Source of the DNA: Neorhizobium sp. SOG26
Lineage (GTDB): Bacteria > Pseudomonadota > Alphaproteobacteria > Rhizobiales > Rhizobiaceae
Length of the DNA: 64,000 nt
Direction of reading: 5' to 3'
Assembly: GCF_003491345.1 (NCBI RefSeq)
Contig: NZ_CP025512.1
Coordinates: 1,178,001 to 1,242,000 of the forward strand
Part shown: positions 1-64,000 of the stretch, in pieces
Position numbering within the stretch: the first letter of the stretch is position 1
Layout of the letters: each line of letters opens with the position of its first letter
Program-made: the position numbers and the translations under genes
Notes under the pieces: generated by a model
What the model saw: only the letters and a program-made list of their open reading frames with translations
Database searches by the model: none
Told to the model about the DNA's origin: nothing

Positions 1-657
1 GACGACGAAGCGGCCAAGGCCGAGGCTCAGGCCTGCATGGCTTACGTGCTTGAACAGACCTACAAGCTGCTGCATCCGTTCATGCCGTTCATGACGGAAG
101 AGCTTTGGGCGCATACGGCACAGCGCGATGGTTTGCTCTGCCACGCAGACTGGCCGCTGGCCAGCTTTGCTGACGATGCGGCCGCCGAAGAGATCAACTG
201 GCTCGTCGACCTCGTTTCGGGTCTTCGCTCGGCGCGCGCCGAAATGAACGTTCCGCCGTCCGCCACGGCGCCGCTTGTTGTCGTTGGCGCCAATGAATTG
301 ACGCAAGGCCGCCTGAAGCAGCACGAGAGCGCGATTGGGCGCCTGGCTCGCGTTGCCAGCATTGAGCTTGCCGATGTTGCACCGAAGGGTGCGGCGCAGG
401 TTGTCGTCGGTGAAGCAACAGCATGCCTCCCGCTCGGCACGCTGATTGATCTCGCTGCCGAAAAGGCACGTATCGAAAAGAACATCGGCAAGACGCAGGC
501 GGAGATGGACCGCATCGGCAAGAAGCTCGCCAACGACAAGTTCGTGGCGAATGCTGATCCGGAAGTGGTTGCCGCCGAGCGTGAGCGCTTCGCGGAACTG
601 GAGATCCAGATCGCCAACCTGAGGACTGCAATGCTTCGCGTTTCCGAAGCCGGCTGA
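1..657 (+). CDS. valS: Valyl-tRNA synthetase, C-terminal part (5' end outside window)
   Basis: The reading frame is open from base 1 and gives the last 218 residues of a class Ia valyl-tRNA synthetase, which charges tRNA-Val in the cytoplasm. Visible parts are the end of the anticodon-binding helical domain (HPFMPFMTEELW, typical of ValRS and IleRS) and the C-terminal coiled-coil arm, a Lys/Glu/Ala-rich helix from about residue 150 to the end containing AEKARIEKNI and NDKFVANADPEVV. That last motif is specific for ValRS. The catalytic HIGH and KMSKS domains lie upstream of the window. A good intrinsic terminator follows, so this is the end of its transcription unit. Confidence 0.95.
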   Translation, partial: DDEAAKAEAQACMAYVLEQTYKLLHPFMPFMTEELWAHTAQRDGLLCHADWPLASFADDAAAEEINWLVDLVSGLRSARAEMNVPPSATAPLVVVGANELTQGRLKQHESAIGRLARVASIELADVAPKGAAQVVVGEATACLPLGTLIDLAAEKARIEKNIGKTQAEMDRIGKKLANDKFVANADPEVVAAERERFAELEIQIANLRTAMLRVSEAG

Positions 658-683
658 CAGCTTCGATTCGGTTGACCAATCAC

Positions 684-716
684 AATGCCGCGCCGGTAAC
701 CCGGTGCGGCATTTTC
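684..716 (+). terminator. Intrinsic terminator of valS
   Basis: Arms AATGCCGC (684-691) and GCGGCATT (706-713) pair perfectly, the inner bases add CCGG/CCGG pairing, and a short T run follows. It starts 26 bases after the valS stop. Confidence 0.85.
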
Positions 717-1013
717 TTTATGGCTCGTTGTAGGCTCTGGTTACGCGTTTTGCAGATGCGAGGATCCAGAAACTGCGTCTGTTGCTGAGTTGCCACACAC
801 CTTTTGAAGTAGGTGATATTTTTTCACATTTTAGCGAGTGGAGCTGATGTGGTAGCATTTTATTCCGCAACGACGGAAGCAACGCCTGACACTTGGATTT
901 TTTACGTAAATTTTGCGCCATGCTCCGGCGCCCGCACGCGCGTCAGTGAAAGTTGTTATTTGGAATCCAGCTCTTAGACTGCCTCCATCACCTTACCGGG
1001 AGTGGGAGCAATT
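717..1013. other. Intergenic region upstream of the OmpP1-type gene
   Basis: About 300 bases, more AT-rich than the flanks (notably around 810-870), with no convincing gene. A short minus-strand open frame at 718-921 has no ribosome site or family features. The region presumably carries the promoter of the outer-membrane protein gene; I could not assign -35/-10 boxes with confidence. Confidence 0.5.
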
Positions 1014-2297
1014 ATGGTAAGAAAGACTTTAGCAGGCGGATTTGTGGCGGCCGCTGGCCTCGTGGCGCTCCAATCACCTGCCTTCGCAGGGGGCCTCGAG
1101 AGGGGCGGCTACAACATCGACCTCCTGTTTGATCCGGGCAAAGTGGCCGCCGAAGCGGCCGCGACCTACGTCATACCTGAGCGCAAGCTGAAGAACGTAC
1201 AGGACGTGGATACTACTTCGGGCGCTTTTCCATTCAACGGCACTGCAGCCGGCAATGGCGGCGGTAACTTGAATGGTTTGTCCACGTCGGCAGACGGCAG
1301 TGAAGGTTATTGGGTGCCGCGCATCGGCATCAAGGCCGGCATCGACAACGCGGACTGCATGTTCGATTACTCCGAACCGTGGGGCGCTCACAAGAAACCA
1401 GGTCGTGACTGGGCTGGCGCCAACGAAGACATCGAAACCAAGGTCGAGAGCCGCAACTACGCGCTGACCTGCTCGTACCGTTTTGATGCCGGTCCGGGAC
1501 AGCTCCGCATCATTGGTGGTGGTTTCTATCAGGAAGTCTTCGGTTTCCAGGAACGCCTGGTTCAGGATTTCACCGGCGTTCCCCCGGCGTTTGGCGGCTT
1601 GCAGAGTGGCGTAGGCCGCCTTGACCTTGAAGGCGACGGTTGGGGCTGGCGTGCAGGTCTTGCCTACGAGATCCCGGAATACGCCTTCCGCGCAAGCCTT
1701 GTTTACAACAGCGAAGTTAAGCTGAACGACATTACCGGCACCTTGGACCTGTCGCAGGTCAACGGTACGGCGCCGTTCGATGTTTACGGCTCGCAGAGCA
1801 TGCCGGATGTCGTGGAACTCAAGGTTCAGTCCGGTATCGCGCCTGATTGGCTGGCCTTCGGTTCGGTGAAGTGGACCGACTGGAGCCAGCTTCAGAAGGT
1901 TCGCTTCTTCTGCAAAGATCCGGCAGCATTCGCGGGTTGTGCACTGCCGGGCGGTGTAACTGCCCTCGACCTCGGCTACCGTGACGGCTGGACCATCAGC
2001 GGCGGCATCGGCCACAAGTTCAATGAACAGTGGAGCGGTGCGGCCAGCATCACCTGGGACCGTGGTACCTCGCAGGGTTACGGCACCAACACCGATACCT
2101 GGACGCTCGGCCTTGGCGCTGCCTACACCCCGAATGAAAACGTCGAGTTCCGCCTCGCGGGCGTGATCGGCGTCGTGACCGGCGGCGAGTCCGGCCCGGT
2201 GACGCTCGGCGGCGAGGCCTATGGCACGCGCGCCAGGTACGACTTCGGCGACGATCTGGTGACGGCGATCTCGACCTCGGTCAAGGTTCGCTTCTGA
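1014..2297 (+). CDS. OmpP1/FadL/TodX-type outer-membrane transport protein
   Basis: This 427-residue protein is predicted to be a beta-barrel that lets hydrophobic compounds such as long-chain fatty acids cross the outer membrane. A signal peptide is clear: basic MVRK, a hydrophobic Ala/Gly/Leu/Val core, and cleavage after a SPAFA motif near residue 25. The rest alternates short aromatic/Gly-rich strands and ends in VKVRF, the C-terminal aromatic residue used by the BAM machinery. I start it at the ATG at 1014, preceded by GGGAG at 1004-1008, not at the in-frame GTG at 1002. It is monocistronic, with its own terminator. The FadL family assignment rests on size, barrel pattern and the Gly-rich N-terminal plug; the exact substrate cannot be read from sequence. 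Confidence 0.8.
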   Translation: MVRKTLAGGFVAAAGLVALQSPAFAGGLERGGYNIDLLFDPGKVAAEAAATYVIPERKLKNVQDVDTTSGAFPFNGTAAGNGGGNLNGLSTSADGSEGYWVPRIGIKAGIDNADCMFDYSEPWGAHKKPGRDWAGANEDIETKVESRNYALTCSYRFDAGPGQLRIIGGGFYQEVFGFQERLVQDFTGVPPAFGGLQSGVGRLDLEGDGWGWRAGLAYEIPEYAFRASLVYNSEVKLNDITGTLDLSQVNGTAPFDVYGSQSMPDVVELKVQSGIAPDWLAFGSVKWTDWSQLQKVRFFCKDPAAFAGCALPGGVTALDLGYRDGWTISGGIGHKFNEQWSGAASITWDRGTSQGYGTNTDTWTLGLGAAYTPNENVEFRLAGVIGVVTGGESGPVTLGGEAYGTRARYDFGDDLVTAISTSVKVRF

Positions 2298-2314
2298 TCA
2301 ACAAGACACACAAG

Positions 2315-2342
2315 AACGCCCGGCCTCGCGCCGGGCGTTTGC
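2315..2342 (+). terminator. Terminator of the OmpP1-type gene
   Basis: A perfect 10-bp stem, AACGCCCGGC (2315-2324) and GCCGGGCGTT (2330-2339), with a 5-base loop and a short T run, 17 bases after the stop codon. Confidence 0.85.
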
Positions 2343-2772
2343 GTTTGTGGCGCATGCTTGCGAAGGACTGCCTCTCCGTCTCGTGACGTTTTGGCAACAC
2401 TTTTCCTGGACTATGGGAGCCGGGTCCGGAGCTGGGACTTTTGTCCATTTCCCGCCACAAACGGGGAGCAGCGATGAAAGGATAAAGAGCGCGAACTTGC
2501 GGGGGCGGGACGCGCAATTGGAGTAACATGGGCGGGTTTTCTGTAATACGGCCAGTTCTTGCCGGGGCGATCGGAGCGAACGAATGTCTTCGCTCATCTG
2601 CCACGGAAGCGGCGGCAATAGGTCCTAGTATTGCCGGAAACGGCATCTACAGTTTTCTTTCAACATCACCGGCGCGGACCTTCCGTGTGGGAAGGATGAG
2701 GAAGCGTGTGGTGGCTTGCGGTGCTCGGGTTCCAGCTACCGATGGGGTGGCGCTGAAGCAGCGTGAAAGAAA
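2343..2772 (+). other. Long leader/promoter region upstream of exoR
   Basis: 430 bases without a supportable gene. It contains a perfect 7-bp inverted repeat, GAGCGAA (2574-2580) and TTCGCTC (2589-2595), with an 8-base spacer. A plus-strand open frame at 2528-2776 runs into the exoR start but lacks a ribosome site and family features. In Sinorhizobium meliloti exoR expression responds to the ChvI regulator its product controls, so an operator is expected here; I cannot place it. Confidence 0.5.
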
Positions 2773-3573
2773 ATGACGATGGCGAAGTCTGGTATCGGAT
2801 CCATGAGAGTATTGCTTCTTGGAGCGACGATTGCCTCGCTGGTGGCTGGGTCGGCCTCTGCGTTTGACATCCAATCCGGCGTCACGAAGGAATCAGGGCC
2901 GTTCGATCTCTTCAAGTTCGGCTTCAAGGCCTACAAGAACGGCCAGAAGGAAGATGCGATCGAGGCCTATCGCTATGCAGCGGAAAAGGGCCACACCGGC
3001 TCTCGCTGGGCGCTCGCCAACATGTACGCCTATGGCGACGGGGTCACGAAGGACGACTTCGAAGCCTTCAAGATCTATAATGAAATTGCAGCGCAGGGCA
3101 TCGAGCCGGGCTCTGAAGACACCGGTTTCTTCATCAACGCGCTTCTGTCGCTTGCCGGTTATTACCGCCGCGGCATTCCCGGCACGCCGGTCAAGCCCGA
3201 CCTGTCTCAGGCACGGCAGCTGTATTTTCAGGTCGCCTCGACATTCGGCGTCGCGGAAGCCCAGTTCCAGCTCGCGAAGATGATGCTGTCGGGCGAGGGC
3301 GGTGGCGCCAGCATCCAGCAGGCTAAGAAATGGCTGAACCAGGCGCGGCGCAACGGCCATGCCGGCGCGATGGCAATCTTCGGCAACGTCCTTTTCCAGG
3401 AAGGCCAGACTGTTCGTGGGCTTGCCTTCATGACGGCGGCGCTTGATCGCTGTGCGGCGAAGGACTGTTCTTGGATGCAGCAGTTGCAGGAGCAGGCATT
3501 CTCTGTTGCCGGTGAAGAAGACCGTCGCGGTGCTGTTGCCCTGTCGCAGCAGTTTGCTCAGGGCGCCGATTGA
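2773..3573 (+). CDS. exoR: ExoR, periplasmic regulator of exopolysaccharide, motility and the ExoS-ChvI system
   Basis: The 266-residue protein closely matches rhizobial ExoR as I know it: a secretion signal ending in GSASAFD, then SGVTKESGPFDLFKFGFKAY, followed by Sel1-like (TPR-type) repeats such as YRYAAEKGHTGSRWALANMY, ATFGVAEAQFQLAKMML-like units and NQARRNGHAGAMAIFGN. In Sinorhizobium and Agrobacterium ExoR is secreted to the periplasm and holds the sensor ExoS (ChvG) off; its proteolysis at low pH or in planta turns on succinoglycan or virulence genes and turns off motility. The start at 2773 follows a GAAAG motif; an internal ATG at 2803 would give a shorter signal peptide. It stands alone, convergent with xthA. 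Its presence is the best single marker that the organism belongs to the Rhizobiaceae. Confidence 0.93.
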   Translation: MTMAKSGIGSMRVLLLGATIASLVAGSASAFDIQSGVTKESGPFDLFKFGFKAYKNGQKEDAIEAYRYAAEKGHTGSRWALANMYAYGDGVTKDDFEAFKIYNEIAAQGIEPGSEDTGFFINALLSLAGYYRRGIPGTPVKPDLSQARQLYFQVASTFGVAEAQFQLAKMMLSGEGGGASIQQAKKWLNQARRNGHAGAMAIFGNVLFQEGQTVRGLAFMTAALDRCAAKDCSWMQQLQEQAFSVAGEEDRRGAVALSQQFAQGAD

Positions 3574-3599
3574 GGGCCCAACCCTGGCCTGAGGTGAGG

Positions 3600-4403
3600 C
3601 TAGGCGAAGTCGAAGACGCCGATCACGGGCACGTGGTCGGAGGGTTTTTCCCAGGCACGGGTGTGTTTTTCGATCGATGTTGATTTAAGCCGATCCGCGG
3701 CCTCGGGTGAGAGCATCAGGTGGTCGATGCGGATGCCGTTGTTCTTCTGCCAGGCACCGGCCTGATAATCCCAGAATGAATAGAGTTTGGTCGCGTCGTT
3801 CGTGGCGCGAACGGCGTCCGTCAAGCCAAGATTCTCCAGGCGGCGGAAGGCGGCCCGCGTCTGCGGCAGGAAAAGCGCGTCCATTGCCCAGACGGCCGGG
3901 TCAAAGCAGTCATGCGGTTCGGGAATCACGTTGTAGTCGCCGGCGAGGATCAGCGGTTCCTCGAGTTCAAGGCAAGCCTGGGCGTGTTTGCGCAGCCGCT
4001 CCATCCAGGCGAGCTTGTAAGGATATTTCACCGGGTCATCAGCCGGGTTGCCGTTGGGCAGGTAGATCGAGGCGACTCGAATGGCGCCAGACGGCACCGA
4101 GAACACGCCTTCAATGTACCGGGACTGCTCGTCGACAGGTCCATCTACGCCATCGCCACCCGGAAGGCCTCGCATCACTTCATCCGGCTTCGTCTTGGAA
4201 AGCAGGGCGACACCGTTGAAGCCCTTCTGGCCATGCGTTTCCACATGGTAGCCGAGCGCCTCGATCTCCAGACGCGGAAAGTTCTCGTCGACCGATTTGA
4301 TTTCCTGCAGGCAGACGATGTCCGGCGAGGAATCAGTAAGCCACTGGCGCAAGCTGTCGATGCGCGCCTTGACGCCGTTGATATTCCAGGTGGCAATCTT
4401 CAT
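3600..4403 (-). CDS. xthA: Exodeoxyribonuclease III / AP endonuclease
   Basis: A 267-residue enzyme of the exonuclease-endonuclease-phosphatase fold that cuts abasic sites and trims 3' ends in base-excision repair. All family motifs are present in order: MKIATWNINGVKAR at the N-terminus, CLQEIKS (metal-binding Glu), YLPNGN, GDYNVIPEPHDCFDP (catalytic Asp and Asn), the RIDHLM block and the final SDHVPVIGVF (catalytic Asp-His). The length is normal for bacterial XthA. It is convergent with exoR, 26 bases apart, and lies 77 bases downstream of the erpA-type gene on the same strand, so the two may be co-transcribed. Confidence 0.93.
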   Translation of the reverse strand: MKIATWNINGVKARIDSLRQWLTDSSPDIVCLQEIKSVDENFPRLEIEALGYHVETHGQKGFNGVALLSKTKPDEVMRGLPGGDGVDGPVDEQSRYIEGVFSVPSGAIRVASIYLPNGNPADDPVKYPYKLAWMERLRKHAQACLELEEPLILAGDYNVIPEPHDCFDPAVWAMDALFLPQTRAAFRRLENLGLTDAVRATNDATKLYSFWDYQAGAWQKNNGIRIDHLMLSPEAADRLKSTSIEKHTRAWEKPSDHVPVIGVFDFA

Positions 4404-4480
4404 CAGCCTCGTTCCTCTGGTCGGAGGCCTTCTCTTTTAGCCAAAGCGAAGGCGATGGGAAGGGGCTAGATACGCCGATG

Positions 4481-4810
4481 CTAGATCGAGAAGCTGGTGC
4501 CACAGCCGCAGCTTGCTACCGCGTTCGGATTCTTGATCTGGAACGACTGGCCAAGCAGGTTGTCGACGAAGTCGATTTCGGAACCTGCCATGTAGACCAG
4601 CGACAGGCTGTCGATCAGCACCTTTGCGTCGCCATTCGCCACCACGACATCGTCATCCTGCGGCGCGTCAGCCAGATCGAATTTGTAGGAAAAGCCGGAA
4701 CAGCCGCCGCCCTCGACCGATACCCGAAGCGCCTGTTTTCCTGCTTCGGCTTGCACGATTTCCGAAATTCGCTTCGCGGCGGCATCCGAGAGCGTCACAT
4801 TCGCATTCAT
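4481..4810 (-). CDS. erpA: Iron-sulfur cluster insertion protein, ErpA/IscA (HesB) type
   Basis: A 109-residue A-type carrier that passes Fe-S clusters to apo-enzymes. The three conserved cysteines are visible: GGGCSGFSY in the middle and the C-terminal CGCGTSF pair. Spacing and length are normal for the ErpA/IscA family. It is divergent from dgt with about 180 bases between them, an arrangement I know from other rhizobia. There is no isc or suf operon here, which fits the stand-alone ErpA better than IscA, although the two cannot be separated with certainty by eye. Confidence 0.88.
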   Translation of the reverse strand: MNANVTLSDAAAKRISEIVQAEAGKQALRVSVEGGGCSGFSYKFDLADAPQDDDVVVANGDAKVLIDSLSLVYMAGSEIDFVDNLLGQSFQIKNPNAVASCGCGTSFSI

Positions 4811-4991
4811 TTTCGTCTCCTGCCGGGTTCAAGGCCCGGAGCTGACACCTACATCCTGAGCCAGCCTTGCGCGACTGGCTTTACATCAATTCACCGGCAT
4901 TGTGCACGGCTGTACTATAGGTATGAAGAGGCAAGAGGCGCGTCAATGGTCCGATGGAGGCTTGGACGAGGCCGAGAAGGCAGGTGAAGGC

Positions 4992-6209
4992 ATGACAATC
5001 GATACCGGCACGCTTGGGTTCGGAAGCGGCGAGCGCGCGATCTATTCTTCAAACCCCTGGGCATCGCGCGGACGGATGTTTCCCGAGCCGGGCAGCCTGA
5101 CGCGCTCGGAGTTCCAGCGTGACCGCGACCGCATCGTGCACACTACCGCCTTTCGGCGGCTGAAGCACAAGACACAGGTCTTCATCAGCCCGGATGGTGA
5201 CCACTACCGCACGCGCCTGACGCACACCATCGAGGTCGCCCAGATTGCTCGCGCTCTCGCACGTGCCCTGAAGGTGGACGAAGACCTCGCCGAGGGCGTG
5301 GCGCTGGTGCACGATTTCGGCCACACGCCATTCGGCCACACGGGCGAGGATGCGCTGGACGAGATGCTGAAGCCCTACGGCGGCTTCGATCATAACGCCC
5401 AGTCGCTGCGGATCGTCACCAAGCTAGAGCGCCGTTACGCCGAGTTCGACGGTCTCAATCTCACCTGGGAAAGCCTCGAGGGGCTGGTGAAGCACAACGG
5501 TCCGCTGATCAGCCCAACGGGCGAGGGGTTGCGCGGGCCGGTGCCGCAGCCGATCCTGGACTACACGCAGTTGCACGATCTTGAGCTTGCGAGCTTTGCG
5601 AGCCTTGAGGCGCAACTGGCAGCGATCTCCGATGACATCGCCTACAATACCCATGACATCGACGACGGGCTCAGATCCGGTCTGCTGACCTTCGATATGC
5701 TCGAGGAGGTGCCGTTCCTCTCTGGCCTGATGGCGGAGGTGCGGGCAAAATATCCCAACCTGGAGCGGTCGCGCTTTGCCTACGAGGTCACGCGCCGGCA
5801 GATCACCCACATGGTGGAGGACGTCATTGCCGTCGCGCAGGCGAACCTCAAGAAGCTGACGCCGCAAAGTGCTGCAGACATCCGCGCGGCAGACCATGTC
5901 GTGGCGACGTTCTCGGCGGAAATGGCCGAAACGGACCGGCAGATCAAGAAGTTGTTGTTCTCCCGCATCTACCGGCATCCGGAGATCATGCGGATCCGCG
6001 CCGGCGCAGCCCAGATCGTGTCCGATCTGTTCCATGCCTACATGGATGATCCGACGCTGATGCACAGTCATTTCTGGGTCGAGCAGATTTCCGGCCTGAG
6101 CGAAGCCGCCCGCGCCCGCCACGTCGGTGACTATCTTGCCGGAATGACGGATACCTATGCCATCCGGGCGCATGGCGAGCTGTTTGACCAGACTCCCGAT
6201 TTGCGCTAG
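4992..6209 (+). CDS. dgt: Deoxyguanosinetriphosphate triphosphohydrolase-like protein
   Basis: A 405-residue HD-domain enzyme of the dGTPase family, expected to remove triphosphate from dNTPs and so limit their pools. The HD motif is intact: [15 protein letters not shown] gives the first His and [15 protein letters not shown] supplies the His-Asp pair and further ligands. The N-terminal [20 protein letters not shown] block is the family signature. I start at the ATG at 4992 ([18 protein letters not shown]), which matches the known rhizobial N-terminus and follows a GGTGAAGG stretch; the longer in-frame start at 4902 adds residues unlike the family. It is followed by argS after 61 bases. Confidence 0.93.
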
Positions 6210-6270
6210 GCACCCGAGCCAACGACAACCGCTTTCAAGGATCCGTGGCCTCGTGCTGCGGATGAGTGAT

Positions 6271-8028
6271 ATGAACCTCTTCGCCGACTTCGAGATCAGA
6301 ATAAAGAATGCTCTGGAAACGATTGATATCGTCAAGGAAAAGCGAAGCGAAGTCGACTTCAACCGTATCACGGTAGAGCCACCGCGCGACCAGAGCCATG
6401 GTGATGTGGCCACCAACGCTGCTATGGTTCTCGCCAAGCCGCTTGGTACCAACCCGCGCGCACTGGCTGATATCATCGCCACGACGATGCGCATTGACCC
6501 GGATGTCAGCGAAGTTTCCGTCGCCGGACCGGGGTTCATCAATATCCGTCTTTCGATTGGTTACTGGCAGAACCTGCTGGCGACGATGATCCGCGAAGGT
6601 GTGGATTATGGCCGCTCCACGCTCGGCCAGGGCCGCAAGGCAAACGTGGAATATGTTTCCGCCAATCCGACGGGGCCGATGCACGTCGGACACTGCCGTG
6701 GTGCCGTGGTGGGCGATGCACTTGCCAACCTGCTGGCGTTTGCCGGCTACCAGGTCGACAAGGAATACTACATCAACGACGCCGGCAGCCAGATCGACGT
6801 CCTGGCGCGCTCGGCCTTTCTTCGTTACCGGGAAGCACTGGGCGAAGTTGTCGGTGAGATCCCGGAGGGGCTTTACCCAGGCGATTACCTCGTTCCGGTC
6901 GGCCAGGACCTTGCAAAGGAATACGGGCAGCGCCTGCTGACCATGCCGGAAGATGAATGGCTGCCGATCGTCAAGGACAAGGCGATCGAGATGATGATGG
7001 CCATGATCCGTGAGGATCTGGAGGCGCTTAACGTCAAGCACGATATCTTCTTCTCCGAGCGCACCCTGCATGCGAACGGCGCGCAGGGCATCCGGCAGGC
7101 AATCAACGACCTGACCTTCAAGGGGCATGTTTACCGCGGAACGCTGCCGCCGCCGAAGGGCCAGTTGCCGGAAGACTGGGAAGACCGGGAGCAGACGCTG
7201 TTCCGCTCGACCGAGGTGGGCGATGATATCGACCGTCCGCTGATCAAGTCGGACGGCAGCTACACCTATTTCGCGGCCGATGTGGCCTACTTCAAGGACA
7301 AGTACGACCGCGGCTACGACGAGATGATCTATGTGCTGGGTGCCGACCATGGCGGCTACGTGAAGCGCCTGGAAGCGCTGGCGCGTGCCGTATCCGGCGG
7401 GTCAGCGAAGCTCACCGTGCTCCTCTGCCAGCTCGTGAAGCTCTTCCGCAACGGCGAACCGGTGAAGATGTCGAAGCGCTCCGGCAACTTCGTGACGCTG
7501 CGCGAAGTGGTGGATGAGGTCGGCCGCGATGCGGTCCGTTTCATGATGCTCTACAGGAAGAGCTCCGAGCCGCTCGACTTCGACTTCGCCAAGGTCACCG
7601 AGCAGTCGAAGGACAACCCTGTATTCTACGTGCAATACGCCCATGCGCGCACTGCATCGGTCCTGCGGCAGGCCAAGGAAGCGTTTCCGGATCTTGACCT
7701 GGCGTCAATCGACCTTGCGGGCTCCACCGCGTTGATTACCGATCCTAACGAGATCCAGATCGTCGCAAAGCTCGCGGAATACCCGAGGATCGTTGAAGCA
7801 GCGGCCCTTGCGCAGGAGCCGCACCGCCTGGCATTCTACCTCTACGATCTTGCCAGTTCCTTCCATGCTCACTGGAATAAGGGCAAGGATCAGCCGGAAT
7901 TACGCTTTGTTAACGATAAGAACCGACAATTGAGCATTGCCAGGCTTGGGCTGGTGCATGCCGTCGCTTGTGTTTTGAAGTCTGGACTTGCAATCACAGG
8001 TACTGCAGCACCGGAAGAAATGCGGTAG
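6271..8028 (+). CDS. argS: Arginyl-tRNA synthetase
   Basis: A 585-residue class Ia synthetase that charges tRNA-Arg. The N-terminal Add-1 domain ([15 protein letters not shown]) that binds the tRNA D-loop comes first, then the HIGH-type motif [17 protein letters not shown], the [12 protein letters not shown] motif and a DALR anticodon-binding domain at the C-terminus. I place the start at 6271; an ATG three codons upstream (6262) is possible and cannot be excluded. It follows dgt closely and precedes the SPOR-domain gene by 66 bases, so dgt-argS-SPOR probably form one transcription unit. Confidence 0.95.
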
Positions 8029-8094
8029 TTACTGCCCTCATTTCCCCACATTGCGCTGGCAGAGCCGTAGCAATGTAGGTGAGTGGACGGGGTA

Positions 8095-10974
8095 ATGGCC
8101 GATAACAACCTAGCGCGTAGCCGGAATGATCTGCCGGACTTCTTCGCCGATGACGACCCGCTGGCAGAACTCGCCCGTATCGTAGGTTACGACGACCTGC
8201 CTGCGTCCGCGCGTCCTGCTGCGGCCCAGCCGGTACAGGGTCGGCGCGAGCCCGCGTTCAACCTGGAAGACGAGCTGCTCCAGGAATTCGAGCGCTACGA
8301 TTCGCCTCGCCTTGATCCGGCCAACGATATCTCGATCGATGACGTCCCGCGGCGGGTGATTGGCTCGGCGCCGGCGCTTGAGCCCTCGGTTGATTATGAT
8401 GAACCCGCACCGATGCTTCGCCAGGCTCCGATCGAGCCGGTCTTCACCGAAGATCAGCCGACTCCGGAAGCTCCCATGCAGGCGCAATTGGCAAGCCCTG
8501 CGCCGCAGAATGTCGAGCCAGCCTTCGACCCGTCCTTCCTCGAGGCAACCCAATCGACCGATTTCGTCATCGATGAGCTTGATCTTGCCGCAGAACTCGA
8601 AGCTGCGATCGGCGTAGAGCCGCTCGAAGCGTTCGAAGCCCCGGCTGACGAGGAGCCGGTGCCGGCGCCAGTAGTGCCGAAGTCCAAGGCATATGAGCCT
8701 GGCTTCCGCATGCCGCTCGCCAACTTCAATATTGCGCACTCCAATCCTGTGTCGCAGGCACCGGCGATGGAAGCCGCGCCCCAACAGCCCGTTCACGTTG
8801 CTCCAGAAGTGGCTCCTGAGCCTGCGCTTCCTGCTGCGCAGGCTGCCGAGGCGACGTTTGTTGAACCGGAAGCGCCGCAGCCTCTGCCGGTCGCTAAAGC
8901 GGTCGTTGATCAGCGTGAAGAGCCTGTCTTCGAGGCGGCGCCGTCGGTGGCCCCGATTGAGCCGCCGGTTTTCAACTGGGATGAGTTTGCTCTTCGCGCT
9001 GACGATCTCGCCGTGACGCAGCCCGAACCGGTAGCGTCTCCTTCGGTCGAGCAAGCTGAGGCGCTAGACGTCGCGGAGCCTCCGGTCGATCCGGTTTCGA
9101 TGGAGGCTGCTCTTGATATCGAGGATCCGTTCAAGGACGACGATTTCGAGATCTCGCTGAGTGATCTGGAACTGGATCTCGATCTGGCGGACCTGGCGGT
9201 TGAGGACGAGTTCACGCCCGCGCCTGTGGAAGTTGCAGCACCCGAGCCGAAGGTTCAGCCGGCGCCGGTATTCCATGCTGCGCCGCCAGTACAGCCCGCA
9301 CCGCAGCCGCAGCCCGTTCTGCAGGCGGCAGCCCCGGTTGCGCCGCAGCCGGTAATGGCGCCTGCAGTTGAAGAGATCGCGGAACTCCCATTCGATCCTG
9401 CCGAGATTGCAGAGGCCGAGGAACAGGTCGAGGCGATTGCCGAGCTCGACGTTCCGGCCTTGCCGGTCGAGGAGCCGGAGCAGCCGCCGATCTATCGCCC
9501 GGACTACGATATCGATATCGATGCCGAACTGGCCTCCATGATGATGGAGCCGGAGAAGCCGGAGCCTACGCCTGTTGCAAGGCCGGAACCGCTTCCGCAG
9601 CCGACCGTTTCTTTCGCGTCCTACGATCAGCCGGCAGCCGCAAAGTCGCAGCCGCCGCAGTATTCCGATCTCGACGATTTCGAGCGTGCTCTCGAAGAAG
9701 ATTTCCGCCGCAGCCTGGCTGCGCCGCTGGCGCCGATCGATCCGAACGAAGCGGGCTCGGGTGGCACGGATTATCTCGCGACTTTCGAAAACGCCCGTCG
9801 CTCCGTTCGCAACTGGACCCTGCCGCTGGTGATTGCCGGCGTCGTCGTGGCCGGTGGCCTCGGTGCCTACGCCTGGATTGGCAGCAGCATGCCGGGCGCT
9901 TCGTCGAACGGCGAACCGATCATCATCGCTGCCGATACCGATCCGGTGAAGGTTGCGCCTGAAAATCCGGGTGGCAAGACGGTGCCCAACCAGGACAAGG
10001 CGGTTTACGACCGCGTGGCCGGCGTTGCCCCGCAGGAGCCGCAACAGCCGACGCTGATTTCCTCCAGCGAGGAGCCGGTTGATGTGGTTCAGCGGACCCT
10101 GATGCCAGATACGCTTCCTCTGGAAGGCGAAAACGACATTGAGCCGACGGAGATCGCCGGGGCCGATGATCTGCGCCTGCTTCCAGACCAGGAGCAGCAA
10201 GCGGCCCTGCCGGCTGAACAGCAGCCGGTCGCCGTTATGCCTCGTCGGGTGAAGACGATGATCGTGCGTCCGGACGGCAAGCTGGTGGAGCAGGAAGTTC
10301 CAGCTCCGGTTACGGCAGCGCAGGACATGGCCAAGGTTCCCGCAGCCGGCACGCGGTCGGGTGAGCCGGCGACGCAGGTTGCCGCGGCACCGAATGCGCT
10401 CCCGCAGGCACCAGCCGCATCGGCGGACACCGCGGGTCTGGTTCCGGTCTCGGCACCCGTTTCCGGCAATCTGCCTGAAGCGGCACCTGCTGCACCGCAG
10501 GCCGATCTTGCTTCGGTGGAAGCTGCAGCCCAGGCGGCAGAACCTGCGGTCGAGGCTCCGGCCGAGCCGGCAGTGAATATTGTACGCGCACCCATCCCAG
10601 CAACGCGTCCGGCCGAACAGCCGGTCAATGTTGTGGCAGCCGTGACGGAACAAGGAACGGTGCGTGCGCCGACGCAGGCACCGGCTGCATCGCAGGCGGC
10701 AGCACCGACGCAGGTCGCGTCGCTTGGCGAGGGCGGTTACGTTATCCAGATTGCGTCGCTGCCGACACAGGCCGATGCCCAGAAGTCCTACCAGAGCCTG
10801 TCGGCGAAGTTCGGCAACGTGATTGGCGGCCGTGGCGTCGACATCAAGGCGGCGGAGATTGCCGGCAAGGGTACCTTCTACCGCGTCCGCATCCCGGCCG
10901 GCAGCAAGGCAGAGGCCGTCGCCCTCTGCGAAAAATATCGCGCTGCCGGGGGTAGCTGCCTCGTCGCACGCTGA
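8095..10974 (+). CDS. Large SPOR-domain membrane protein, probably cell-division associated
   Basis: A 959-residue protein with three parts. Residues 1 to about 570 are an acidic, Pro/Ala/Glu/Val-rich, probably disordered cytoplasmic region, with repeated PxP/EPE and LDLDLADLAVED-like acidic patches. About 573-596 is one membrane helix (WTLPLVIAGVVVAGGLGAYA). A second low-complexity Ala/Pro linker follows in the periplasm, and residues 880-959 form a SPOR domain (GGYVIQIASLPTQADAQKSY ... FYRVRIPAGS). SPOR domains bind denuded glycan strands at the septum, so a role in division or septal wall remodelling is likely. The start at 8095 (MADNNLARSRNDLPDFF) follows GACGGGG; a GTG at 8083 is an alternative. 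nagZ follows after a terminator. No enzyme domain is visible. Confidence 0.85.
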   Translation: MADNNLARSRNDLPDFFADDDPLAELARIVGYDDLPASARPAAAQPVQGRREPAFNLEDELLQEFERYDSPRLDPANDISIDDVPRRVIGSAPALEPSVDYDEPAPMLRQAPIEPVFTEDQPTPEAPMQAQLASPAPQNVEPAFDPSFLEATQSTDFVIDELDLAAELEAAIGVEPLEAFEAPADEEPVPAPVVPKSKAYEPGFRMPLANFNIAHSNPVSQAPAMEAAPQQPVHVAPEVAPEPALPAAQAAEATFVEPEAPQPLPVAKAVVDQREEPVFEAAPSVAPIEPPVFNWDEFALRADDLAVTQPEPVASPSVEQAEALDVAEPPVDPVSMEAALDIEDPFKDDDFEISLSDLELDLDLADLAVEDEFTPAPVEVAAPEPKVQPAPVFHAAPPVQPAPQPQPVLQAAAPVAPQPVMAPAVEEIAELPFDPAEIAEAEEQVEAIAELDVPALPVEEPEQPPIYRPDYDIDIDAELASMMMEPEKPEPTPVARPEPLPQPTVSFASYDQPAAAKSQPPQYSDLDDFERALEEDFRRSLAAPLAPIDPNEAGSGGTDYLATFENARRSVRNWTLPLVIAGVVVAGGLGAYAWIGSSMPGASSNGEPIIIAADTDPVKVAPENPGGKTVPNQDKAVYDRVAGVAPQEPQQPTLISSSEEPVDVVQRTLMPDTLPLEGENDIEPTEIAGADDLRLLPDQEQQAALPAEQQPVAVMPRRVKTMIVRPDGKLVEQEVPAPVTAAQDMAKVPAAGTRSGEPATQVAAAPNALPQAPAASADTAGLVPVSAPVSGNLPEAAPAAPQADLASVEAAAQAAEPAVEAPAEPAVNIVRAPIPATRPAEQPVNVVAAVTEQGTVRAPTQAPAASQAAAPTQVASLGEGGYVIQIASLPTQADAQKSYQSLSAKFGNVIGGRGVDIKAAEIAGKGTFYRVRIPAGSKAEAVALCEKYRAAGGSCLVAR

Positions 10975-10994
10975 TCGCGTGCTGGAGAAAACGA

Positions 10995-11022
10995 AACGGG
11001 GTGCCCAGGCGCCCCGTTTTTT
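10995..11022 (+). terminator. Terminator after the SPOR-domain gene
   Basis: AACGGGG (10995-11001) pairs with CCCCGTT (11012-11018), followed by a run of six T. nagZ begins only 29 bases further on, so it is read by read-through or by a promoter inside this short gap. Confidence 0.85.
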
Positions 11023-11050
11023 GTTGCCGCAGATGTTCTAGGATTTTCCC

Positions 11051-12067
11051 ATGACCGAATCAAAAGCCATGATCCTTGGTGCGAGCGGCGCTGCTCTCAC
11101 CGCTGACGAAATCTCCCTTTACCGCGACGAACGCCCATGGGGCTTTATCCTCTTCGCGCGCAACTGCGTGGAGTCGCAGCAGATCCGCGATCTTGTCGCG
11201 GCGATGCGCGATGCCGTCGGCCGGCCGAACGCGCCGGTTCTGATCGACCAGGAAGGCGGGCGCGTGCAGCGGATCCGCCCGCCGATGATCGAGCGGTACC
11301 CGTCCGCGGCTGGGCTGGGCGAGCTCTACAGGCAGGACCGGGAGCAGGGCCTGCGGGCAACATGGCTGATGTCGCGCCTGCACGCCTTCGACCTGATGAA
11401 GCTCGGGGTCAACGTTGATTGCCTGCCGGTACTGGACGTGCCGGTGGAAGGCGCTAGCAACGTCATCGGTGATCGCGCCTATGCCTTTGACCCGGCAGTA
11501 GTTGCCGAAATGGGCAAGGCCGCAGCGGAAGGCCTAAAGGCTGGCGGCATGCTTCCGGTGATGAAGCACATGCCGGGCCACGGCCGCGGCATGGCCGACA
11601 GCCATCATGAGCTTCCCGTCGTTACCGCCTCACGCGCCGAGCTGGAAGCGCATGACTTCATCCCCTTCGTGGCGATGAAGAACGAGTTGATGGCGATGAG
11701 CGCCCATATCGTCTTCACCGCGATTGACGAGAATGAACCAGCGACCATCTCGCGCAAGGTGATCGAGGAAATCATTCGCGGCCATATCGGCTTCGATGGG
11801 TTGTTGATGTCCGACGACACATCGATGAACGCACTGAAGGGCACGATCGGCGAGCGTGCCGCACGAATCATGGGGGGCGGTTGCGATATTGTCTTGCATT
11901 GCAACGGCGTGATGGAGGAAATGAAGGCGGTGGTGAAGGAGACGATCCCGCTGGCTGGCGACGCATTGCGACGCGCAAGAGCCGTGGAAGCTGCCTTCAC
12001 CGAAGGTGACGGGGCCGACGAAGCAGCGATCCGGGCGGAGTTCCACGGCTTGCTGGGGGCCGCGTGA
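11051..12067 (+). CDS. nagZ: Beta-N-acetylhexosaminidase (cell-wall recycling)
   Basis: A 338-residue glycoside hydrolase family 3 enzyme that removes GlcNAc from muropeptides in the cytoplasm during peptidoglycan recycling, thereby producing the signal for AmpC-type beta-lactamase induction. Visible motifs are GFILFARN, LIDQEGGRVQRI, the catalytic loop KHMPGHGRGMADSHHELP at about residue 172 (His acting with Asp as acid/base) and SDDTSMNAL near residue 253 with the nucleophile Asp. Length is normal. It is followed by scpA and scpB, the usual alphaproteobacterial order. Confidence 0.94.
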   Translation: MTESKAMILGASGAALTADEISLYRDERPWGFILFARNCVESQQIRDLVAAMRDAVGRPNAPVLIDQEGGRVQRIRPPMIERYPSAAGLGELYRQDREQGLRATWLMSRLHAFDLMKLGVNVDCLPVLDVPVEGASNVIGDRAYAFDPAVVAEMGKAAAEGLKAGGMLPVMKHMPGHGRGMADSHHELPVVTASRAELEAHDFIPFVAMKNELMAMSAHIVFTAIDENEPATISRKVIEEIIRGHIGFDGLLMSDDTSMNALKGTIGERAARIMGGGCDIVLHCNGVMEEMKAVVKETIPLAGDALRRARAVEAAFTEGDGADEAAIRAEFHGLLGAA

Positions 12068-12092
12068 CGGACGCGTAACTGAAGGTTTGGGA

Positions 12093-12941
12093 ATGGCCAC
12101 GACGACATCGCAGGACGCCATCCCGATGGACAAGCTCTGGCAGGGAACTGCCGAGCGCGCGACCGGCGAGGCTGGTTTGGTGATCGATGTCGGCGGCTTT
12201 GAAGGGCCGCTCGATCTCCTGCTGCATCTTGCGCGAAACCAGAAGGTCGATCTCGCCCGCATCTCGGTTCTGGCGCTCGCCGAACAATATCTGCAGTTCA
12301 TCGAGAGCGCCCGGCGCGTGCGCATCGAACTGGCTGCCGACTATCTCGTCATGGCCGCGTGGCTGGCTTACCTGAAGTCGAAGCTGCTCATTCCGCAGCA
12401 GGCGAAGGGCGATGACGGGCCGAGCGGCGAAGAATTGGCCGCAACGCTTGCCTTCCGCCTGAAGCGCCTCGAAGCGATGCGTGACGCGGCGACCAATCTC
12501 GTCAACCGCAACCGTCTTGGCCGCGATATCTTCGCCCGCGGTGCGCCGGAGCACATCCCGCATCGGGTGCAGTCGGCGTTTGAAGCCTCGCTTTACGACC
12601 TGCTGTCGGCTTATGCCAACCTGCGCCAGCGCGGTGCGGTGACCCAGGTCACGATCGAGCGCCGCAAGGTGTGGTCGCTCGTTGACGCCCGCGAACTGCT
12701 CACCCGCATGCTGGGCGAAATTGGCGATTGGACGACTCTGCAGCACTATCTCCTGCCATACCTGCCGCCGGAAGACCGCGTGACCGCAACGGCGAGCGCC
12801 TTTGCGGCAGCGCTGGAACTGGTACGCGAGGGCAAGTTGGAGATCCGCCAGGACGGCGCCTTCCAGCCGATCTACCTGCGAAAGGGTGATCGGCCAAAGG
12901 TTGTCCAGGCGGTGCCTGCAGGTGAGGGAGGCGAGGCATGA
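12093..12941 (+). CDS. scpA: Segregation and condensation protein A
   Basis: The 282-residue kleisin subunit that bridges the heads of the Smc ATPase and recruits ScpB, compacting and separating chromosomes. The family signature FEGPLDLLLHLARNQKVDL lies near residue 30, followed by ISVLALAEQYLQFIE and AADYLVMAAWLAYLKSKLL; the C-terminal winged helix closes the protein. I start at the ATG at 12093, which follows a GGTTTGGGA stretch; an open frame extends further upstream inside nagZ but lacks family similarity. The stop overlaps the scpB start (ATGA), implying translational coupling. Confidence 0.93.
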   Translation: MATTTSQDAIPMDKLWQGTAERATGEAGLVIDVGGFEGPLDLLLHLARNQKVDLARISVLALAEQYLQFIESARRVRIELAADYLVMAAWLAYLKSKLLIPQQAKGDDGPSGEELAATLAFRLKRLEAMRDAATNLVNRNRLGRDIFARGAPEHIPHRVQSAFEASLYDLLSAYANLRQRGAVTQVTIERRKVWSLVDARELLTRMLGEIGDWTTLQHYLLPYLPPEDRVTATASAFAAALELVREGKLEIRQDGAFQPIYLRKGDRPKVVQAVPAGEGGEA

Positions 12942-13648
12942 GCGCTGAAGACATGGATATCGCTGCCGAGCCGGGTGAAGACGAAGCTCTTTCCTTCAGC
13001 GCCGAAGAAGCCGAACGTATCGCCGAAGCGCTGGTGTTCGCCTCCGCCGAGCCCGTGCCCGAATCATTTCTGGCTGAACGGTTGCCGCGTGGTGCGGATG
13101 TACGCGCCATCATGGAGCGGCTGATGGCGGTCTACGCCAAGCGCGGTGTCAACCTCATCCGCACAGGCGACCGCTGGGCCTTCCGGACTGCCGCCGATCT
13201 TTCCTTCGTGATCCGTCGGGACGACAACGAGGCGCGCAAGCTCTCGCGGGCGGCGCTGGAGGTGCTGGCCATCATTGCATATCACCAGCCGGTGACGCGC
13301 GCCGAGATCGAGGATATTCGCGGCGTGCAGACGTCCCGCGGGACACTCGACGTCTTGATGGAGGCGGGCTGGGTACGTTTCCGCGGCCGTCGCCGCACGC
13401 CGGGCCGCCCGGTGACGCTTGGAACCACGCCGGAATTCCTGGATCACTTCGGGCTCGAGGAGTTGCGTGACCTGCCGGGTCTCGAAGAATTGAAGGGCGC
13501 GGGATTGTTGTCCGGTCGCATTCCGCCGGGCTTCGCCGTGCCTGCACCGATGGACTCCGACGAGATCTCCGAGGATGAAGATCCGATTACCCAGCTTGAT
13601 CTCGAGGAACTTGGGTTGCTCGCGCCGCGCGGAGATGCCGAGGATTGA
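12938..13648 (+). CDS. scpB: Segregation and condensation protein B
   Basis: A 236-residue double winged-helix protein that dimerises and binds ScpA in the Smc-ScpAB condensin. Recognisable stretches are AEALVFASAEPV at the N-terminus, LSRAALEVLAIIAYHQPVTR and EIEDIRGVQTSRGTLDVLME in the middle, and GRPVTLGTTPEFLDHFGL. The acidic C-terminal tail is typical of rhizobial ScpB. It overlaps scpA by 4 bases. The gap of 185 bases to tatA holds no gene. Confidence 0.94.
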   Translation: MSAEDMDIAAEPGEDEALSFSAEEAERIAEALVFASAEPVPESFLAERLPRGADVRAIMERLMAVYAKRGVNLIRTGDRWAFRTAADLSFVIRRDDNEARKLSRAALEVLAIIAYHQPVTRAEIEDIRGVQTSRGTLDVLMEAGWVRFRGRRRTPGRPVTLGTTPEFLDHFGLEELRDLPGLEELKGAGLLSGRIPPGFAVPAPMDSDEISEDEDPITQLDLEELGLLAPRGDAED

Positions 13649-13833
13649 AGGCTTTCTCGCCCTCCAATTCGATATGGAAAAGCGTTTGCCAAGTAACATT
13701 TCCACACGTCGTGCTCTTGCTCCTTCGTCTTTCGACGAATAGCGGTGACAGTTACGAAGTGGGACATTTTGGTGTTTGAAAAAGCTGGATAAACCGCTTA
13801 CATCGATAAAACGGTTCTTAGGGAGTTGAGTTT

Positions 13834-14055
13834 ATGGGTTCTTTCAGTGTGTGGCATTGGCTGATCGTTCTGGTCATCGTGCTCGTTCTTTTCGGACGTG
13901 GCAAGATTCCGGAACTGATGGGCGATTTTGCCAAGGGCATCAAGAGCTTCAAGAAGGGCATGTCTGACGACGACGCTCCGGAAGCCAACGGCTCGACCAC
14001 TGCCAAGACGGTCGATCACAAGGCGGACGAGGTCAAGGAAACCAGCCGGTCGTAA
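13834..14055 (+). CDS. tatA: Twin-arginine translocase subunit TatA
   Basis: A 73-residue protein with one N-terminal membrane helix ([15 protein letters not shown]), the hinge [10 protein letters not shown], an amphipathic helix ([14 protein letters not shown]) and a charged tail. TatA oligomers form the channel through which folded proteins cross the inner membrane. The GGGAG at 13821-13825 serves as ribosome site. It heads the tatABC operon; the 185 bases upstream, rather AT-rich just before the gene, probably carry the promoter. Confidence 0.95.
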
Positions 14056-14088
14056 GACTTGCGCTGCAGGTTCCGGGAGCCTTTCTGA

Positions 14089-14802
14089 ATGCTTGATATC
14101 GGTTGGAGCGAACTGCTCGTCATCGCGATCATACTGATCGTGGTGGTGGGTCCGAAGGACTTGCCGCCTATGCTGCGGGCATTCGGCAAGATGACCGCGA
14201 ACCTGCGCAAGATGGCGGGTGAATTTCGAACCCAGTTCGATGAGGCCTTGCGGGAGGCGGACCTCGACGACGTGAAGTCGACGCTGACCGATGTCCAGAA
14301 GCTGAACCCGACAAACGCGCTGCGGGATGCCATCAACCCGCTGCGCCAGATGGGGCAGGAGATCAAGTCCGACCTCCAGCGCGCGACCCAGCTACCGAGC
14401 CAGATCACGGCTGAACCGGCCAAGACGGCAGATGCCATCGAGTCGGGTGGAAATGTTCCTGCTGCAGCTGACGAGACCCCGATCGTCGCCAACGACACTC
14501 AGTTCGCCGCAACGGATACGGCGGCGCAGACGTCACCTGCTTCGACGGCGCCTGTCGTAAGCGCTGCTCCTGCTGAAGTGGCAGGCGAGGCGGCCGCGAA
14601 GCCAGTTCGCAAGACTTCTGCACGGGCCAAACCGCAAGCCGATGCTGCCGATACGGCATCTGCGGACGCCAAGCCGGTGCGACGCCGGGTTGCCAAGCCG
14701 GCTGCAAAGCCGGCCGCGATCGCTGCCGATGGTGAGCCCGTCAAGGCGGCTAGCCGCAAACGTACCGTGAAGAAGGCCGACACGCCGAAGGATGACGCAT
14801 GA
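14089..14802 (+). CDS. tatB: Twin-arginine translocase subunit TatB
   Basis: A 237-residue protein: N-terminal helix MLDIGWSELLVIAIILIVVV, then GPKDLPPMLRAFGKM, the family hinge, and an amphipathic helix. TatB and TatC form the receptor for twin-arginine signal peptides. The second half (about residue 105 onward) is an Ala/Lys/Pro/Thr-rich tail far longer than in E. coli TatB, with repeated KPVRRR-, KPAAKPA- and ASRKRT-like basic stretches. Its stop overlaps the tatC start (ATGA). Confidence 0.94.
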   Translation: MLDIGWSELLVIAIILIVVVGPKDLPPMLRAFGKMTANLRKMAGEFRTQFDEALREADLDDVKSTLTDVQKLNPTNALRDAINPLRQMGQEIKSDLQRATQLPSQITAEPAKTADAIESGGNVPAAADETPIVANDTQFAATDTAAQTSPASTAPVVSAAPAEVAGEAAAKPVRKTSARAKPQADAADTASADAKPVRRRVAKPAAKPAAIAADGEPVKAASRKRTVKKADTPKDDA

Positions 14803-15623
14803 GCGGTGATTATGAAGATAAGCCGCAGCCGCTTATGGAGCATCTCCTTGAGCTGCGTACCCGGCTGATCTGGTCGATCGGCGCCTTCTTCGTGGCGTTT
14901 GTCGTCTGCTTCTTCTTTGCAAAGCAGCTCTTCAACCTGCTCGTCGTGCCCTACAAGTGGGCGGTCGTCTGGGCAGGCCTGGACGTCACGAAGTCGGAGC
15001 TGATCTACACCGCGCCGCAGGAATTCTTCTTCACGCAGGTGAAGGTCGCGATGTTCGGCGCGCTGGTCATCGCATTCCCGGTGATCGCCTCGCAGCTCTA
15101 CAAGTTCGTCGCTCCCGGCCTCTACAAGAACGAACGTGCGGCCTTCCTGCCGTTCCTGATTGCGTCGCCGATCCTGTTCCTGCTTGGCGGGGCGCTCGTC
15201 TACTTCTTCTTCACGCCAATGGTGATGTGGTTCTTCCTCGCCATGCAGCAGGCGCCTTCCGAAGGCGAAGTCGGCATCTCGCTCCTGCCGCGCGTGTCGG
15301 AATACCTGAGCCTCATCATGACGCTGGTCCTGTCCTTCGGGCTGGTTTTCCAGTTGCCGGTGGTCACGACGCTGCTTGCTCGCGTCGGGATTCTCAGCAG
15401 CGACTGGCTGAAGCAGAAGCGCAAGTTCGCGATCGTGATTGCCTTCGTGGTCGCCGCCGTGCTGACGCCGCCGGATCCGATGTCCCAGATCGGCCTTGCA
15501 CTGCCGACCATCCTTCTCTACGAGATTTCCATCTACGCCGCACGACTCGTCGAGCGCAAACGTGCTGAAGATGCTCTCCAGGAGGAGCAAGCGTCGGATG
15601 TTGCGGAGACGGAGAAGGCTTAA
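14799..15623 (+). CDS. tatC: Twin-arginine translocase subunit TatC
   Basis: A 274-residue polytopic inner-membrane protein with six predicted helices. The signature MEHLLELRTRLI at the N-terminus is the surface that reads the twin-arginine motif; the conserved APQEFFFTQVKVAMF and the acidic residue in the first periplasmic/cytoplasmic loops are present, as is LPVVTTLLARVGI. It overlaps tatB by 4 bases and is followed after 51 bases by serS. Confidence 0.95.
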   Translation: MSGDYEDKPQPLMEHLLELRTRLIWSIGAFFVAFVVCFFFAKQLFNLLVVPYKWAVVWAGLDVTKSELIYTAPQEFFFTQVKVAMFGALVIAFPVIASQLYKFVAPGLYKNERAAFLPFLIASPILFLLGGALVYFFFTPMVMWFFLAMQQAPSEGEVGISLLPRVSEYLSLIMTLVLSFGLVFQLPVVTTLLARVGILSSDWLKQKRKFAIVIAFVVAAVLTPPDPMSQIGLALPTILLYEISIYAARLVERKRAEDALQEEQASDVAETEKA

Positions 15624-15674
15624 ATCTTCGTCGTTGAGGCGGGCATGCGGTAACTGGCTTAGAGGCAAGAACCG

Positions 15675-16958
15675 ATGCTCGATATCAAGTGGATCCGTGA
15701 AAACGAAGGTGCTCTGGACGCCGCGCTCAAGAAGCGTGGTGCAGAGCCAATGGCAGCGAGCCTGATCGCATTGGACGACACGCGCCGCGCGGTCATCCAG
15801 AAGCTCCAGGACATGCAGTCGCGCCGCAATGCGGCCTCCAAGGAAATCGGCATTGCGCTCAGCCAGCGGAACTCGGAACTTGCCGAGAAGCTGAAGGCGG
15901 AAGTTGCGACGATCAAGGAAACGATGCCTGCCGCAGAGCAGGAGGAGCGCGACGCCGTCGCAGCGCTGGAAGACGCTCTCTCACGGATCCCGAACATCCC
16001 GTTCGATGATGTGCCGGTTGGCAAGGACGAGCACGACAACGTCGTGACCCGCGTCGTGGGCGAGAAGCCGACGTGGACCCATGCTGCCAAGGAACACTAC
16101 GAGATCGGTGAAGCGCTCGGCTATATGGATTTCGAGCGGGCGACAAAGCTTTCCGGTTCGCGCTTCACGGTGCTGACCGGCCAGCTTGCCCGGTTGGAGC
16201 GGGCGCTTGGCCAGTTCATGATCGATATGCACACCACCGAGCACGGCTACACGGAAGTGTCGTCGCCGCTGATGGTGAAGGGCACGGCCATGTACGGCAC
16301 GGGCCAGCTTCCGAAGTTCGAGGAAGACCTCTTCAAGACCACGGACGGTCGTTACCTTATCCCGACCGCCGAAGTGACGCTCACCAATCTGGTCGCCGAA
16401 GACGTGCTGGAGCAGGAAAAGCTGCCGCTTCGCTTCACGGCGCTGACGCCGTCGTTCCGCTCCGAGGCAGGTTCGGCCGGCCGCGACACGCGCGGCATGC
16501 TGCGCCAGCACCAGTTCTGGAAATGCGAGCTCGTTTCGATCACCGACGCTGAATCCTCGGTTGCCGAGCATGAGCGCATGACGGAGTGCGCCGAGAACGT
16601 GTTGAAGCGCCTCGGCCTGCATTTCCGCACCATGACGCTTTGCACCGGCGACATGGGCTTTGGTGCCCGCAAGACCTATGACATCGAGGTCTGGCTGCCG
16701 GGGCAGGATACCTATCGCGAGATCTCGTCCTGCTCGGTCTGCGGTGACTTCCAGGGTCGTCGCATGAACGCGCGTTACCGCGTAAAGGACGACAAGAACC
16801 TCAAGTTCGTCCACACGCTGAATGGCTCGGGTGTCGCCGTCGGCCGCTGCCTCATCGCAGTCATGGAGAACTACCTCAACGAAGATGGTTCGATCACTGT
16901 CCCGGACGCTCTCCTGCCTTATATGGGTGGTCTGACGAAGATGGAACGGGCTGCTTGA
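15675..16958 (+). CDS. serS: Seryl-tRNA synthetase
   Basis: A 427-residue class II synthetase. The N-terminal coiled-coil arm that grips the long variable arm of tRNA-Ser spans about residues 30-100. Motif 2 is [20 protein letters not shown], and motif 3 is [17 protein letters not shown]. The start [12 protein letters not shown] matches the family. The stop overlaps surE by 4 bases (ATGA), a coupling also seen in other alphaproteobacteria. Confidence 0.95.
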
Positions 16959-17728
16959 TGCGGATATTGCTGACCAATGATGACGGCATCCACGCCGAAG
17001 GGCTGGCGGTGCTCGAGCGAATTGCTCGAAAACTGTCGGACGATGTGTGGATCGTAGCGCCGGAAACGGACCAGAGCGGGCTTGCCCATTCGCTGACCCT
17101 TTCGGAGCCGCTGCGGCTCCGAAAGGTCGGTGACAAGCATTTCGCGCTGCGCGGTACGCCGACGGATTGCGTCATCATGGGTGTCCGCGAAGTCCTGCCG
17201 GAAAAGCCGGATCTTGTGCTCTCGGGTGTGAACGACGGCGCCAACATGGCCGATGACGTGACCTATTCCGGCACGATCGCCGGGGCGATTGAAGGAACGC
17301 TGCAGGGTGTTCGCTCCATTGCGCTGAGCCAGGCGGTGCGTCGCGAGAACGGCCGTTTCGTGCCGTGGGACGTCGTGGAATCCTACGCGCCGAACCTGAT
17401 CCGCAAGCTGCTGAATGTTGATCTGCCGGACGAGACCTTCCTCAACGTCAACTTCCCCAATTGCGAACCATCCGAGGTTCAGGGCGTCGAGGTCACGACG
17501 CAGGGCAAGCTGGACTTCGGCCTGACGATCGATGCACGGGAAGACGGTCGCGGCAAGCCCTACTACTGGCTGCGCTTTGGCGAGCGGAACGGCCGCTTCC
17601 GGGCCGGCACGGACATCCAGACGCTGAAGGACAACAAGATCTCGGTAACACCGCTGAAGCTGGACCTGACCGATTATTCGGTTCAGGATCGCGTTGCCGA
17701 GGCACTGGGATTCGGAGCAGCCGATTGA
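16955..17728 (+). CDS. surE: 5'/3'-nucleotidase SurE
   Basis: A 257-residue metal-dependent phosphatase acting on nucleoside monophosphates, linked to survival in stationary phase. Motifs: [20 protein letters not shown] (metal-binding Asp pair), [15 protein letters not shown], and [19 protein letters not shown]. The length is normal. It begins inside the end of serS and is followed after 8 bases by pcm, the pair being conserved from enterobacteria to rhizobia. Confidence 0.95.
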
Positions 17729-17736
17729 AATCGGGC

Positions 17737-18378
17737 ATGATCGAGAAAGAAGGCTTTGCAGCACTCGTGCTGCGTCTTCGCTCGGAAGGAATTTCGGATC
17801 TTGATTTGCTGACGGCCGTCGAACAGACGCCGCGCTCTGCCTTCGTGCCTGCGCCCTTTGCCGAAGACGCCTATACGAGCCGCACAATCCCGATCGATTG
17901 TGGTTCGTTCATGGAAGGTGCCGACCTGACCCTGCGGCTCCTGCATCGGCTGCAGGTGAAGCCGGGACAGCGGGTGTTGGAAATTGGCACGGGAAGCGGC
18001 TTTACCGCCGCAGTGATCGCGCGACTGGCAGAACGTGTGTTGACAATCGACCGCTACCGCACGCTGGCGACAGCGGCTCAGCAACGCATGGATGCATTAG
18101 GGCTTTCCAATGTGGTCGTACGCCACGCCGACGGCAGCAACGGCATGCCGGGCGAGGGGACGTTCGACCGCATCTTCGTGACCGCCGCTTTCCCATCCAT
18201 GCCGCGCTTTTATGCAGAGCAGCTCACGCATGGCGGCTCGATGGTGGCGCCGTTGATGATCAGCGACGATGCCTGCATGATGGTGCGGTTGACGAAGACA
18301 GGCAGCCGTTTCGAGCGGGAAGACCTGTTTCCGGTCCCCTACCTGCCGATCATGCCAAACGTGGCAGCCGCTCTTTGA
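17737..18378 (+). CDS. pcm: Protein-L-isoaspartate O-methyltransferase
   Basis: A 213-residue SAM-dependent enzyme that methylates isoaspartyl residues to start repair of aged proteins. The PIMT hallmarks are TPRSAFVPAPFAEDAY, the SAM-binding loop VLEIGTGSGFTAAVIARLAE, and FDRIFVTAAF. The usual SGGYQ-type residue after GTGSG is Phe here (GSGF), seen in other rhizobial homologues as far as I recall. The ATG at 17737 has a weak ribosome site; a TTG at 17725 overlapping the surE stop is an alternative start. It is followed by the NlpD-like gene. Confidence 0.88.
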   Translation: MIEKEGFAALVLRLRSEGISDLDLLTAVEQTPRSAFVPAPFAEDAYTSRTIPIDCGSFMEGADLTLRLLHRLQVKPGQRVLEIGTGSGFTAAVIARLAERVLTIDRYRTLATAAQQRMDALGLSNVVVRHADGSNGMPGEGTFDRIFVTAAFPSMPRFYAEQLTHGGSMVAPLMISDDACMMVRLTKTGSRFEREDLFPVPYLPIMPNVAAAL

Positions 18379-18391
18379 CAGCTGAGCCATG

Positions 18392-18410
18392 GGCGGGCTT
18401 GAGGCCCGCC
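18392..18410 (+). terminator. Hairpin after pcm
   Basis: GGCGGGC (18392-18398) and GCCCGCC (18404-18410) form a perfect 7-bp stem. No T run follows, so it may be a weak terminator or an mRNA end stabiliser. Confidence 0.45.
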
Positions 18411-18528
18411 TCATCATGGTTATCAATTTCCCAAAAAACTTTCGAGACATGTCGGGCTTTAACCCGGCAGTAAGACTAACGCGCTTTAATGACTCACACA
18501 CGATGGTTGCGTATCTGTAGGTCGAGTC

Positions 18529-20127
18529 ATGCGTCATATGAGTTCTCCGAAGTCCGGAAAGTCCCTTACCAAGGTCGCGGCTGCGATGCTTCTCGCCAGT
18601 GCGGCAACCGGCTGCAGCTCGGATGCGACGCGCTTCTCGGGCCTGTTTTCCAAAACCGATAACATAACGACGGCGTCGATCCCGCAGCGGCAGGGTGCTG
18701 GTGCTTATGGTCGGGCTCCGATGCCGAGCGCCGACATCGGCTCCAACCAAGCTTCATTGCCTGCTGTGCCAAGCTACGACTACGGTTCGCGCAACCCTGC
18801 CACGTCTCAGGCCTATCCGGCCGCTTCGGGTGGTTATACCTCGCCGGCTCGCGTTGCTTCGGCGCCGGTCGCCGTACAGCGCACCGAACTCGCGCCGCCG
18901 AACGCCGGCCGCGATCCGTCCACGCGCCAGGAAGCCATGGCCCAGCCATTCCCGGCTCGCCAGGCTGCAAGCGCTCCTGCGCCGACGGCATCGCCAGCGT
19001 CGCGTGGTGACAACCTCACCACCGGCACGGTGAAGCCGCTCGGTTCGCCCCAGAGCGCTGCCAAGGCTCAGCCGATGTCCGGCTGGTCGACCGTCAACGC
19101 GCCACGCGTTACGCTGAAGGCCGGTGAGACGGTTTCCACCATGGCAAAGCGCTATGGCGTGCCGGAGAAGGAAATCCTGAAGGCCAACGGCGGCAAGGTT
19201 TCGCCTGGCCAGTCGATCATCATCCCAACCTTCGGCACCGCACAGAACCCCGCTAAGAATGCTGCCGGCGATATCGATCTCGCCAACCGCGTTCCGGCAC
19301 CGAGCCGCGAGCCGGAGCAGAAGGTTGCCGTTCTGCCGAGCCGCGACAAGACAGTCGGCGAAGGCGCAAAGATCACGCCGGCTTCGGGCGGCAAGTCGCT
19401 CGGTGGCACCTATACGGTCAAGCCAGGCGACTCGCTTGCCAAGATTGCCCGCGAAACCGGCACCTCGGTGGATCAGCTGAAGGCGGCAAACGGCCTGACC
19501 TCGGGTGTTGTCCGTGTAGGCCAGAAGCTGAAGGTGGCGAACGGCGTGGCCGACCCGGTCACCACGGCATCGGTTCCGCAGCCAGCCGTTGAAAAGCCTG
19601 CCGCCGCAAAGCCTGCTGCTCCCGCAGCCGTGGCATCTGCACCAGCCGCTCAGGTGACGCCGGTTTCCGTCAAGTCGACGCCTGAAACCGCATCGGTCTC
19701 CGAGGTCGAGAAGAAGTCAGATGTTGCGTCCGTTGCGCCGCAGTCTACCGGCATCGGCAAGTATCGCTGGCCGGTCAACGGCGCCGTCATTGCAAGCTAC
19801 GGCCAGAACGTCGAAGGCACCCGCAACGACGGCATCAACATCTCCGTTCCGGAAGGTACGCCGATCAAGGCTGCCGAGAACGGCGTCGTCATCTACGCCG
19901 GCAACGGCCTGAAGCAGCTCGGCAACACCGTTCTTGTCCGTCACGACGACGGCAAGGTCACGGTTTACGGCCACGCGGGCAGCATCAACGTCACGCGCGG
20001 CCAGAAGGTGACCCGCGGCCAGACGCTCGCCTCCTCCGGCATGAGCGGTGACGCCAAGCGTCCGCAGGTGCATTTCGAGGTGCGCAAGGACGCCACACCG
20101 GTCAACCCGATTACCTACCTTGAATAA
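18529..20127 (+). CDS. NlpD-like lipoprotein: two LysM domains and a LytM (M23) domain lacking catalytic residues
   Basis: A 532-residue envelope protein. The N-terminus carries a lipobox (LASAATGC, lipidated Cys near residue 28). Two LysM peptidoglycan-binding modules follow (VTLKAGETVSTMAKRYGVPE and YTVKPGDSLAKIARETGTSV), separated by Ala/Pro/Ser linkers, and a C-terminal LytM fold from about residue 405 (YRWPVNGAVIASYG ... VNPITYLE). The zinc ligands of active M23 enzymes are missing: the HxxxD motif reads NDGIN and the HxH motif reads QVH. This is the situation in E. coli NlpD and EnvC, which activate amidases instead of cutting peptidoglycan. Position after surE-pcm matches the enterobacterial surE-pcm-nlpD order. 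I infer an amidase activator at division. Confidence 0.85.
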   Translation: MRHMSSPKSGKSLTKVAAAMLLASAATGCSSDATRFSGLFSKTDNITTASIPQRQGAGAYGRAPMPSADIGSNQASLPAVPSYDYGSRNPATSQAYPAASGGYTSPARVASAPVAVQRTELAPPNAGRDPSTRQEAMAQPFPARQAASAPAPTASPASRGDNLTTGTVKPLGSPQSAAKAQPMSGWSTVNAPRVTLKAGETVSTMAKRYGVPEKEILKANGGKVSPGQSIIIPTFGTAQNPAKNAAGDIDLANRVPAPSREPEQKVAVLPSRDKTVGEGAKITPASGGKSLGGTYTVKPGDSLAKIARETGTSVDQLKAANGLTSGVVRVGQKLKVANGVADPVTTASVPQPAVEKPAAAKPAAPAAVASAPAAQVTPVSVKSTPETASVSEVEKKSDVASVAPQSTGIGKYRWPVNGAVIASYGQNVEGTRNDGINISVPEGTPIKAAENGVVIYAGNGLKQLGNTVLVRHDDGKVTVYGHAGSINVTRGQKVTRGQTLASSGMSGDAKRPQVHFEVRKDATPVNPITYLE

Positions 20128-20153
20128 TGTAGTGCGTTTCAAGGGGACGGCAG

Positions 20154-20184
20154 AAAGGTCTGGCAGCGATGCCGGACCTTTTTG
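20154..20184 (+). terminator. Terminator of the NlpD-like gene
   Basis: An 11-bp stem with one G-U pair, AAAGGTCTGGC (20154-20164) and GCCGGACCTTT (20171-20181), loop of six bases, followed by five T. It also lies at the 3' end of the convergent DUF815 gene. Confidence 0.85.
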
Positions 20185-20209
20185 CTTTTCACACGGACGT
20201 TGAACGAAG

Positions 20210-21079
20210 TTACTTCTTCAGCGGCTTGCGCAGGCGCCCGGCGAGATCCTGGATATATTGCCAGGCGACGCGACCGGACCGGCCGCCGCGGGTCGTGGCC
20301 CATTCAAGCGCTTCAGCGTGCAGGGTTTCCTGGTCGAGCCCAAGGTCGAAGTGCTGGGCGTAGCCCTCGATCATCGTCAGGTAATCTTGCTGGCTGCACT
20401 TGTGGAAGCCGAGCCACAGGCCAAACCGGTCCGAAAGCGAGACTTTTTCCTCGACTGCTTCCGAAGGATTGATGGCCGTCGACTGTTCATTTTCCATCAT
20501 GTGCCGGGGCAGGAGGTGGCGCCGGTTTGACGTTGCGTAGAACAGCACGTTGTCCGGCCGGCCCTCGATGCCGCCGTCGAGCGCGGCCTTGAGCGACTTG
20601 TAGGCGGTATCGTCGTGGTCGAAGGAAAGGTCGTCGCAGAACAAGATGACGCGCTGGTCCGAGGCCTTGAGCAGATCGAGAAGGGCAGGCAGCGTTGCGA
20701 TATCCTCCCGATGAACTTCGACAAGCTTCAGCGGCACGTTGGTCGACGCGCGTACGTCCTCGTGCACAGCCTTGACCAGCGAGGACTTGCCCATGCCGCG
20801 CGCGCCCCAGAGAAGCACGTTGTTGGCCGGGAAGCCTTCTGCGAACCGCAGCGTGTTTTCGTGAAGGATGTCGCGCACGTGGTCGACACCGCGGATCAGG
20901 GACAGCGCCACGCGGTTGGGCCGAGGGACGGGCTGGAGGCGCTGGTTGTGCGGCACCCAGACGAAGCAGTCGGCCGCACCCCAGTCGTTGACGGCTGGCG
21001 GCGGTCCGGCGAGCCGTTCCACGGCGTCAGCAAGCCTGCGGATCTCCTGGAGGATCAGCGTGTTCGTCTCGTCGCTCAT
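20210..21079 (-). CDS. DUF815 AAA+-type ATPase
   Basis: A 289-residue P-loop protein of the DUF815 family. Walker A is GARGMGKSSLVKA (about residue 94), Walker B is ILFCDDLSF, and a sensor-1-like ATSNRRHLLPR follows, a layout related to DnaA/DnaC-type clamp-loader ATPases. Its biological role is not established as far as I know. The gene is single, convergent with the NlpD-like gene and divergent from yajC with about 180 bases between. Confidence 0.85.
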   Translation of the reverse strand: MSDETNTLILQEIRRLADAVERLAGPPPAVNDWGAADCFVWVPHNQRLQPVPRPNRVALSLIRGVDHVRDILHENTLRFAEGFPANNVLLWGARGMGKSSLVKAVHEDVRASTNVPLKLVEVHREDIATLPALLDLLKASDQRVILFCDDLSFDHDDTAYKSLKAALDGGIEGRPDNVLFYATSNRRHLLPRHMMENEQSTAINPSEAVEEKVSLSDRFGLWLGFHKCSQQDYLTMIEGYAQHFDLGLDQETLHAEALEWATTRGGRSGRVAWQYIQDLAGRLRKPLKK

Positions 21080-21262
21080 GATGCTCTTCCCTTGTCCTGC
21101 TACCCGATAGCGGATTTGGCTGCGGTAACATGCTCATTTGTGCATCAAAAGCCGCGGAGCCGTGGATTTGGTACTGTTTGTGTTGCATTCCGGGCGGTCG
21201 GAATTATAGTCCGGCGGCTTGAAACGGGGGCTCGGCGTCTCCGGTAATCTTAGGAGTTCTCG

Positions 21263-21616
21263 ATGTTCATTACCGAAGCATTTGCCCAGGCCCCGGGTGC
21301 AGCACCTTCTGCATTTGGCTCCGGCCTCGAAATGCTTTTCCTTTTCGCGCCGCTGATGGTGGTCTGGTATTTCTTCCTGATCCGGCCGCAGCGCGCCCAG
21401 CAGAAGAAGCGCGCTGAAACGCTTGCCAACATCCGTCGTGGCGACCAGGTTGTTCTGGGCGGCGGCATTACGGGCAAGGTTTCGAAGGTCGTGGATGACA
21501 ACGAACTGGAAGTCGAAATCGCCGACGGCGTTAAAATCCGCGCCATGCGTGCCTATATCGCGGAAGTTCGGGTCAAGGGCGAGCCGGTCAAGGCCGACAC
21601 GGCTGCCAAGGCCTGA
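21263..21616 (+). CDS. yajC: Preprotein translocase accessory subunit YajC
   Basis: A 117-residue protein with one membrane helix (LEMLFLFAPLMVVWYFFLI), the signature IRPQRAQQKKRAE directly after it, and a small cytoplasmic domain (NIRRGDQVVLGGGITGKV). YajC associates with SecDF and the Sec holotranslocon. In many alphaproteobacteria secD and secF follow directly; here the next gene is the Mth938-type gene and no secDF is seen anywhere in the window. Confidence 0.93.
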   Translation: MFITEAFAQAPGAAPSAFGSGLEMLFLFAPLMVVWYFFLIRPQRAQQKKRAETLANIRRGDQVVLGGGITGKVSKVVDDNELEVEIADGVKIRAMRAYIAEVRVKGEPVKADTAAKA

Positions 21617-21635
21617 TACCGTCTGAAGCTACATG

Positions 21636-21661
21636 ATCGAGCCGCAGCACCGCGGCTCGAT
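21636..21661 (+). terminator. Perfect 10-bp hairpin between yajC and the Mth938 gene
   Basis: ATCGAGCCGC (21636-21645) and GCGGCTCGAT (21652-21661) with a six-base loop. No T run follows, so termination is uncertain; it may separate the yajC message from the downstream pair. Confidence 0.55.
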
Positions 21662-21682
21662 TCGAAATCAAGGACTGCGCTG

Positions 21683-22069
21683 ATGGCCAGAGGCATTGAA
21701 ATGCGTGACGCCCATTTTCCCGGGCAGGCCCCCATCGATGCTTACGGCAATGGCGGCTTTCGGTTTGCCGACATGTCGCACCGCGGTTCGCTTCTGTGTC
21801 TCCCGTCCGGAATTCATGGCTGGGAGCTTCAGGAAGGCGAGGCGCTCACCATCGAGGCTTTCGCCAAGGTGCTGGCCGAGGCAGACGGGATCGAAGTCCT
21901 GCTGGTCGGTACCGGCGAAAACATGCGGCCGATTCCCGCGGATCTGAAGGCGGCGCTCAAGGAGCGCGGCATCTCGTCCGACCCGATGAGCACCGGCGCG
22001 GCCGTGCGCACGTTCAATATCATGCTCGCCGAATCCCGCGCCGTTGCTGCCGCGCTGATCGCCGTGTGA
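21683..22069 (+). CDS. Mth938-domain protein (NDUFAF3-like)
   Basis: A 128-residue protein of the Mth938/DUF498 family, recognisable from GFRFADMSHRGSLLCLPSGI near the N-terminus and LLVGTGENMRPIPADLKAAL followed by GISSDPMSTGAAVRTFNIM. The human homologue NDUFAF3 is an assembly factor of respiratory complex I. Its stop overlaps the next start (TGATG), so it is translationally coupled to the phytoene-synthase-like gene, whose mitochondrial homologue NDUFAF6 serves the same assembly process. A role in NADH dehydrogenase assembly is inferred from this, not proven for bacteria. Confidence 0.88.
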   Translation: MARGIEMRDAHFPGQAPIDAYGNGGFRFADMSHRGSLLCLPSGIHGWELQEGEALTIEAFAKVLAEADGIEVLLVGTGENMRPIPADLKAALKERGISSDPMSTGAAVRTFNIMLAESRAVAAALIAV

Positions 22070-22932
22070 TGGCAAGCACCACAAATCCTCCGGCACCGTC
22101 ACAGGATATTTGCCTCTCGATGCTGCGGGAGCTCGATCGCGACCGCTATCTCGCCTGCCTCCTGTCGCCTGCCGACAGGCGGCCGCACCTGGCGGCGCTT
22201 TATGCCTTCAACGCAGAGATTGCTCGCGTCCGTGGCGTGGTGCGCGAACCGCTGCCGGGGGAAATCCGCCTTCAGTGGTGGCGCGACCTGCTGGAAGGCA
22301 ATGCCCAAGGGGAAAGCACCGGCAATCCCGTTGCGGCAGGACTGCTAACGGCGGTCGAGACATTCAACCTGCCGCGCCAGACTCTGGTCAACATGATCGA
22401 AGCGCGGATCATGGATCTTTACGATGATCCATTGCCGGACCGGAATTCGTTCGAAGGTTACGCTGGCGAGACTGCCTCGGCGCTGATCCAGCTTGCGAGC
22501 CTGATCCTGTCTCCCGAAGACGCCGCCAAGTCTGCTGAAGCCGCAGGCCATGCCGGGGTGGCACAGGCAGTCGCTGGCGCACTGCTTCTGATGCCCATCC
22601 ACCGCAGCCGTCACCAGGTTTACCTGCCGCTCGACATCCTGTCGGCGACCGGGCTCGACCGCGACAGCTTCCTGAAGGCCGACGATCGTGCAAGGGTTTC
22701 CGCTGCGGTTGAAGCTTTCGCCGGGCTTGGCCAGGAGCACCTGGTGAAGGCCTGCAAGGCCGCGCCTGTGCCGCCTTCAGTCTTCCCGGCCTACCTTCCG
22801 GTTTCCCTGGTGGAATCGGTGCTGAAGCGCGCAAGTCGACTGGGTGCCGCTGTCTATGAACAGCCGCTGCAAGCACCACAATGGCGCCGGCAGCTTGTGC
22901 TTCTGAAGGCGTCCATCACCCGTCGCTTCTAA
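22069..22932 (+). CDS. Squalene/phytoene synthase-like protein (NDUFAF6-like)
   Basis: A 287-residue isoprenoid-synthase-fold protein. DRDRYLACLLSPADRR, LAALYAFNAEIARVRGVVREP, GEIRLQWWRDLLEG and MIEARIMDLYDDPLPD follow the pattern of the squalene/phytoene synthase family. The first Asp-rich motif of true synthases is not conserved (NAEIARV), and there are no carotenoid or hopanoid genes nearby, so I favour the NDUFAF6-type branch over an active carotenoid enzyme. The start ATG at 22069 overlaps the stop of the Mth938 gene. Confidence 0.8.
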   Translation: MASTTNPPAPSQDICLSMLRELDRDRYLACLLSPADRRPHLAALYAFNAEIARVRGVVREPLPGEIRLQWWRDLLEGNAQGESTGNPVAAGLLTAVETFNLPRQTLVNMIEARIMDLYDDPLPDRNSFEGYAGETASALIQLASLILSPEDAAKSAEAAGHAGVAQAVAGALLLMPIHRSRHQVYLPLDILSATGLDRDSFLKADDRARVSAAVEAFAGLGQEHLVKACKAAPVPPSVFPAYLPVSLVESVLKRASRLGAAVYEQPLQAPQWRRQLVLLKASITRRF

Positions 22933-23003
22933 AGCGACGCCACATTCGCGCAAGGCTCAAGGCGTAAGACATCAATCGCGAACCTAGATTCGGGAGAAGC
23001 GGT

Positions 23004-23489
23004 TTGAGCCCCATCGTCGTCTGGTCGATCATCGTCGTGCTTGTCATGGCGGTTGTGTACTACGTTCGCCGCCTTTCCTCCGGGCGTGACGAGGACGGCA
23101 GCCGCTACGATCCCGGCCTCGCGATCCTGGAATTTGGCCGTGCCTTTCCCAACGAAGCCATTCGCAGCCTGCATGTCACTGCCGATGGTGGCGCCATTTT
23201 CGTGCGCCTGCACGGCAACAAGGCCGGCTTCATGAAGAGCCACCGCAACCACTTCGCGTGCCACTTGATCCATCCGGGCCGCGTACAGGTCCAGCCGCTG
23301 ACGTCGGCGAAGGGATTCACCGTCGAGTTCCTCGACTCGCCAACACAAAGCGGTACCTACGTTTTCGATACGGAAAAGGAAGCAGCCGAAGTCTCGCTCT
23401 GGCTGCTCGACAATTACGTGGCGATCGCTGAACGCGACGAGGAAGAAGGCGCCCCGGCGGTAGGCCTCAGTTCCGACCCAGCCAGCTAG
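23004..23489 (+). CDS. Membrane-anchored protein of unknown function
   Basis: A 161-residue protein with one N-terminal membrane helix ([20 protein letters not shown]) and a soluble domain containing [16 protein letters not shown] and [17 protein letters not shown] do not recognise a family beyond similar rhizobial proteins. The start is a TTG at 23004, supported by a good ribosome site GGGAGAAG. Its 3' end overlaps that of trmFO on the other strand by 23 bases. Confidence 0.75.
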
Positions 23490-24876
23490 CGCAGTCCTTC
23501 AAGGCGCGCGCCGAGAGCAACTGCCGCTTCATGATCGTCTTGTCCTTGCCGCGGAAGCGCTTGACGCCTTCCGGCTTGACGATCGCCCCGGGTTCGAGGT
23601 CCGGGAAAAGCCCGAAATTGACGTTCATCGGCTGGAACGACCGCTTGCCCGGCTCATCGTCTGATACGAGGTGCCCGCCGGTGATGTGACCAAGGAGCGA
23701 GCCAAGCGCGGTAGTCGCCGGCGGCGCCGATAGAGCTTCGCCCCTGCGTTCGGCAGCAGCAAAGCGACCGGCCAACAGGCCGATTGCCGCACTTTCCACA
23801 TAACCTTCGCAGCCGGTGATCTGGCCGGCGAAACGAAGGCCAGGACGGCTCTTCAGGGTGAGTGTCTTGTCGAGCAGGATCGGCGAGTGGATGTAGGTGT
23901 TGCGATGCAGGCCGCCGAGACGCGCAAACTCCGCGTTCTGCAGGCCGGGGATCATCCGGAAGATCTCGGCCTGTGCGCTATACTTCAGCTTCGTCTGGAA
24001 GCCGACCATGTTGTAGAGCGTGCCGAGCGCGTTGTCCTGGCGCAGTTGAACGACGGCATATGGCTTGACGGTCGGGTTATGCGCATTCGTCAGGCCCATC
24101 GGCTTCATCGGACCGTGGCGCAGGGTTTCGCGTCCGCGCTCGGCCATGACTTCGATCGGCAGGCAGCCGTCGAAATAGGGGGTGCCTTCCCATTCCTTGA
24201 AGCCGACGGTGTCTCCTGCGATCAGCGCGTCGATGAAGGCATTGTACTGCTCTTCGTCGAGCGGGCAGTTGATATAGTCCTTGCCCGTGCCGCCCGGGCC
24301 AACCTTGTCATAGCGTGACTGGTACCAGCAGATGTCCATGTCGATGGAATCGCGGTGCACGATCGGCGCGATGGCGTCGAAGAAGGCGAGGTGGTCCTCG
24401 CCTGTTTCGGCCTGGATGGCGGCCGCCAGCGACGGCGAGGTGAGGGGGCCGGTCGCAATGACGGCGAGGTCCCATTCGCGTGGTGGCAGGCCGTGTACTT
24501 CTTCACGAACAACCGTGATCAGCGGGTGGTTCTGGATCGCTGCGGTCACGGCATCGGAAAAACCGTCGCGATCGACCGCAAGTGCACCACCGGCAGGCAC
24601 CTGGTTGCGGTCGGCCGACGCCATGATCAGCGAACCTGCCAGGCGCATCTCGGCATGGATCACGCCAACGGCATTGGCGGTTGCATCGTCGGAGCGGAAG
24701 GAGTTGGAGCAGACGAGTTCTGCAAGCCCATCGGTCTTGTGCGCATCCGTGCCGCGCACGCCGCGCATTTCATGAAGAATGACCGGAACGCCGGCTGATG
24801 CGATCTGCCAAGCGGCTTCGGAACCGGCCAGTCCACCGCCGATGACATGAATGGGGGAATAGGTATTGGTGCTCAT
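23467..24876 (-). CDS. trmFO: Methylenetetrahydrofolate-tRNA-(uracil-5-)-methyltransferase
   Basis: A 469-residue flavoprotein that makes 5-methyluridine at position 54 of tRNA using folate and FADH2. The FAD-binding loop [17 protein letters not shown] begins at residue 9; [32 protein letters not shown] and [18 protein letters not shown] are TrmFO signatures, and [21 protein letters not shown] closes the fold. The C-terminus differs from the family by nothing obvious. The gene is convergent with the unknown membrane protein and overlaps its end. Confidence 0.93.
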
Positions 24877-24945
24877 GGGCGCGTCATTATCATGGCCGCC
24901 TTGCGACGCAAACGCCTAAGGCATGGGAACACGAGTTTCCCGAAT

Positions 24946-24971
24946 CAAAAAGGCACCGCGAGGGTGCCTTC
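24946..24971 (-). terminator. Terminator of the first DUF1127 gene
   Basis: On the minus strand AAGGCACC (24970-24963) pairs with GGTGCCTT (24957-24950), with a 5-base loop and a run of five T following. Confidence 0.85.
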
Positions 24972-25013
24972 GACATGCAGGTATTGTTGGCGCCGCAGTT
25001 ATGCGGCAGCCGC

Positions 25014-25157
25014 TTAGCGATAGGAACGGGCAGCAATGCTACGGATGTCGTAGCGGGTCAGGCCGATGTCGTTGAGCGCCTGGTTGGACAGGTTGCCCAG
25101 TTCGTTCATCGTGCGGCGGTAGCTGATCCAGTTCTTTGCAATGCGGAGCGGGTTCAT
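25014..25157 (-). CDS. DUF1127 microprotein, first copy
   Basis: A 47-residue basic protein read directly from the minus strand: MNPLRIAKNWISYRRTMNE, then LGNLSNQALNDIGLTRYDIR and a short basic end SIAARSYR. The pattern WxxYRRTxxELxxLxxxxLxDIGxxRxDIR defines DUF1127. Arg-rich DUF1127 proteins of alphaproteobacteria have been linked to RNA turnover and to phosphate and stress responses; the role of this one is unknown. The ribosome site is GAGGAAAC just upstream. It has its own promoter and terminator. Confidence 0.9.
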   Translation of the reverse strand: MNPLRIAKNWISYRRTMNELGNLSNQALNDIGLTRYDIRSIAARSYR

Positions 25158-25214
25158 GGTCGTTTCCTCAAGATCTTTGTCCTGATGCTCTCATCGTCAT
25201 CAGCGATGAGCTTG

Positions 25215-25243
25215 ATATAGTGCGTCCATGATGGATATTGCAG
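25215..25243 (-). promoter_or_regulatory. Promoter of the first DUF1127 gene
   Basis: On the minus strand CTGCAA (25243-25238), 17 bases, then CTATAT (25220-25215), the rhizobial housekeeping -10 in its consensus form. It lies 58 bases upstream of the start codon. Confidence 0.55.
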
Positions 25244-25354
25244 TGCGAAAAATGTGCGACTGCTATGCATTTATGCAGGATGATGATGATAAAGAAGGCG
25301 GAGGCTGAAAAACGAGCATTCGTCGGGTGCTAGCTAACCCAGCGTGCAGAAACG

Positions 25355-25380
25355 AAAAGCGCCCCGATTGGAGCGCTTTT
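25355..25380 (-). terminator. Terminator of the second DUF1127 gene
   Basis: Arms AAAAGCGC and GCGCTTTT (25355-25362, 25373-25380) with a 10-base loop; on the minus strand the stem ends in TTTT. It is symmetrical and could act in both directions. Confidence 0.75.
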
Positions 25381-25409
25381 GGGGTAGTTCGGTATGTGCC
25401 GGAAGTGGC

Positions 25410-25556
25410 TTAGAAGCCAACAGCCGAACGTGCAACGCGACGGATGTCAGCGCGGCCGATGCCGAGGTCCGAAAGCTCACGATCGCTCATGCGGCCGAGT
25501 TCGTTGATGGTTTCGCGGTACTTGCGCCAGTCGTTGATTTTCTTGGCAAAGTTCAT
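25410..25556 (-). CDS. DUF1127 microprotein, second copy
   Basis: A 48-residue basic protein on the minus strand: MNFAKKINDWRKYRETINE, LGRMSDRELSDLGIGRADIR and RVARSAVGF. It shares the DUF1127 pattern with the copy 253 bases downstream but only about half of the residues, so the duplication is old. The ribosome site AAGGAT lies 8 bases before the ATG. Function is unknown; the pair may respond to different conditions because each has its own terminator. Confidence 0.9.
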   Translation of the reverse strand: MNFAKKINDWRKYRETINELGRMSDRELSDLGIGRADIRRVARSAVGF

Positions 25557-25746
25557 GGTCTTGATCCTTTTCGAAGCCCTTGTTCAGCAGCGTTTGCGCC
25601 GAACTCGATTTGATGAGCGGGATATATGTTGCAGCGCGAAGAAGTAAAAGCGAGCATTCGGTATGCCACCTATGCGCGTCACGCATTGCGACGACATTGA
25701 TGCGCGCAAACTGCGCAGGAATTGAGCGGGATGGTTCGGTGGGACC

Positions 25747-25792
25747 AGAAACAACAACGCCCACCGGGGGAGGAGGTCCGGCGGGCGTCGTT
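25747..25792 (-). terminator. Rho-independent terminator hairpin of the small RNA
   Basis: The 15-bp stem 25792-25778 / 25767-25753 (two G-U pairs) followed by a U-rich tail. Its loop also carries the third anti-SD motif. Confidence 0.8.
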
Positions 25793-25868
25793 ATGTTGAC
25801 CGACGATTTGGGAGAGGAGGCTCGTCGGTCTTGTCGACAGGCGCTGGGAGGAGGGTGCGCATGTCGAA
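25747..25868 (-). ncRNA. Small RNA of the alpha-r14 (NfeR1-like) family with three anti-Shine-Dalgarno hairpins
   Basis: On the minus strand three consecutive hairpins each expose a CCUCC-type loop. Hairpin 1 (25867-25834): stem UCGACA/UGUCGA plus GCGC/GCGC with one mismatch, loop ACCCUCCUCCCA. Hairpin 2 (25830-25798): perfect 9-bp stem GACCGACGA/UCGUCGGUC, loop GCCUCCUCUCCCAAA. Hairpin 3 (25792-25753): 15-bp stem, loop ACCUCCUCCC, followed by UUGUUGUUUCU as terminator. Two pairs of hairpin 3 (25756-25789 and 25763-25782) are G-U on the minus strand but would be A-C mismatches on the plus strand, which fixes the strand. The length of about 122 and the three anti-SD loops match alpha-r14 RNAs such as Sinorhizobium NfeR1, which bind ribosome sites of transporter and other mRNAs. 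Ends are estimates. Confidence 0.85.
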
Positions 25869-26160
25869 TTCGGTTGTGCAGTTATGGTGAGCTTTCCACC
25901 ATGAACCGTCAGCGCCCCGCTTCGTTCCCGGCCCGACCTGCAGAATGTGCAATCAACCGAACGGGCCGGAGGTTGCAACACCCTTGGGCAAGTTATGCAG
26001 CGAAGGGGCAACTGCATATTGTTAGGTCAGGATCATATACATTAGATTTTAATTGAATGTTAACGGCGCCGGGCGCGGTGCGGTCAGCGACGCGGCATGA
26101 TGCCGATTTTCTGTTCGGATGATCCCGAAAATCACTGGCCTTAAGAAAGCTTCATTTTCC
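25869..26160. other. Intergenic region between small RNA and tRNA-Leu promoter
   Basis: About 290 bases with no supportable gene. It includes an AT-rich stretch at 26030-26070. The promoter of the minus-strand small RNA must lie at its left edge; no convincing -35/-10 pair could be picked by eye. Open frames at 25580-26056 (plus) and 25679-26017 (minus) cross the small RNA and have no coding features. Confidence 0.5.
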
Positions 26161-26189
26161 CTTTGCGTGCGCCAAAACGGGTGTTATAG
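26161..26189 (+). promoter_or_regulatory. Candidate promoter of tRNA-Leu
   Basis: CTTTGC (26161-26166), 17 bases, TTATAG (26184-26189). The same CTTTGC -35 form occurs in the icd candidate promoter. It lies 53 bases before the tRNA. Confidence 0.45.
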
Positions 26190-26241
26190 AGACGCGCGCT
26201 CCGGAAGGCCTCGTCGCGAGGATTTTCGACGCTGTCGGGGC

Positions 26242-26326
<85 letters not shown>

Positions 26327-26466
26327 GAACTGTCGAGCGCGGTCGGAGCCGCTTTCGGCTTAGACATGCGCTCCGCGAAGCCGCGGCTGGTCTCTTTGAA
26401 GTTCCGGCGTTGTGCTCTTGAAACACTGGCTGTCGAGCACCGCCGCCACGATATGAAGGTTTGAAA

Positions 26467-27957
26467 ATGCAGGTTACCGAAACGCTCGCTGAAGGGCTGA
26501 AGCGCGAAATTAAGGTCGTTATCCCCAAGCAGGAGATGGAGCAGGAGCTCAACGTTCGCCTCGCCGACGCGAAGGATAAGGTCCGCATCAATGGTTTCCG
26601 TCCGGGCAAGGTTCCGGTTGCACATCTGAAGAAGATGTACGGCAAGTCGATCATGGCCGACCTCGTCAACGAGATCGTCCGTGACCGTCCGGGCAAGATC
26701 CTGGCAGAGCGCGGCGAAAAGTCTGCGACGCAGCCGGCCATTTCGATGACCGAGGACGAGGCAGAAGCCGACAAGATCCTCAATGCACAGGCTGACTTCG
26801 AATTCACCCTGTCCTACGAAGTAATTCCGCCGATCGAGCTGCAGTCCACCGACGGCATCTCGGTTGTTCGCGAAGTCGTCGAAGTTTCCGACGAGGAAGT
26901 CAACGAGCAGATCGAAAAGATCGCCGAAAGCGCCCGCACCTTCGAAACGAAGGATGGCAAGGCTGAAAATGGCGACCGCGTCACCATGAACTACCTCGGC
27001 AAGGTTGACGGCGAAGCCTTTGATGGCGGCGCTGCTGAAGATGCCGAACTTGTTCTCGGCTCCGGCCGCTTTATCCCGGGCTTCGAAGACCAGCTGGTCG
27101 GCGTCAAGGCTGGCGACGAAAAGCAGATCACTGTCACGTTCCCGGCTGAATATCCGGCTGCGAACCTGGCCGGCAAGGAAGCCACCTTCGACATCACCGT
27201 CAAGGAAGTGGCTGCTCCGTCTGCTCTCGAAATCAACGATGAACTGGCTTCCAAGCTTGGTATCGAATCGGTTGATCGCCTGAAGGAAATCGTTCGCGGC
27301 CAGATCGAAAGCCAGTACGGCAACCTGACCCGCCAGAAGGTGAAGCGTCAGATCCTCGACCAGCTCGACGGCATGTACCAGTTCGAAACCCCGCAGAGCC
27401 TCGTCGACGCGGAATTTGAAAACATCTGGCGCCAGATCAACACCGATCTGCAGCAGTCGGGCAAGACCTTCGAAGATGAAGACACGACGGAAGAAGAAGC
27501 CCGTGCGGAATACCGCAAGCTGGCTGAGCGTCGCGTTCGTCTCGGCCTCGTTCTCTCCGAAATCGGCGAAAAGGCCGGCGTCGAAGTGACCGAAGAAGAA
27601 ATGCAGCGCGCACTTTACGCACAGCTGCAGCAGTTCCCGGGTCAGCAGAAGGAAATTCTCGACTTCTTCCGCAACACGCCTGGCGCTTCCGCTTCGCTGC
27701 GCGCACCGATCTTCGAAGAGAAGGTTGTCGACAAGCTGCTCTCCGAGATCAAGGTCACCGACAAGACCGTGAGCAAGGAAGAGCTGATGGCTGACGACGA
27801 GGAAGGCGCCGAAGCCGCCGCCGAAAAGCCTGCCAAGAAGAAGGCTGCGCCGAAGAAGGCCAAGGGCGAAGCTTCTGCAGAAGCTGCTGAAGGCGAAGAG
27901 GCTGCTCCGAAGAAGAAGGCAACGAAGAAGAAGGCTGCCGAAGAAAGCGCCGAATAA
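26467..27957 (+). CDS. tig: Trigger factor (ribosome-bound chaperone)
   Basis: A 496-residue protein with the N-terminal ribosome-binding domain ([20 protein letters not shown] and the GFRPGKVP loop that contacts L23), the FKBP-type prolyl isomerase domain (about residues 160-250, [10 protein letters not shown] and [12 protein letters not shown]) and the C-terminal chaperone arms. It receives nascent chains at the ribosome exit. After about residue 440 there is a Lys/Ala/Glu-rich tail ([20 protein letters not shown] and similar), longer than in E. coli trigger factor. I start at the ATG at 26467, with GAAGG upstream, over a TTG two codons earlier. A strong terminator follows. Confidence 0.95.
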
Positions 27958-27979
27958 GCTTCACGCCCTATGAATAATG

Positions 27980-28010
27980 AAGCCGGGTCGACAACGATCC
28001 GGCTTTTTTT
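27980..28010 (+). terminator. Terminator of tig
   Basis: AAGCCGG (27980-27986) and CCGGCTT (27999-28005) pair perfectly, with further TCG/CGA pairing in the loop, and end in seven T. Confidence 0.92.
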
Positions 28011-28040
28011 GTTGTCCGTCCCATTTGTGAACCTGCCGCC

Positions 28041-29663
28041 ATGATCCGCATCGAAAACATCAGCAAGTCGAACAGCCATCGCATCCTTTTCATCGAAGCT
28101 TCGGCGGCGCTGAACCGCGGCGAAAAGATAGGGCTGGTTGGCCCGAATGGTGCCGGCAAGACGACGCTGTTTCGGATGATCACCGGTCAGGACCTGCCTG
28201 ACGAAGGCCAGGTTTCTGTCGATAAGGGCGTCACCATCGGATACTTCAACCAGGATGTCGGTGAGATGTCCGGTCGCAGCGCGGTGGCTGAGGTCATGGA
28301 TGGCGCAGGCCCCGTCAGTGTCGTTGCAGCCGAACTGCGCGAGTTGGAGGCGGCCATGGTCGACCCCGACCGCATGGACGAGATGGACCAGATCATCGAG
28401 CGTTACGGCGAGGTGCAGGCGCGTTACGAGGAACTTGACGGCTACGGGCTTGAGGGCCGGGCGCGCGAGGTCCTGGATGGCCTGAGCTTCACGCAGGAGA
28501 TGATGGATGGCGATGTCGGCAAGCTGTCCGGCGGCTGGAAAATGCGCGTGGCGCTCGCCCGTATTCTCCTGATGCGTCCGGACGTCATGCTGCTCGACGA
28601 GCCGAGCAACCACCTGGATATCGAGAGCCTGATCTGGCTGGAGCAGTTCCTGCGCGGATATGACGGCGCGCTTCTGATGACCTCGCACGACCGCGAGTTC
28701 ATGAACCGCATCGTCACCAAGATCATCGAGATCGATGCAGGGTCACTCAATACCTATTCCGGCGACTATGGTTTTTACGAGCAGCAGCGCGCGCTGAACG
28801 AAAAGCAGCAGCAGGCACAATTCGAGCGCCAGCAGGCCATGCTGGCGAAGGAGATCAAGTTCATCGAGCGATTTAAGGCGCGTGCTTCTCACGCTTCCCA
28901 GGTGCAGAGCCGGGTGAAGAAGCTCGACAAGATCGAGCGCGTCGAGCCGCCGAAGCGTCGCCAGACGGTTGCCTTTGAGTTCCAGCCGGCGCCTCGCTCC
29001 GGCGAGGACGTGGTGAGCCTCAAGGGCGTCGCCAAGAAATACGGAAGCCGCACGATCTATGACGGTCTCGACTTCATGATCAAGCGCCGCGAGCGCTGGT
29101 GCATCATGGGCATCAATGGGGCGGGTAAATCGACGCTGCTGAAGCTCGTCGCCGGCGCAACCGAGCCCGACGACGGAAGCGTGTCGATCGGTGCCAGCGT
29201 CAAGATGGGATATTTCGCGCAGCACGCCATGGACCTGCTGGATGGCGACCTGACGGTCTTTGAATGGCTCGAGCAGGAGTTCCCGCGGGCCGGGCAGGGA
29301 TCCTTGCGCGCGCTTGCCGGCTGCTTCGGCTTTTCGGGCGACGATATCAAGAAGAAGTGCCGGGTGCTTTCGGGTGGCGAGAAGGCCCGGCTCGTCATGG
29401 CGGCCATGCTGTTTGATCCGCCGAACCTTCTCGTGCTCGACGAGCCGACGAACCATCTCGACCTCGACACGAAGGAAATGCTGATCAAGGCGCTTTCCGA
29501 TTACGAAGGCACGATGCTGTTCGTCAGCCACGACCGCCACTTCCTGGCAGAGCTTTCGAACCGCGTGCTCGAACTGACGCCGGACGGCATACACCGCTAC
29601 GACGGTGGCTATACCGAATATGTGGAGCGGACGGGTTACGAAGCGCCCGGTCTGCAAGCCTGA
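28041..29663 (+). CDS. ABC-F family ATPase (ribosome-associated type)
   Basis: A 540-residue protein with two ABC ATPase domains and no membrane segment. First half: Walker A GPNGAGKTT, signature LSGGWKMRVALA, Walker B MLLDEPSNHLD. Second half: GINGAGKST, LSGGEKARLVMA, LLVLDEPTNHLDLD. Between them is the charged linker (about residues 240-310, QQQAQFERQQAMLAKEIKF) that reaches the peptidyl-transferase centre in EttA/Uup-type proteins. Members act as translation factors on stalled ribosomes; I cannot assign the exact subfamily. It sits alone after tig. Confidence 0.9.
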   Translation: MIRIENISKSNSHRILFIEASAALNRGEKIGLVGPNGAGKTTLFRMITGQDLPDEGQVSVDKGVTIGYFNQDVGEMSGRSAVAEVMDGAGPVSVVAAELRELEAAMVDPDRMDEMDQIIERYGEVQARYEELDGYGLEGRAREVLDGLSFTQEMMDGDVGKLSGGWKMRVALARILLMRPDVMLLDEPSNHLDIESLIWLEQFLRGYDGALLMTSHDREFMNRIVTKIIEIDAGSLNTYSGDYGFYEQQRALNEKQQQAQFERQQAMLAKEIKFIERFKARASHASQVQSRVKKLDKIERVEPPKRRQTVAFEFQPAPRSGEDVVSLKGVAKKYGSRTIYDGLDFMIKRRERWCIMGINGAGKSTLLKLVAGATEPDDGSVSIGASVKMGYFAQHAMDLLDGDLTVFEWLEQEFPRAGQGSLRALAGCFGFSGDDIKKKCRVLSGGEKARLVMAAMLFDPPNLLVLDEPTNHLDLDTKEMLIKALSDYEGTMLFVSHDRHFLAELSNRVLELTPDGIHRYDGGYTEYVERTGYEAPGLQA

Positions 29664-29860
29664 CGCAAGCCTCGACCACTAGCTCAGGCGCTGCAGCGGG
29701 TCGTTAACCTTTTGTTAACCGTGTGGGAGTAGCTAGGCACCTTGTGCCCAGCGGCGCGACCCGACGTTTTTTGATGACGTCGATTTGATCGGAATCGAAT
29801 TTCACGTTATCGATACTGCGATCGGTTTGATCACTAACTTCTACACGGGGGAGGGTAGCG

Positions 29861-30718
29861 ATGGCGACCAAGGCGAAACATCTTCTGCGGCCGGCTCTTT
29901 GCCTGGCGGGAGCAGTGCTTCTTTCAGCCTGCACATCCGCGCAGACGACGTCTTCCATCTCCCCGAACGCGACGGTGAAGCAGACGCCGATTCCGAAGAA
30001 GAAGCAAGTTTACCACTACACCCCCGCCGACCGTGACTGCATGAAGCGCGCCATGTATTTCGAATCTGAGCGCTCCAGCCGCGATGGACTGTTGGCCGTT
30101 GGCACAGTCATCATGAACCGCCTTACGTCGGACGCCTATCCCTCCACCATCTGCGGCATTGTTGGCCAGGAAAAGCAGTTCGCACCGGGCGTGCTGACGC
30201 GCGAGGTGAAGGCGGCAGCGCATCCCGAGCTCGACGAAGCGGTGGACGCCATCATCCGCGGCGAGCGCAATCCGGATGTGAAAGACGCGATGTTCTTCCA
30301 CACCGCAGGCCTCAAGTTCCCCTACCGCAACATGCATTACGTGACGGTGGCGGGCGGCAACGCCTTCTATGAGAAGCGCGGCAAGGATGGTGAGCTCCAG
30401 ACACCGCCGCCGAAGCCGGCAGATGAGTACGTCCTCGCCCTGGTTCAGGAAGCAAAAGATCCGCTGGAATCGATTGGGCGCAAGGAGTTTGACGTTGCTT
30501 CCATCCCGGTCAGCGACTCGGTGCTGACGGCGGAGGTGCCTGTGCCGGTTCAGAAGCCGGCGTCCACGATTACGCTCTACACGGAAGCGGCGCCGGCCAA
30601 GGCTGATCCGACGGCACAGCTGATCCTGGCGAACGCCAAGGCGGGCGACTGGGAGCCGCGCTTCGATACCAGCACCGAAGCGAAACGCCCGGGTGCCGGC
30701 ATCAAGCAGACGCCCTGA
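29861..30718 (+). CDS. SleB/CwlJ-type cell-wall hydrolase lipoprotein
   Basis: A 285-residue protein with a lipobox (AVLLSAC, lipidated Cys near residue 25), a short linker and a hydrolase_2 domain of the SleB/CwlJ superfamily: DRDCMKRAMYFESERSSRDG carries the catalytic Glu, followed by VGTVIMNRLTSDAYPSTIC and EKQFAP. The C-terminal 100 residues are a Pro/Ala-rich tail. In Bacillus such enzymes open the spore cortex; in non-sporulating rhizobia they are predicted muramidase or lytic enzymes of the envelope. An excellent ribosome site (GGGGGAGG) precedes the ATG. It is convergent with the GST gene, 4 bases apart. Confidence 0.88.
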   Translation: MATKAKHLLRPALCLAGAVLLSACTSAQTTSSISPNATVKQTPIPKKKQVYHYTPADRDCMKRAMYFESERSSRDGLLAVGTVIMNRLTSDAYPSTICGIVGQEKQFAPGVLTREVKAAAHPELDEAVDAIIRGERNPDVKDAMFFHTAGLKFPYRNMHYVTVAGGNAFYEKRGKDGELQTPPPKPADEYVLALVQEAKDPLESIGRKEFDVASIPVSDSVLTAEVPVPVQKPASTITLYTEAAPAKADPTAQLILANAKAGDWEPRFDTSTEAKRPGAGIKQTP

Positions 30719-30722
30719 TCAG

Positions 30723-31352
30723 TCAGGCCTGATTTTCGAGTTCGGCCGCAGCGGCATTGTCTAACTCGTTGGCGCGGATATAGGCGTCGCGCAGCGCCAG
30801 CCGGCCGAAATACTGCTCGAAGGCCGGTCGCTTCTCGATCGTGCCGAACTGAAGACCATAACCGATCTGGGAGCCGACATAGACATCAGCAGCGCTGAAG
30901 GTGTCGCCGGCGATATAGGAGTTGGTGCGCACCGCGGCTTCCAGCGTGTCCATGACATCCGAAAACGTGCCGTAGCCTACCATGCGCTCGCGCTCCTTGG
31001 GCACTTCGAACCCGAGCACGCGGTTGCTGACGGCAGCCTCCAGCGGACCTGCGGCATAGAACATCCAGCGATAGTAATTGCCGCGGTGGGCGGGCGGAGG
31101 GGCGAGCCCCTTGCGTGGGAAGGCATCGGCCAGATAGGCGCAGATGGCCGCACTCTCGGTCACGGTCGTCTTGCCATGGACGATCGCCGGAACCTTGCCC
31201 ATCGGGTTGACCTGTCGATAGGCTTCTCCCTTCATGCTGGTGCCGAACTGCAGGATCTCGACGCGGTATGGCACGCCGATCTCTTCCAGCATCCATCGGG
31301 CGATCCGGCCGCGGGACAATGGGTTGGTGTAGAGAATCAGTTCATCGGACAT
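30723..31352 (-). CDS. Glutathione S-transferase family protein
   Basis: A 209-residue protein with the thioredoxin-like N-terminal domain (MSDELILYTNPLSRGRIARW; NPMGKVPAIV with the cis-Pro; TESAAICAYLAD, the glutathione-binding Glu-Ser pair) and the all-helical C-terminal domain. The Ser in NPLSRGR is the likely catalytic residue. Members conjugate glutathione to electrophiles or reduce peroxides; the substrate is unknown. Tail to tail with the SleB-type gene and 64 bases downstream of the acetyltransferase. Confidence 0.88.
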   Translation of the reverse strand: MSDELILYTNPLSRGRIARWMLEEIGVPYRVEILQFGTSMKGEAYRQVNPMGKVPAIVHGKTTVTESAAICAYLADAFPRKGLAPPPAHRGNYYRWMFYAAGPLEAAVSNRVLGFEVPKERERMVGYGTFSDVMDTLEAAVRTNSYIAGDTFSAADVYVGSQIGYGLQFGTIEKRPAFEQYFGRLALRDAYIRANELDNAAAAELENQA

Positions 31353-31416
31353 CTCAAAACTCCCGTGCTGGCAGCAAGCCTCTGTTGGTCTGATAGTATG
31401 TGGTCTGGATCTGCGT

Positions 31417-31860
31417 CTAAAGAGGCTTGCGGTATTGAATAAAACCGGAGCGGTCGGCGACGCGATCGTAAAGGCGCCGTGCGGTCACGTTGCTCTCGTG
31501 CGTCAACCAATAGAGGCGACCGGCATTGTGCTGGCGTGCAAGGTTGGCGGCCGCGTCGATCAGCGCTTCGCCGGTGCCCTTGCCGCGCTGGCTTTCGTCA
31601 ACGAAGAGGTCCTGCAGGTAACACGTAACGTCCGGCAGCCACGTGGAGCGGTGAAAGACGAGGTGAACGAGCCCGACCATCACGCCGTTCTCGAACGCCA
31701 CGTGCCCGTGCATCGGCTCCGCGGGGTCTAGCAACCGCCGCCAGGTAATGTCGTATTGTTCGGTCGGGAGCGTGGTTTCGTAGAACCGGAGATATTTCCT
31801 CCAGAGGTCCTCCCATTCCGCACGATCGGATGCGGCAAGCGGACGGATCAAAACAGCCAT
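31417..31860 (-). CDS. GNAT family N-acetyltransferase
   Basis: A 147-residue acetyl-CoA-dependent transferase. The fold is visible as IRPLAASDRAEWEDLWRKYL, VGLVHLVFHRSTW, then the CoA-binding motif A YLQDLFVDESQRGKGTGEAL (Q/RxxGxG/A) and TARRLYDRVA at the end. Substrate unknown. The start at 31860 follows a strong GGGAGG; a start four codons upstream is less likely. It lies downstream of icd but behind a terminator. Confidence 0.87.
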   Translation of the reverse strand: MAVLIRPLAASDRAEWEDLWRKYLRFYETTLPTEQYDITWRRLLDPAEPMHGHVAFENGVMVGLVHLVFHRSTWLPDVTCYLQDLFVDESQRGKGTGEALIDAAANLARQHNAGRLYWLTHESNVTARRLYDRVADRSGFIQYRKPL

Positions 31861-31874
31861 GCAACCTCCCAAAG

Positions 31875-31903
31875 AAAAACGGCGGAGATTTCTCCCCGCC
31901 GTT
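31875..31903 (-). terminator. Terminator of icd
   Basis: On the minus strand AACGGCGG (31903-31896) and CCGCCGTT (31885-31878) with GGAGA/TCTCC-like pairing inside, followed by TTTTC. Confidence 0.85.
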
Positions 31904-31927
31904 CCACTTTAAGCAGATTCGGTTGCC

Positions 31928-33142
31928 TTAGGCAGCCATTGCGGCCTTCAGGTTTTCGTCGATCTTGTCGAGGAAGGCCGTCGTGGAAAGCCACGGCTGA
32001 TCCGGACCGATGAGGAGCGCAAGGTCCTTCGTCATGTAACCGGATTCGACGGTGTCGACGCAAACCTTCTCGAGCGTCGACGCAAAGCGGGCAAGCTCAG
32101 CATTGTCGTCGAGCTTTGCGCGATGTGCGAGGCCGCGGGTCCAGGCGAAGATCGACGCGATCGAGTTCGTGGAGGTTTCCTGGCCCTTCTGGTGCTGGCG
32201 GTAGTGACGCGTAACCGTGCCGTGAGCGGCTTCGGCTTCAACCGTCTTGCCATCGGGGGTCAGCAGAACCGAGGTCATCAGGCCGAGCGAGCCGAAGCCC
32301 TGCGCAACGGTGTCGGACTGAACGTCGCCATCGTAGTTCTTGCAGGCCCAGACGTAGCCGCCGGACCACTTCAGGGCGGCTGCAACCATGTCGTCGATCA
32401 GGCGGTGCTCATAGGTGATGCCGGCTTCGTCGAACTTAGCCTTGAATTCGGTCTGGTAGACTTCTTCGAAGATGTCCTTGAAGCGGCCGTCATAGGCCTT
32501 GAGGATGGTGTTCTTGGTCGACAGGTAGACCGGCCACTTGCGCATGAGGCCATACATCATCGAGGCGCGGGCGAATTCGCGGATCGAGTCGTCCAGGTTG
32601 TACATCGCCATGGTGACGCCAGCGCCAGGAGCGTTGAAGACGTCCTTTTCGATGACGGTGCCGTCTTCACCAACGAACTTGATGGTGAGCTTGCCCTTGC
32701 CCGGGAACTTAAAGTCGGTGGCGCGGTACTGGTCACCGAAGGCGTGACGGCCGACAACGATCGGCTGCGTCCAGCCCGGGACGAGGCGCGGAACGTTCTT
32801 GCAGATGATCGGCTCGCGGAAGATCACGCCGCCGAGGATGTTGCGGATCGTGCCGTTCGGGCTCTTCCACATTTCCTTCAGGCCGAATTCCTTCACGCGG
32901 GCTTCGTCCGGCGTGATGGTTGCGCACTTGATGCCAACGCCGTGCTTCTTGATGGCATGGGCGGCGTCGATGGTGACCTGGTCGTTGGTCGCATCGCGGT
33001 TCTCGACAGACAGGTCGTAATATTCAATATCCAGATCGAGGTAGGGAAGGATCAGCTTGTCCTTGATGAGCTGCCAGATGATGCGGGTCATCTCATCGCC
33101 GTCGAGGTCGACGACGGGATTGGCTACCTTGATCTTTTGCAT
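31928..33142 (-). CDS. icd: NADP-dependent isocitrate dehydrogenase
   Basis: A 404-residue enzyme of the TCA cycle that oxidises isocitrate to 2-oxoglutarate and supplies NADPH. It is of the eukaryote-like dimeric subfamily found in rhizobia: [19 protein letters not shown] at the N-terminus, [19 protein letters not shown] (substrate site), [20 protein letters not shown] (Asp metal ligands) and [16 protein letters not shown] (NADP specificity His/Arg). Length is normal. It has its own promoter and terminator. Confidence 0.96.
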
Positions 33143-33204
33143 TGGTTTCCTCTTACAGTCTGTCGCGGGACGTTGATCCCGTCGTGGTGGACATGGTGGG
33201 TGCG

Positions 33205-33233
33205 CTATAGCATCGCGGGCACGGAACGCAAAG
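33205..33233 (-). promoter_or_regulatory. Candidate promoter of icd
   Basis: On the minus strand CTTTGC (33233-33228), a 17-base spacer and CTATAG (33210-33205), about 60 bases upstream of the start codon. Confidence 0.5.
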
Positions 33234-33367
33234 GCATTCGCAGCCCAAAAATCCTGCCGCGGCGCGGGTTATTTCCGCCTTATGCCTGCGCCTGACGATT
33301 GCCCTTGCCAAACCACAAACCGGGGCTAATGTCCGCGCAATCGCTCTCGAACCACCGGATCTCGATC

Positions 33368-33898
33368 ATGCGGATTTTGCCGCTCGCCCTCGCGCTTTCT
33401 CTCGTCTCGACGATGTCGCTGGCCGCCGACGCCACCGATCCGGTCAAGGAGGTGATGAAGGTCACCGAAGACAACTGGAATTCCAATGAAAGCGACTGGA
33501 AGTTCATCTTCGACAAGGAGCCGCTGGCGCGCCTTTTCAGCAAGCGCTTCCAGGCCGCCTATGCGGAGGCATCCAAGCATCCGGCTTATGACACGGAGAA
33601 CAACGAGCCGGGTGATCCTTTCGGCTATGATGTCATCACCAGTTCGCAGGATGGCTGCCCGCTGAAGGACATTGCCATCAACCCAGCGCCAGCCGCCAAT
33701 GGCATGACGGATGTGACGGTGACCTTCAAGATGTGGACGTGCATCGATGAGGCGGAAGTAAAGGACAGCACCAGCGAGGTTCATTTCGACGTTATCGAGG
33801 AAGATGGCCGGCCGGTGATTGATGACATTCACCGGGTTGTCGAAGACGAGCGCGATTCCGTCATCGAGGAAATGGAGTCCATCGCCAAGGGCGAATGA
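33368..33898 (+). CDS. Secreted protein of unknown function
   Basis: A 176-residue protein with a clear signal peptide (MRILPLALALSLVSTMSLAA, cleavage after SLAA near residue 20). The mature part is acidic, with a PLARLFSKRFQAAYAEA-type helix and FDVIEEDGRPVIDDI near the end. Two conserved-looking Cys (DGCPLKD and WTCIDEA) may form a disulfide. The arrangement resembles DUF3828-type periplasmic proteins, but I cannot confirm this. The start at 33368 gives a proper signal peptide; the frame is open further upstream. It is divergent from icd. Confidence 0.75.
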   Translation: MRILPLALALSLVSTMSLAADATDPVKEVMKVTEDNWNSNESDWKFIFDKEPLARLFSKRFQAAYAEASKHPAYDTENNEPGDPFGYDVITSSQDGCPLKDIAINPAPAANGMTDVTVTFKMWTCIDEAEVKDSTSEVHFDVIEEDGRPVIDDIHRVVEDERDSVIEEMESIAKGE

Positions 33899-34033
33899 CC
33901 CTCTCTACCGCTTGCGCAGGGTAGGCGGCAGATGGGCTGGCGGCCTGCGATGCCGCTTGTCGTGTCTGCCAAGGGTTGTGCGCTGCCGGGGCTAGGGCTA
34001 TTGCGGTCGCACAATTTGCAGAAGTGGACGATC

Positions 34034-34873
34034 ATGTCAGGCACCAACAGCGAGCGCGAACTTATTGCCGAAGGCCCGGCCATTATTCTGGTCGAACCCC
34101 AGCTTGGCGAGAATATCGGCATGGTGGCGCGCGCCATGGCCAATTTTGGCCTCGCGGAACTGCGGCTCGTGAACCCGCGTGATGGCTGGCCAAGCGAAAA
34201 GGCGCGGTCGGCGGCCTCCAAGGCTGACCACGTCATCGATGGCACCAAGGTTTACGAGACGCTGGAAGAGGCAATCAAGGACCTCAATTTCGTGTATGCG
34301 ACGACGGCCCGCGAACGCTACGGCTTCAAGCCGGTGCGATCGCCGGTGACGGCGGCCGAGACGCTGCGGCAGAAATTCCGTGCGGGTGAAAAGACAGGCA
34401 TCCTCTTTGGCCGCGAGCGCTGGGGCCTGACGAACGAAGAAGTTGCGCTGGCCGACGAGATCGTGACGTTTCCGGTCAATCCGGCCTTCGCCTCGCTCAA
34501 CATCGCCCAAGCCGTGCTCCTCATGTCCTATGAGTGGATGAAGTCGGGCCTTGAGGATCTTGCCGAGACAGCCTTTCTCCCGATCGAGCAGCGGCCTTCG
34601 ACGAAGGAGCAGGTGCTTGGCCTGTTCGAGCATCTGGAAGAGGCGCTCGACGCCCGCAACTACTTCCACCCGCCGTCCAAGAAACCGCGCATGGTCGACA
34701 ACCTGCGCGCCGTCATCTCAAGGCGCGGTTTTACCGAGCAGGAAATCAGCGTCTTTCGCGGCGTGATCAATTCGCTGGACCGCTTTCCGCGTCGCTGGCC
34801 GAAGCAGGAAAAGCCGGGGGACCAGGAACCGAAGCCGGCAGAAACGAGCAAGGCAGATGACGCCGAAGCCTGA
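34034..34873 (+). CDS. trmJ: tRNA (cytidine/uridine-2'-O-)-methyltransferase TrmJ
   Basis: A 279-residue SPOUT (SpoU) methyltransferase that modifies position 32 in the anticodon loop. Motif 1 is [18 protein letters not shown], motif 2 [19 protein letters not shown], motif 3 [19 protein letters not shown]; all three build the trefoil knot for SAM binding. A helical C-terminal extension follows. The start at 34034 ([15 protein letters not shown]) is chosen because the family starts just before [11 protein letters not shown]. It overlaps murI by 17 bases. Confidence 0.9.
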
Positions 34874-35654
34874 GCTGAAACCCGTCCTGATGTTCGACTC
34901 CGGCATCGGGGGGCTGACGGTTCTGCGCGAAGCGCGCGTGCTGATGCCCGAGCGGGGCTTCATCTATGTCGCCGATGATGCGGGGTTTCCTTATGGCGGC
35001 TGGGAGGAGCCGGCGCTGCGCAGCCGCATCCTGACGCTGTTTGAAAAGCTGCTTGCGGAGTACGATCCGGAAGTCTGCGTCATCGCCTGCAACACGGCGT
35101 TTACGCTGGCAGGCGCGGATCTGCGGGAAGCCTTTCCCACCATGACCTTTGTCGGCACAGTGCCGGCAATCAAGCCCGCGGCTGAACGCAGCCGCTCCGG
35201 CCTCGTTTCCGTGCTGGCAACCCCGGGCACCGTGAAGCGCGCCTATACCCGCGACCTCATCCAGTCGTTTGCGAGCCAGTGCCATGTGCGCCTCGTCGGC
35301 TCTGAAAACCTCGCCCGAATGGCGGAAGCTTATATCCGGGGCGAGACGGTGTCGGATGAGGCGGTCATGGCGGAAATCTCGCCGTGCTTCATTGAGAACA
35401 ACGGCCGCAAGACCGACATCGTCGTGCTCGCCTGCACCCACTATCCCTTCATGGCGAATGTCTTTCGTAGGCTGGCGCCTTGGCCCGTGGATTGGCTGGA
35501 CCCGGCGGAAGCGATCGCGCGACAGGCACGACGCAAGGTGCCGGCGGTCGAGGGGGCTGAGCACCCGGATAACTATGACTTTGCCGTCTTCACCTCGGGC
35601 CAGCCGGACTTCTCGACGCGCCGCCTGATGCAGGGGTTTGGCCTGCGCACATGA
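34857..35654 (+). CDS. murI: Glutamate racemase
   Basis: A 265-residue enzyme that makes D-glutamate for peptidoglycan in the cytoplasm. [14 protein letters not shown] is the family start motif, [11 protein letters not shown] the substrate loop, and the two catalytic cysteines are in VIACNTAFT and LACTHYPF. The start overlaps the end of trmJ in another frame (17 bases), suggesting coupled translation. Confidence 0.93.
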
Positions 35655-35716
35655 TCTGATGTTGGCGCGCCGTCACGAGGCTGGCTTGATGATGAAGACT
35701 CGCTGGAGAGAAATCG

Positions 35717-36349
35717 ATGTCACTTGAACATTGGCTGGCTTTTGTCGCGGCGTCTGCGGTTCTGCTTGCCATTCCGGGCCCGACGATCCTGCTCGTCATC
35801 TCCTATGCCCTGACCCACGGCCGCAAGGTCGCTTCGGCAACCGTTGCCGGTACGGCGCTTGGCGATTTCACCGCCATGACGGCGTCCATGTTGGGGCTTG
35901 GCGCGTTGCTGGCGACATCCGCGATGCTCTTCACCATCCTGAAGTGGCTTGGGGCCGCATACCTCATCTATCTCGGCATCAAGCTTTGGCGCGCGCCGGT
36001 CTCCGAGCAAAATGCAGAAGCCGTGGAAACCGCCGAGGCAAGGCCGCTCCGCATCTTTCTCCATGCCTATGCTGTGACTGCCTTGAACCCGAAAAGCATC
36101 GTCTTCTTCGTGGCCTTCCTTCCGCAGTTCCTAGACCTCACGAAACCGCTCTTCATGCAGATGTTGATTTTCGAGGCGACTTTCCTGACGCTCGCCACGC
36201 TGAACGCCACCTTGTACGATCTGCTGGCCGCCATGGCGCGCAACCACATCCGCAAACCGAAGGTACAGCGCATCGTCAACCGCACAGGCGGCTCGCTGAT
36301 GATCGGGGCGGGGCTTCTGTCGATCGGCTTCAAGCGCGCCACAGCCTGA
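35717..36349 (+). CDS. LysE/RhtB family amino-acid exporter
   Basis: A 210-residue inner-membrane protein with about six hydrophobic helices. The family signature near the N-terminus is AIPGPTILLVISYALTHGRK, followed by LGDFTAMTASMLGLGALLA and WLGAAYLIYLGIKLWRAP. Members export amino acids or homoserine lactones; the substrate here is unknown. It lies between murI and the HerA-like gene with no clear operon partner. Confidence 0.9.
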   Translation: MSLEHWLAFVAASAVLLAIPGPTILLVISYALTHGRKVASATVAGTALGDFTAMTASMLGLGALLATSAMLFTILKWLGAAYLIYLGIKLWRAPVSEQNAEAVETAEARPLRIFLHAYAVTALNPKSIVFFVAFLPQFLDLTKPLFMQMLIFEATFLTLATLNATLYDLLAAMARNHIRKPKVQRIVNRTGGSLMIGAGLLSIGFKRATA

Positions 36350-36419
36350 CACGAAAGACTGTGCATTTTCGGGTTCAGGCAGCGAAACGAATCCATTTCT
36401 CTGTTATGAAGCCGCTCCC

Positions 36420-36438
36420 GCGGTGACTTGGTCACCGC
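36420..36438 (+). repeat. Perfect inverted repeat before the HerA-like gene
   Basis: GCGGTGAC (36420-36427), TTG, GTCACCGC (36431-36438): 8-bp arms and a 3-base centre, ending two bases before the ATG at 36441. It could be an operator or an mRNA hairpin controlling translation. Confidence 0.6.
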
Positions 36439-36440
36439 CC

Positions 36441-37982
36441 ATGGACAAGACGCGAGGACATTCATTGCAAGTCGGCATCGATATGGGAATTGTGTCCGGC
36501 GGAGACCCGGCCAAGCTCGATATCGAAGAGCTTCTGGCGACCCGCCTGTTGGTGCAGGGCAATTCCGGATCCGGTAAATCCCACCTGCTGCGGCGTCTGT
36601 TGGAGCAGTCGGCGCCGTGGGTGCAGCAGGTGGTGATCGATCCCGAAGGGGATTTCGTCACGCTCGCCGACAAGTTCGGACATCTCGTGGTCGATGGCGA
36701 GCGCACCGAGTCGGAGCTCGCAGGGATCGCCAACCGCATTCGCCAGCATCGCGTCTCCTGCGTATTGACGCTGGAAGGTCTTGATCTCGAGGAACAGATG
36801 CGCGCTGCCGGCGCCTTCCTCAACGGTCTCTTCGATGCCGATCGTGACTTCTGGTATCCGGTGCTTGTCGTGGTGGATGAGGCGCAGATGTTTGCGCCCT
36901 CCGTTGGCGGCGATGTCTCGGAAGATGCCCGCAAGATGTCGCTCGGCGCGATGACCAACCTCATGTGCCGTGGACGTAAGCGCGGGCTTGCGGGCGTTAT
37001 CGCCACGCAGCGCCTGGCGAAGCTTGCCAAGAATGTCGCGGCAGAGGCGTCAAACTTCCTGATGGGGCGTACCTTCCTTGATATCGACATGGCGCGTGCT
37101 GCGGACCTGCTCGGGATGGATCGGCGCCAGGCGGAAATGTTCCGTGACCTGAAGCGGGGCAACTTCGTAGCCCTCGGTCCAGCCTTGTCGCGGCGCCCGT
37201 TGCCGATCGTGATTGGCCCGGTAGAGACGTCCGCGCGCTCATCAAGCCCCAAGCTCATGCCGTTGCCCGACGCACCGCAGGACGTCGAAGATTTGATCTT
37301 CACGCCGGATCCGGAAGAATTCACGCGGCCTGTGATGGTGCGTCGGCATGCGCCGGCGCCACGCCCGACAACGGATATCCTTGCTGAACTGACGCGGTCG
37401 GCGCCAGCGGCAACGCCAGCACCGCAGGAACCGCGCGTCGCGCAGCCGGAACTAACCGCCGAGGAGCGTGAGGAACGGCTTAGCGCTGTCCTCTCCGAAA
37501 TCCTCGATGACCCTCAGTCGGGTTACCGGACAGACTCGGTGCTTTACCAGGATTTCCTGGTTCGGGCGCGCATGCGTCGCTTGCTGGGGCCTCCGCTCTC
37601 GCTGTCCGAGTTCCGGCGGCGGGCGGCAGTCGCACGCTCAGGCGTCGATCCGGAAACCGCGGCAGGGGAGGCCTGGGCGACAGCCTTGTTACTTTCCGCC
37701 AACGTCTCCGACGACCTGCAGGGCGTGTTCCTGATGATGGCGAAGGCCGCGATCTGCGGCGAGGTCTGTCCGTCCGATGCGAAGATTGCGCGTGCCTATG
37801 GCACCCATTCGGCCCGCCGGGCTCGCCGGCTGCTCGGCTACTTCGAAGAGCAGGGGTTGATCGTCGTCCACACCGATTTTGCCGGCAAACGCATCGTTGC
37901 GTTTCCGGACCTGCAGGCCGAAACGGCGCCCGGCAGTGCGGACGCGCCAGACGATGGTGAGCAGCGCATTGCCGCCGAATGA
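36441..37982 (+). CDS. HerA-like ATPase (DUF87 type) with C-terminal winged-helix region
   Basis: A 513-residue P-loop protein of the HerA/FtsK group. Walker A is VQGNSGSGKSHLLRRLLE, Walker B VLVVVDEAQMFAP, followed by RGRKRGLAGVIATQRLAKL (sensor and arginine region) and MGRTFLDIDMARAADLLGM. A Pro-rich linker leads to a C-terminal part (about 350-500) that looks like a winged helix (SDAKIARAYGTHSARRARRL). HerA proteins are DNA pumps, often partnered with NurA nuclease in archaea; no nuclease partner is next to this gene. Three starts are possible: GTG 36423, ATG 36441 and TTG 36465; the TTG has the best ribosome site (GAGGA). The role is unknown. Confidence 0.82.
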   Translation: MDKTRGHSLQVGIDMGIVSGGDPAKLDIEELLATRLLVQGNSGSGKSHLLRRLLEQSAPWVQQVVIDPEGDFVTLADKFGHLVVDGERTESELAGIANRIRQHRVSCVLTLEGLDLEEQMRAAGAFLNGLFDADRDFWYPVLVVVDEAQMFAPSVGGDVSEDARKMSLGAMTNLMCRGRKRGLAGVIATQRLAKLAKNVAAEASNFLMGRTFLDIDMARAADLLGMDRRQAEMFRDLKRGNFVALGPALSRRPLPIVIGPVETSARSSSPKLMPLPDAPQDVEDLIFTPDPEEFTRPVMVRRHAPAPRPTTDILAELTRSAPAATPAPQEPRVAQPELTAEEREERLSAVLSEILDDPQSGYRTDSVLYQDFLVRARMRRLLGPPLSLSEFRRRAAVARSGVDPETAAGEAWATALLLSANVSDDLQGVFLMMAKAAICGEVCPSDAKIARAYGTHSARRARRLLGYFEEQGLIVVHTDFAGKRIVAFPDLQAETAPGSADAPDDGEQRIAAE

Positions 37983-37990
37983 GAGCCGCT

Positions 37991-38019
37991 GTTGACAATT
38001 GCCGGACATCGGCCTAAAG
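37991..38019 (+). promoter_or_regulatory. Candidate promoter ahead of rpsD
   Basis: GTTGAC (37991-37996), 17 bases, CTAAAG (38014-38019). It would start transcription just before the hairpin at 38029-38059, so it would place a terminator-like structure at the 5' end of the rpsD message. Confidence 0.4.
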
Positions 38020-38028
38020 ACCCGCCCA

Positions 38029-38059
38029 ACGCCGGGTGGAAACGCCCGGTGTTTTATTT
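38029..38059 (+). terminator. Terminator of the HerA-like gene
   Basis: ACGCCGGG (38029-38036) and CCCGGTGT (38045-38052), with one G-U pair, followed by TTTATTT. Confidence 0.7.
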
Positions 38060-38129
38060 GACATGTCCCGTGGTCTTCTCCGATCGCTTTCGTGAGAGGC
38101 CTGTCAGAGTTCTTCTTGAAGATCTCAGA

Positions 38130-38171
38130 GGAGGGCGTGTTTCCTCCGTCCAGCCTGTGTGAACATGCTGG
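38130..38171 (+). promoter_or_regulatory. Structured 5' leader of rpsD
   Basis: Two hairpins precede the ribosome site: GGAGG/CCTCC (38130-38147), and CCAGC-C-TGT / ACA-T-GCTGG (38150-38171) closed by a GTGA tetraloop of the GNRA type. S4 is a known autogenous repressor in other bacteria, so this is a candidate S4 target. Confidence 0.5.
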
Positions 38172-38195
38172 TCTAACTGTTGAGAAGGAAATGCG

Positions 38196-38813
38196 ATGAG
38201 CAAGCGCGAATCGTCCAAGTACAAAATTGATCGCCGCATGGGCGAAAACATCTGGGGCCGTCCGAAGTCCCCGGTAAACCGTCGCGAATACGGCCCGGGC
38301 CAGCACGGCCAGCGCCGCAAGGGCAAGCTTTCGGACTTCGGCGTGCAGCTGCGCGCCAAGCAGAAGCTGAAGGGCTACTACGGCGACGTTCGTGAAAAGC
38401 AGTTCCGTGCGATCTACGACGAAGCCAACCGCCGCAAGGGCGACACTTCGGAAAACCTGATCGGCCTGCTCGAATCCCGCCTGGACGCCATCGTCTATCG
38501 CGCGAAGTTCGTTCCGACCGTTTGGGCTGCTCGTCAGTTCGTCAACCACGGTCACGTCACCGTCAACGGCGTCAAGGTCAACATCGGTTCCTACCGTTGC
38601 AAGCCGGGCGACGTTATCGAAGTTCGCCAGAAGTCGAAGCAGCTCGTTTCGGTTCTCGAAGCTGTTCAGCTCGCTGAGCGCGACGTTCCGGACTACATCG
38701 ATGCCGACCACAACAAGATGACCGCAACCTACGTTCGCGTTCCGAGCCTTTCGGACGTTCCGTATGCCGTCGTCATGGAACCGCATCTCGTCGTCGAATT
38801 CTATTCGCGCTGA
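38196..38813 (+). CDS. rpsD: 30S ribosomal protein S4
   Basis: A 205-residue primary rRNA-binding protein that nucleates assembly of the 30S body and helps set decoding accuracy. The N-terminal [18 protein letters not shown] is the alphaproteobacterial form without the zinc-binding cysteines; the S4 RNA-binding domain lies at about residues 95-160 ([20 protein letters not shown] and [15 protein letters not shown]). The gene stands alone, which is usual in alphaproteobacteria, instead of in the alpha operon with rpsM, rpsK and rpoA. GAAGGA serves as ribosome site. Confidence 0.97.
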
Positions 38814-38833
38814 TATCGATCCTTCTGGATCTC

Positions 38834-38866
38834 AAAAAAGAAGCCGCCTTTCGAGGCGGCTTTTTT
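38834..38866. terminator. Bidirectional terminator between rpsD and the transhydrogenase gene
   Basis: AAGCCGCC (38841-38848) and GGCGGCTT (38855-38862) with six A before and six T after, so it works for both converging genes. Confidence 0.93.
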
Positions 38867-38908
38867 ATTGCATGTCGTTCTGGCTTCGCCTGTTTGGCTG
38901 GAGCCGCC

Positions 38909-40405
38909 TCACTTGGAGGCGGCAAGCTTTGCCTTCGCCGGTGCCGGCTTGTCTGGCAGAGGTGTTGCCGTCGAATCGGTGGACTGTGCCGTCGCGACCG
39001 GCGCTTCCTTCGGGCCGACGCCCATGCGGTTCCACGCATCAAGGCCGGCGATCTTGTAGGCTTCGGCAAGCGTTGGGTAGTTGAAGGTATTTTCGACGAA
39101 ATACTCAACCGTGCCTTTGAGGTTCAGCACCGCCTGACCGATATGGACAAGCTCGGTCGCGCCTTCGCCGACGATATGGACGCCGAGAAGGCGGCGGGTC
39201 TTCAGCGAAAAGATCAGCTTCAGCATGCCGGTGTCGAGGCCCATGATATGGCCACGCGACGTTTCGCGGAACCTCGCGATCCCGCACTCATACGGGATGC
39301 CGCGCTCCTTCATCTCTTCTTCGGTGAGGCCGCAGGTGGAGATTTCCGGGACGGCGTAGATGCCGTAGGGGAAATATTTCTGCGGCTCCATGGCGATCTC
39401 GCCAACCGCAACGCGCGCGGCGATGCGGCCTTGCTCCATGGAGGTGGAGGCAAGGCTCGGGAAGCCCACGACGTCGCCTGCCGCGAAGATGCCCTTCACC
39501 GAGGTCTCGAACGTTTCCGGGTTCACCTTCAGGCGTCCGCGGCTGTCTGCTTCCAGGCCTGCGGCCGGCAGGTTGAGCGACTCGGTGGCGCCCATGCGAC
39601 CGGCGGCAAACAGCACCATGTCGGTAACGATGGTGCGGCCGGAATCGACCTTCACGGAAACCTTGCCATCGGGCAGGCGCTCCACCTTCTCCGCTCGCTG
39701 CCCGAGAAGCAGCTTCATGTTCCGGTCGCGCAGCTGGTAGGTGAAGTCTTCGATGATTTCCTTGTCGATGAAGTCCAGCATCGTCGTCTTTGGATCGATG
39801 ACCGTGACGGCAATATCGAGCGCGGAGAAGATCGTTGCATATTCGATGCCGATGACGCCCGCGCCGATGACGACCATGGAACGCGGCAGCTCTTCGATGT
39901 CCAGCAACTCATCGCTGTCGATCACCGACTTGCCATCGAATGGGATGTAGTCCGGGCGAAACGGCTTGGTGCCGACGGCGAGCAGGATCGAGGTGCCGGC
40001 GACGTGCATCGTCTCGCCATCGTCCTTCAAAATCTCCAGCGTATCCGGTGTGACGAAGCTCGCGGTGCCGCGGATGTGCTGTACGCGATTGCGGGCGAAC
40101 TGGTGTTCGAGCACCTCGACCTCGTGGTCCAGCGTGATCAGCAGCCGGCGGCGCAGGTCATCGGCGCTGATCTCCTGCTTGACGCGGTAGGCGCGACCGT
40201 AAAATCCGCGTTCGCGCCAGCCGGTGAGGTTCAAGGCCGTCTCGCGAAGGGTCTTGGACGGGATCGTTCCGGTATGGACCGAAACACCGCCGACCCGTTT
40301 TCCCTGTTCGATCACCACAACCTTTTTGCCAAGTTTTGCGGCCTGAATGGCTGCGCGCCGACCAGCAGGGCCGCTGCCGACGACGATGAGGTCGTAATGG
40401 TTCAT
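38909..40405 (-). CDS. sthA: Soluble pyridine nucleotide transhydrogenase
   Basis: A 498-residue FAD protein that transfers hydride between NADPH and NADH. FAD loop VVGSGPAGRRAAIQAAKLGK; the place of the redox-active CxxxxC of related reductases reads GGVSVHTGTIPSKTL, without the disulfide, as expected for SthA. The NAD(P)-binding loop is VIGAGVIGIEYATIFSAL, and the interface domain holds VPEISTCGLTEEE. The start at 40405 (MNHYDLIVVGSGPAG) is the family start, although the frame is open 45 codons upstream. The last 30 residues are a Pro/Ala/Thr-rich tail that is longer than in E. coli SthA. Confidence 0.92.
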   Translation of the reverse strand: MNHYDLIVVGSGPAGRRAAIQAAKLGKKVVVIEQGKRVGGVSVHTGTIPSKTLRETALNLTGWRERGFYGRAYRVKQEISADDLRRRLLITLDHEVEVLEHQFARNRVQHIRGTASFVTPDTLEILKDDGETMHVAGTSILLAVGTKPFRPDYIPFDGKSVIDSDELLDIEELPRSMVVIGAGVIGIEYATIFSALDIAVTVIDPKTTMLDFIDKEIIEDFTYQLRDRNMKLLLGQRAEKVERLPDGKVSVKVDSGRTIVTDMVLFAAGRMGATESLNLPAAGLEADSRGRLKVNPETFETSVKGIFAAGDVVGFPSLASTSMEQGRIAARVAVGEIAMEPQKYFPYGIYAVPEISTCGLTEEEMKERGIPYECGIARFRETSRGHIMGLDTGMLKLIFSLKTRRLLGVHIVGEGATELVHIGQAVLNLKGTVEYFVENTFNYPTLAEAYKIAGLDAWNRMGVGPKEAPVATAQSTDSTATPLPDKPAPAKAKLAASK

Positions 40406-40574
40406 GAAAATGCTCCGCTCACTTCTCGCTGCCAGCGAGGTTGTCGGTTCTTGTCTAGCAATCTTTCCTAAAGGTTTGATTGCCGACGATGCACTGCAAT
40501 AACAAAGACGTAGACACAGTGTTTCAAGTCTGGGCGACACACGGCCGAGGGTGGTGCCTTATCTATGCGCGCAA

Positions 40575-41378
40575 CTAGAAAAGCCGCAGGCCCTTGAGGC
40601 TGACATGGCCGTCCTTGCCGATAATGATATGATCGTGGACGGTGATGCCAAGCGGTTTTGCCGTGTCGACGATGGTTTTCGTCATGTCGATATCCGCGCG
40701 CGAGGGCGTCGGATCACCACTTGGATGATTATGGACGAGGATGATGGCGGTTGCAGAAAGTTCGAGCGCGCGCCTTACCACCTCGCGCGGGTAGACTGGC
40801 GTGTGGTCCACTGTACCTTGTCCCTGCACCTCGTCGGCAATCAGAACATTGCGTTTGTCGAGAAACAGGATGCGGAACTGCTCGCGCGTCTCGTAGGCCA
40901 TGACAGCCTGGCAGTAGTCGATGACGGATGACCAGGAACTGAGGACCTGCTTGTTGCGGACGCCGCTTTTCAGCATCCGCTGCGCCACCGTGGCCACCAG
41001 TTTGAGGTCAACGGCAACACCTTCGCCAACGCCCTTCACCTCCTGCAGCAGGGAGATCGGTGCTCCAAACACGCCGGCGAGCGTACCGAAGCGGTCGAGC
41101 AGGGCTTTCGCCAAGGGCTTTGTGTCACGCTGCGGGATCGAGCGGAAAAGATAAAGCTCGAGGATCTCATAGTCGGCGAGCGCCGCGTCACCGTGCTCGC
41201 GGTACTTGGCGCGCACGCGGTCGCGATGACCGTGATAGTGAACGGCTGTGTCGGGCTTGACGGCAGCAGGCGCTTTCTTGCTGCCCTTCGGCTTGATCAC
41301 CTGCTCGGCGAAAAAGCCTCGCTCATCCTCCAACAGGGAGGTTTGTACGTCCGGCGGCGGGGCTGGACGTCTTGCCAT
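40575..41378 (-). CDS. radC: RadC family protein (JAB1/MPN domain)
   Basis: A 267-residue protein with an N-terminal helix-hairpin-helix part ([20 protein letters not shown]) and the RadC JAB1/MPN domain with its metal motif ([20 protein letters not shown], ending in the metal-binding Asp of ADIDMT). Despite its name a role in DNA repair is not established, and the biochemical function is unclear. The start ATG lies 1 base after the map stop, so the two are co-transcribed in the order map-radC. Confidence 0.93.
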
Positions 41379-41379
41379 G

Positions 41380-42219
41380 TCAGCTCGTCAGCGGCGGCAG
41401 GCCCGGCCGGTCCAGACCGGCAGGCGACAAGGTGAAGATTTCGCAGCCGGTCGCCGTCACGCCAATCGCGTGCTCGTATTGCGCCGAAAGCGAGCGGTCG
41501 CGTGTAACGGCTGTCCAGCCGTCCGAAAGCACCTTCACATGCGGCTTGCCGAGATTGATCATCGGCTCGATCGTGAAGATCATGCCTTCCTTGATTTCCG
41601 GACCTTCGTCGGCGCGCCCATAGTGCAGGATGTTCGGCGAATCGTGGAACAACCGTCCGACGCCATGGCCGCAGAAATCGCGCACGACCGAGCAGCGTTC
41701 GCCTTCGGCATAGGTCTGGATCGCCTGGCCGATCGCGCCGGTGCGGGCGCCGGGCTTCACCTCGGCGATGCCGCGCATAAGGCACTCATAGGTGACTTCC
41801 AGCAGCCGTTCGGCGGCGCGCTTGATCTGCCCGACCGGATACATCCGGCTCGAGTCGCCATGCCAGCCGTCGAGGATATAGGTCACATCGATGTTGACGA
41901 TGTCGCCCTCGCGCAGCGGCTTGTCTTCCGGCATGCCATGGCAGACCACGTGGTTGATGGAGGTGCAGACGGAATATTTGTAGCCACGGTAATCCAAAGT
42001 CGCCGGCAGCGCGCCGTGATCCATGCCGAACTCGAACACGAATCGGTCGATTGCGCTTGTGGTGACGCCAGGCTGGATGATCGCGGCCAGTTCATCCAGG
42101 CAGCGTGCCGTCAGAAGGCACGCCTTGCGCATGCCCGCAAAATCCGTCGCCGGGTCGTAAAGACGGATCGCACCCGTGTTCTTCATGGGTGCGGATACGG
42201 CTTCGATATAGTTGACCAT
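41380..42219 (-). CDS. map: Methionine aminopeptidase, type I
   Basis: A 279-residue metalloenzyme that removes the N-terminal Met from nascent proteins. The metal ligands are visible in order: Asp pair in [19 protein letters not shown], His in [14 protein letters not shown], Glu in [13 protein letters not shown] and the final Glu in [15 protein letters not shown]. The N-terminal substrate residues ([16 protein letters not shown]) are normal. It starts the map-radC unit. Confidence 0.95.
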
Positions 42220-42370
42220 TGTTCTTCTCTCGTAATCTTCTTGTTCATAAAGCAGCCGGGCCCGTCTCGTCCATCAAAACGGAGCAGGTTTCTGCATTTC
42301 CTTTCGCGGAACGACGGGTCGCAGGAGAGGCTCGGTCTTGTGCCTGGGTGTGTCGCCGGTTGGTGACGTC

Positions 42371-44212
42371 TCAGGCGCGCTCCAGAACGTAGGTGCCGGG
42401 CGCATCGGCGATTGCGTTCAAGGCGGAGCCGCCGGGTTTGCGGGCCGGCACGCGCGTCGCATCCTTCCCTTCCACCCAGGCATGCCAGTGCGGCCACCAG
42501 GAGCCCCCGGTTTCCTCCGCCTTCGCCAGCCAGTCCTCATAGGAGCCCGTCGGCTTCTCGCCAACCCAGAACTGATACTTCTGCTTGGCTGGCGGATTGA
42601 CGACGCCGGCAATGTGGCCGGAGCCGGACAGGACGAAATCGACTGGACCACCGAACAGTTCCGAACCCAGGAAGACCGACTTTGCCGGCGCAATGTGATC
42701 CTCGCGGGTGGCGAGATTGTAGACCGGGATCTTGATGTCCTTGAGCGAGATGACCTTATCCCCCAGCTTCATCTCGCCCTTGCTCAATGCGTTGTTGAGG
42801 TAGCAGTTGCGCAGATAGAAGGCATGGTTGGCTGCCGCCATGCGGGTCGAGTCTGAATTCCAGTGCAGCAGGTCGAAGGGCAGCGGCTCCTGGCCCTTGA
42901 GGTAGTTGTTGACCACGTAGGGCCAGATCAGTTCCGAGGCGCGCAGCATGTTGAAGGCTGTCGCCATCTTCGAGCCGTCGAGGTAGCCCACCGACTCCAT
43001 CTGCTTCTCGATCGCCTCGAGCTGTTCTTCGTCGACAAAGACCTTGAGATCGCCCGCGTGTTCGAAATCAACCTGGGTGGTCAGGAAGGTGACGGACGCG
43101 ATGCGGCTGTTCCTAGTCTTGGCGTGGTAGGCGAGGGTGGCCGCGAGCAAGGTGCCGCCGACGCAATAACCGATTGCATTGACCTTCTTCTCGCCCGTTG
43201 CCTTTTCGACCGTCTCAAGCGCGAAGTCGATCCCTTCGCGCATGTAGGACGCCCAGTCCTTCTTTGCGTGGCGTTCATCCGGGTTGACCCAGGAGATCAC
43301 GAAGACTGTGTGGCCCTGGTCGACGCACCACTTGATGAAGCTTTTTTCCGGGTTGAGATCAAGAATGTAGAACTTGTTGATCCATGGCGGGCAGATAAGG
43401 AGCGGGCGCTTCAGCACCGTGTCCGTGTTTGCCTCGTACTGAAGGACCTCACAGACCTCGTTCTGGGCAATCACTTTGCCAGGGGTGAGGGCGATGTTGC
43501 GGCCGATGGCGAACTTGGTGGAATCGGTATGGCGAAGCCGCAACTCACCACGGCCGGCAGCGATGTCTTCGGCAAGCATCTTCATACCGGCGACAAAATT
43601 GGCACCATTGGTGGCGACCGTCTCGCGGTAAACTTCCGGATTGGTGACGGCGAAGTTGGCGGGAGACAGGGCAGCCGTGATCTGCTTCACATAAAAGGCG
43701 GCCTTGTGTTTCGTATGCGCATCCAGTCCCTCGGCCTCATCGACGAGCTTTTCAGCCCAGGATGCGGTGACGAGGTAGACCTGCCGCAGCAGTGCAAAGA
43801 ACGGGTTCTTGATCCAGTCTTCGTCGGCGAACCGCTTATCCTTGGTCGGCGCCTCGGCTTCGACCGGAACCCCGCTGAACTGGTTCAACGTCCGCGTCCA
43901 GATGCCCATATAGCTTGAGAAAAGAAGCGTCTGCGCCTCGAGCGTCCGCTTCGGGTCCGCCATCCAGTATTCGGTGACGGCGGAGAGCGTCTTCACCAGG
44001 TCGTTCAGCGGGTTGGTGTCGGGATTAGGGATTTCGCCGCGCTCGCGGGGCCCGAGCCATTCAGATGCAGCCTTGCCGAGATTTTCTGCGGCGCGCGCAA
44101 GGTTCATGGCCAGCGTCTGCGGATCCTTGACCACGTAGGCCTCGACCGACCGGGGATCAAAGCCTGGAAAACCCTGTCCAGCCGCCCCTTTTTGCTCGGT
44201 CTTTTCCGCCAC
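42371..44212 (-). CDS. phaC: Poly(3-hydroxybutyrate) polymerase, class I
   Basis: A 613-residue PHA synthase. The lipase-like box with the catalytic cysteine reads NAIGYCVGGTLLAATLAY; the catalytic Asp (NLATREDHIAP) and His (LSGSGHIAGVVNPP) follow. The class I N-terminal domain is present (NLGKAASEWLGPRERGE). It polymerises 3-hydroxybutyryl-CoA on storage granules. The long frame begins with a GTG at 44227, but I prefer the GTG at 44212, which has GGGGAGG six bases upstream. The matching granule protein (phasin) is 18 kb away; no phaA or phaB is in the window. Confidence 0.95.
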   Translation of the reverse strand: MAEKTEQKGAAGQGFPGFDPRSVEAYVVKDPQTLAMNLARAAENLGKAASEWLGPRERGEIPNPDTNPLNDLVKTLSAVTEYWMADPKRTLEAQTLLFSSYMGIWTRTLNQFSGVPVEAEAPTKDKRFADEDWIKNPFFALLRQVYLVTASWAEKLVDEAEGLDAHTKHKAAFYVKQITAALSPANFAVTNPEVYRETVATNGANFVAGMKMLAEDIAAGRGELRLRHTDSTKFAIGRNIALTPGKVIAQNEVCEVLQYEANTDTVLKRPLLICPPWINKFYILDLNPEKSFIKWCVDQGHTVFVISWVNPDERHAKKDWASYMREGIDFALETVEKATGEKKVNAIGYCVGGTLLAATLAYHAKTRNSRIASVTFLTTQVDFEHAGDLKVFVDEEQLEAIEKQMESVGYLDGSKMATAFNMLRASELIWPYVVNNYLKGQEPLPFDLLHWNSDSTRMAAANHAFYLRNCYLNNALSKGEMKLGDKVISLKDIKIPVYNLATREDHIAPAKSVFLGSELFGGPVDFVLSGSGHIAGVVNPPAKQKYQFWVGEKPTGSYEDWLAKAEETGGSWWPHWHAWVEGKDATRVPARKPGGSALNAIADAPGTYVLERA

Positions 44213-44248
44213 GCGTGGCCTCCCCACTGGTTGTCGGCTGTTTTCGTT

Positions 44249-44277
44249 TGTACATTGTCCCTGAAAGTGAATACAAG
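44249..44277 (-). promoter_or_regulatory. Candidate promoter of phaC
   Basis: On the minus strand CTTGTA (44277-44272), a 17-base spacer and TGTACA (44254-44249). The -10 is a poor match, so the site is tentative. Confidence 0.35.
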
Positions 44278-44331
44278 TCCAGCGGCCGGCGCTTCAGGGG
44301 ATCCGGCGACTCGGTTAGGTAGGTTGTTGAG

Positions 44332-44733
44332 ATGGAAAAACTGAGGCAGGCAAGGGTTGGCTCGTCGCTTCTGGTCATGGCTGCCTGTGCGCCTCTGCTG
44401 TCGGGCTGCAACAGCCAGAGCTTTGCTCTTGATGACGGTATTCCCAACACGCCGCCTCCAGCTGTAATCACCCAGAGCGGTGCGGCACCGCCTCCAGGCC
44501 CCATCGTCAAGCGCAATACCGGCGTCTATCCGACCTTCAGCCCGACCTTGCGTGCTGCTGCGGAGCAGATCGAGGACGACGACTACCGGAAGACCGAGCC
44601 GCGGCTCGCCAGCTTGGCGCGGGCCCGCCAGAACGGCTCCATCTCCGAGGCTGAGTACAATCGCCGGGTGGCGGAGTATCGCAAGCTCGCCGCCGAGCAT
44701 GGCAAGGACGCGCAGGCCAACATCGCACGCTGA
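44332..44733 (+). CDS. Small lipoprotein of unknown function
   Basis: A 133-residue protein with a lipobox (APLLSGC, lipidated Cys at residue 26), a Pro/Gly-rich linker (NTPPPAVITQSGAAPPPGP) and a C-terminal helical part (RLASLARARQNGSISEAEYN) similar to the short SHOCT-type helix pair. It is divergent from phaC. No function can be assigned; I know similar lipoproteins only from other rhizobia. Confidence 0.75.
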   Translation: MEKLRQARVGSSLLVMAACAPLLSGCNSQSFALDDGIPNTPPPAVITQSGAAPPPGPIVKRNTGVYPTFSPTLRAAAEQIEDDDYRKTEPRLASLARARQNGSISEAEYNRRVAEYRKLAAEHGKDAQANIAR

Positions 44734-44857
44734 AATGCCCGGTAATTGGGGCTTGCCTTTCGCTCTGTTTGGTCGCAAAGCACAAATCGCTTAAGATGCG
44801 CCGGTGCGCGAAGCAACGCGCGCCTTTGCATCTCGTCACACTGAGCCCGAGGGAGCT

Positions 44858-46075
44858 ATGGAAGAGTTTCATAAAGTCAGGCGCCTGCCGCCCTACGTTT
44901 TCGAACAGGTCAACCGTTTGAAAGCGAGCGCGCGAGCGGGTGGCGCCGACATTATCGATCTCGGCATGGGCAACCCGGACCTTCCGACGCCCAAGGCGAT
45001 CGTCGACAAGCTGTGCGAAGTGGTCCAGGACCCGCGCACCCACCGTTATTCTTCATCCAAGGGCATTCCTGGCCTGCGCCGCGCGCAGGCCGCATATTAC
45101 GCCCGCCGCTTCGGCGTGAAGCTCAACCCGGAAACCCAGGTCGTTGCGACACTGGGTTCGAAGGAAGGCTTCGCCAACATGGCGCAGGCGATCACGGCGC
45201 CCGGCGACGTCATCCTGTGCCCGAACCCGACCTATCCGATCCATGCCTTCGGCTTCCTGATGGCAGGTGGCGTAATCCGCTCCATGTCGGTGGAGCCGGA
45301 CGAGAGCTTCTTCCCGCCGCTGGAGCGCGCAGTTCGGCACTCGATTCCGAAGCCGCTGGCGCTGATCCTCAACTATCCGTCGAACCCGACGGCTTACGTT
45401 GCGACGCTCGACTTCTACAAGGACGTCATCGCCTTTGCGAAGAAGCACGACATCATCGTGCTGTCGGACCTTGCCTACTCGGAAATCTACTTCAACGACG
45501 CGCCGCCACCATCCGTTCTGGAAGTTCCCGGCGCGATGGATGTGACCGTTGAATTCACGTCCATGTCGAAGACGTTTTCGATGCCCGGCTGGCGCATGGG
45601 GTTTGCCGTCGGCAACGAACGGCTGATCTCGGCACTGACGCGCGTGAAGTCCTACCTCGACTACGGTGCCTTCACGCCAATCCAGGTGGCCGCGACACAC
45701 GCGCTGAACGGTGATGGCTCCGACATCGCCGAGGTGCGCAACGTCTACAAGCGTCGCCGCGACGTGATGGTGGAAAGCTTCGGCAAGGCGGGTTTCGAAG
45801 TGCCGCCGCCGGCTGCGACCATGTTTGCCTGGGCGAAGATCCCGGAAAAGTTCCGCCATCTTGGCAGCCTGGAATTCTCCAAGCTCCTCGTCGAGAAGGC
45901 TGATGTTGCGGTTGCTCCTGGCGTCGGTTTCGGCGAGCAGGGGGATGACTATGTCCGCCTCGCGCTCGTTGAGAACGAGCATCGCATCCGCCAGGCTGCG
46001 CGCAACATCAAGAAGTTCCTCTCGACGGCCGATGACACGATGCACAACGTGATCTCGCTCAACACGCGTCGCTGA
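44858..46075 (+). CDS. PLP-dependent aminotransferase, AlaC / LL-DAP-aminotransferase-like
   Basis: A 405-residue fold-type I aminotransferase. The start motif FHKVRRLPPYVFEQV and DLGMGNPDLPTPKAIV belong to the AlaC-like branch; the PLP-binding lysine is in EFTSMSKTFSMPGWRMGFAV, with NYPSNPTAYVA and DLAYSEIYFND before it. AlaC of E. coli makes alanine from pyruvate and glutamate. Placement directly before hom suggests a link to the aspartate family. The start at 44858 has GGGAG five bases before it; the frame is open 18 codons further upstream. Confidence 0.85.
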   Translation: MEEFHKVRRLPPYVFEQVNRLKASARAGGADIIDLGMGNPDLPTPKAIVDKLCEVVQDPRTHRYSSSKGIPGLRRAQAAYYARRFGVKLNPETQVVATLGSKEGFANMAQAITAPGDVILCPNPTYPIHAFGFLMAGGVIRSMSVEPDESFFPPLERAVRHSIPKPLALILNYPSNPTAYVATLDFYKDVIAFAKKHDIIVLSDLAYSEIYFNDAPPPSVLEVPGAMDVTVEFTSMSKTFSMPGWRMGFAVGNERLISALTRVKSYLDYGAFTPIQVAATHALNGDGSDIAEVRNVYKRRRDVMVESFGKAGFEVPPPAATMFAWAKIPEKFRHLGSLEFSKLLVEKADVAVAPGVGFGEQGDDYVRLALVENEHRIRQAARNIKKFLSTADDTMHNVISLNTRR

Positions 46076-46143
46076 ACTAGACAAACCTACCCCCGGTGGC
46101 TCGCCCGGAGCCACCGCCTCCCAAGCAAGCAGGAAGAAAAACC

Positions 46144-47463
46144 ATGGCAGATGCCCTGAAGGTCGGCATTGCGGGTCTCGGCACCGTGGGTGCCTCACTC
46201 GTTCGGATCATCCAGAACCGCGCGAACGAACTTGCGACGACCTGCGGCCGTGCCATCGAGATCACTGCCGTCACGGCGCGCGACAGGACGCGTGACCGCG
46301 GCATCGACATCTCCCGCATCCAGTGGTTTGATACGCCTGAGCAACTGGCCCGCGAAGCCGATATCGATGTCTTCGTGGAGCTCGTCGGCGGTGCCGAAGG
46401 CGCCGCGGCGAACTCGGTTCGCGCCGCATTGGAGCGCGGTCTCCATGTGGTGACGGCCAACAAGGCATTGCTCGCAGCCTCCGGCGTCGAACTTGCCAAG
46501 ATCGCCGAAGAGAAGGGCGCACTCCTCAATTTCGAGGCAGCGGTTGCCGGTGGCATCCCGGTCATCAAGGCGCTGCGCGAGTCGCTCACCGGCAACACGG
46601 TTTCCCGCGTCTACGGGATCATGAACGGCACCTGCAACTACATCCTGACCCGGATGGAGAAGGAAGGCCTGTCCTTTGCCGACTGCCTCAAGGAGGCGCA
46701 GCGGCTTGGTTATGCCGAAGCCGATCCTGCCTTCGACATTGAAGGCAATGATACCGCCCACAAGCTCGCGATCCTGACGACGCTTGCCTTCGGAACGCAG
46801 ATTGCTGCGGACGAGATCTATCTCGAAGGCATCACCAATATTTCGATCGAGGACATCCGCGCGGCGTCAGACCTCGGCTACCGCATCAAGCTCCTCGGCG
46901 TTGCGCAGCGGACCGAAAGCGGCATCGAGCAGCGCGTCCACCCGACCATGGTGCCCTACGACTCAGTCATCGCGCAGGTCGATGGCGTGACCAATGCGGT
47001 CGCCATCGAATCCGATATCCTGGGCGAACTCCTGATGGTGGGCCCCGGCGCCGGCGGCAACGCCACCGCGTCTTCCGTCCTGGGTGATATTGCCGATATC
47101 GCCAAGAGCCGTCCCGGCGCGCAGCGCGTGCCGGTGCTCGGAACACCAGCGGCTGCGCTGGCGCCCTACAAGCGCGCCCAGATGCAAAGCCATGAAGGTG
47201 GCTATTTCATCCGCCTGACGGTTGCTGACCGAACCGGTGTCTTCGCAAGCATTGCGGCACGCATGGCCGAGAACGCCATCTCGCTTGAATCCATCGTCCA
47301 GCGCGCAAATCCGGACAGTGCCGAAACGGCGAAGACCATTATCCTCGTCACTCACGCGACGATGGAAGATTCGATCCGCAAGGCGGTCGAGGCGATCAAG
47401 AGCGAGAGCTATCTCGTTGGCGAGCCGCAGGTCATCCGCATCGAGCGGCCGAAGGACCTCTGA
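46144..47463 (+). CDS. hom: Homoserine dehydrogenase
   Basis: A 439-residue enzyme that reduces aspartate semialdehyde to homoserine on the way to threonine and methionine. The NAD(P) loop is VGIAGLGTVGASLVRI; the catalytic region is NFEAAVAGGIPVIKALRESL with IMNGTCNYILTRME, and GYAEADPAFDIEGNDTAHKL holds the substrate residues. The C-terminal ACT domain (about 350-430, VADRTGVFASIAARMAEN) probably mediates threonine feedback. The start at 46144 has AGGAAG before it. recJ follows after 69 bases. Confidence 0.95.
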   Translation: MADALKVGIAGLGTVGASLVRIIQNRANELATTCGRAIEITAVTARDRTRDRGIDISRIQWFDTPEQLAREADIDVFVELVGGAEGAAANSVRAALERGLHVVTANKALLAASGVELAKIAEEKGALLNFEAAVAGGIPVIKALRESLTGNTVSRVYGIMNGTCNYILTRMEKEGLSFADCLKEAQRLGYAEADPAFDIEGNDTAHKLAILTTLAFGTQIAADEIYLEGITNISIEDIRAASDLGYRIKLLGVAQRTESGIEQRVHPTMVPYDSVIAQVDGVTNAVAIESDILGELLMVGPGAGGNATASSVLGDIADIAKSRPGAQRVPVLGTPAAALAPYKRAQMQSHEGGYFIRLTVADRTGVFASIAARMAENAISLESIVQRANPDSAETAKTIILVTHATMEDSIRKAVEAIKSESYLVGEPQVIRIERPKDL

Positions 47464-47532
47464 TTCACTGGCGCTTCTCGGCAGAAACTCAAAGCGATTC
47501 CGCTTGGCGCGGAAATGCAGTAGAAGCAGCCG

Positions 47533-49365
47533 ATGAACAAGTTTGTGTCTGCGATCTCCCCGGCAGCGGAAACGGTGGATCCCGTTCCGCGCGCTTTCCT
47601 CAATGTCGAACGCTCCGTCGGTGACCAGCGCTGGATCTCGCGCCTGGATCAGGCGGCACAAAACCGCGCGCTGGCGATCTCGCAGGTGCACGGTATTCCG
47701 GAACTCGTGGCCCGGGTGCTGGCGGGGCGGGGGGTATCGCTGGATGACGCACCTGCATTCCTGAACCCGACCATCCGCGCCCTGATGCCAGATCCCTACA
47801 CCCTGACCGACTGCGAGAAGGCTGTGTACCGGCTGACGCGTGCGATCGACCGCGGGGAAAAAGTGGCGATCTTTGGCGACTACGACGTCGACGGCGCCTC
47901 GTCCTCCGCCCTTCTGTATCGCTTCCTGCGGCATTTTGATGTCGAGGCGGAAATCTACATCCCGGACCGCATATTCGAAGGCTACGGCCCCAATCCATCC
48001 GCCATCCGCCAACTGATCGCCAATGGTGCTGGCCTGATCGTCACCGTCGACTGCGGTTCAACCAGCCATGAGGCGCTTGCTGCGGCGCGCGACGAGGGCT
48101 GCGATGTGGTGGTGATCGACCATCACCAACTCAGCCACGAGCTGCCGCCGTGCCATGCGCTGGTCAACCCGAACCGAGAGGATGATCTGTCGGGGCAGGG
48201 GCATCTGTGTGCTGCCGGCGTTGTCTTCATGGTGCTCGTTGGTGCGGCACGGCTGATGCGCGAGCGGGGTGATTCCCGCGCCAAGTCTCTTGATCTACTC
48301 GGCTGGCTTGATCTGGTCGCGCTGGCCACCGTCTGTGACGTTGTGCCCCTGAAGGGCCTGAACCGCGCTTACGTGGTGAAGGGACTGCTTGCCGCGCGCC
48401 ACATGGGCAACCAAGGGCTAGCTGCCTTGTTTCGCAAGGCGGGTCTAGGCAGGCCCGTGACGCCTTATCATTTCGGGTTCCTCGTCGGGCCGCGAATCAA
48501 TGCCGGTGGCCGGATCGGTGACGCCGCTCTCGGAAGCCGACTGCTGACGCTTGATGACGCGGTCGAGGCTGAGGAGATTGCCGGGCGCCTGGACGACCTC
48601 AACCGCGAGCGGCAGGCCATGGAGGCGGCGATGCTTGCAGAAGCGGAGTCCGAAGTGCTCGCTGAATACGGTACCGGTGAGAATGCCTGTGTCATCGTGG
48701 CGGCGCGCGACAGCTGGCACCCGGGAATCGTCGGGCTCATCGCAGCGCGCCTGAAGGAGAAGTTCAAGCGGCCAGCCTTCGCGATCTCTTTTGATCCTTC
48801 CGGCAAGGGAACCGGGTCGGGCCGCTCGATCAATGGCTTCGACATGGGACGCATGGTACGTGCGGCCGTCGAGGAAGGCCTGCTGGTCAAGGGCGGCGGT
48901 CACGCCATGGCAGCGGGCCTCACGGTCGAGCGGGCGAATCTCGGGCGACTGCGTGCCTTCTTCGAGGAGAAGTCGGGGGAGAGCGTGCCGGCGCTTGTCG
49001 CTAATCACGTACTGAAGATCGACGGCGCGCTTTCGGCCTCCGGCGTTACGCTGGACCTCTTTGACGTGCTCGAACAGGCGGGCCCTTATGGCTCGGGCCA
49101 TTCGCAGCCGATCTTTGCGATTCCCGCGCACCGCCTGAAGGACGCTCGGCTCGTCGGGACCGCCCATGTGAAGATTACGCTGGAAGCTGCCGATGGCGCA
49201 CGGCTTGAAGGAATCGCGTTCCGTGCTGCTGAAACGCCGCTCGGCAACATGCTGCTCAATTCGCGCGGCAGCCAGATTCACGTGGCAGGTTGCCTGAGCG
49301 CAGACCAGTGGCAGGGAAATCGCCGCATTCAGCTCCGCGTGCTGGACGCGGCTCGTGCAGGCTAA
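47533..49365 (+). CDS. recJ: Single-stranded-DNA-specific exonuclease RecJ
   Basis: A 610-residue DHH-family 5'-3' exonuclease of recombination and mismatch/base-excision repair. Motifs: FGDYDVDGASSSALLYRFLR (motif I), VTVDCGSTSHEA, VIDHHQLSHELPPCHALVNP (the DHH itself), LATVCDVVPLKGLNR, and the DHHA1 part with GRSINGFDMGRMVRAAVEEG and VKGGGHAMAAGLTV (GGGH). The OB-like C-terminal domain follows. Length is normal. Confidence 0.95.
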   Translation: MNKFVSAISPAAETVDPVPRAFLNVERSVGDQRWISRLDQAAQNRALAISQVHGIPELVARVLAGRGVSLDDAPAFLNPTIRALMPDPYTLTDCEKAVYRLTRAIDRGEKVAIFGDYDVDGASSSALLYRFLRHFDVEAEIYIPDRIFEGYGPNPSAIRQLIANGAGLIVTVDCGSTSHEALAAARDEGCDVVVIDHHQLSHELPPCHALVNPNREDDLSGQGHLCAAGVVFMVLVGAARLMRERGDSRAKSLDLLGWLDLVALATVCDVVPLKGLNRAYVVKGLLAARHMGNQGLAALFRKAGLGRPVTPYHFGFLVGPRINAGGRIGDAALGSRLLTLDDAVEAEEIAGRLDDLNRERQAMEAAMLAEAESEVLAEYGTGENACVIVAARDSWHPGIVGLIAARLKEKFKRPAFAISFDPSGKGTGSGRSINGFDMGRMVRAAVEEGLLVKGGGHAMAAGLTVERANLGRLRAFFEEKSGESVPALVANHVLKIDGALSASGVTLDLFDVLEQAGPYGSGHSQPIFAIPAHRLKDARLVGTAHVKITLEAADGARLEGIAFRAAETPLGNMLLNSRGSQIHVAGCLSADQWQGNRRIQLRVLDAARAG

Positions 49366-49388
49366 GTGATTTTTCTTGGAGAGAGAAG

Positions 49389-49463
49389 TGGCACGCCCTA
49401 GGGGAGTCGAACCCCTCTTCCCAGAATGAAAATCTGGTGTCCTAACCGATAGACGAAGGGCGC
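49389..49463 (-). tRNA. tRNA-Glu (anticodon UUC), copy 1
   Basis: 75 bases with encoded CCA: acceptor GCGCCCT/AGGGCGT (first pair G-U), D-loop TCTATCGGTTAGGACA, anticodon stem CCAGA/TCTGG with loop TTTTCAT (anticodon TTC), T-arm AGGGGTTCGACTCCCCT. Same sequence as the copy at 49623-49697. Confidence 0.97.
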
Positions 49464-49485
49464 GTGCGCTTCGTGTGTGGCGCCC

Positions 49486-49514
49486 TTATAGTCAGGCAGC
49501 TTTCACTCCGCAAG
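49486..49514 (-). promoter_or_regulatory. Promoter of tRNA-Glu copy 1
   Basis: On the minus strand CTTGCG (49514-49509), a 17-base spacer and CTATAA (49491-49486), 22 bases upstream of the tRNA. It matches the rhizobial consensus and the copy 2 promoter. Confidence 0.75.
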
Positions 49515-49622
49515 CGGAATCTGTACGAAAAACACTGTCGGGTGAAACTTTTTTCAGAAGGAGAAAAGCGAGCAGCGCAAAGCGCTTAGTAACGAAAGAT
49601 GATGTTTTGGAAGAAGGAGAAG

Positions 49623-49697
49623 TGGCACGCCCTAGGGGAGTCGAACCCCTCTTCCCAGAATGAAAATCTGGTGTCCTAACCGATAGACGAAGGGCGC
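49623..49697 (-). tRNA. tRNA-Glu (anticodon UUC), copy 2
   Basis: Identical in sequence to copy 1, including the encoded CCA. It is separately transcribed from its own promoter. Confidence 0.97.
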
Positions 49698-49718
49698 GTG
49701 CGCTTCGTTGTGGCGCCC

Positions 49719-49747
49719 TTATAGAGAGGCGATTTCTTTCCCGCAAG
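49719..49747 (-). promoter_or_regulatory. Promoter of tRNA-Glu copy 2
   Basis: On the minus strand CTTGCG (49747-49742), a 17-base spacer and CTATAA (49724-49719). The boxes equal those of copy 1, although the spacer sequences differ. Confidence 0.75.
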
Positions 49748-49823
49748 CGCCAAAATCATCTTTCCTGCAAAAAAATCCGGAAGACCTTCGAAAGGCGCAA
49801 AGAACCCCGAAGATCCGGGCTTT

Positions 49824-50369
49824 TCAGCAGCTTAGCTCTGCCCCGGTTTGTGGATCAACGCCACATGCGGTGGCGGGAACGGCTTGCGGCGCGCTGTAAA
49901 CGCTCGCCGTCATGGCGTTGAAGTTCCGGCGCGGCAGGTTTGCCGGTACGGGCCCGGTGGCGGACGGATCGGTGGCGGCAGGAAGGGGTGGTGCGGCGGA
50001 GAAAATGGTACCGGTACCAGCGCGCACGCCCGTGGGCTGCGTGGCAAGACCCGCCATGGGATTCTGCACCGGCTGCTCCGGTGCCGGCGGGAAGGCATCT
50101 TCCGGTGTGGATGCCGAAGCGTCGGCCACTGCGGCCATCCGGGCCGCTTCTTCAGGATTGGCAGGCGAGGGTCGGGCAACCGACACAGTTGTTCCGCCAT
50201 TGGCGAGATCGCGTTTCAGGGCTTCCGGGATGGCGTTGCGCGGTGAGGCTGCCGGCGAATCTTCGGCCACCTTCTTCGTGGACGTGCATCCTGCAAGGCT
50301 GAGGAGCGAGAGCCCGGCTACCACCAGAAGAAGTCTGGCGCGCGGGATGGTGGAAGGCACTGAATGCAA
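49824..50369 (-). CDS. Proline/alanine-rich lipoprotein of unknown function
   Basis: A protein of about 181 residues with a basic, hydrophobic signal and a lipobox (LSLAGC, Cys near residue 28). The rest is a low-complexity Pro/Ala/Thr-rich chain with no domain, ending in two cysteine-containing stretches (ATACGVDP and AELSC). The start codon is not ATG: TTG at 50369 or GTG at 50360, the TTG having a GGGGC ribosome site. Codon use agrees with neighbouring genes. No function can be assigned. Confidence 0.7.
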   Translation of the reverse strand: MHSVPSTIPRARLLLVVAGLSLLSLAGCTSTKKVAEDSPAASPRNAIPEALKRDLANGGTTVSVARPSPANPEEAARMAAVADASASTPEDAFPPAPEQPVQNPMAGLATQPTGVRAGTGTIFSAAPPLPAATDPSATGPVPANLPRRNFNAMTASVYSAPQAVPATACGVDPQTGAELSC

Positions 50370-50540
50370 TTTTTGCCCCGTCAGCTCATGTCGCGCGCAT
50401 CATGCCGCGAATCATGTCCGACAGCATCGGACCGGGGCTTCGCGCGGACAAGCGCCCAATGTGTCAGGACGAGGGCAGCAACAGCCTGGAGCAAGCTTCG
50501 CCAAAGGTGCGGCGGCCATGGACGACCGCCGCGAATGATT

Positions 50541-50981
50541 TTACCAGCTTCCGATATTCGGCGCGGACGCCCAGGGTTCGGCAACCGGCAGATTCTCGCC
50601 CTTCTGCAGGATCTCGATCGAAATGCCATCCGGCGAGCGCACAAAGGCCATGCGACCTTCCCGTGGCGGGCGGTTGATGGTGATGCCGTTGTCCTGCAGG
50701 TGCTTGCAGAAGTCGTAGATGTTGTCGACTTCATAAGCGAGGTGGCCGAAGTTGCGGCCGCCGGTATAGTCCTCGGCATCCCAGTTGTAAGTCAGCTCAA
50801 GGCAGGGCGCCTTGCTCGGGTCGCCCGATGCGATGTCCTCCGGTGCTGCAAGGAAGACCAGCGTGAACCGGCCCTTCTCGTTTTCGCTACTGCGGATTTC
50901 CTTCAGGCCGAACAGCGTTGTGTAGAAATGAAGCGAGGCGTCCAGGTCCTTGACCCGCACCATGGTGTGTAGATAGCGCAT
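50541..50981 (-). CDS. gloA: Lactoylglutathione lyase (glyoxalase I)
   Basis: A 146-residue VOC-fold metalloenzyme that converts the methylglyoxal-glutathione adduct to lactoylglutathione. The four metal ligands are visible: His in RYLHTMVRV, Glu in PCLELTYNW, His in NFGHLAYEVDN and Glu in GISIEILQKG. The start at 50981 has a GGGAGAA ribosome site; the open frame continues 38 codons upstream without family similarity. It is convergent with nothing and divergent from the cold-shock-type gene. Confidence 0.93.
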   Translation of the reverse strand: MRYLHTMVRVKDLDASLHFYTTLFGLKEIRSSENEKGRFTLVFLAAPEDIASGDPSKAPCLELTYNWDAEDYTGGRNFGHLAYEVDNIYDFCKHLQDNGITINRPPREGRMAFVRSPDGISIEILQKGENLPVAEPWASAPNIGSW

Positions 50982-51193
50982 TCTTATTCTCCCTGAGCGA
51001 AACGCAGAAAAAAGTGCCGGATGGCGCTGCGAATATGTGCTCGCGCCAGCCTCGAGCAAGGCTTCCGGAATAGACGTCAAGGTGGATAAAGCCAAGGCAG
51101 GGTCTTGCGCTAGACGGTTACCGGGATGTTAATCTATCCTCTAAGAATCAGTTAATCGTCAGGTGTAACGCGTAATCGAGGGGCCGACAGGAT

Positions 51194-51772
51194 ATGGCAG
51201 ACAGGATGTCGTCGAAGGGCGTTGCCACTTTCGAGGAACTCGCGGGCGAACCGGTCGAATTGATCGAGATTACCGGCGTCGTGAAGTGGTTCGACGTGGC
51301 GAAGGGCTTCGGATTCATCGTTCCTGACAACGGGATGCAGGATGTTCTCCTGCATGTGACCTGCCTTCGGCGCGACGGCTACCAGACCATCCTGGAAGGC
51401 ACGCGCATCGTGGCCCTCATCCAGAAGCGGGACCGCGGTTACCAGGCATTCCGCATCCTTTCCATGGATCAGTCGACGGCCGTTCACCCGTCGCAGCTTC
51501 CGCCGGTGCGCACGCATGTCCAGGTGACGGCAACGAGCGGCCTGGAACGGGCGCTGGTGAAGTGGTTCAACCGCACCAAGGGGTTTGGCTTCCTGACCCG
51601 CGGCGAGGGGACCGAGGACATCTTCGTTCATATGGAAACGTTGCGTCGCTTCGGCCTCACGGAACTTCGTCCGGGCCAGGTCGTTCTGGTACGCTTCGGG
51701 CCTGGCGATAAGGGTCTGATGGCAGCGGAAATCCATCCCGACAATCCAAACCCCGTGAGCCGGTCACACTGA
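51194..51772 (+). CDS. Protein with two cold-shock domains
   Basis: A 192-residue nucleic-acid-binding protein with two CspA-type domains, about residues 26-90 and 115-185. Each shows the RNP1 motif ([17 protein letters not shown] and [16 protein letters not shown]); RNP2 is VLLHV in the first and IFVHM in the second. Such double-CSD proteins are typical of alphaproteobacteria, where they probably act as RNA chaperones. The stop overlaps the start of the DUF192 gene (TGATG). Confidence 0.9.
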
Positions 51773-52254
51773 TGCGTTTGTCATATTCAGCAGTTCTCCA
51801 AAGCGCCCTTGTGGCGCTTTTTGTCTTTGTGGGTGCCGCATTCGCGGCCGCCCAAGACGTTACCTTTCCCCGCGAGGAGCTCGCGATCCAGACGAAGGCG
51901 GGCAAGACGCATAAGTTCACCGTCGAACTCGCGCTCACCGACGCTCAACGTCAGCAGGGGCTGATGTTCCGCAAGTCTATGGCGCCGGATCACGGCATGT
52001 TGTTCGATTTCGGCCTGCCCCGGCAGGTTGGCATGTGGATGGAGAACACGGTTCTCCCGCTCGACATGCTGTTCATCCAGGGTGATGGCACGATCTCCCA
52101 CATTCGGGAAAACACCGTGCCGTATTCGCGCGATGTGATCGACTCACGCGGAGCGGTGAAGTTTGTGCTGGAGCTCAATGCAGGCACCGCCAACCGTTTG
52201 GGCGTCAGTGTTGGCGACAAAGCTGTCTCCAAGCGCATCGGCAACAAGTGGTAA
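51772..52254 (+). CDS. DUF192 family secreted protein
   Basis: A 160-residue protein with a signal peptide (cleavage after FAAAQ near residue 27) and the DUF192 domain: TVELALTDAQRQQGLMFRKS, MLFDFGLPRQVGMWMENTVL, PLDMLFIQGDGTI, VLELNAGTANRLGVSVGD. The family has no well-established function. Overlap with the upstream cold-shock gene points to joint translation, which is odd for a secreted and a nucleic-acid-binding protein. Confidence 0.88.
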   Translation: MRLSYSAVLQSALVALFVFVGAAFAAAQDVTFPREELAIQTKAGKTHKFTVELALTDAQRQQGLMFRKSMAPDHGMLFDFGLPRQVGMWMENTVLPLDMLFIQGDGTISHIRENTVPYSRDVIDSRGAVKFVLELNAGTANRLGVSVGDKAVSKRIGNKW

Positions 52255-52343
52255 TCCACTGCATCTTTTCAGTGGGATAAACATTGTTGGATTTGGGTAT
52301 TGCGGCCCCGAAGGGAACCGTGTATCTCGCAACCAACGTAGGA

Positions 52344-52420
<77 letters not shown>

Positions 52421-52470
52421 CGCTTTCAGGTGGTGCAACGTTCTGCGTCAGCTGATGGAGCGTTTCAGGA

Positions 52471-52776
52471 ATGCCTGCTAAGATCTTTCGTCCCGCCAAA
52501 ACCGCCATGCAATCTGGCAAAGCCAAGACGCATCTGTGGGTTCTGGAATTCGACCAGGAAGGTCCCAAGCGCATCGACCCGATCCTGGGTTATACCTCTT
52601 CTGCAGACACGAAACAGCAAGTGCGCCTGACGTTTGAAACGCAGGAGCAGGCCGAAGCCTATGCCAAGCGTGAGGGCATCGAATACCGTGTGATCCCGCC
52701 GAAGCAGGCGAACCGTCAGGTGGTTTCTTATACCGACAATTTCCGCTTCAACCGCATCCAGCCTTGGACGCACTGA
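52471..52776 (+). CDS. NADH-ubiquinone oxidoreductase subunit NDUFS4-like
   Basis: A 101-residue protein of the 'ETC complex I subunit' family, homologous to mitochondrial NDUFS4 (18 kDa). Recognisable are AKIFRPAKTAMQSGKAKTH, WVLEFD, FETQEQAEAYAKREGIEY and the final SYTDNFRFNRIQPWTH. In alphaproteobacteria it is an accessory subunit that stabilises complex I. It lies between tRNA-Pro and tRNA-Arg, an arrangement known from other rhizobia. Confidence 0.9.
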   Translation: MPAKIFRPAKTAMQSGKAKTHLWVLEFDQEGPKRIDPILGYTSSADTKQQVRLTFETQEQAEAYAKREGIEYRVIPPKQANRQVVSYTDNFRFNRIQPWTH

Positions 52777-52786
52777 AGAATTGGTA

Positions 52787-52809
52787 GGCAGCGCCGCTCG
52801 CGCTGCCTT
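52787..52809 (+). terminator. Hairpin after the NDUFS4-like gene
   Basis: GGCAGCGC (52787-52794) and GCGCTGCC (52800-52807) form a perfect 8-bp stem with five-base loop; only two T follow, so read-through into tRNA-Arg is likely. Confidence 0.5.
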
Positions 52810-52813
52810 GAAC

Positions 52814-52890
52814 GGCCCCTTAGCTCAACTGGATAGAGCAGCTGCCTTCTAAGCAGCAGGTCGTAGGTTCGAGTCCTACAGGGGTCGCCA
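52814..52890 (+). tRNA. tRNA-Arg (anticodon UCU)
   Basis: 77 bases with CCA: acceptor GGCCCCT/AGGGGTC, D-arm TAGCTCAACTGGATAGAGCA, anticodon stem GCTGC/GCAGC with loop CTTCTAA (anticodon TCT), T-arm TAGGTTCGAGTCCTA. Confidence 0.97.
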
Positions 52891-52944
52891 CACTGCCGGA
52901 CCATCTTTTAAACTATCAGACAGACGTGCCCGACCTGGAAATGC

Positions 52945-53133
52945 CTAGGCGCGCGCCGTGTAGTTCTTCGCCAGTTCATCTGCGGCGACGCGATTGCCGC
53001 GCGCCTGCCGGATGATCTCGATGGCTGCCTCCTTGGGGAGGCTGTGCCTGTCGGCGAAGGCATCGACCTCACGCTCCTCATCCAGCGAGACCGCCGTGCG
53101 ATCGGTTCCATCCATCGCTTGATTGTCAGACAT
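52945..53133 (-). CDS. Small DUF3606-like protein, probably stress-induced
   Basis: A 62-residue acidic protein: MSDNQAMDGTDRTAVSLDEE, EVDAFADRHSLPKEAAIEII and a basic end. The DRxxVSLxEExEVxxFxxRxxL pattern resembles the DUF3606 family of small rhizobial proteins, many of which belong to the general stress regulon. A strong ribosome site (AAAGGAG) precedes the ATG at 53133. It lies upstream of no other gene in its orientation. Confidence 0.7.
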   Translation of the reverse strand: MSDNQAMDGTDRTAVSLDEEREVDAFADRHSLPKEAAIEIIRQARGNRVAADELAKNYTARA

Positions 53134-53159
53134 AGCTGCTCCTTTCCGTGCTCGTCTGT

Positions 53160-53185
53160 AACAGACCGAGGCACACAGACGTTCC
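53160..53185 (-). promoter_or_regulatory. Candidate EcfG/RpoE2-type general stress promoter
   Basis: On the minus strand GGAAC (53185-53181), a 17-base spacer and TGTT (53163-53160), close to the alphaproteobacterial general-stress consensus GGAAC-N16/17-CGTT. The start codon is about 27 bases further on. Two further GGAAC motifs lie at 53192-53196 and 53217-53221. Confidence 0.5.
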
Positions 53186-53298
53186 GTGGAAGTTCCCCGG
53201 AGATGTTGGATGATACGTTCCGGGGAGCAAAGGCGCCGGTGGACGCGGCAGGGAAGGCGCGCACACGCAGTGGAAATGCTTGCGGTGCGAGGCGCCAC

Positions 53299-53326
53299 AA
53301 AAGGAGAGGGGCGCCGCAGCGCCCCT
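53299..53326 (-). terminator. Terminator of the aap operon
   Basis: On the minus strand AGGGGCGC (53326-53319, reading as GCGCCCCT on the plus) pairs with its partner at 53314-53307, followed by CTCCTTTTG. It is 12 bases after the aapP stop. Confidence 0.75.
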
Positions 53327-53337
53327 TGTTTGTCCAC

Positions 53338-54111
53338 CTAGTGAAGGATCTGGCTGAGGAAGAGCCGGGTGCGTTCGTGTTGCGGGTTGTCGAAGAACTC
53401 GGCCGGTGAGTTCTGCTCGACGATCTGACCCTGGTCCATGAAGATCACGCGATTGGCTACCTGGCGCGCAAAGCCCATTTCGTGGGTGACGCAGAGCATG
53501 GTCATGCCTTCTTCGGCAAGGCTCACCATGGTGTCGAGAACTTCCTTCACCATTTCCGGGTCAAGCGCCGATGTCGGCTCGTCGAAGAGCATGATCTTCG
53601 GCTTCATGCAGAGCGAGCGGGCGATTGCGACGCGTTGCTGCTGGCCACCGGACAACTGGCCGGGATATTTGTGGGCCTGTTCGGGGATCTTGACGCGCTT
53701 CAGGTAGTGCATCGCGATCTCTTCGGCTTCCTTCTTCGGCATCTTGCGCACCCAGATCGGCGCCAGGGTGCAGTTTTCGAGAATCGTCAGATGCGGGAAC
53801 AGGTTGAAGTGCTGGAACACCATGCCGACTTCGCGGCGCACTTCATCGATCTTCTTCAGGTCGTTGGTCAGTTCGATGCCGTCGACAACGATGCTCCCGG
53901 ACTGGTGTTCTTCCAGCCGGTTGATGCAGCGGATCATCGTGGACTTGCCGGAGCCGGAAGGCCCGGCGATGACGATGCGCTCGCCCTTCATCACCTTGAG
54001 GTTGATGTCGCGCAGAACGTGGAAGTCGCCATACCACTTGTTCATGTTGGTGATCTCGACGGCGACGTCGGTTGCCGACACTGTCAGGTTTTTGGGTTGG
54101 GCTTCAGCCAT
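53338..54111 (-). CDS. aapP: General L-amino acid ABC transporter, ATPase AapP
   Basis: The 257-residue ATP-binding subunit. Walker [11 protein letters not shown]-loop [15 protein letters not shown], signature [15 protein letters not shown], Walker [15 protein letters not shown] and switch His in [12 protein letters not shown] are intact, and the protein is of the polar amino-acid type. It is the last gene of the aapJQMP operon. The start at 54111 has AAAGGGAAAC as ribosome site; the open frame runs 40 codons further upstream. Confidence 0.96.
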
Positions 54112-54139
54112 GTGTTTCCCTTTTTGAATTGCGTGGCGG

Positions 54140-55294
54140 TCAGCGCTGGTGAGCCGTGTCCAGATGCCGCTCCATGAAAGCGGAGTAGCGGGACATGCTG
54201 AAGCAGAACAGCCAGTAGATAAAGCCTGCAAAGATCAAGCCGGTGATCGGCGTCACGGGCGTGATCCAAGTCGTATCGATGAAGTTGAGCCGGATGATGT
54301 TGAGCAGGTCGAACATCCCAATGATGGAGACGAGCGAGGTATCCTTGAACAGCCCGATGAAGGTGTTGACGATACCCGGGATGACCAGCTTGATCGCCTG
54401 CGGCAGGATGATCAGCCGCATCTTCTGCCAGTAGCTCAGGCCGAGTGATTCCGCACCTTCCGACTGTCCCTTCGGGATCGCCTGCAGGCCGCCGCGGATG
54501 ACTTCTGCCATATAGGCGGAAGCGAAGAGCGCAACGGCGACAAGCGCACGCAGGAAGTTATCGATCGTCCAGCCGGTCGGCAGGAAGAGCGGCAACATCA
54601 CATTCGCCATGAACAAGACCGTGATGAGCGGCACGCCGCGGATCACCTCGATGAAGGTGACGCAAAGCGTCTTGATCACCGGCATCTTGGACCGGCGCCC
54701 GAGTGCCAGCAGAGTTCCGAGAGGGAACGAGACCGCGATCCCGACGAAGGACAGGATGAGCGTCACCATCAGGCCGCCCCAGAGCGGGGTCTCGACGACC
54801 CGCAGCCCAAATCCGCCATGCAGCAGGAAAAAGGCGACGATCGGGAAGACGATGAACAGCAGCAGGGCGTTGAGGCCCTTGCGCGGCACCTTGGGGATGA
54901 GGAGCGGCGTCAGCAGCGCGATGAACATGATCGTCACGAGAATCGGACGCCAGCGTTCATCGAGTGGGTAGCGACCGAACATGAACTGCACGAAGCGGTC
55001 CTGCACGAAAGCCCAGCAGGCGCCCTTCCAGCCATCCGGCTGGATGCCGCCCTGAACCAGGGTGGAGCAGACGGATCGGTCGGAGCCGAGCCAGCTTGCC
55101 TGGAAGAACAGCCAGTTTGCCGCCGGCGGCACGATCATCACCAGGATAGCGATCGCGAGTACCGTCAGGACAATGTCCTTCGGCGTCGCCAGCAGGTTCT
55201 TGTGCACCCATCCGAAGAGGTTGCCGCTCGCCGTCGGTGCAGGTTTTGCGTCCAGCATTTCTCTGCGGACAAAGGAGACAGAGGTGTCAGCCAT
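54140..55294 (-). CDS. aapM: General L-amino acid ABC transporter, permease AapM
   Basis: A 384-residue inner-membrane permease with about eight hydrophobic segments and the ABC permease loop [20 protein letters not shown], preceded by [16 protein letters not shown]. It is longer than most amino-acid permeases because of an extra N-terminal and loop region, as is usual for Aap M and Q. aapQ ends 4 bases before its start. Confidence 0.95.
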
Positions 55295-55298
55295 GGTC

Positions 55299-56495
55299 TT
55301 ACCTCTCCACCAGTGCCATTCGGGCGTTGAACCAGTTCATGAACAGCGAGGTCGCAATGCTGATCGTCAGGTAGACGATGAGCCAGATCGAGATGATCTC
55401 AACCGCCTGGCCCGTCTGGTTCATCGTCGTGCCACCCGTTGAAACAAGCTCCGGGAAGCCGATGGCAACGCCGAGCGACGAGTTCTTCGTGAGGTTCAGA
55501 TACTGGCTGGTCAGCGGGGGAATGATGATGCGCATCGCCTGCGGAACGACAACCAGACGCGTGGTCGTGGAAGGCTGCAGGCCGAGCGCGAAAGCCGCTT
55601 CCGACTGGCCCTTCGCTACACCACGGATACCGGCGCGGATGATTTCGGCGATAAACGAGGCGGTGTAGAAGGAGAGGGCGAGATAAAGCGCCACGAATTC
55701 CGGGGCGATCACCGAACCGCCCGACAGGTTGAAGCGGCCAGCGACCGGGAAGTCGAAGGTCAGCGGGGCGCCGGCGGCCAGGAAGGCAAGAACCGGAATG
55801 CCGACGATGAGGCCGATCGACACCCAGATCGTGTGGAACTGCTCGCCGGTGCGCATCTGGCGACGCTTGGCCCAGGATGCGACGACGACGGACGCCACAA
55901 TACCGATCAGCAGTGCGATCGGGATCACCCAGGCCGTTTCACCCCAGACGGGCTTCGGAAAGGCGAGGCCGCGGTTGTTCAAGAACATGCCGAGCGGCAG
56001 TTCCAGCGAATCGCGCACCTGCGGCAGCGACGACAGGACGCCGGAATACCAGAAGAAGATGACGAGCAGCGGCGGGATATTACGGAAAACTTCGACGTAA
56101 ACCGTGCAAAGCTTGGCGATCAGCCAGTTCTTCGAAAGTCGTCCGATGCCGATGATGAAGCCGATGATGGTGGCGGTGATGATGCCGGTAACGGCGATCA
56201 GCAGCGTGTTGAGCAGGCCGACAAGAATGGCCCGACCATAGGTCGAATCGCTTGAGTAGGAGATCATCGCAAAGCCGATATCGAAACCGGATCGGCCAGA
56301 CAGGAAGCCGTAGCCGGAGGCGATATTAGCGCGTGCAAGGTTCGTAGCGACGTTGTTGCTGATGGACCAGACCGCAAGAACAACAATAACTGCCGTCAGG
56401 ATCTGGAAGAAGATGCTGCGCACCCTCGGGTCGTAGATCGGCGAGACTTTCGAATCCCCCCGATGAGATGACACACGTATGGCGTGATCTGTCAT
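55299..56495 (-). CDS. aapQ: General L-amino acid ABC transporter, permease AapQ
   Basis: A 398-residue permease paralogous to AapM, with [38 protein letters not shown] and the ATPase-contact loop [19 protein letters not shown] start at the ATG at 56495, preceded by AAAGGCAGC. The frame is open about 50 codons upstream, through an A-rich stretch and the intercistronic region, but that part reads as low-complexity Asn/Lys and is surely not coding. Confidence 0.93.
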
Positions 56496-56564
56496 GCTGC
56501 CTTTTCCCCGCTGGCCTTGATGGCCCATGCTTTTGCTTTTTTTATTTTTGTTTTTATTCGTGGT

Positions 56565-56589
56565 TGCGGGGCGACAAGGCCGCCCCGCA
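56565..56589 (-). terminator. Intercistronic hairpin between aapJ and aapQ
   Basis: TGCGGGGCG (56565-56573) and CGCCCCGCA (56581-56589) form a perfect 9-bp GC-rich stem. On the aap message it is followed by an A-rich, not a U-rich, stretch, so it probably protects the 3' end of the abundant aapJ mRNA or partly terminates transcription. Confidence 0.6.
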
Positions 56590-56604
56590 CTGCATTCTTT
56601 TAGA

Positions 56605-57630
56605 TCAACGGATCGGCGGTGCGTACTGCAGACCGCCCTTGGTCCACAGGGCATTGAGGCCGCGCTGGATCTTCAGCGGCGTGTCGGCGCCGATGTTGCG
56701 CTCGAAGACTTCGCCGTAGTTACCAACACCCTTGATGATGTTGTAGGCCCAGTCGTTGGTGAGGCCGAGGTCGGTACCGACCTTGGTGTCCTGCTCAACG
56801 CCGAGGAAGCGACGAACGTCCGGGTTGGTCGAAGAGCCCTTGATTTCGTCGACGTTAGCCTGGGTGATGCCCATTTCTTCGGCCTGAACGAGCGCGTAAC
56901 CGGTCCAGGTCACGATGTCGAACCACTTGTCATCGCCCTGGCGGACGGCCGGAGCCAGCGGCTCCTTGGAGATGATTTCCGGCAGAACGACGTGGTCATC
57001 CGGGTTGGAGACAGCGAGGCGGATCGAATACAGGCCCGACTGGTCGGTGGTGTAAACGTCGCAACGGCCAGCCTGGTATGCAGCGTTGACTTCTTCGAGC
57101 TTTTCGAAAACGACCGGCTTGTATTCGAGGTTGTTGGCGCGGAAGTAGTCAGCGAGGTTGAGCTCGGTCGTGGTGCCGGACTGGACGCAGACGGCAGCGC
57201 CGGACAGCTCGAGAGCGGACTTCACGTTGAGGCTCTTGGGCACCATGAAGCCCTGGCCGTCGTAGTAGTTGACGTAACGGAAGTTGAAGCCGAGCGCGGT
57301 GTCGCGGCCGATGCTCCAGGTGGTGTTACGTGCCAGCAGGTCGACTTCGCCAGACTGAAGGGCCGTGAAGCGGCTCTGTGCAGTGGTGGGCGTGTACTTC
57401 ACCTTGTCCGGGTCACCGAAAACGGCAGCAGCAACAGCGCGGCAGTAATCGACGTCGAAGCCCTTCCAGTTGCCGGAAGCGTCAGGCTGAGCGAAGCCCG
57501 CAAGACCGGTGTTGACGCCGCACTGGATAAAGCCTTTCGCCTTCACATCTTCAAGCGTGCCGGCAGAAGCTGCCGAGGCGATACCAAATACCGCTGCGCC
57601 AATCGCGGTAGACAAAAGCGTCTTTTTCAT
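56605..57630 (-). CDS. aapJ: General L-amino acid ABC transporter, binding protein AapJ
   Basis: The 341-residue periplasmic binding protein, the first gene of the operon. A signal peptide ends at AASA near residue 23; the mature start GTLEDVKAKGFIQCGVNTGL and GFDVDYCRAVAAAVFGD, then VDLLARNTTWSIGRDTALGF, match rhizobial AapJ, which gives the system its broad specificity (glutamate, glutamine, histidine and branched-chain amino acids). The ribosome site is TTGGGAA. metC is divergent with 345 bases between. Confidence 0.96.
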   Translation of the reverse strand: MKKTLLSTAIGAAVFGIASAASAGTLEDVKAKGFIQCGVNTGLAGFAQPDASGNWKGFDVDYCRAVAAAVFGDPDKVKYTPTTAQSRFTALQSGEVDLLARNTTWSIGRDTALGFNFRYVNYYDGQGFMVPKSLNVKSALELSGAAVCVQSGTTTELNLADYFRANNLEYKPVVFEKLEEVNAAYQAGRCDVYTTDQSGLYSIRLAVSNPDDHVVLPEIISKEPLAPAVRQGDDKWFDIVTWTGYALVQAEEMGITQANVDEIKGSSTNPDVRRFLGVEQDTKVGTDLGLTNDWAYNIIKGVGNYGEVFERNIGADTPLKIQRGLNALWTKGGLQYAPPIR

Positions 57631-57728
57631 TTTCCCAACCTTATATGTATATTGATGACACCGAGCCGCCCCCAGTTTTTTCCGTTACGGCCGGTTCCCG
57701 CTGGCCCTCCCGGCGCGGGTACTCACTA

Positions 57729-57757
57729 TCACAGTCGTAAAACTACGCATGGTCAAG
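57729..57757 (-). promoter_or_regulatory. Candidate aap promoter in the aapJ-metC intergenic region
   Basis: On the minus strand a consensus CTTGAC (57757-57752), 17 bases, then CTGTGA (57734-57729), a poor -10. It leaves a leader of about 90 bases with GGGAGGG-rich sequence before aapJ. The rest of the 345-base gap (57631-57975) holds no gene; the metC promoter should be in its right part, with no riboswitch I can recognise. Confidence 0.45.
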
Positions 57758-57975
57758 TGTCGCCTTTCCGAATTGCGTCAGAAATGAGGTAAATTCGTTA
57801 ATCACGGTGAGAAGTTGAGCATGTGCTCGCTTGCTGGGCAAGTGATGCCGAAAACTCCGGCTGTTGAACCGAAGTATTGAGATTGGAACCACCATCCGAA
57901 AGCCATGGGTTGACCGAGGCTTGCTCGGGCGGCAAGACTTCGGCCCTCATCTGTCACGGGGAAGCAATCTACCAT

Positions 57976-59166
57976 ATGAAAAAGACACAAGACCCGCTGC
58001 TTGCAGAAGCAGGAACGAACACGCGCCTTGCCCATATCGGCCACGACCCATCGGGATACCACGGCTTCGTGAACCCGCCGGTCGTTCATGCATCGACCGT
58101 TCTCTTCCCGAACTCTTCCACGATGGAAAAGCGGTCGCAGAAATACACTTACGGCACGCGCGCAACCCCCACGACAGATGCACTATGCGAAGCATTCGAT
58201 GAGCTTGAAGGATCGGCCGGTACGATTCTCGTCCCGTCGGGACTGGCGGCCATTTCGGTGCCGTTCCTCGCCTATCTCTCGTCGGGCGATCACGCCCTGA
58301 TTGTGGATTCCGTTTATGCGCCGTGCCGCCACTTCTGCAACACGATGCTGACGCGGCTTGGTGTCGAAATCGAGTATTACGATCCCGAGATCGGTGCCGG
58401 AATCGAAGCGCTGATCAAGCCCAACACGCGCCTGATCCACACCGAAGCGCCCGGTTCGAACACGATGGAGATGCAGGATATTCCTGCCATCACCGAGGTC
58501 GCGCACCGGCACGACATCGTTGTCACCATGGACAACACCTGGGCAACGCCGCTTTTCTTCAAGCCGCTCGATTTCGGCGTCGACGTCTCCATTCACGCGA
58601 CGACAAAATACCCGTCCGGCCATTCGGACATCGTCATGGGTTCTGTTTCCGCCAATGCCAAGCACTGGCCGAAGCTCGAAGAGGCTCGCATCACGCTTGG
58701 CATCTGCGGGGCGCCGGATGATTCCTACATGATCCTGCGTGGCCTGCGCACCATGGGCGTACGCCTCGAACACCACCAGAAGAGCGCGCTCGACATCGCA
58801 ACCTGGCTCGAGACCCGCGAGGATGTGGCTCGCGTACTCCATCCGGCGCTGCCGAACTTCCCCGGCCATGCCATCTGGAAGCGCGACTTCAAGGGCGCCA
58901 GCGGCGTTTTCTCCTTCGTTTTGAAGGCGGATGCAGAGAAGGCGAAAGCCAAGGCGCATGCCTTCCTGGATGCGCTGTCCTTCTTCGGCCTGGGCTACTC
59001 CTGGGGTGGCTATGAAAGCCTCGCGGTTCCGGTCAATCTGTCCGATCGGACCATCCGCACCGCTCCGACCGATGGCGCGCTCATCCGCCTGCAGATCGGG
59101 CTGGAGGATGTTGCCGACCTCAAGAAGGACCTGGAGATCGGCTTCGCCGCGGCGGCGGCCGTCTGA
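57976..59166 (+). CDS. metC: Cystathionine beta-lyase
   Basis: A 396-residue PLP enzyme of the Cys/Met metabolism family that splits cystathionine to homocysteine. YGTRATPTTDALCEAFDELE, GSAGTILVPSGLAAISVPFL, TMDNTWATPLFFKPLDFGVD and the PLP-binding SIHATTKYPSGHSDIVMG are clear. The aapJ-metC neighbourhood agrees with Sinorhizobium meliloti. The start at 57976 is preceded by GGGGAAG; the frame is open 33 codons further upstream. It meets the monooxygenase gene tail to tail with one base between. Confidence 0.92.
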   Translation: MKKTQDPLLAEAGTNTRLAHIGHDPSGYHGFVNPPVVHASTVLFPNSSTMEKRSQKYTYGTRATPTTDALCEAFDELEGSAGTILVPSGLAAISVPFLAYLSSGDHALIVDSVYAPCRHFCNTMLTRLGVEIEYYDPEIGAGIEALIKPNTRLIHTEAPGSNTMEMQDIPAITEVAHRHDIVVTMDNTWATPLFFKPLDFGVDVSIHATTKYPSGHSDIVMGSVSANAKHWPKLEEARITLGICGAPDDSYMILRGLRTMGVRLEHHQKSALDIATWLETREDVARVLHPALPNFPGHAIWKRDFKGASGVFSFVLKADAEKAKAKAHAFLDALSFFGLGYSWGGYESLAVPVNLSDRTIRTAPTDGALIRLQIGLEDVADLKKDLEIGFAAAAAV

Positions 59167-59167
59167 T

Positions 59168-60331
59168 TCATTCGGCGTCGAAGCCGTAAAGCCAATCAAA
59201 GTCCGCCGCGAGCGATTGCGGCGGGCGCATGGACAAGACGAGGTCGCGCGCAAGGCGCACCGGCCCACGGGCGTGGTAGGCAAACCGGTTGAACTGGCCG
59301 CGGGCCTTCACGTTGGCGACCCTCGGTTTCCGTAAGTTTTCGTACTGGGCGAGAGCCTGGGGAATATGTGGCGCGTTCATCACCCGGTTGCTGAGGACAT
59401 AGGCATCCTCGATGGCCATGGACGAGCCCTGGGCGGCAAACGGCATCATGGCGTGGGCCGCATCGCCGATCAGTACGATGTCCTTGCCGTTGTGCCATCT
59501 CCCTGGACCGACGGCGTATAGCGGCCAGAAACCCGGCTTCTCGATCGTCTTCAACAGGTCGACGATCTGCCGATCCCAGTGTCGGAACTGTGCAACCAGC
59601 ATCTCCCGTTGGGGCTCGGAGGCCCTCGCATCCCAGGTGTGGCCGGGACTGATGCCGGACGCAATCGCTACGATGTTGATGCTTTCCATCTCGCAGAGCG
59701 GATAAGCTACCAGATGTGTCGACGGCCCGAGGAACGCCGTCACCTGATTGCGCGGGAGCCATGACGGAGCTGTTTCCGAAGGGATGGTGAACCGCCAGGC
59801 GACATTGTGAGAGAAGTCCGGATCCGGCCCCTGCGGAACGGAGGCTCGCACATTCGACCACACGCCATCAGCGCCGACGATCAACGGGTAGGATATGCCC
59901 GTCACCGACCGGAGACTTTCAACGACACTGCCGCGAATTGGCGTGCCGAGACGGATCGTGCAGAGAGGGTTTCGTTCGACCGCTGACAGCAAAATTTTCT
60001 GGAGCGTCGCGCGGTGAAGGACACCATATGGGGCGCCCCAGCGTTCGCGGGCATGGCGCCCTGCCGGCACATGCGCGATGGGGCGCAGCGACGTGCCCGA
60101 GACCAGCGAAATCCGTTCAGGCTCCGTCCAGACGGCTTCAAGTTCAGGCAGAACACCAAGTTTGCCGAGAACCCGGGCGGCGTTGGGCGAGACCTGCAGC
60201 CCGGCGCCCACTTCGATCAATTCGCCTGCTTCTTCGAAGATGTCGCAGCGAACACCCTTTGAGGCAAACGAAAGTGCGGCCGTCAGGCCCGCAATGCCGG
60301 CGCCGACGACCGCGATGTTCTCGAGATGCAT
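59168..60331 (-). CDS. FAD-dependent monooxygenase (salicylate-hydroxylase/UbiH-like)
   Basis: A 387-residue class A flavoprotein monooxygenase. The FAD loop is IAVVGAGIAGLTAALSFASK, the second motif GADGVWSNVR (the DG motif), and the third IVLIGDAAHAMMPFAAQGSS (GD motif). Such enzymes hydroxylate aromatic rings using NAD(P)H and oxygen; the substrate cannot be told, and no catabolic operon is near. The NDUFS6-like gene lies 13 bases upstream, so the two are probably co-transcribed. Confidence 0.88.
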   Translation of the reverse strand: MHLENIAVVGAGIAGLTAALSFASKGVRCDIFEEAGELIEVGAGLQVSPNAARVLGKLGVLPELEAVWTEPERISLVSGTSLRPIAHVPAGRHARERWGAPYGVLHRATLQKILLSAVERNPLCTIRLGTPIRGSVVESLRSVTGISYPLIVGADGVWSNVRASVPQGPDPDFSHNVAWRFTIPSETAPSWLPRNQVTAFLGPSTHLVAYPLCEMESINIVAIASGISPGHTWDARASEPQREMLVAQFRHWDRQIVDLLKTIEKPGFWPLYAVGPGRWHNGKDIVLIGDAAHAMMPFAAQGSSMAIEDAYVLSNRVMNAPHIPQALAQYENLRKPRVANVKARGQFNRFAYHARGPVRLARDLVLSMRPPQSLAADFDWLYGFDAE

Positions 60332-60344
60332 TGGATGGCGCCGG

Positions 60345-60590
60345 TCAGGCAGCCTTGACGTTGAAGACGCAGCCCGGCGGAATCGTCTGGTCAGCCTTCA
60401 GCGAAGGATTGTAACGATAGAGAGTCGAGCAATAGGAGCAGATCTTCTCGTTGTCGTCGCCCATGTCGATAAAGATGTGGGGGTGATCGAAGGGAACGGT
60501 AGCTCCCGTGCACATGAATTCCTTCACACCGATCTCGATCAGGCGATGTCCGCCGTCATTTTGAAAGTGAGGAATGCTGTGACCGGCCAT
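60345..60590 (-). CDS. Zinc-finger (zf-CHCC) protein, NDUFS6-like complex I subunit
   Basis: An 81-residue protein of the zf-CHCC family: LIEIGVKEFMCTGATVPFDH, PHIFIDMGDDNEKICSYCST. The zinc ligands are Cys of KEFMC, His of FDHPH, and the Cys pair of ICSYC. The mitochondrial homologue NDUFS6 is a zinc-carrying accessory subunit at the NADH-oxidising arm of complex I, and the bacterial protein is thought to have the same position. It precedes the FAD monooxygenase gene, and is divergent from the hydrolase gene. Confidence 0.9.
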   Translation of the reverse strand: MAGHSIPHFQNDGGHRLIEIGVKEFMCTGATVPFDHPHIFIDMGDDNEKICSYCSTLYRYNPSLKADQTIPPGCVFNVKAA

Positions 60591-60748
60591 GATGCTCTCC
60601 GCAATTTGAAAGGCTTCTGATTTGCGGCGGACATTACCCCTGCGGCTTCCAAAAGTGTAGTGGGAAAACTATAGCAACAATGCGCTTGGCTCCTTATGGC
60701 CTGCGCCATCGTCTCCGTAATGTAGCTCACCAGAAGGATGCGCTTCAC

Positions 60749-61534
60749 ATGAACCTGAACGCCCCTGCCTTTTCCGTCTTCCAGCATGATGGTCTCGATC
60801 TCGCCTATTTCGACGAGGGCGACCCGTCTGGCGATCCTGTTCTGCTGATCCACGGGTTTGCTTCGAGCGCGACGGTGAACTGGGTCCATCCCGGTTGGCT
60901 GAAGACGCTGGGAGATGCAGGTTATCGGGTGATTGCGATCGACAACCGCGGCCATGGCGCCAGCGGCAAACCAACGGATGCGGAAGCCTATCGGCCCTGG
61001 GTCATGGCAGAGGACGCGATCGCTCTGCTCGATCACTTGCGCATCCCGGAAGCGGGCCTGTTTGGTTATTCCATGGGTGCAAGGATTTCCGTGTTTGCCG
61101 CCCTGGCGCATCCGGACCGGGTTCGCTCGCTGGTGCTCGGTGGCCTTGGCATCGGCATGACCGATGGCGTCGGCGACTGGGATCCGATCGCGGATGCGCT
61201 TCTCGCGCCGTCGCTGGATGACGTGAGCCATGCGCGCGGGCGCATGTTCCGTGCTTTTGCCGACCAGACGAAGAGCGACAAGGTGGCCCTGGCTGCATGT
61301 ATTCGGGGATCGCGCGACCTCGTCAGCCGCTCCGACATGGGCAAGATCGATGCGCCGACCTTGATCGGCGTCGGCACCAAGGATGACATCGCCGGGTCGG
61401 CACAGGAACTGGCCGCCTTGATGCCAAATGCCAGGGCACTCGACATCCCCGGGCGCGATCACATGCTGGCGGTTGGCGACAAGGTATTCAAGCGGGCAGT
61501 TCTGGAGTTTTATGCCGGTCTGGGCCGACAGTAA
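60749..61534 (+). CDS. Alpha/beta-fold hydrolase
   Basis: A 261-residue hydrolase. VLLIHGFASSATVNWVHPGW is the oxyanion motif, VIAIDNRGHGASGKP the strand-6 region, GLFGYSMGARISVFAALAHP contains the nucleophile Ser (GYSMG), and IPGRDHMLAVGDK the catalytic His. The substrate is unknown. The ATG at 60749 has an AAGGA about 12 bases upstream, somewhat far. Confidence 0.87.
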   Translation: MNLNAPAFSVFQHDGLDLAYFDEGDPSGDPVLLIHGFASSATVNWVHPGWLKTLGDAGYRVIAIDNRGHGASGKPTDAEAYRPWVMAEDAIALLDHLRIPEAGLFGYSMGARISVFAALAHPDRVRSLVLGGLGIGMTDGVGDWDPIADALLAPSLDDVSHARGRMFRAFADQTKSDKVALAACIRGSRDLVSRSDMGKIDAPTLIGVGTKDDIAGSAQELAALMPNARALDIPGRDHMLAVGDKVFKRAVLEFYAGLGRQ

Positions 61535-61660
61535 CGAACAGACCGGCGCATCCTCAACATTTCTTTATCATCACGATCAACGGAATGCGTTTTCGCATCC
61601 GTTGGTGTACATGTAATCTCGTTCTATATATTGCCGCTAAGGCAAACCGAGGAGACGGCT

Positions 61661-62485
61661 ATGGCCGCACGTACCGAAATCCGCAGCAAGGGCACCGTTC
61701 CGACGGTCGATCCGATCTGGGACACGCTTCGCGAAGAGGCAATGACAGCCGCGGCAAGTGACCCGCTTCTGGCTGCATTCCTGTATTCGACGGTGCTGAA
61801 CCACCGCTCGCTGGAAGACTGTGTCGTGCACCGCATCTGCGAACGCCTCGATCATCCCGACCTGCAGGCGATCCTTCTGCGGCAGACCTTCATGGAAATG
61901 CTGGATGACTGGCCGGAATGGGGCTCCATTCTTCGCGTCGACATTCAGGCTATCTACGACCGTGACCCGGCCTGCCTGCGCTTCCTCGAGCCGGTGCTCT
62001 ACTTCAAGGGCTTCCACGCCATTCAGACCCACCGGCTGGCGCACTGGCTCTTCAACCGTGGACGCCGCGACTTCGCGCTTTACCTGCAGAGCCGCTCATC
62101 GAGCGTCTTCCAGACCGACATCAACCCGGCCGCACGTGTCGGCAAGGGCATTTTCCTTGATCACGCAACCGGGCTGGTGGTCGGTGAAACCGCCGTCATC
62201 GGCGACAACGTCTCGATTCTCCATGGTGTGACATTGGGTGGAACCGGCAAGGAAGGCGCTGACCGCCATCCGAAGATCGGCAATGGTGTGTTGATTGGCG
62301 CTGGCGCCAAGATTCTCGGCAATATCGAAGTTGGTTCATGCTCGCGCGTGGCCGCCGGGTCCGTCGTTCTGAAGCCGGTGCCGCCGAAGTCGACAGTCGC
62401 TGGTGTGCCTGCCAAGGTCGTCGGTGAGGCAGGCTGCTCGGAACCATCTCGCCTGATGGACCAGATTCTCGGCGCCGAAATCTGA
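61661..62485 (+). CDS. cysE: Serine O-acetyltransferase
   Basis: A 274-residue enzyme that makes O-acetylserine, the precursor of cysteine. The helical N-terminal SATase domain (DPIWDTLREEAMTAAASDPL, YFKGFHAIQTHRLAHWLFN) is followed by the left-handed parallel beta-helix of hexapeptide repeats with the active-site His (GIFLDHATGLVVGETAVI, VSILHGVTLGGTGKEGADRH). The start at 61661 has AGGAG; an earlier ATG at 61631 is less likely. Cysteine feedback is usual for the family. Confidence 0.95.
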   Translation: MAARTEIRSKGTVPTVDPIWDTLREEAMTAAASDPLLAAFLYSTVLNHRSLEDCVVHRICERLDHPDLQAILLRQTFMEMLDDWPEWGSILRVDIQAIYDRDPACLRFLEPVLYFKGFHAIQTHRLAHWLFNRGRRDFALYLQSRSSSVFQTDINPAARVGKGIFLDHATGLVVGETAVIGDNVSILHGVTLGGTGKEGADRHPKIGNGVLIGAGAKILGNIEVGSCSRVAAGSVVLKPVPPKSTVAGVPAKVVGEAGCSEPSRLMDQILGAEI

Positions 62486-62591
62486 CGGCAGGGTGCGGCA
62501 TAAAGGGCAGGAGGTTTAGCCTTTAGCGGCTTTACTTTCGCCTTTCTCCCATGCCACAAGCGCGCCACTTGAACCGCTGACGGAGAAAATC

Positions 62592-62795
62592 GTGAAACCT
62601 GACGAAATCAAGAAGCTGGACGCTTATTTCAAGCGCGTGCTGAACCCGCAGGTCGTTGTCAAGGCGCGTCCGCGCAAGGACGATTCGGCTGAAGTCTATC
62701 TCGGCGAAGAATTCCTCGGCGTTGTTTATCTCGACGATGAAGACGGCGATCGCTCCTACAATTTCTCGATGGCGATCCTCGACGTCGACCTCTGA
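62592..62795 (+). CDS. DUF3126 family protein
   Basis: A 67-residue protein: MKPDEIKKLDAYFKRVLNPQ, RPRKDDSAEVYLGEEFLGVV, DDEDGDRSYNFSMAILDVDL. The last block and the length identify the DUF3126 family of small alphaproteobacterial proteins without known role. The start is a GTG at 62592, with GGAG nine bases upstream. A hairpin follows 25 bases after the stop. Confidence 0.9.
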   Translation: MKPDEIKKLDAYFKRVLNPQVVVKARPRKDDSAEVYLGEEFLGVVYLDDEDGDRSYNFSMAILDVDL

Positions 62796-62819
62796 GACGA
62801 CCGTATCGTGATCGATCTG

Positions 62820-62842
62820 AACGGGCCTTCGGGCCCGTTTCG
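62820..62842 (+). terminator. Terminator of the DUF3126 gene
   Basis: AACGGGCC (62820-62827) and GGCCCGTT (62832-62839) closed by a TTCG tetraloop, followed by TTTCG. The T tract is weak. Confidence 0.75.
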
Positions 62843-62951
62843 CATTTTAGAAATGCGTCCACGCAAGCGCATCTTGCAGCGCACAAGTCGCCTTGACATT
62901 CCGCCCGATGAGCCATTCTATGAGCAGGTGCGAATGAACAGGGGTCACGCT

Positions 62952-63302
62952 ATGTTCAATTTCGATGAAGCCAGCAGGCAGAGCAAGGTCGCGATGGACG
63001 GGATGCTGAAAAGCTATTCCGAAGTGGCGAGCGGCTTCCAGGCGATCGCCACGGAAGCAGGAGATTATTACAAGAAGGCTTTCCAGGACCTGTCCAGCTA
63101 CGTGGAAGCCTTGGCTGGCGTTCGAAGCGTCGAAGCAGCCTACGATCTGCAGACCAGCTTCGCGAAGTCTTCCTGTGATGATTACATTGCCCGGGCAACG
63201 AGGATCAGCGACATCTATGCCGATCTCGCCAAGGCAGCCTATCGACCTTTCGAAGCGCCGACGCCCAAGCCGCCGGCTGTCGTGGAGCCGCAGGCGGCTT
63301 GA
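62952..63302 (+). CDS. Phasin family protein
   Basis: A 116-residue, mostly helical protein that coats PHB granules. FNFDEASRQSKVAMDGMLKS, SGFQAIATEAGDYYKKAFQD, SYVEALAGVRSVEAAYDLQT are typical of the phasin_2 family, and the C-terminus is a short Pro/Ala tail. Two starts are possible: ATG 62952 (AGGGGT upstream), which I chose, or ATG 62934. The polymerase phaC is elsewhere in the window. A terminator follows. Confidence 0.88.
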   Translation: MFNFDEASRQSKVAMDGMLKSYSEVASGFQAIATEAGDYYKKAFQDLSSYVEALAGVRSVEAAYDLQTSFAKSSCDDYIARATRISDIYADLAKAAYRPFEAPTPKPPAVVEPQAA

Positions 63303-63336
63303 GAGCTACCCCGAGGGAGGAGGCTCGCGACGCGAA

Positions 63337-63369
63337 GGTCGGCTGTGTTTGACGCTGCCGGCCTTTTTG
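63337..63369 (+). terminator. Terminator of the phasin gene
   Basis: GGTCGGC (63337-63343) and GCCGGCC (63357-63363), one G-U pair, 13-base loop, then five T. The region up to clpS (63370-63542) has no gene and presumably holds the clpS promoter. Confidence 0.75.
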
Positions 63370-63542
63370 ATTCCGAGCGCTCGTTGCGCGGGAATTATGG
63401 GCGGCGGTGCGGCCCGAATAGTGATTGCGTAGCAGCGAGGGGGGCTTAAAATCCGTCTCGAATGAACTAAGTTAGGGTAACTGAAGTTCGTGCGACGGCA
63501 TCAGGCAATCTAGGCCTCTGCCGATCGGACGATGGGGAATGA

Positions 63543-63899
63543 ATGAACATGATCGCACGGCCGATCTTAATGCAGAATGAGAAGGGCGGTGACGGGAACG
63601 CTAATCGCGGGACCTCGGTCATCACCCGAACCAAACCTAAGACCAAGAAGCCAAATCTTTATCGCGTACTTCTGCTGAATGACGATTACACGCCGATGGA
63701 GTTCGTCATCCACATTCTGGAGCGTTTTTTCCAGAAAGACCGCGAGGCTGCCACGCGTATCATGCTCCACGTTCACAATCACGGCGTGGGGGAATGCGGA
63801 ATATACACATATGAAGTAGCGGAAACCAAGGTTTCCCAAGTCATGGACTTTGCTCGGCAACACCAGCATCCGCTGCAATGTGTTATGGAAAAGAAGTGA
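63543..63899 (+). CDS. clpS: ATP-dependent Clp protease adaptor ClpS
   Basis: A 118-residue adaptor that hands N-degron proteins to ClpAP. The core reads [20 protein letters not shown], then [40 protein letters not shown], i.e. the binding pocket residues ([10 protein letters not shown]; HxxG) are intact. A flexible N-terminal extension of about 40 residues precedes the core. The first ATG at 63543 is likely; ATGs at 63549 and 63570 are alternatives. clpA starts 9 bases later. Confidence 0.95.
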
Positions 63900-63908
63900 G
63901 GACCCGAC

Positions 63909-64000
63909 GTGCCAACATTTTCGCCTAGCTTAGAAAAGGCGCTGCATCAGGCACTGACCTTTGCCAACGAGCGGCATCACGAATATGCCACGCTCGAGCA
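63909..64000 (+). CDS. clpA: Clp protease ATP-binding subunit ClpA, first 30 codons (3' end outside window)
   Basis: A GTG start at 63909, preceded by GAGGACC, gives PTFSPSLEKALHQALTFANE followed by RHHEYATLEH, the N-terminal repeat domain of ClpA that ClpS binds. The gene runs out of the window. The order clpS-clpA supports the call. Confidence 0.93.
   Translation, partial: MPTFSPSLEKALHQALTFANERHHEYATLE

Follow-up and report, generated by a model that had tools for sequence, protein, structure and literature searches.

Small RNAs of the αr14 family are free transcripts of about 120 nt that act independently of Hfq, and homologues of its member NfeR1 are reported to share a conserved promoter with RpoD -35 and -10 elements and an upstream LTTR box, TGCA-N6-GCAT. 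NfeR1 of Sinorhizobium meliloti is described as a free RNA of 123 to 124 nt (PMC10746234; PMC2873474), with three redundant loops that stop translation by base pairing at ribosome-binding sites and with an LsrB box at -72 to -60 (PMC10746234). It has been equated with SmelC397 (PMC7143759), which is listed on the same strand as the 217-nt SmelC398, with the 3' ends of the two 275 nt apart (PMC2873474, Table 4). Among six S. meliloti copies, one was reported as reliably seen on Northern blots (PMC7143759). Two further systems show partial likenesses to the locus studied here. The "cuckoo" RNAs CcsR1-4 of the CIN1 locus of Rhodobacter sphaeroides are RNA genes beside a DUF1127 gene, CcaF1, on one strand, and are reported to share one transcript with it (PMC10253847). 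EcfG-type promoters are described for GsrN of Caulobacter and for the EcfG-dependent ReC64 of the Rhizobiaceae (PMC5869019; PMC3892343). GsrN and its putative homologues carry a C-rich loop (PMC5869019), a likeness to ar14 drawn by description and not by sequence; genes of the GsrN type differ in lying typically near the ecfG/phyR locus, although not in C. crescentus.

We analyzed a 64,000-nt stretch of the genome of Neorhizobium sp. SOG26 (the window, numbered from its first base), for which an αr14 RNA of the NfeR1 type had been predicted by inspection of the sequence. The Rfam ar14 covariance model (RF02344) matched the minus strand at exactly the predicted place and over its full length (model positions 1 to 123 of 123) with 92.7 bits (E 1.3e-15), which bears out the filing under αr14. 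This score exceeds the gathering score of the family (58.8 bits) by 33.9 bits, and a search of the whole genome with the same model again gave 92.7 bits. Two consensus pairs are nonstandard in the Rfam alignment of the window copy. Between the end of DUF1127 (25556) and the start of tRNA-Leu (26242) lie 685 bases, against 690 in the original prediction. When this gap was compared with Rfam at its cutoffs, no family except ar14 was found. The locus is therefore, with high confidence, a gene for a trans-acting small RNA of the αr14 family, about 120 nt long and transcribed leftward, with loops predicted to block the ribosome-binding sites of mRNAs. The window copy is a real and well-conserved member of the family and as a finding it is ordinary. 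The αr14 family is defined on the RNA, and the promoter tests described below concern control rather than membership.

Table 1. Features of the αr14 locus and its surroundings in window coordinates
Feature	Position	Strand	Basis
αr14 small RNA gene	25752..25872	-	Rfam RF02344 full-length match
Hairpin 1, unpaired loop CCCUCCUCCC (anti-Shine-Dalgarno)	25834..25867	-	Fold and Rfam alignment
Hairpin 2, unpaired loop CCUCCUCUCCC	25798..25830	-	Fold and alignment
Hairpin 3, unpaired loop CCUCCUCCC; stem presumed to act as a terminator, U tail interrupted	25751..25794	-	Fold; terminator role presumed
GGAAC-N16-GGTT, candidate general-stress (EcfG/RpoE2-type) promoter	25904..25928	-	Pattern
TGCACATTCTGCAG, candidate LsrB-like box (TGCA-N6-GCAT, one mismatch) at -79	25938..25951	-	Pattern
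Possible remnant of a control region found in relatives, with a displaced TGCA half-site and a GCAT half-site followed after 20 nt by TTGCA	25974..26017	-	By eye
DUF1127 small protein gene, next on the RNA's strand	25410..25556	-	Pfam PF06568, E 8.2e-16
Second DUF1127 small protein gene	25014..25157	-	Pfam PF06568, E 9.8e-14
tRNA-Leu, neighbor	26242..26326	+	ARAGORN, Rfam
tig (trigger factor), synteny anchor	26467..27957	+	Pfam Trigger_N, FKBP_C, Trigger_C

The minus strand of segment 25868-25747 was predicted to fold at -60.8 kcal/mol (z -9.36), and none of 200 shuffles (mean -29.7, standard deviation 3.3 kcal/mol) gave a value as low. The plus strand of the same segment folds less well (z -3.71), which fits leftward transcription and, with the minus-strand Rfam match, agrees with the direction proposed earlier. 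Three consecutive hairpins form where they had been predicted, each with an unpaired anti-Shine-Dalgarno motif, and their loops read as originally given. The last stem is also present, but with 17 bp in the predicted structure rather than the claimed 15 bp, and the tail behind it is U-rich but interrupted (GUUGUUGUUUCU). The terminator scan, which listed none on the RNA strand, allows loops of 3 to 8 bases only and is thus blind to hairpin 3 with its 10-base loop. Loop 2 of the window copy is a variant; in the 20 remaining members of the alignment this position reads CUCCUCCUCCC or a similar sequence.

Covariation was measured in an alignment of 21 members, namely, the window copy, three sister copies from the same genome, and 17 of the 29 loci L009-L037 from other genomes of the genus. 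The stems vary in sequence yet are kept paired. Pairing was found in 98.3% of cells, compared with 85.3% in shuffled and 32 to 46% in slid alignments, and 20 of the 28 pairs have changes on both sides (0 of 500 shuffles as high), with the qualification that the alignment under test also supplied the consensus structure, so that the test favors it.

The RNA of the window copy would be transcribed leftward as a molecule of about 120 nt, or longer if the start lies further upstream, and each of its three hairpins displays a C-rich anti-Shine-Dalgarno loop. Most likely, a loop would pair with the ribosome-binding sites of several mRNAs, whose translation would be blocked and which would thereby be silenced, as others have shown for NfeR1. 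The duplex energies of loops 1 to 3 with the ntrB start of the source genome were -18.7, -17.4, and -15.2 kcal/mol; these values were obtained without a control and the site reads only GGAAGG, so they decide nothing.

The source genome (4.56 Mb, three contigs) contains four ar14 genes above the cutoff, with 109.2, 106.5, 105.8, and 92.7 bits, the window copy being the lowest, and four further matches below it. Among the 57 genomes of the genus that were searched, the source genome being one of them, none is without a match above the cutoff. At E 0.001 or better, the number of matches per genome is three to nine, compared with none in any of 14 control genomes. Of the three sister copies, L001 has, among the genes tested, a 3'-5' exonuclease and a malate/lactate dehydrogenase as neighbors, L002 a tRNA-editing protein and a cold-shock protein, and L003, on another contig, a CrtC-domain protein. 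All three copies have a box. That of L002 is an exact TGCA-N6-GCAT at -66, which, judged by its leader, is the NfeR1 layout; that of L001 has one mismatch at -67, and that of L003 has one mismatch at -100 and was found with a slightly looser pattern. L003 also has an extra anti-Shine-Dalgarno hairpin in front (1465-1625 of that locus), giving four hairpins instead of three, a form that recalls the four-loop SmelA099 family (PMC3927594).

The neighborhood of the window copy was compared in a tig-anchored set of 80 named rhizobial loci, the best 80 of 322 relatives. RNAs at tig loci were called at 38 bits or more with R1, a model derived from the alignment of 21 members; its matches are circular for the loci from which it was built (the window, the sister copies, and 17 of L009-L037). 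In 72 of these best 80 of 322, tig is preceded by an ar14 gene on the opposite strand, whereas R1 found none at tig in L054, L055, L077, L081, L095, L100, L104, and L117, with L081 having only 171 bases upstream. Seven of these eight loci (all but L081) nevertheless have DUF1127 relatives. L100 and L117 are both named Agrobacterium, and L100 has one DUF1127 relative on the other strand. The distance from ar14 to tig, measured in 71 loci, is below 900 bases in 39, between 900 and 1300 bases in 3, and greater in 29, which therefore have other DNA in between. A DUF1127 relative (tblastn) lies downstream on the RNA's strand in 72 of 72 loci from the best 80 of 322, at 177 to 420 nt (median 223), and a tRNA was found ahead of tig in all nine loci examined. 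The window also carries two tRNA-Glu (TTC) genes as a close pair on the minus strand (49389-49463 and 49623-49697) with equal Rfam scores. For the genus set, which overlaps the named set in that some named loci come from the same genomes, ar14 was found at tig in 27 of 30 and 26 of 27 loci (53 of 57); these loci cover about 1.5 to 3 kb upstream, so that a more distant ar14 would be missed. The tig/ar14/DUF1127 neighborhood thus recurs widely among the rhizobial genomes examined, and copies can be compared by place. The association of DUF1127 genes with CcsR-like RNAs has already been described as the CIN1 locus (PMC10253847), and a linkage of DUF1127 to small RNA genes is therefore not new. 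Compared by description only, the two differ in gene order, with the DUF1127 gene first and cotranscribed in Rhodobacter and the RNA first at the window.

The label "NfeR1 type" holds for the kind of RNA, but S. meliloti has two counterparts of this copy, of which NfeR1 is one. Upstream of tig, S. meliloti 4H41 carries two ar14 copies in tandem, scoring 108.7 and 107.8 bits (above the Rfam cutoff), that are 270 nt apart and match the published SmelC398/NfeR1 pair in strand and nearly in spacing. The far, NfeR1-like copy has an exact LsrB box, TGCACCATTTGCAT, at -70, which fits the published position of the NfeR1 box. In the tig-side copy, the box is TGCG-N6-GCAT and lies at -163, with TTGCACTGCA at -133. 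From spacing and strand, not from the Rm1021 sequence, we infer that this copy is SmelC398, the greater length of which fits a leader of about 90 nt. By place, the window copy corresponds to the tandem pair and not to NfeR1 alone. It is a single copy with the shared neighborhood and with a one-mismatch box at -79, and it is not assignable to one member of the pair. With NfeR1 and RF02344 it shares the three anti-Shine-Dalgarno hairpins, the length of about 120 nt, the place upstream of tig, and the leftward orientation relative to tig. It differs from NfeR1 in its loop 2 variant and in its box, which is exact and at -70 in the 4H41 copy. Moreover, control by NtrC and LsrB is experimental for NfeR1 and would be putative for the window copy. 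With SmelC398, the presumed tig-side member of the pair, it shares the neighborhood. Many single-copy relatives share with SmelC398 a box at about -163 and TTGCACTGCA at about -133, a layout that would give a long leader and that is lacking from the window copy. L038, L042, L044, L049, and others have about 100 nt with hairpin-like repeats between the presumed promoter and ar14; such a leader would make the RNA about 220 nt long, like SmelC398.

The switch of the window copy seems to differ from that of most relatives. Among 53 genus loci, the window included, a TTGCACTGCA-type element is present in 43, a relaxed box in 39 (the window's box at -79 among them), and both at a spacing of 30 nt in 32. 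This arrangement of the box, 30 nt, and TTGCAC is missing from the window copy. A pattern search of its leader found no exact TGCA-N6-GCAT box and no TTGCACTGCA element, and no promoter on the RNA's strand came out of a standard sigma-70 scan. The possible remnant listed in Table 1 was judged against relatives with the box and the TTGCAC element 30 nt apart; its GCAT half-site precedes TTGCA by 20 nt, as it does in them, while the other half-site is displaced. The leader offers two candidates for control, both weak: the LsrB-like box at -79 and GGAAC-N16-GGTT.

The first candidate would make the promoter a weakened form of that of NfeR1, with an LsrB-type activator at TGCACATTCTGCAG, a -10 element CATAAC at -14, and a start at about 25874, which we regard as possible but not probable. 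The box lies near those of the NfeR1-like copy of 4H41 (-70), of L001, and of L002. Such a box would arise by chance with a probability of 3.9% somewhere in 240 nt and of 0.5% within -85 to -60, a range that was chosen after the site had been seen. CATAAC matches four of the six -10 bases. However, its only -35-like partner, CTGACG, lies at a distance of 20 nt, which exceeds the usual sigma-70 spacing.

General-stress control is somewhat unlikely. An EcfG-type sigma factor would act at the GGAAC motif, with a start at about 25897. The chance of GGAAC-N16-GGTT in the 220-nt leader of the window is 0.5%, and the motif departs by one mismatch, GGTT instead of CGTT, from the R. etli EcfG1 consensus GGAAC-N16-CGTT as published (PMC3892343). 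The source genome has NepR, one of the core genes of the general stress response. GGAAC-N16/17-NGTT occurs on the RNA strand in 13 of 73 leaders (the window and the 72 named loci from the best 80 of 322 relatives) versus 1 of 73 on the other strand, although the loci share ancestry and the 13 leaders are not 13 events. Markov resampling gave an expectation of 0.24 (maximum of 2 in 500 runs), and random 220-nt stretches of the same loci have the motif in 0.58% of cases (85 of 14600). In seven of the 13, which are closely related loci, the usual elements are present alongside the motif, and the motif overlaps a part of the leader that looks like a hairpin; this counts against general-stress control. 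The motif of L112, at -187, looks unrelated. In six loci neither of the usual elements is present: L138, L142 (same motif as L059), L164 (L063), L166 (L069), L102, and L130 (L048). All but L130 carry the GGAAC motif at -32 to -35, from which transcription would begin at about the first base of the RNA, and the spacers are only 34% identical; one of the five has CGTT. This group was picked after looking, and several promoter types were tried. We also considered GGAAC as an ancestral element that the window copy would share with its closest relatives. When these are aligned, the GGAAC sites do not fall opposite each other, and homology is therefore not claimed. Genome-wide enrichment was uninformative, as the strict motif was no commoner than its backward control (95 versus 116).

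It is unlikely that the window copy is a degenerate, unexpressed paralogue with a decayed promoter, the function being carried by the other three copies. Such decay would account for the missing box and TTGCAC layout, given that all three sister copies have a box, and for the lowest score of the four, the altered loop 2, and the lack of a sigma-70-like pair with the usual spacing adjoining the RNA. Nevertheless, candidate promoter elements exist, and the three stems and their loops are intact with a very strong fold despite the two nonstandard consensus pairs. With an unclear promoter, and with only one of six S. meliloti copies reliably detected, the window copy may be silent.

It is very improbable that the RNA serves the DUF1127 gene as a 5' leader or attenuator: the constant downstream DUF1127 gene in the best 80 of 322 set and the common transcript in Rhodobacter would suit this, but hairpin 3 is a terminator-like stem ahead of the gene, DUF1127 relatives occur at seven tig loci where ar14 was not found, the other three copies have other neighbors among the genes tested, and S. 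meliloti NfeR1 is described as a free RNA.

An αr14 small RNA, rather than such a leader, is thus the reading we retain, and what appears to separate αr14 copies, as these comparisons suggest, is their promoters more than the RNA. Tentatively, ar14 at tig may have been rewired from an LsrB/NtrC promoter to EcfG in a Pseudorhizobium-like side clade of the genus, perhaps including the source species, although we consider this doubtful. Activation by RpoE2 has been reported for seven small RNAs of S. meliloti (PMC6180224); an αr14 RNA may be among them, so that a link between EcfG and αr14 may already be in print. The possible promoter change is the one point about the window copy worth following. 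If it is true, the same RNA directed against ribosome-binding sites would answer a different signal in related bacteria.
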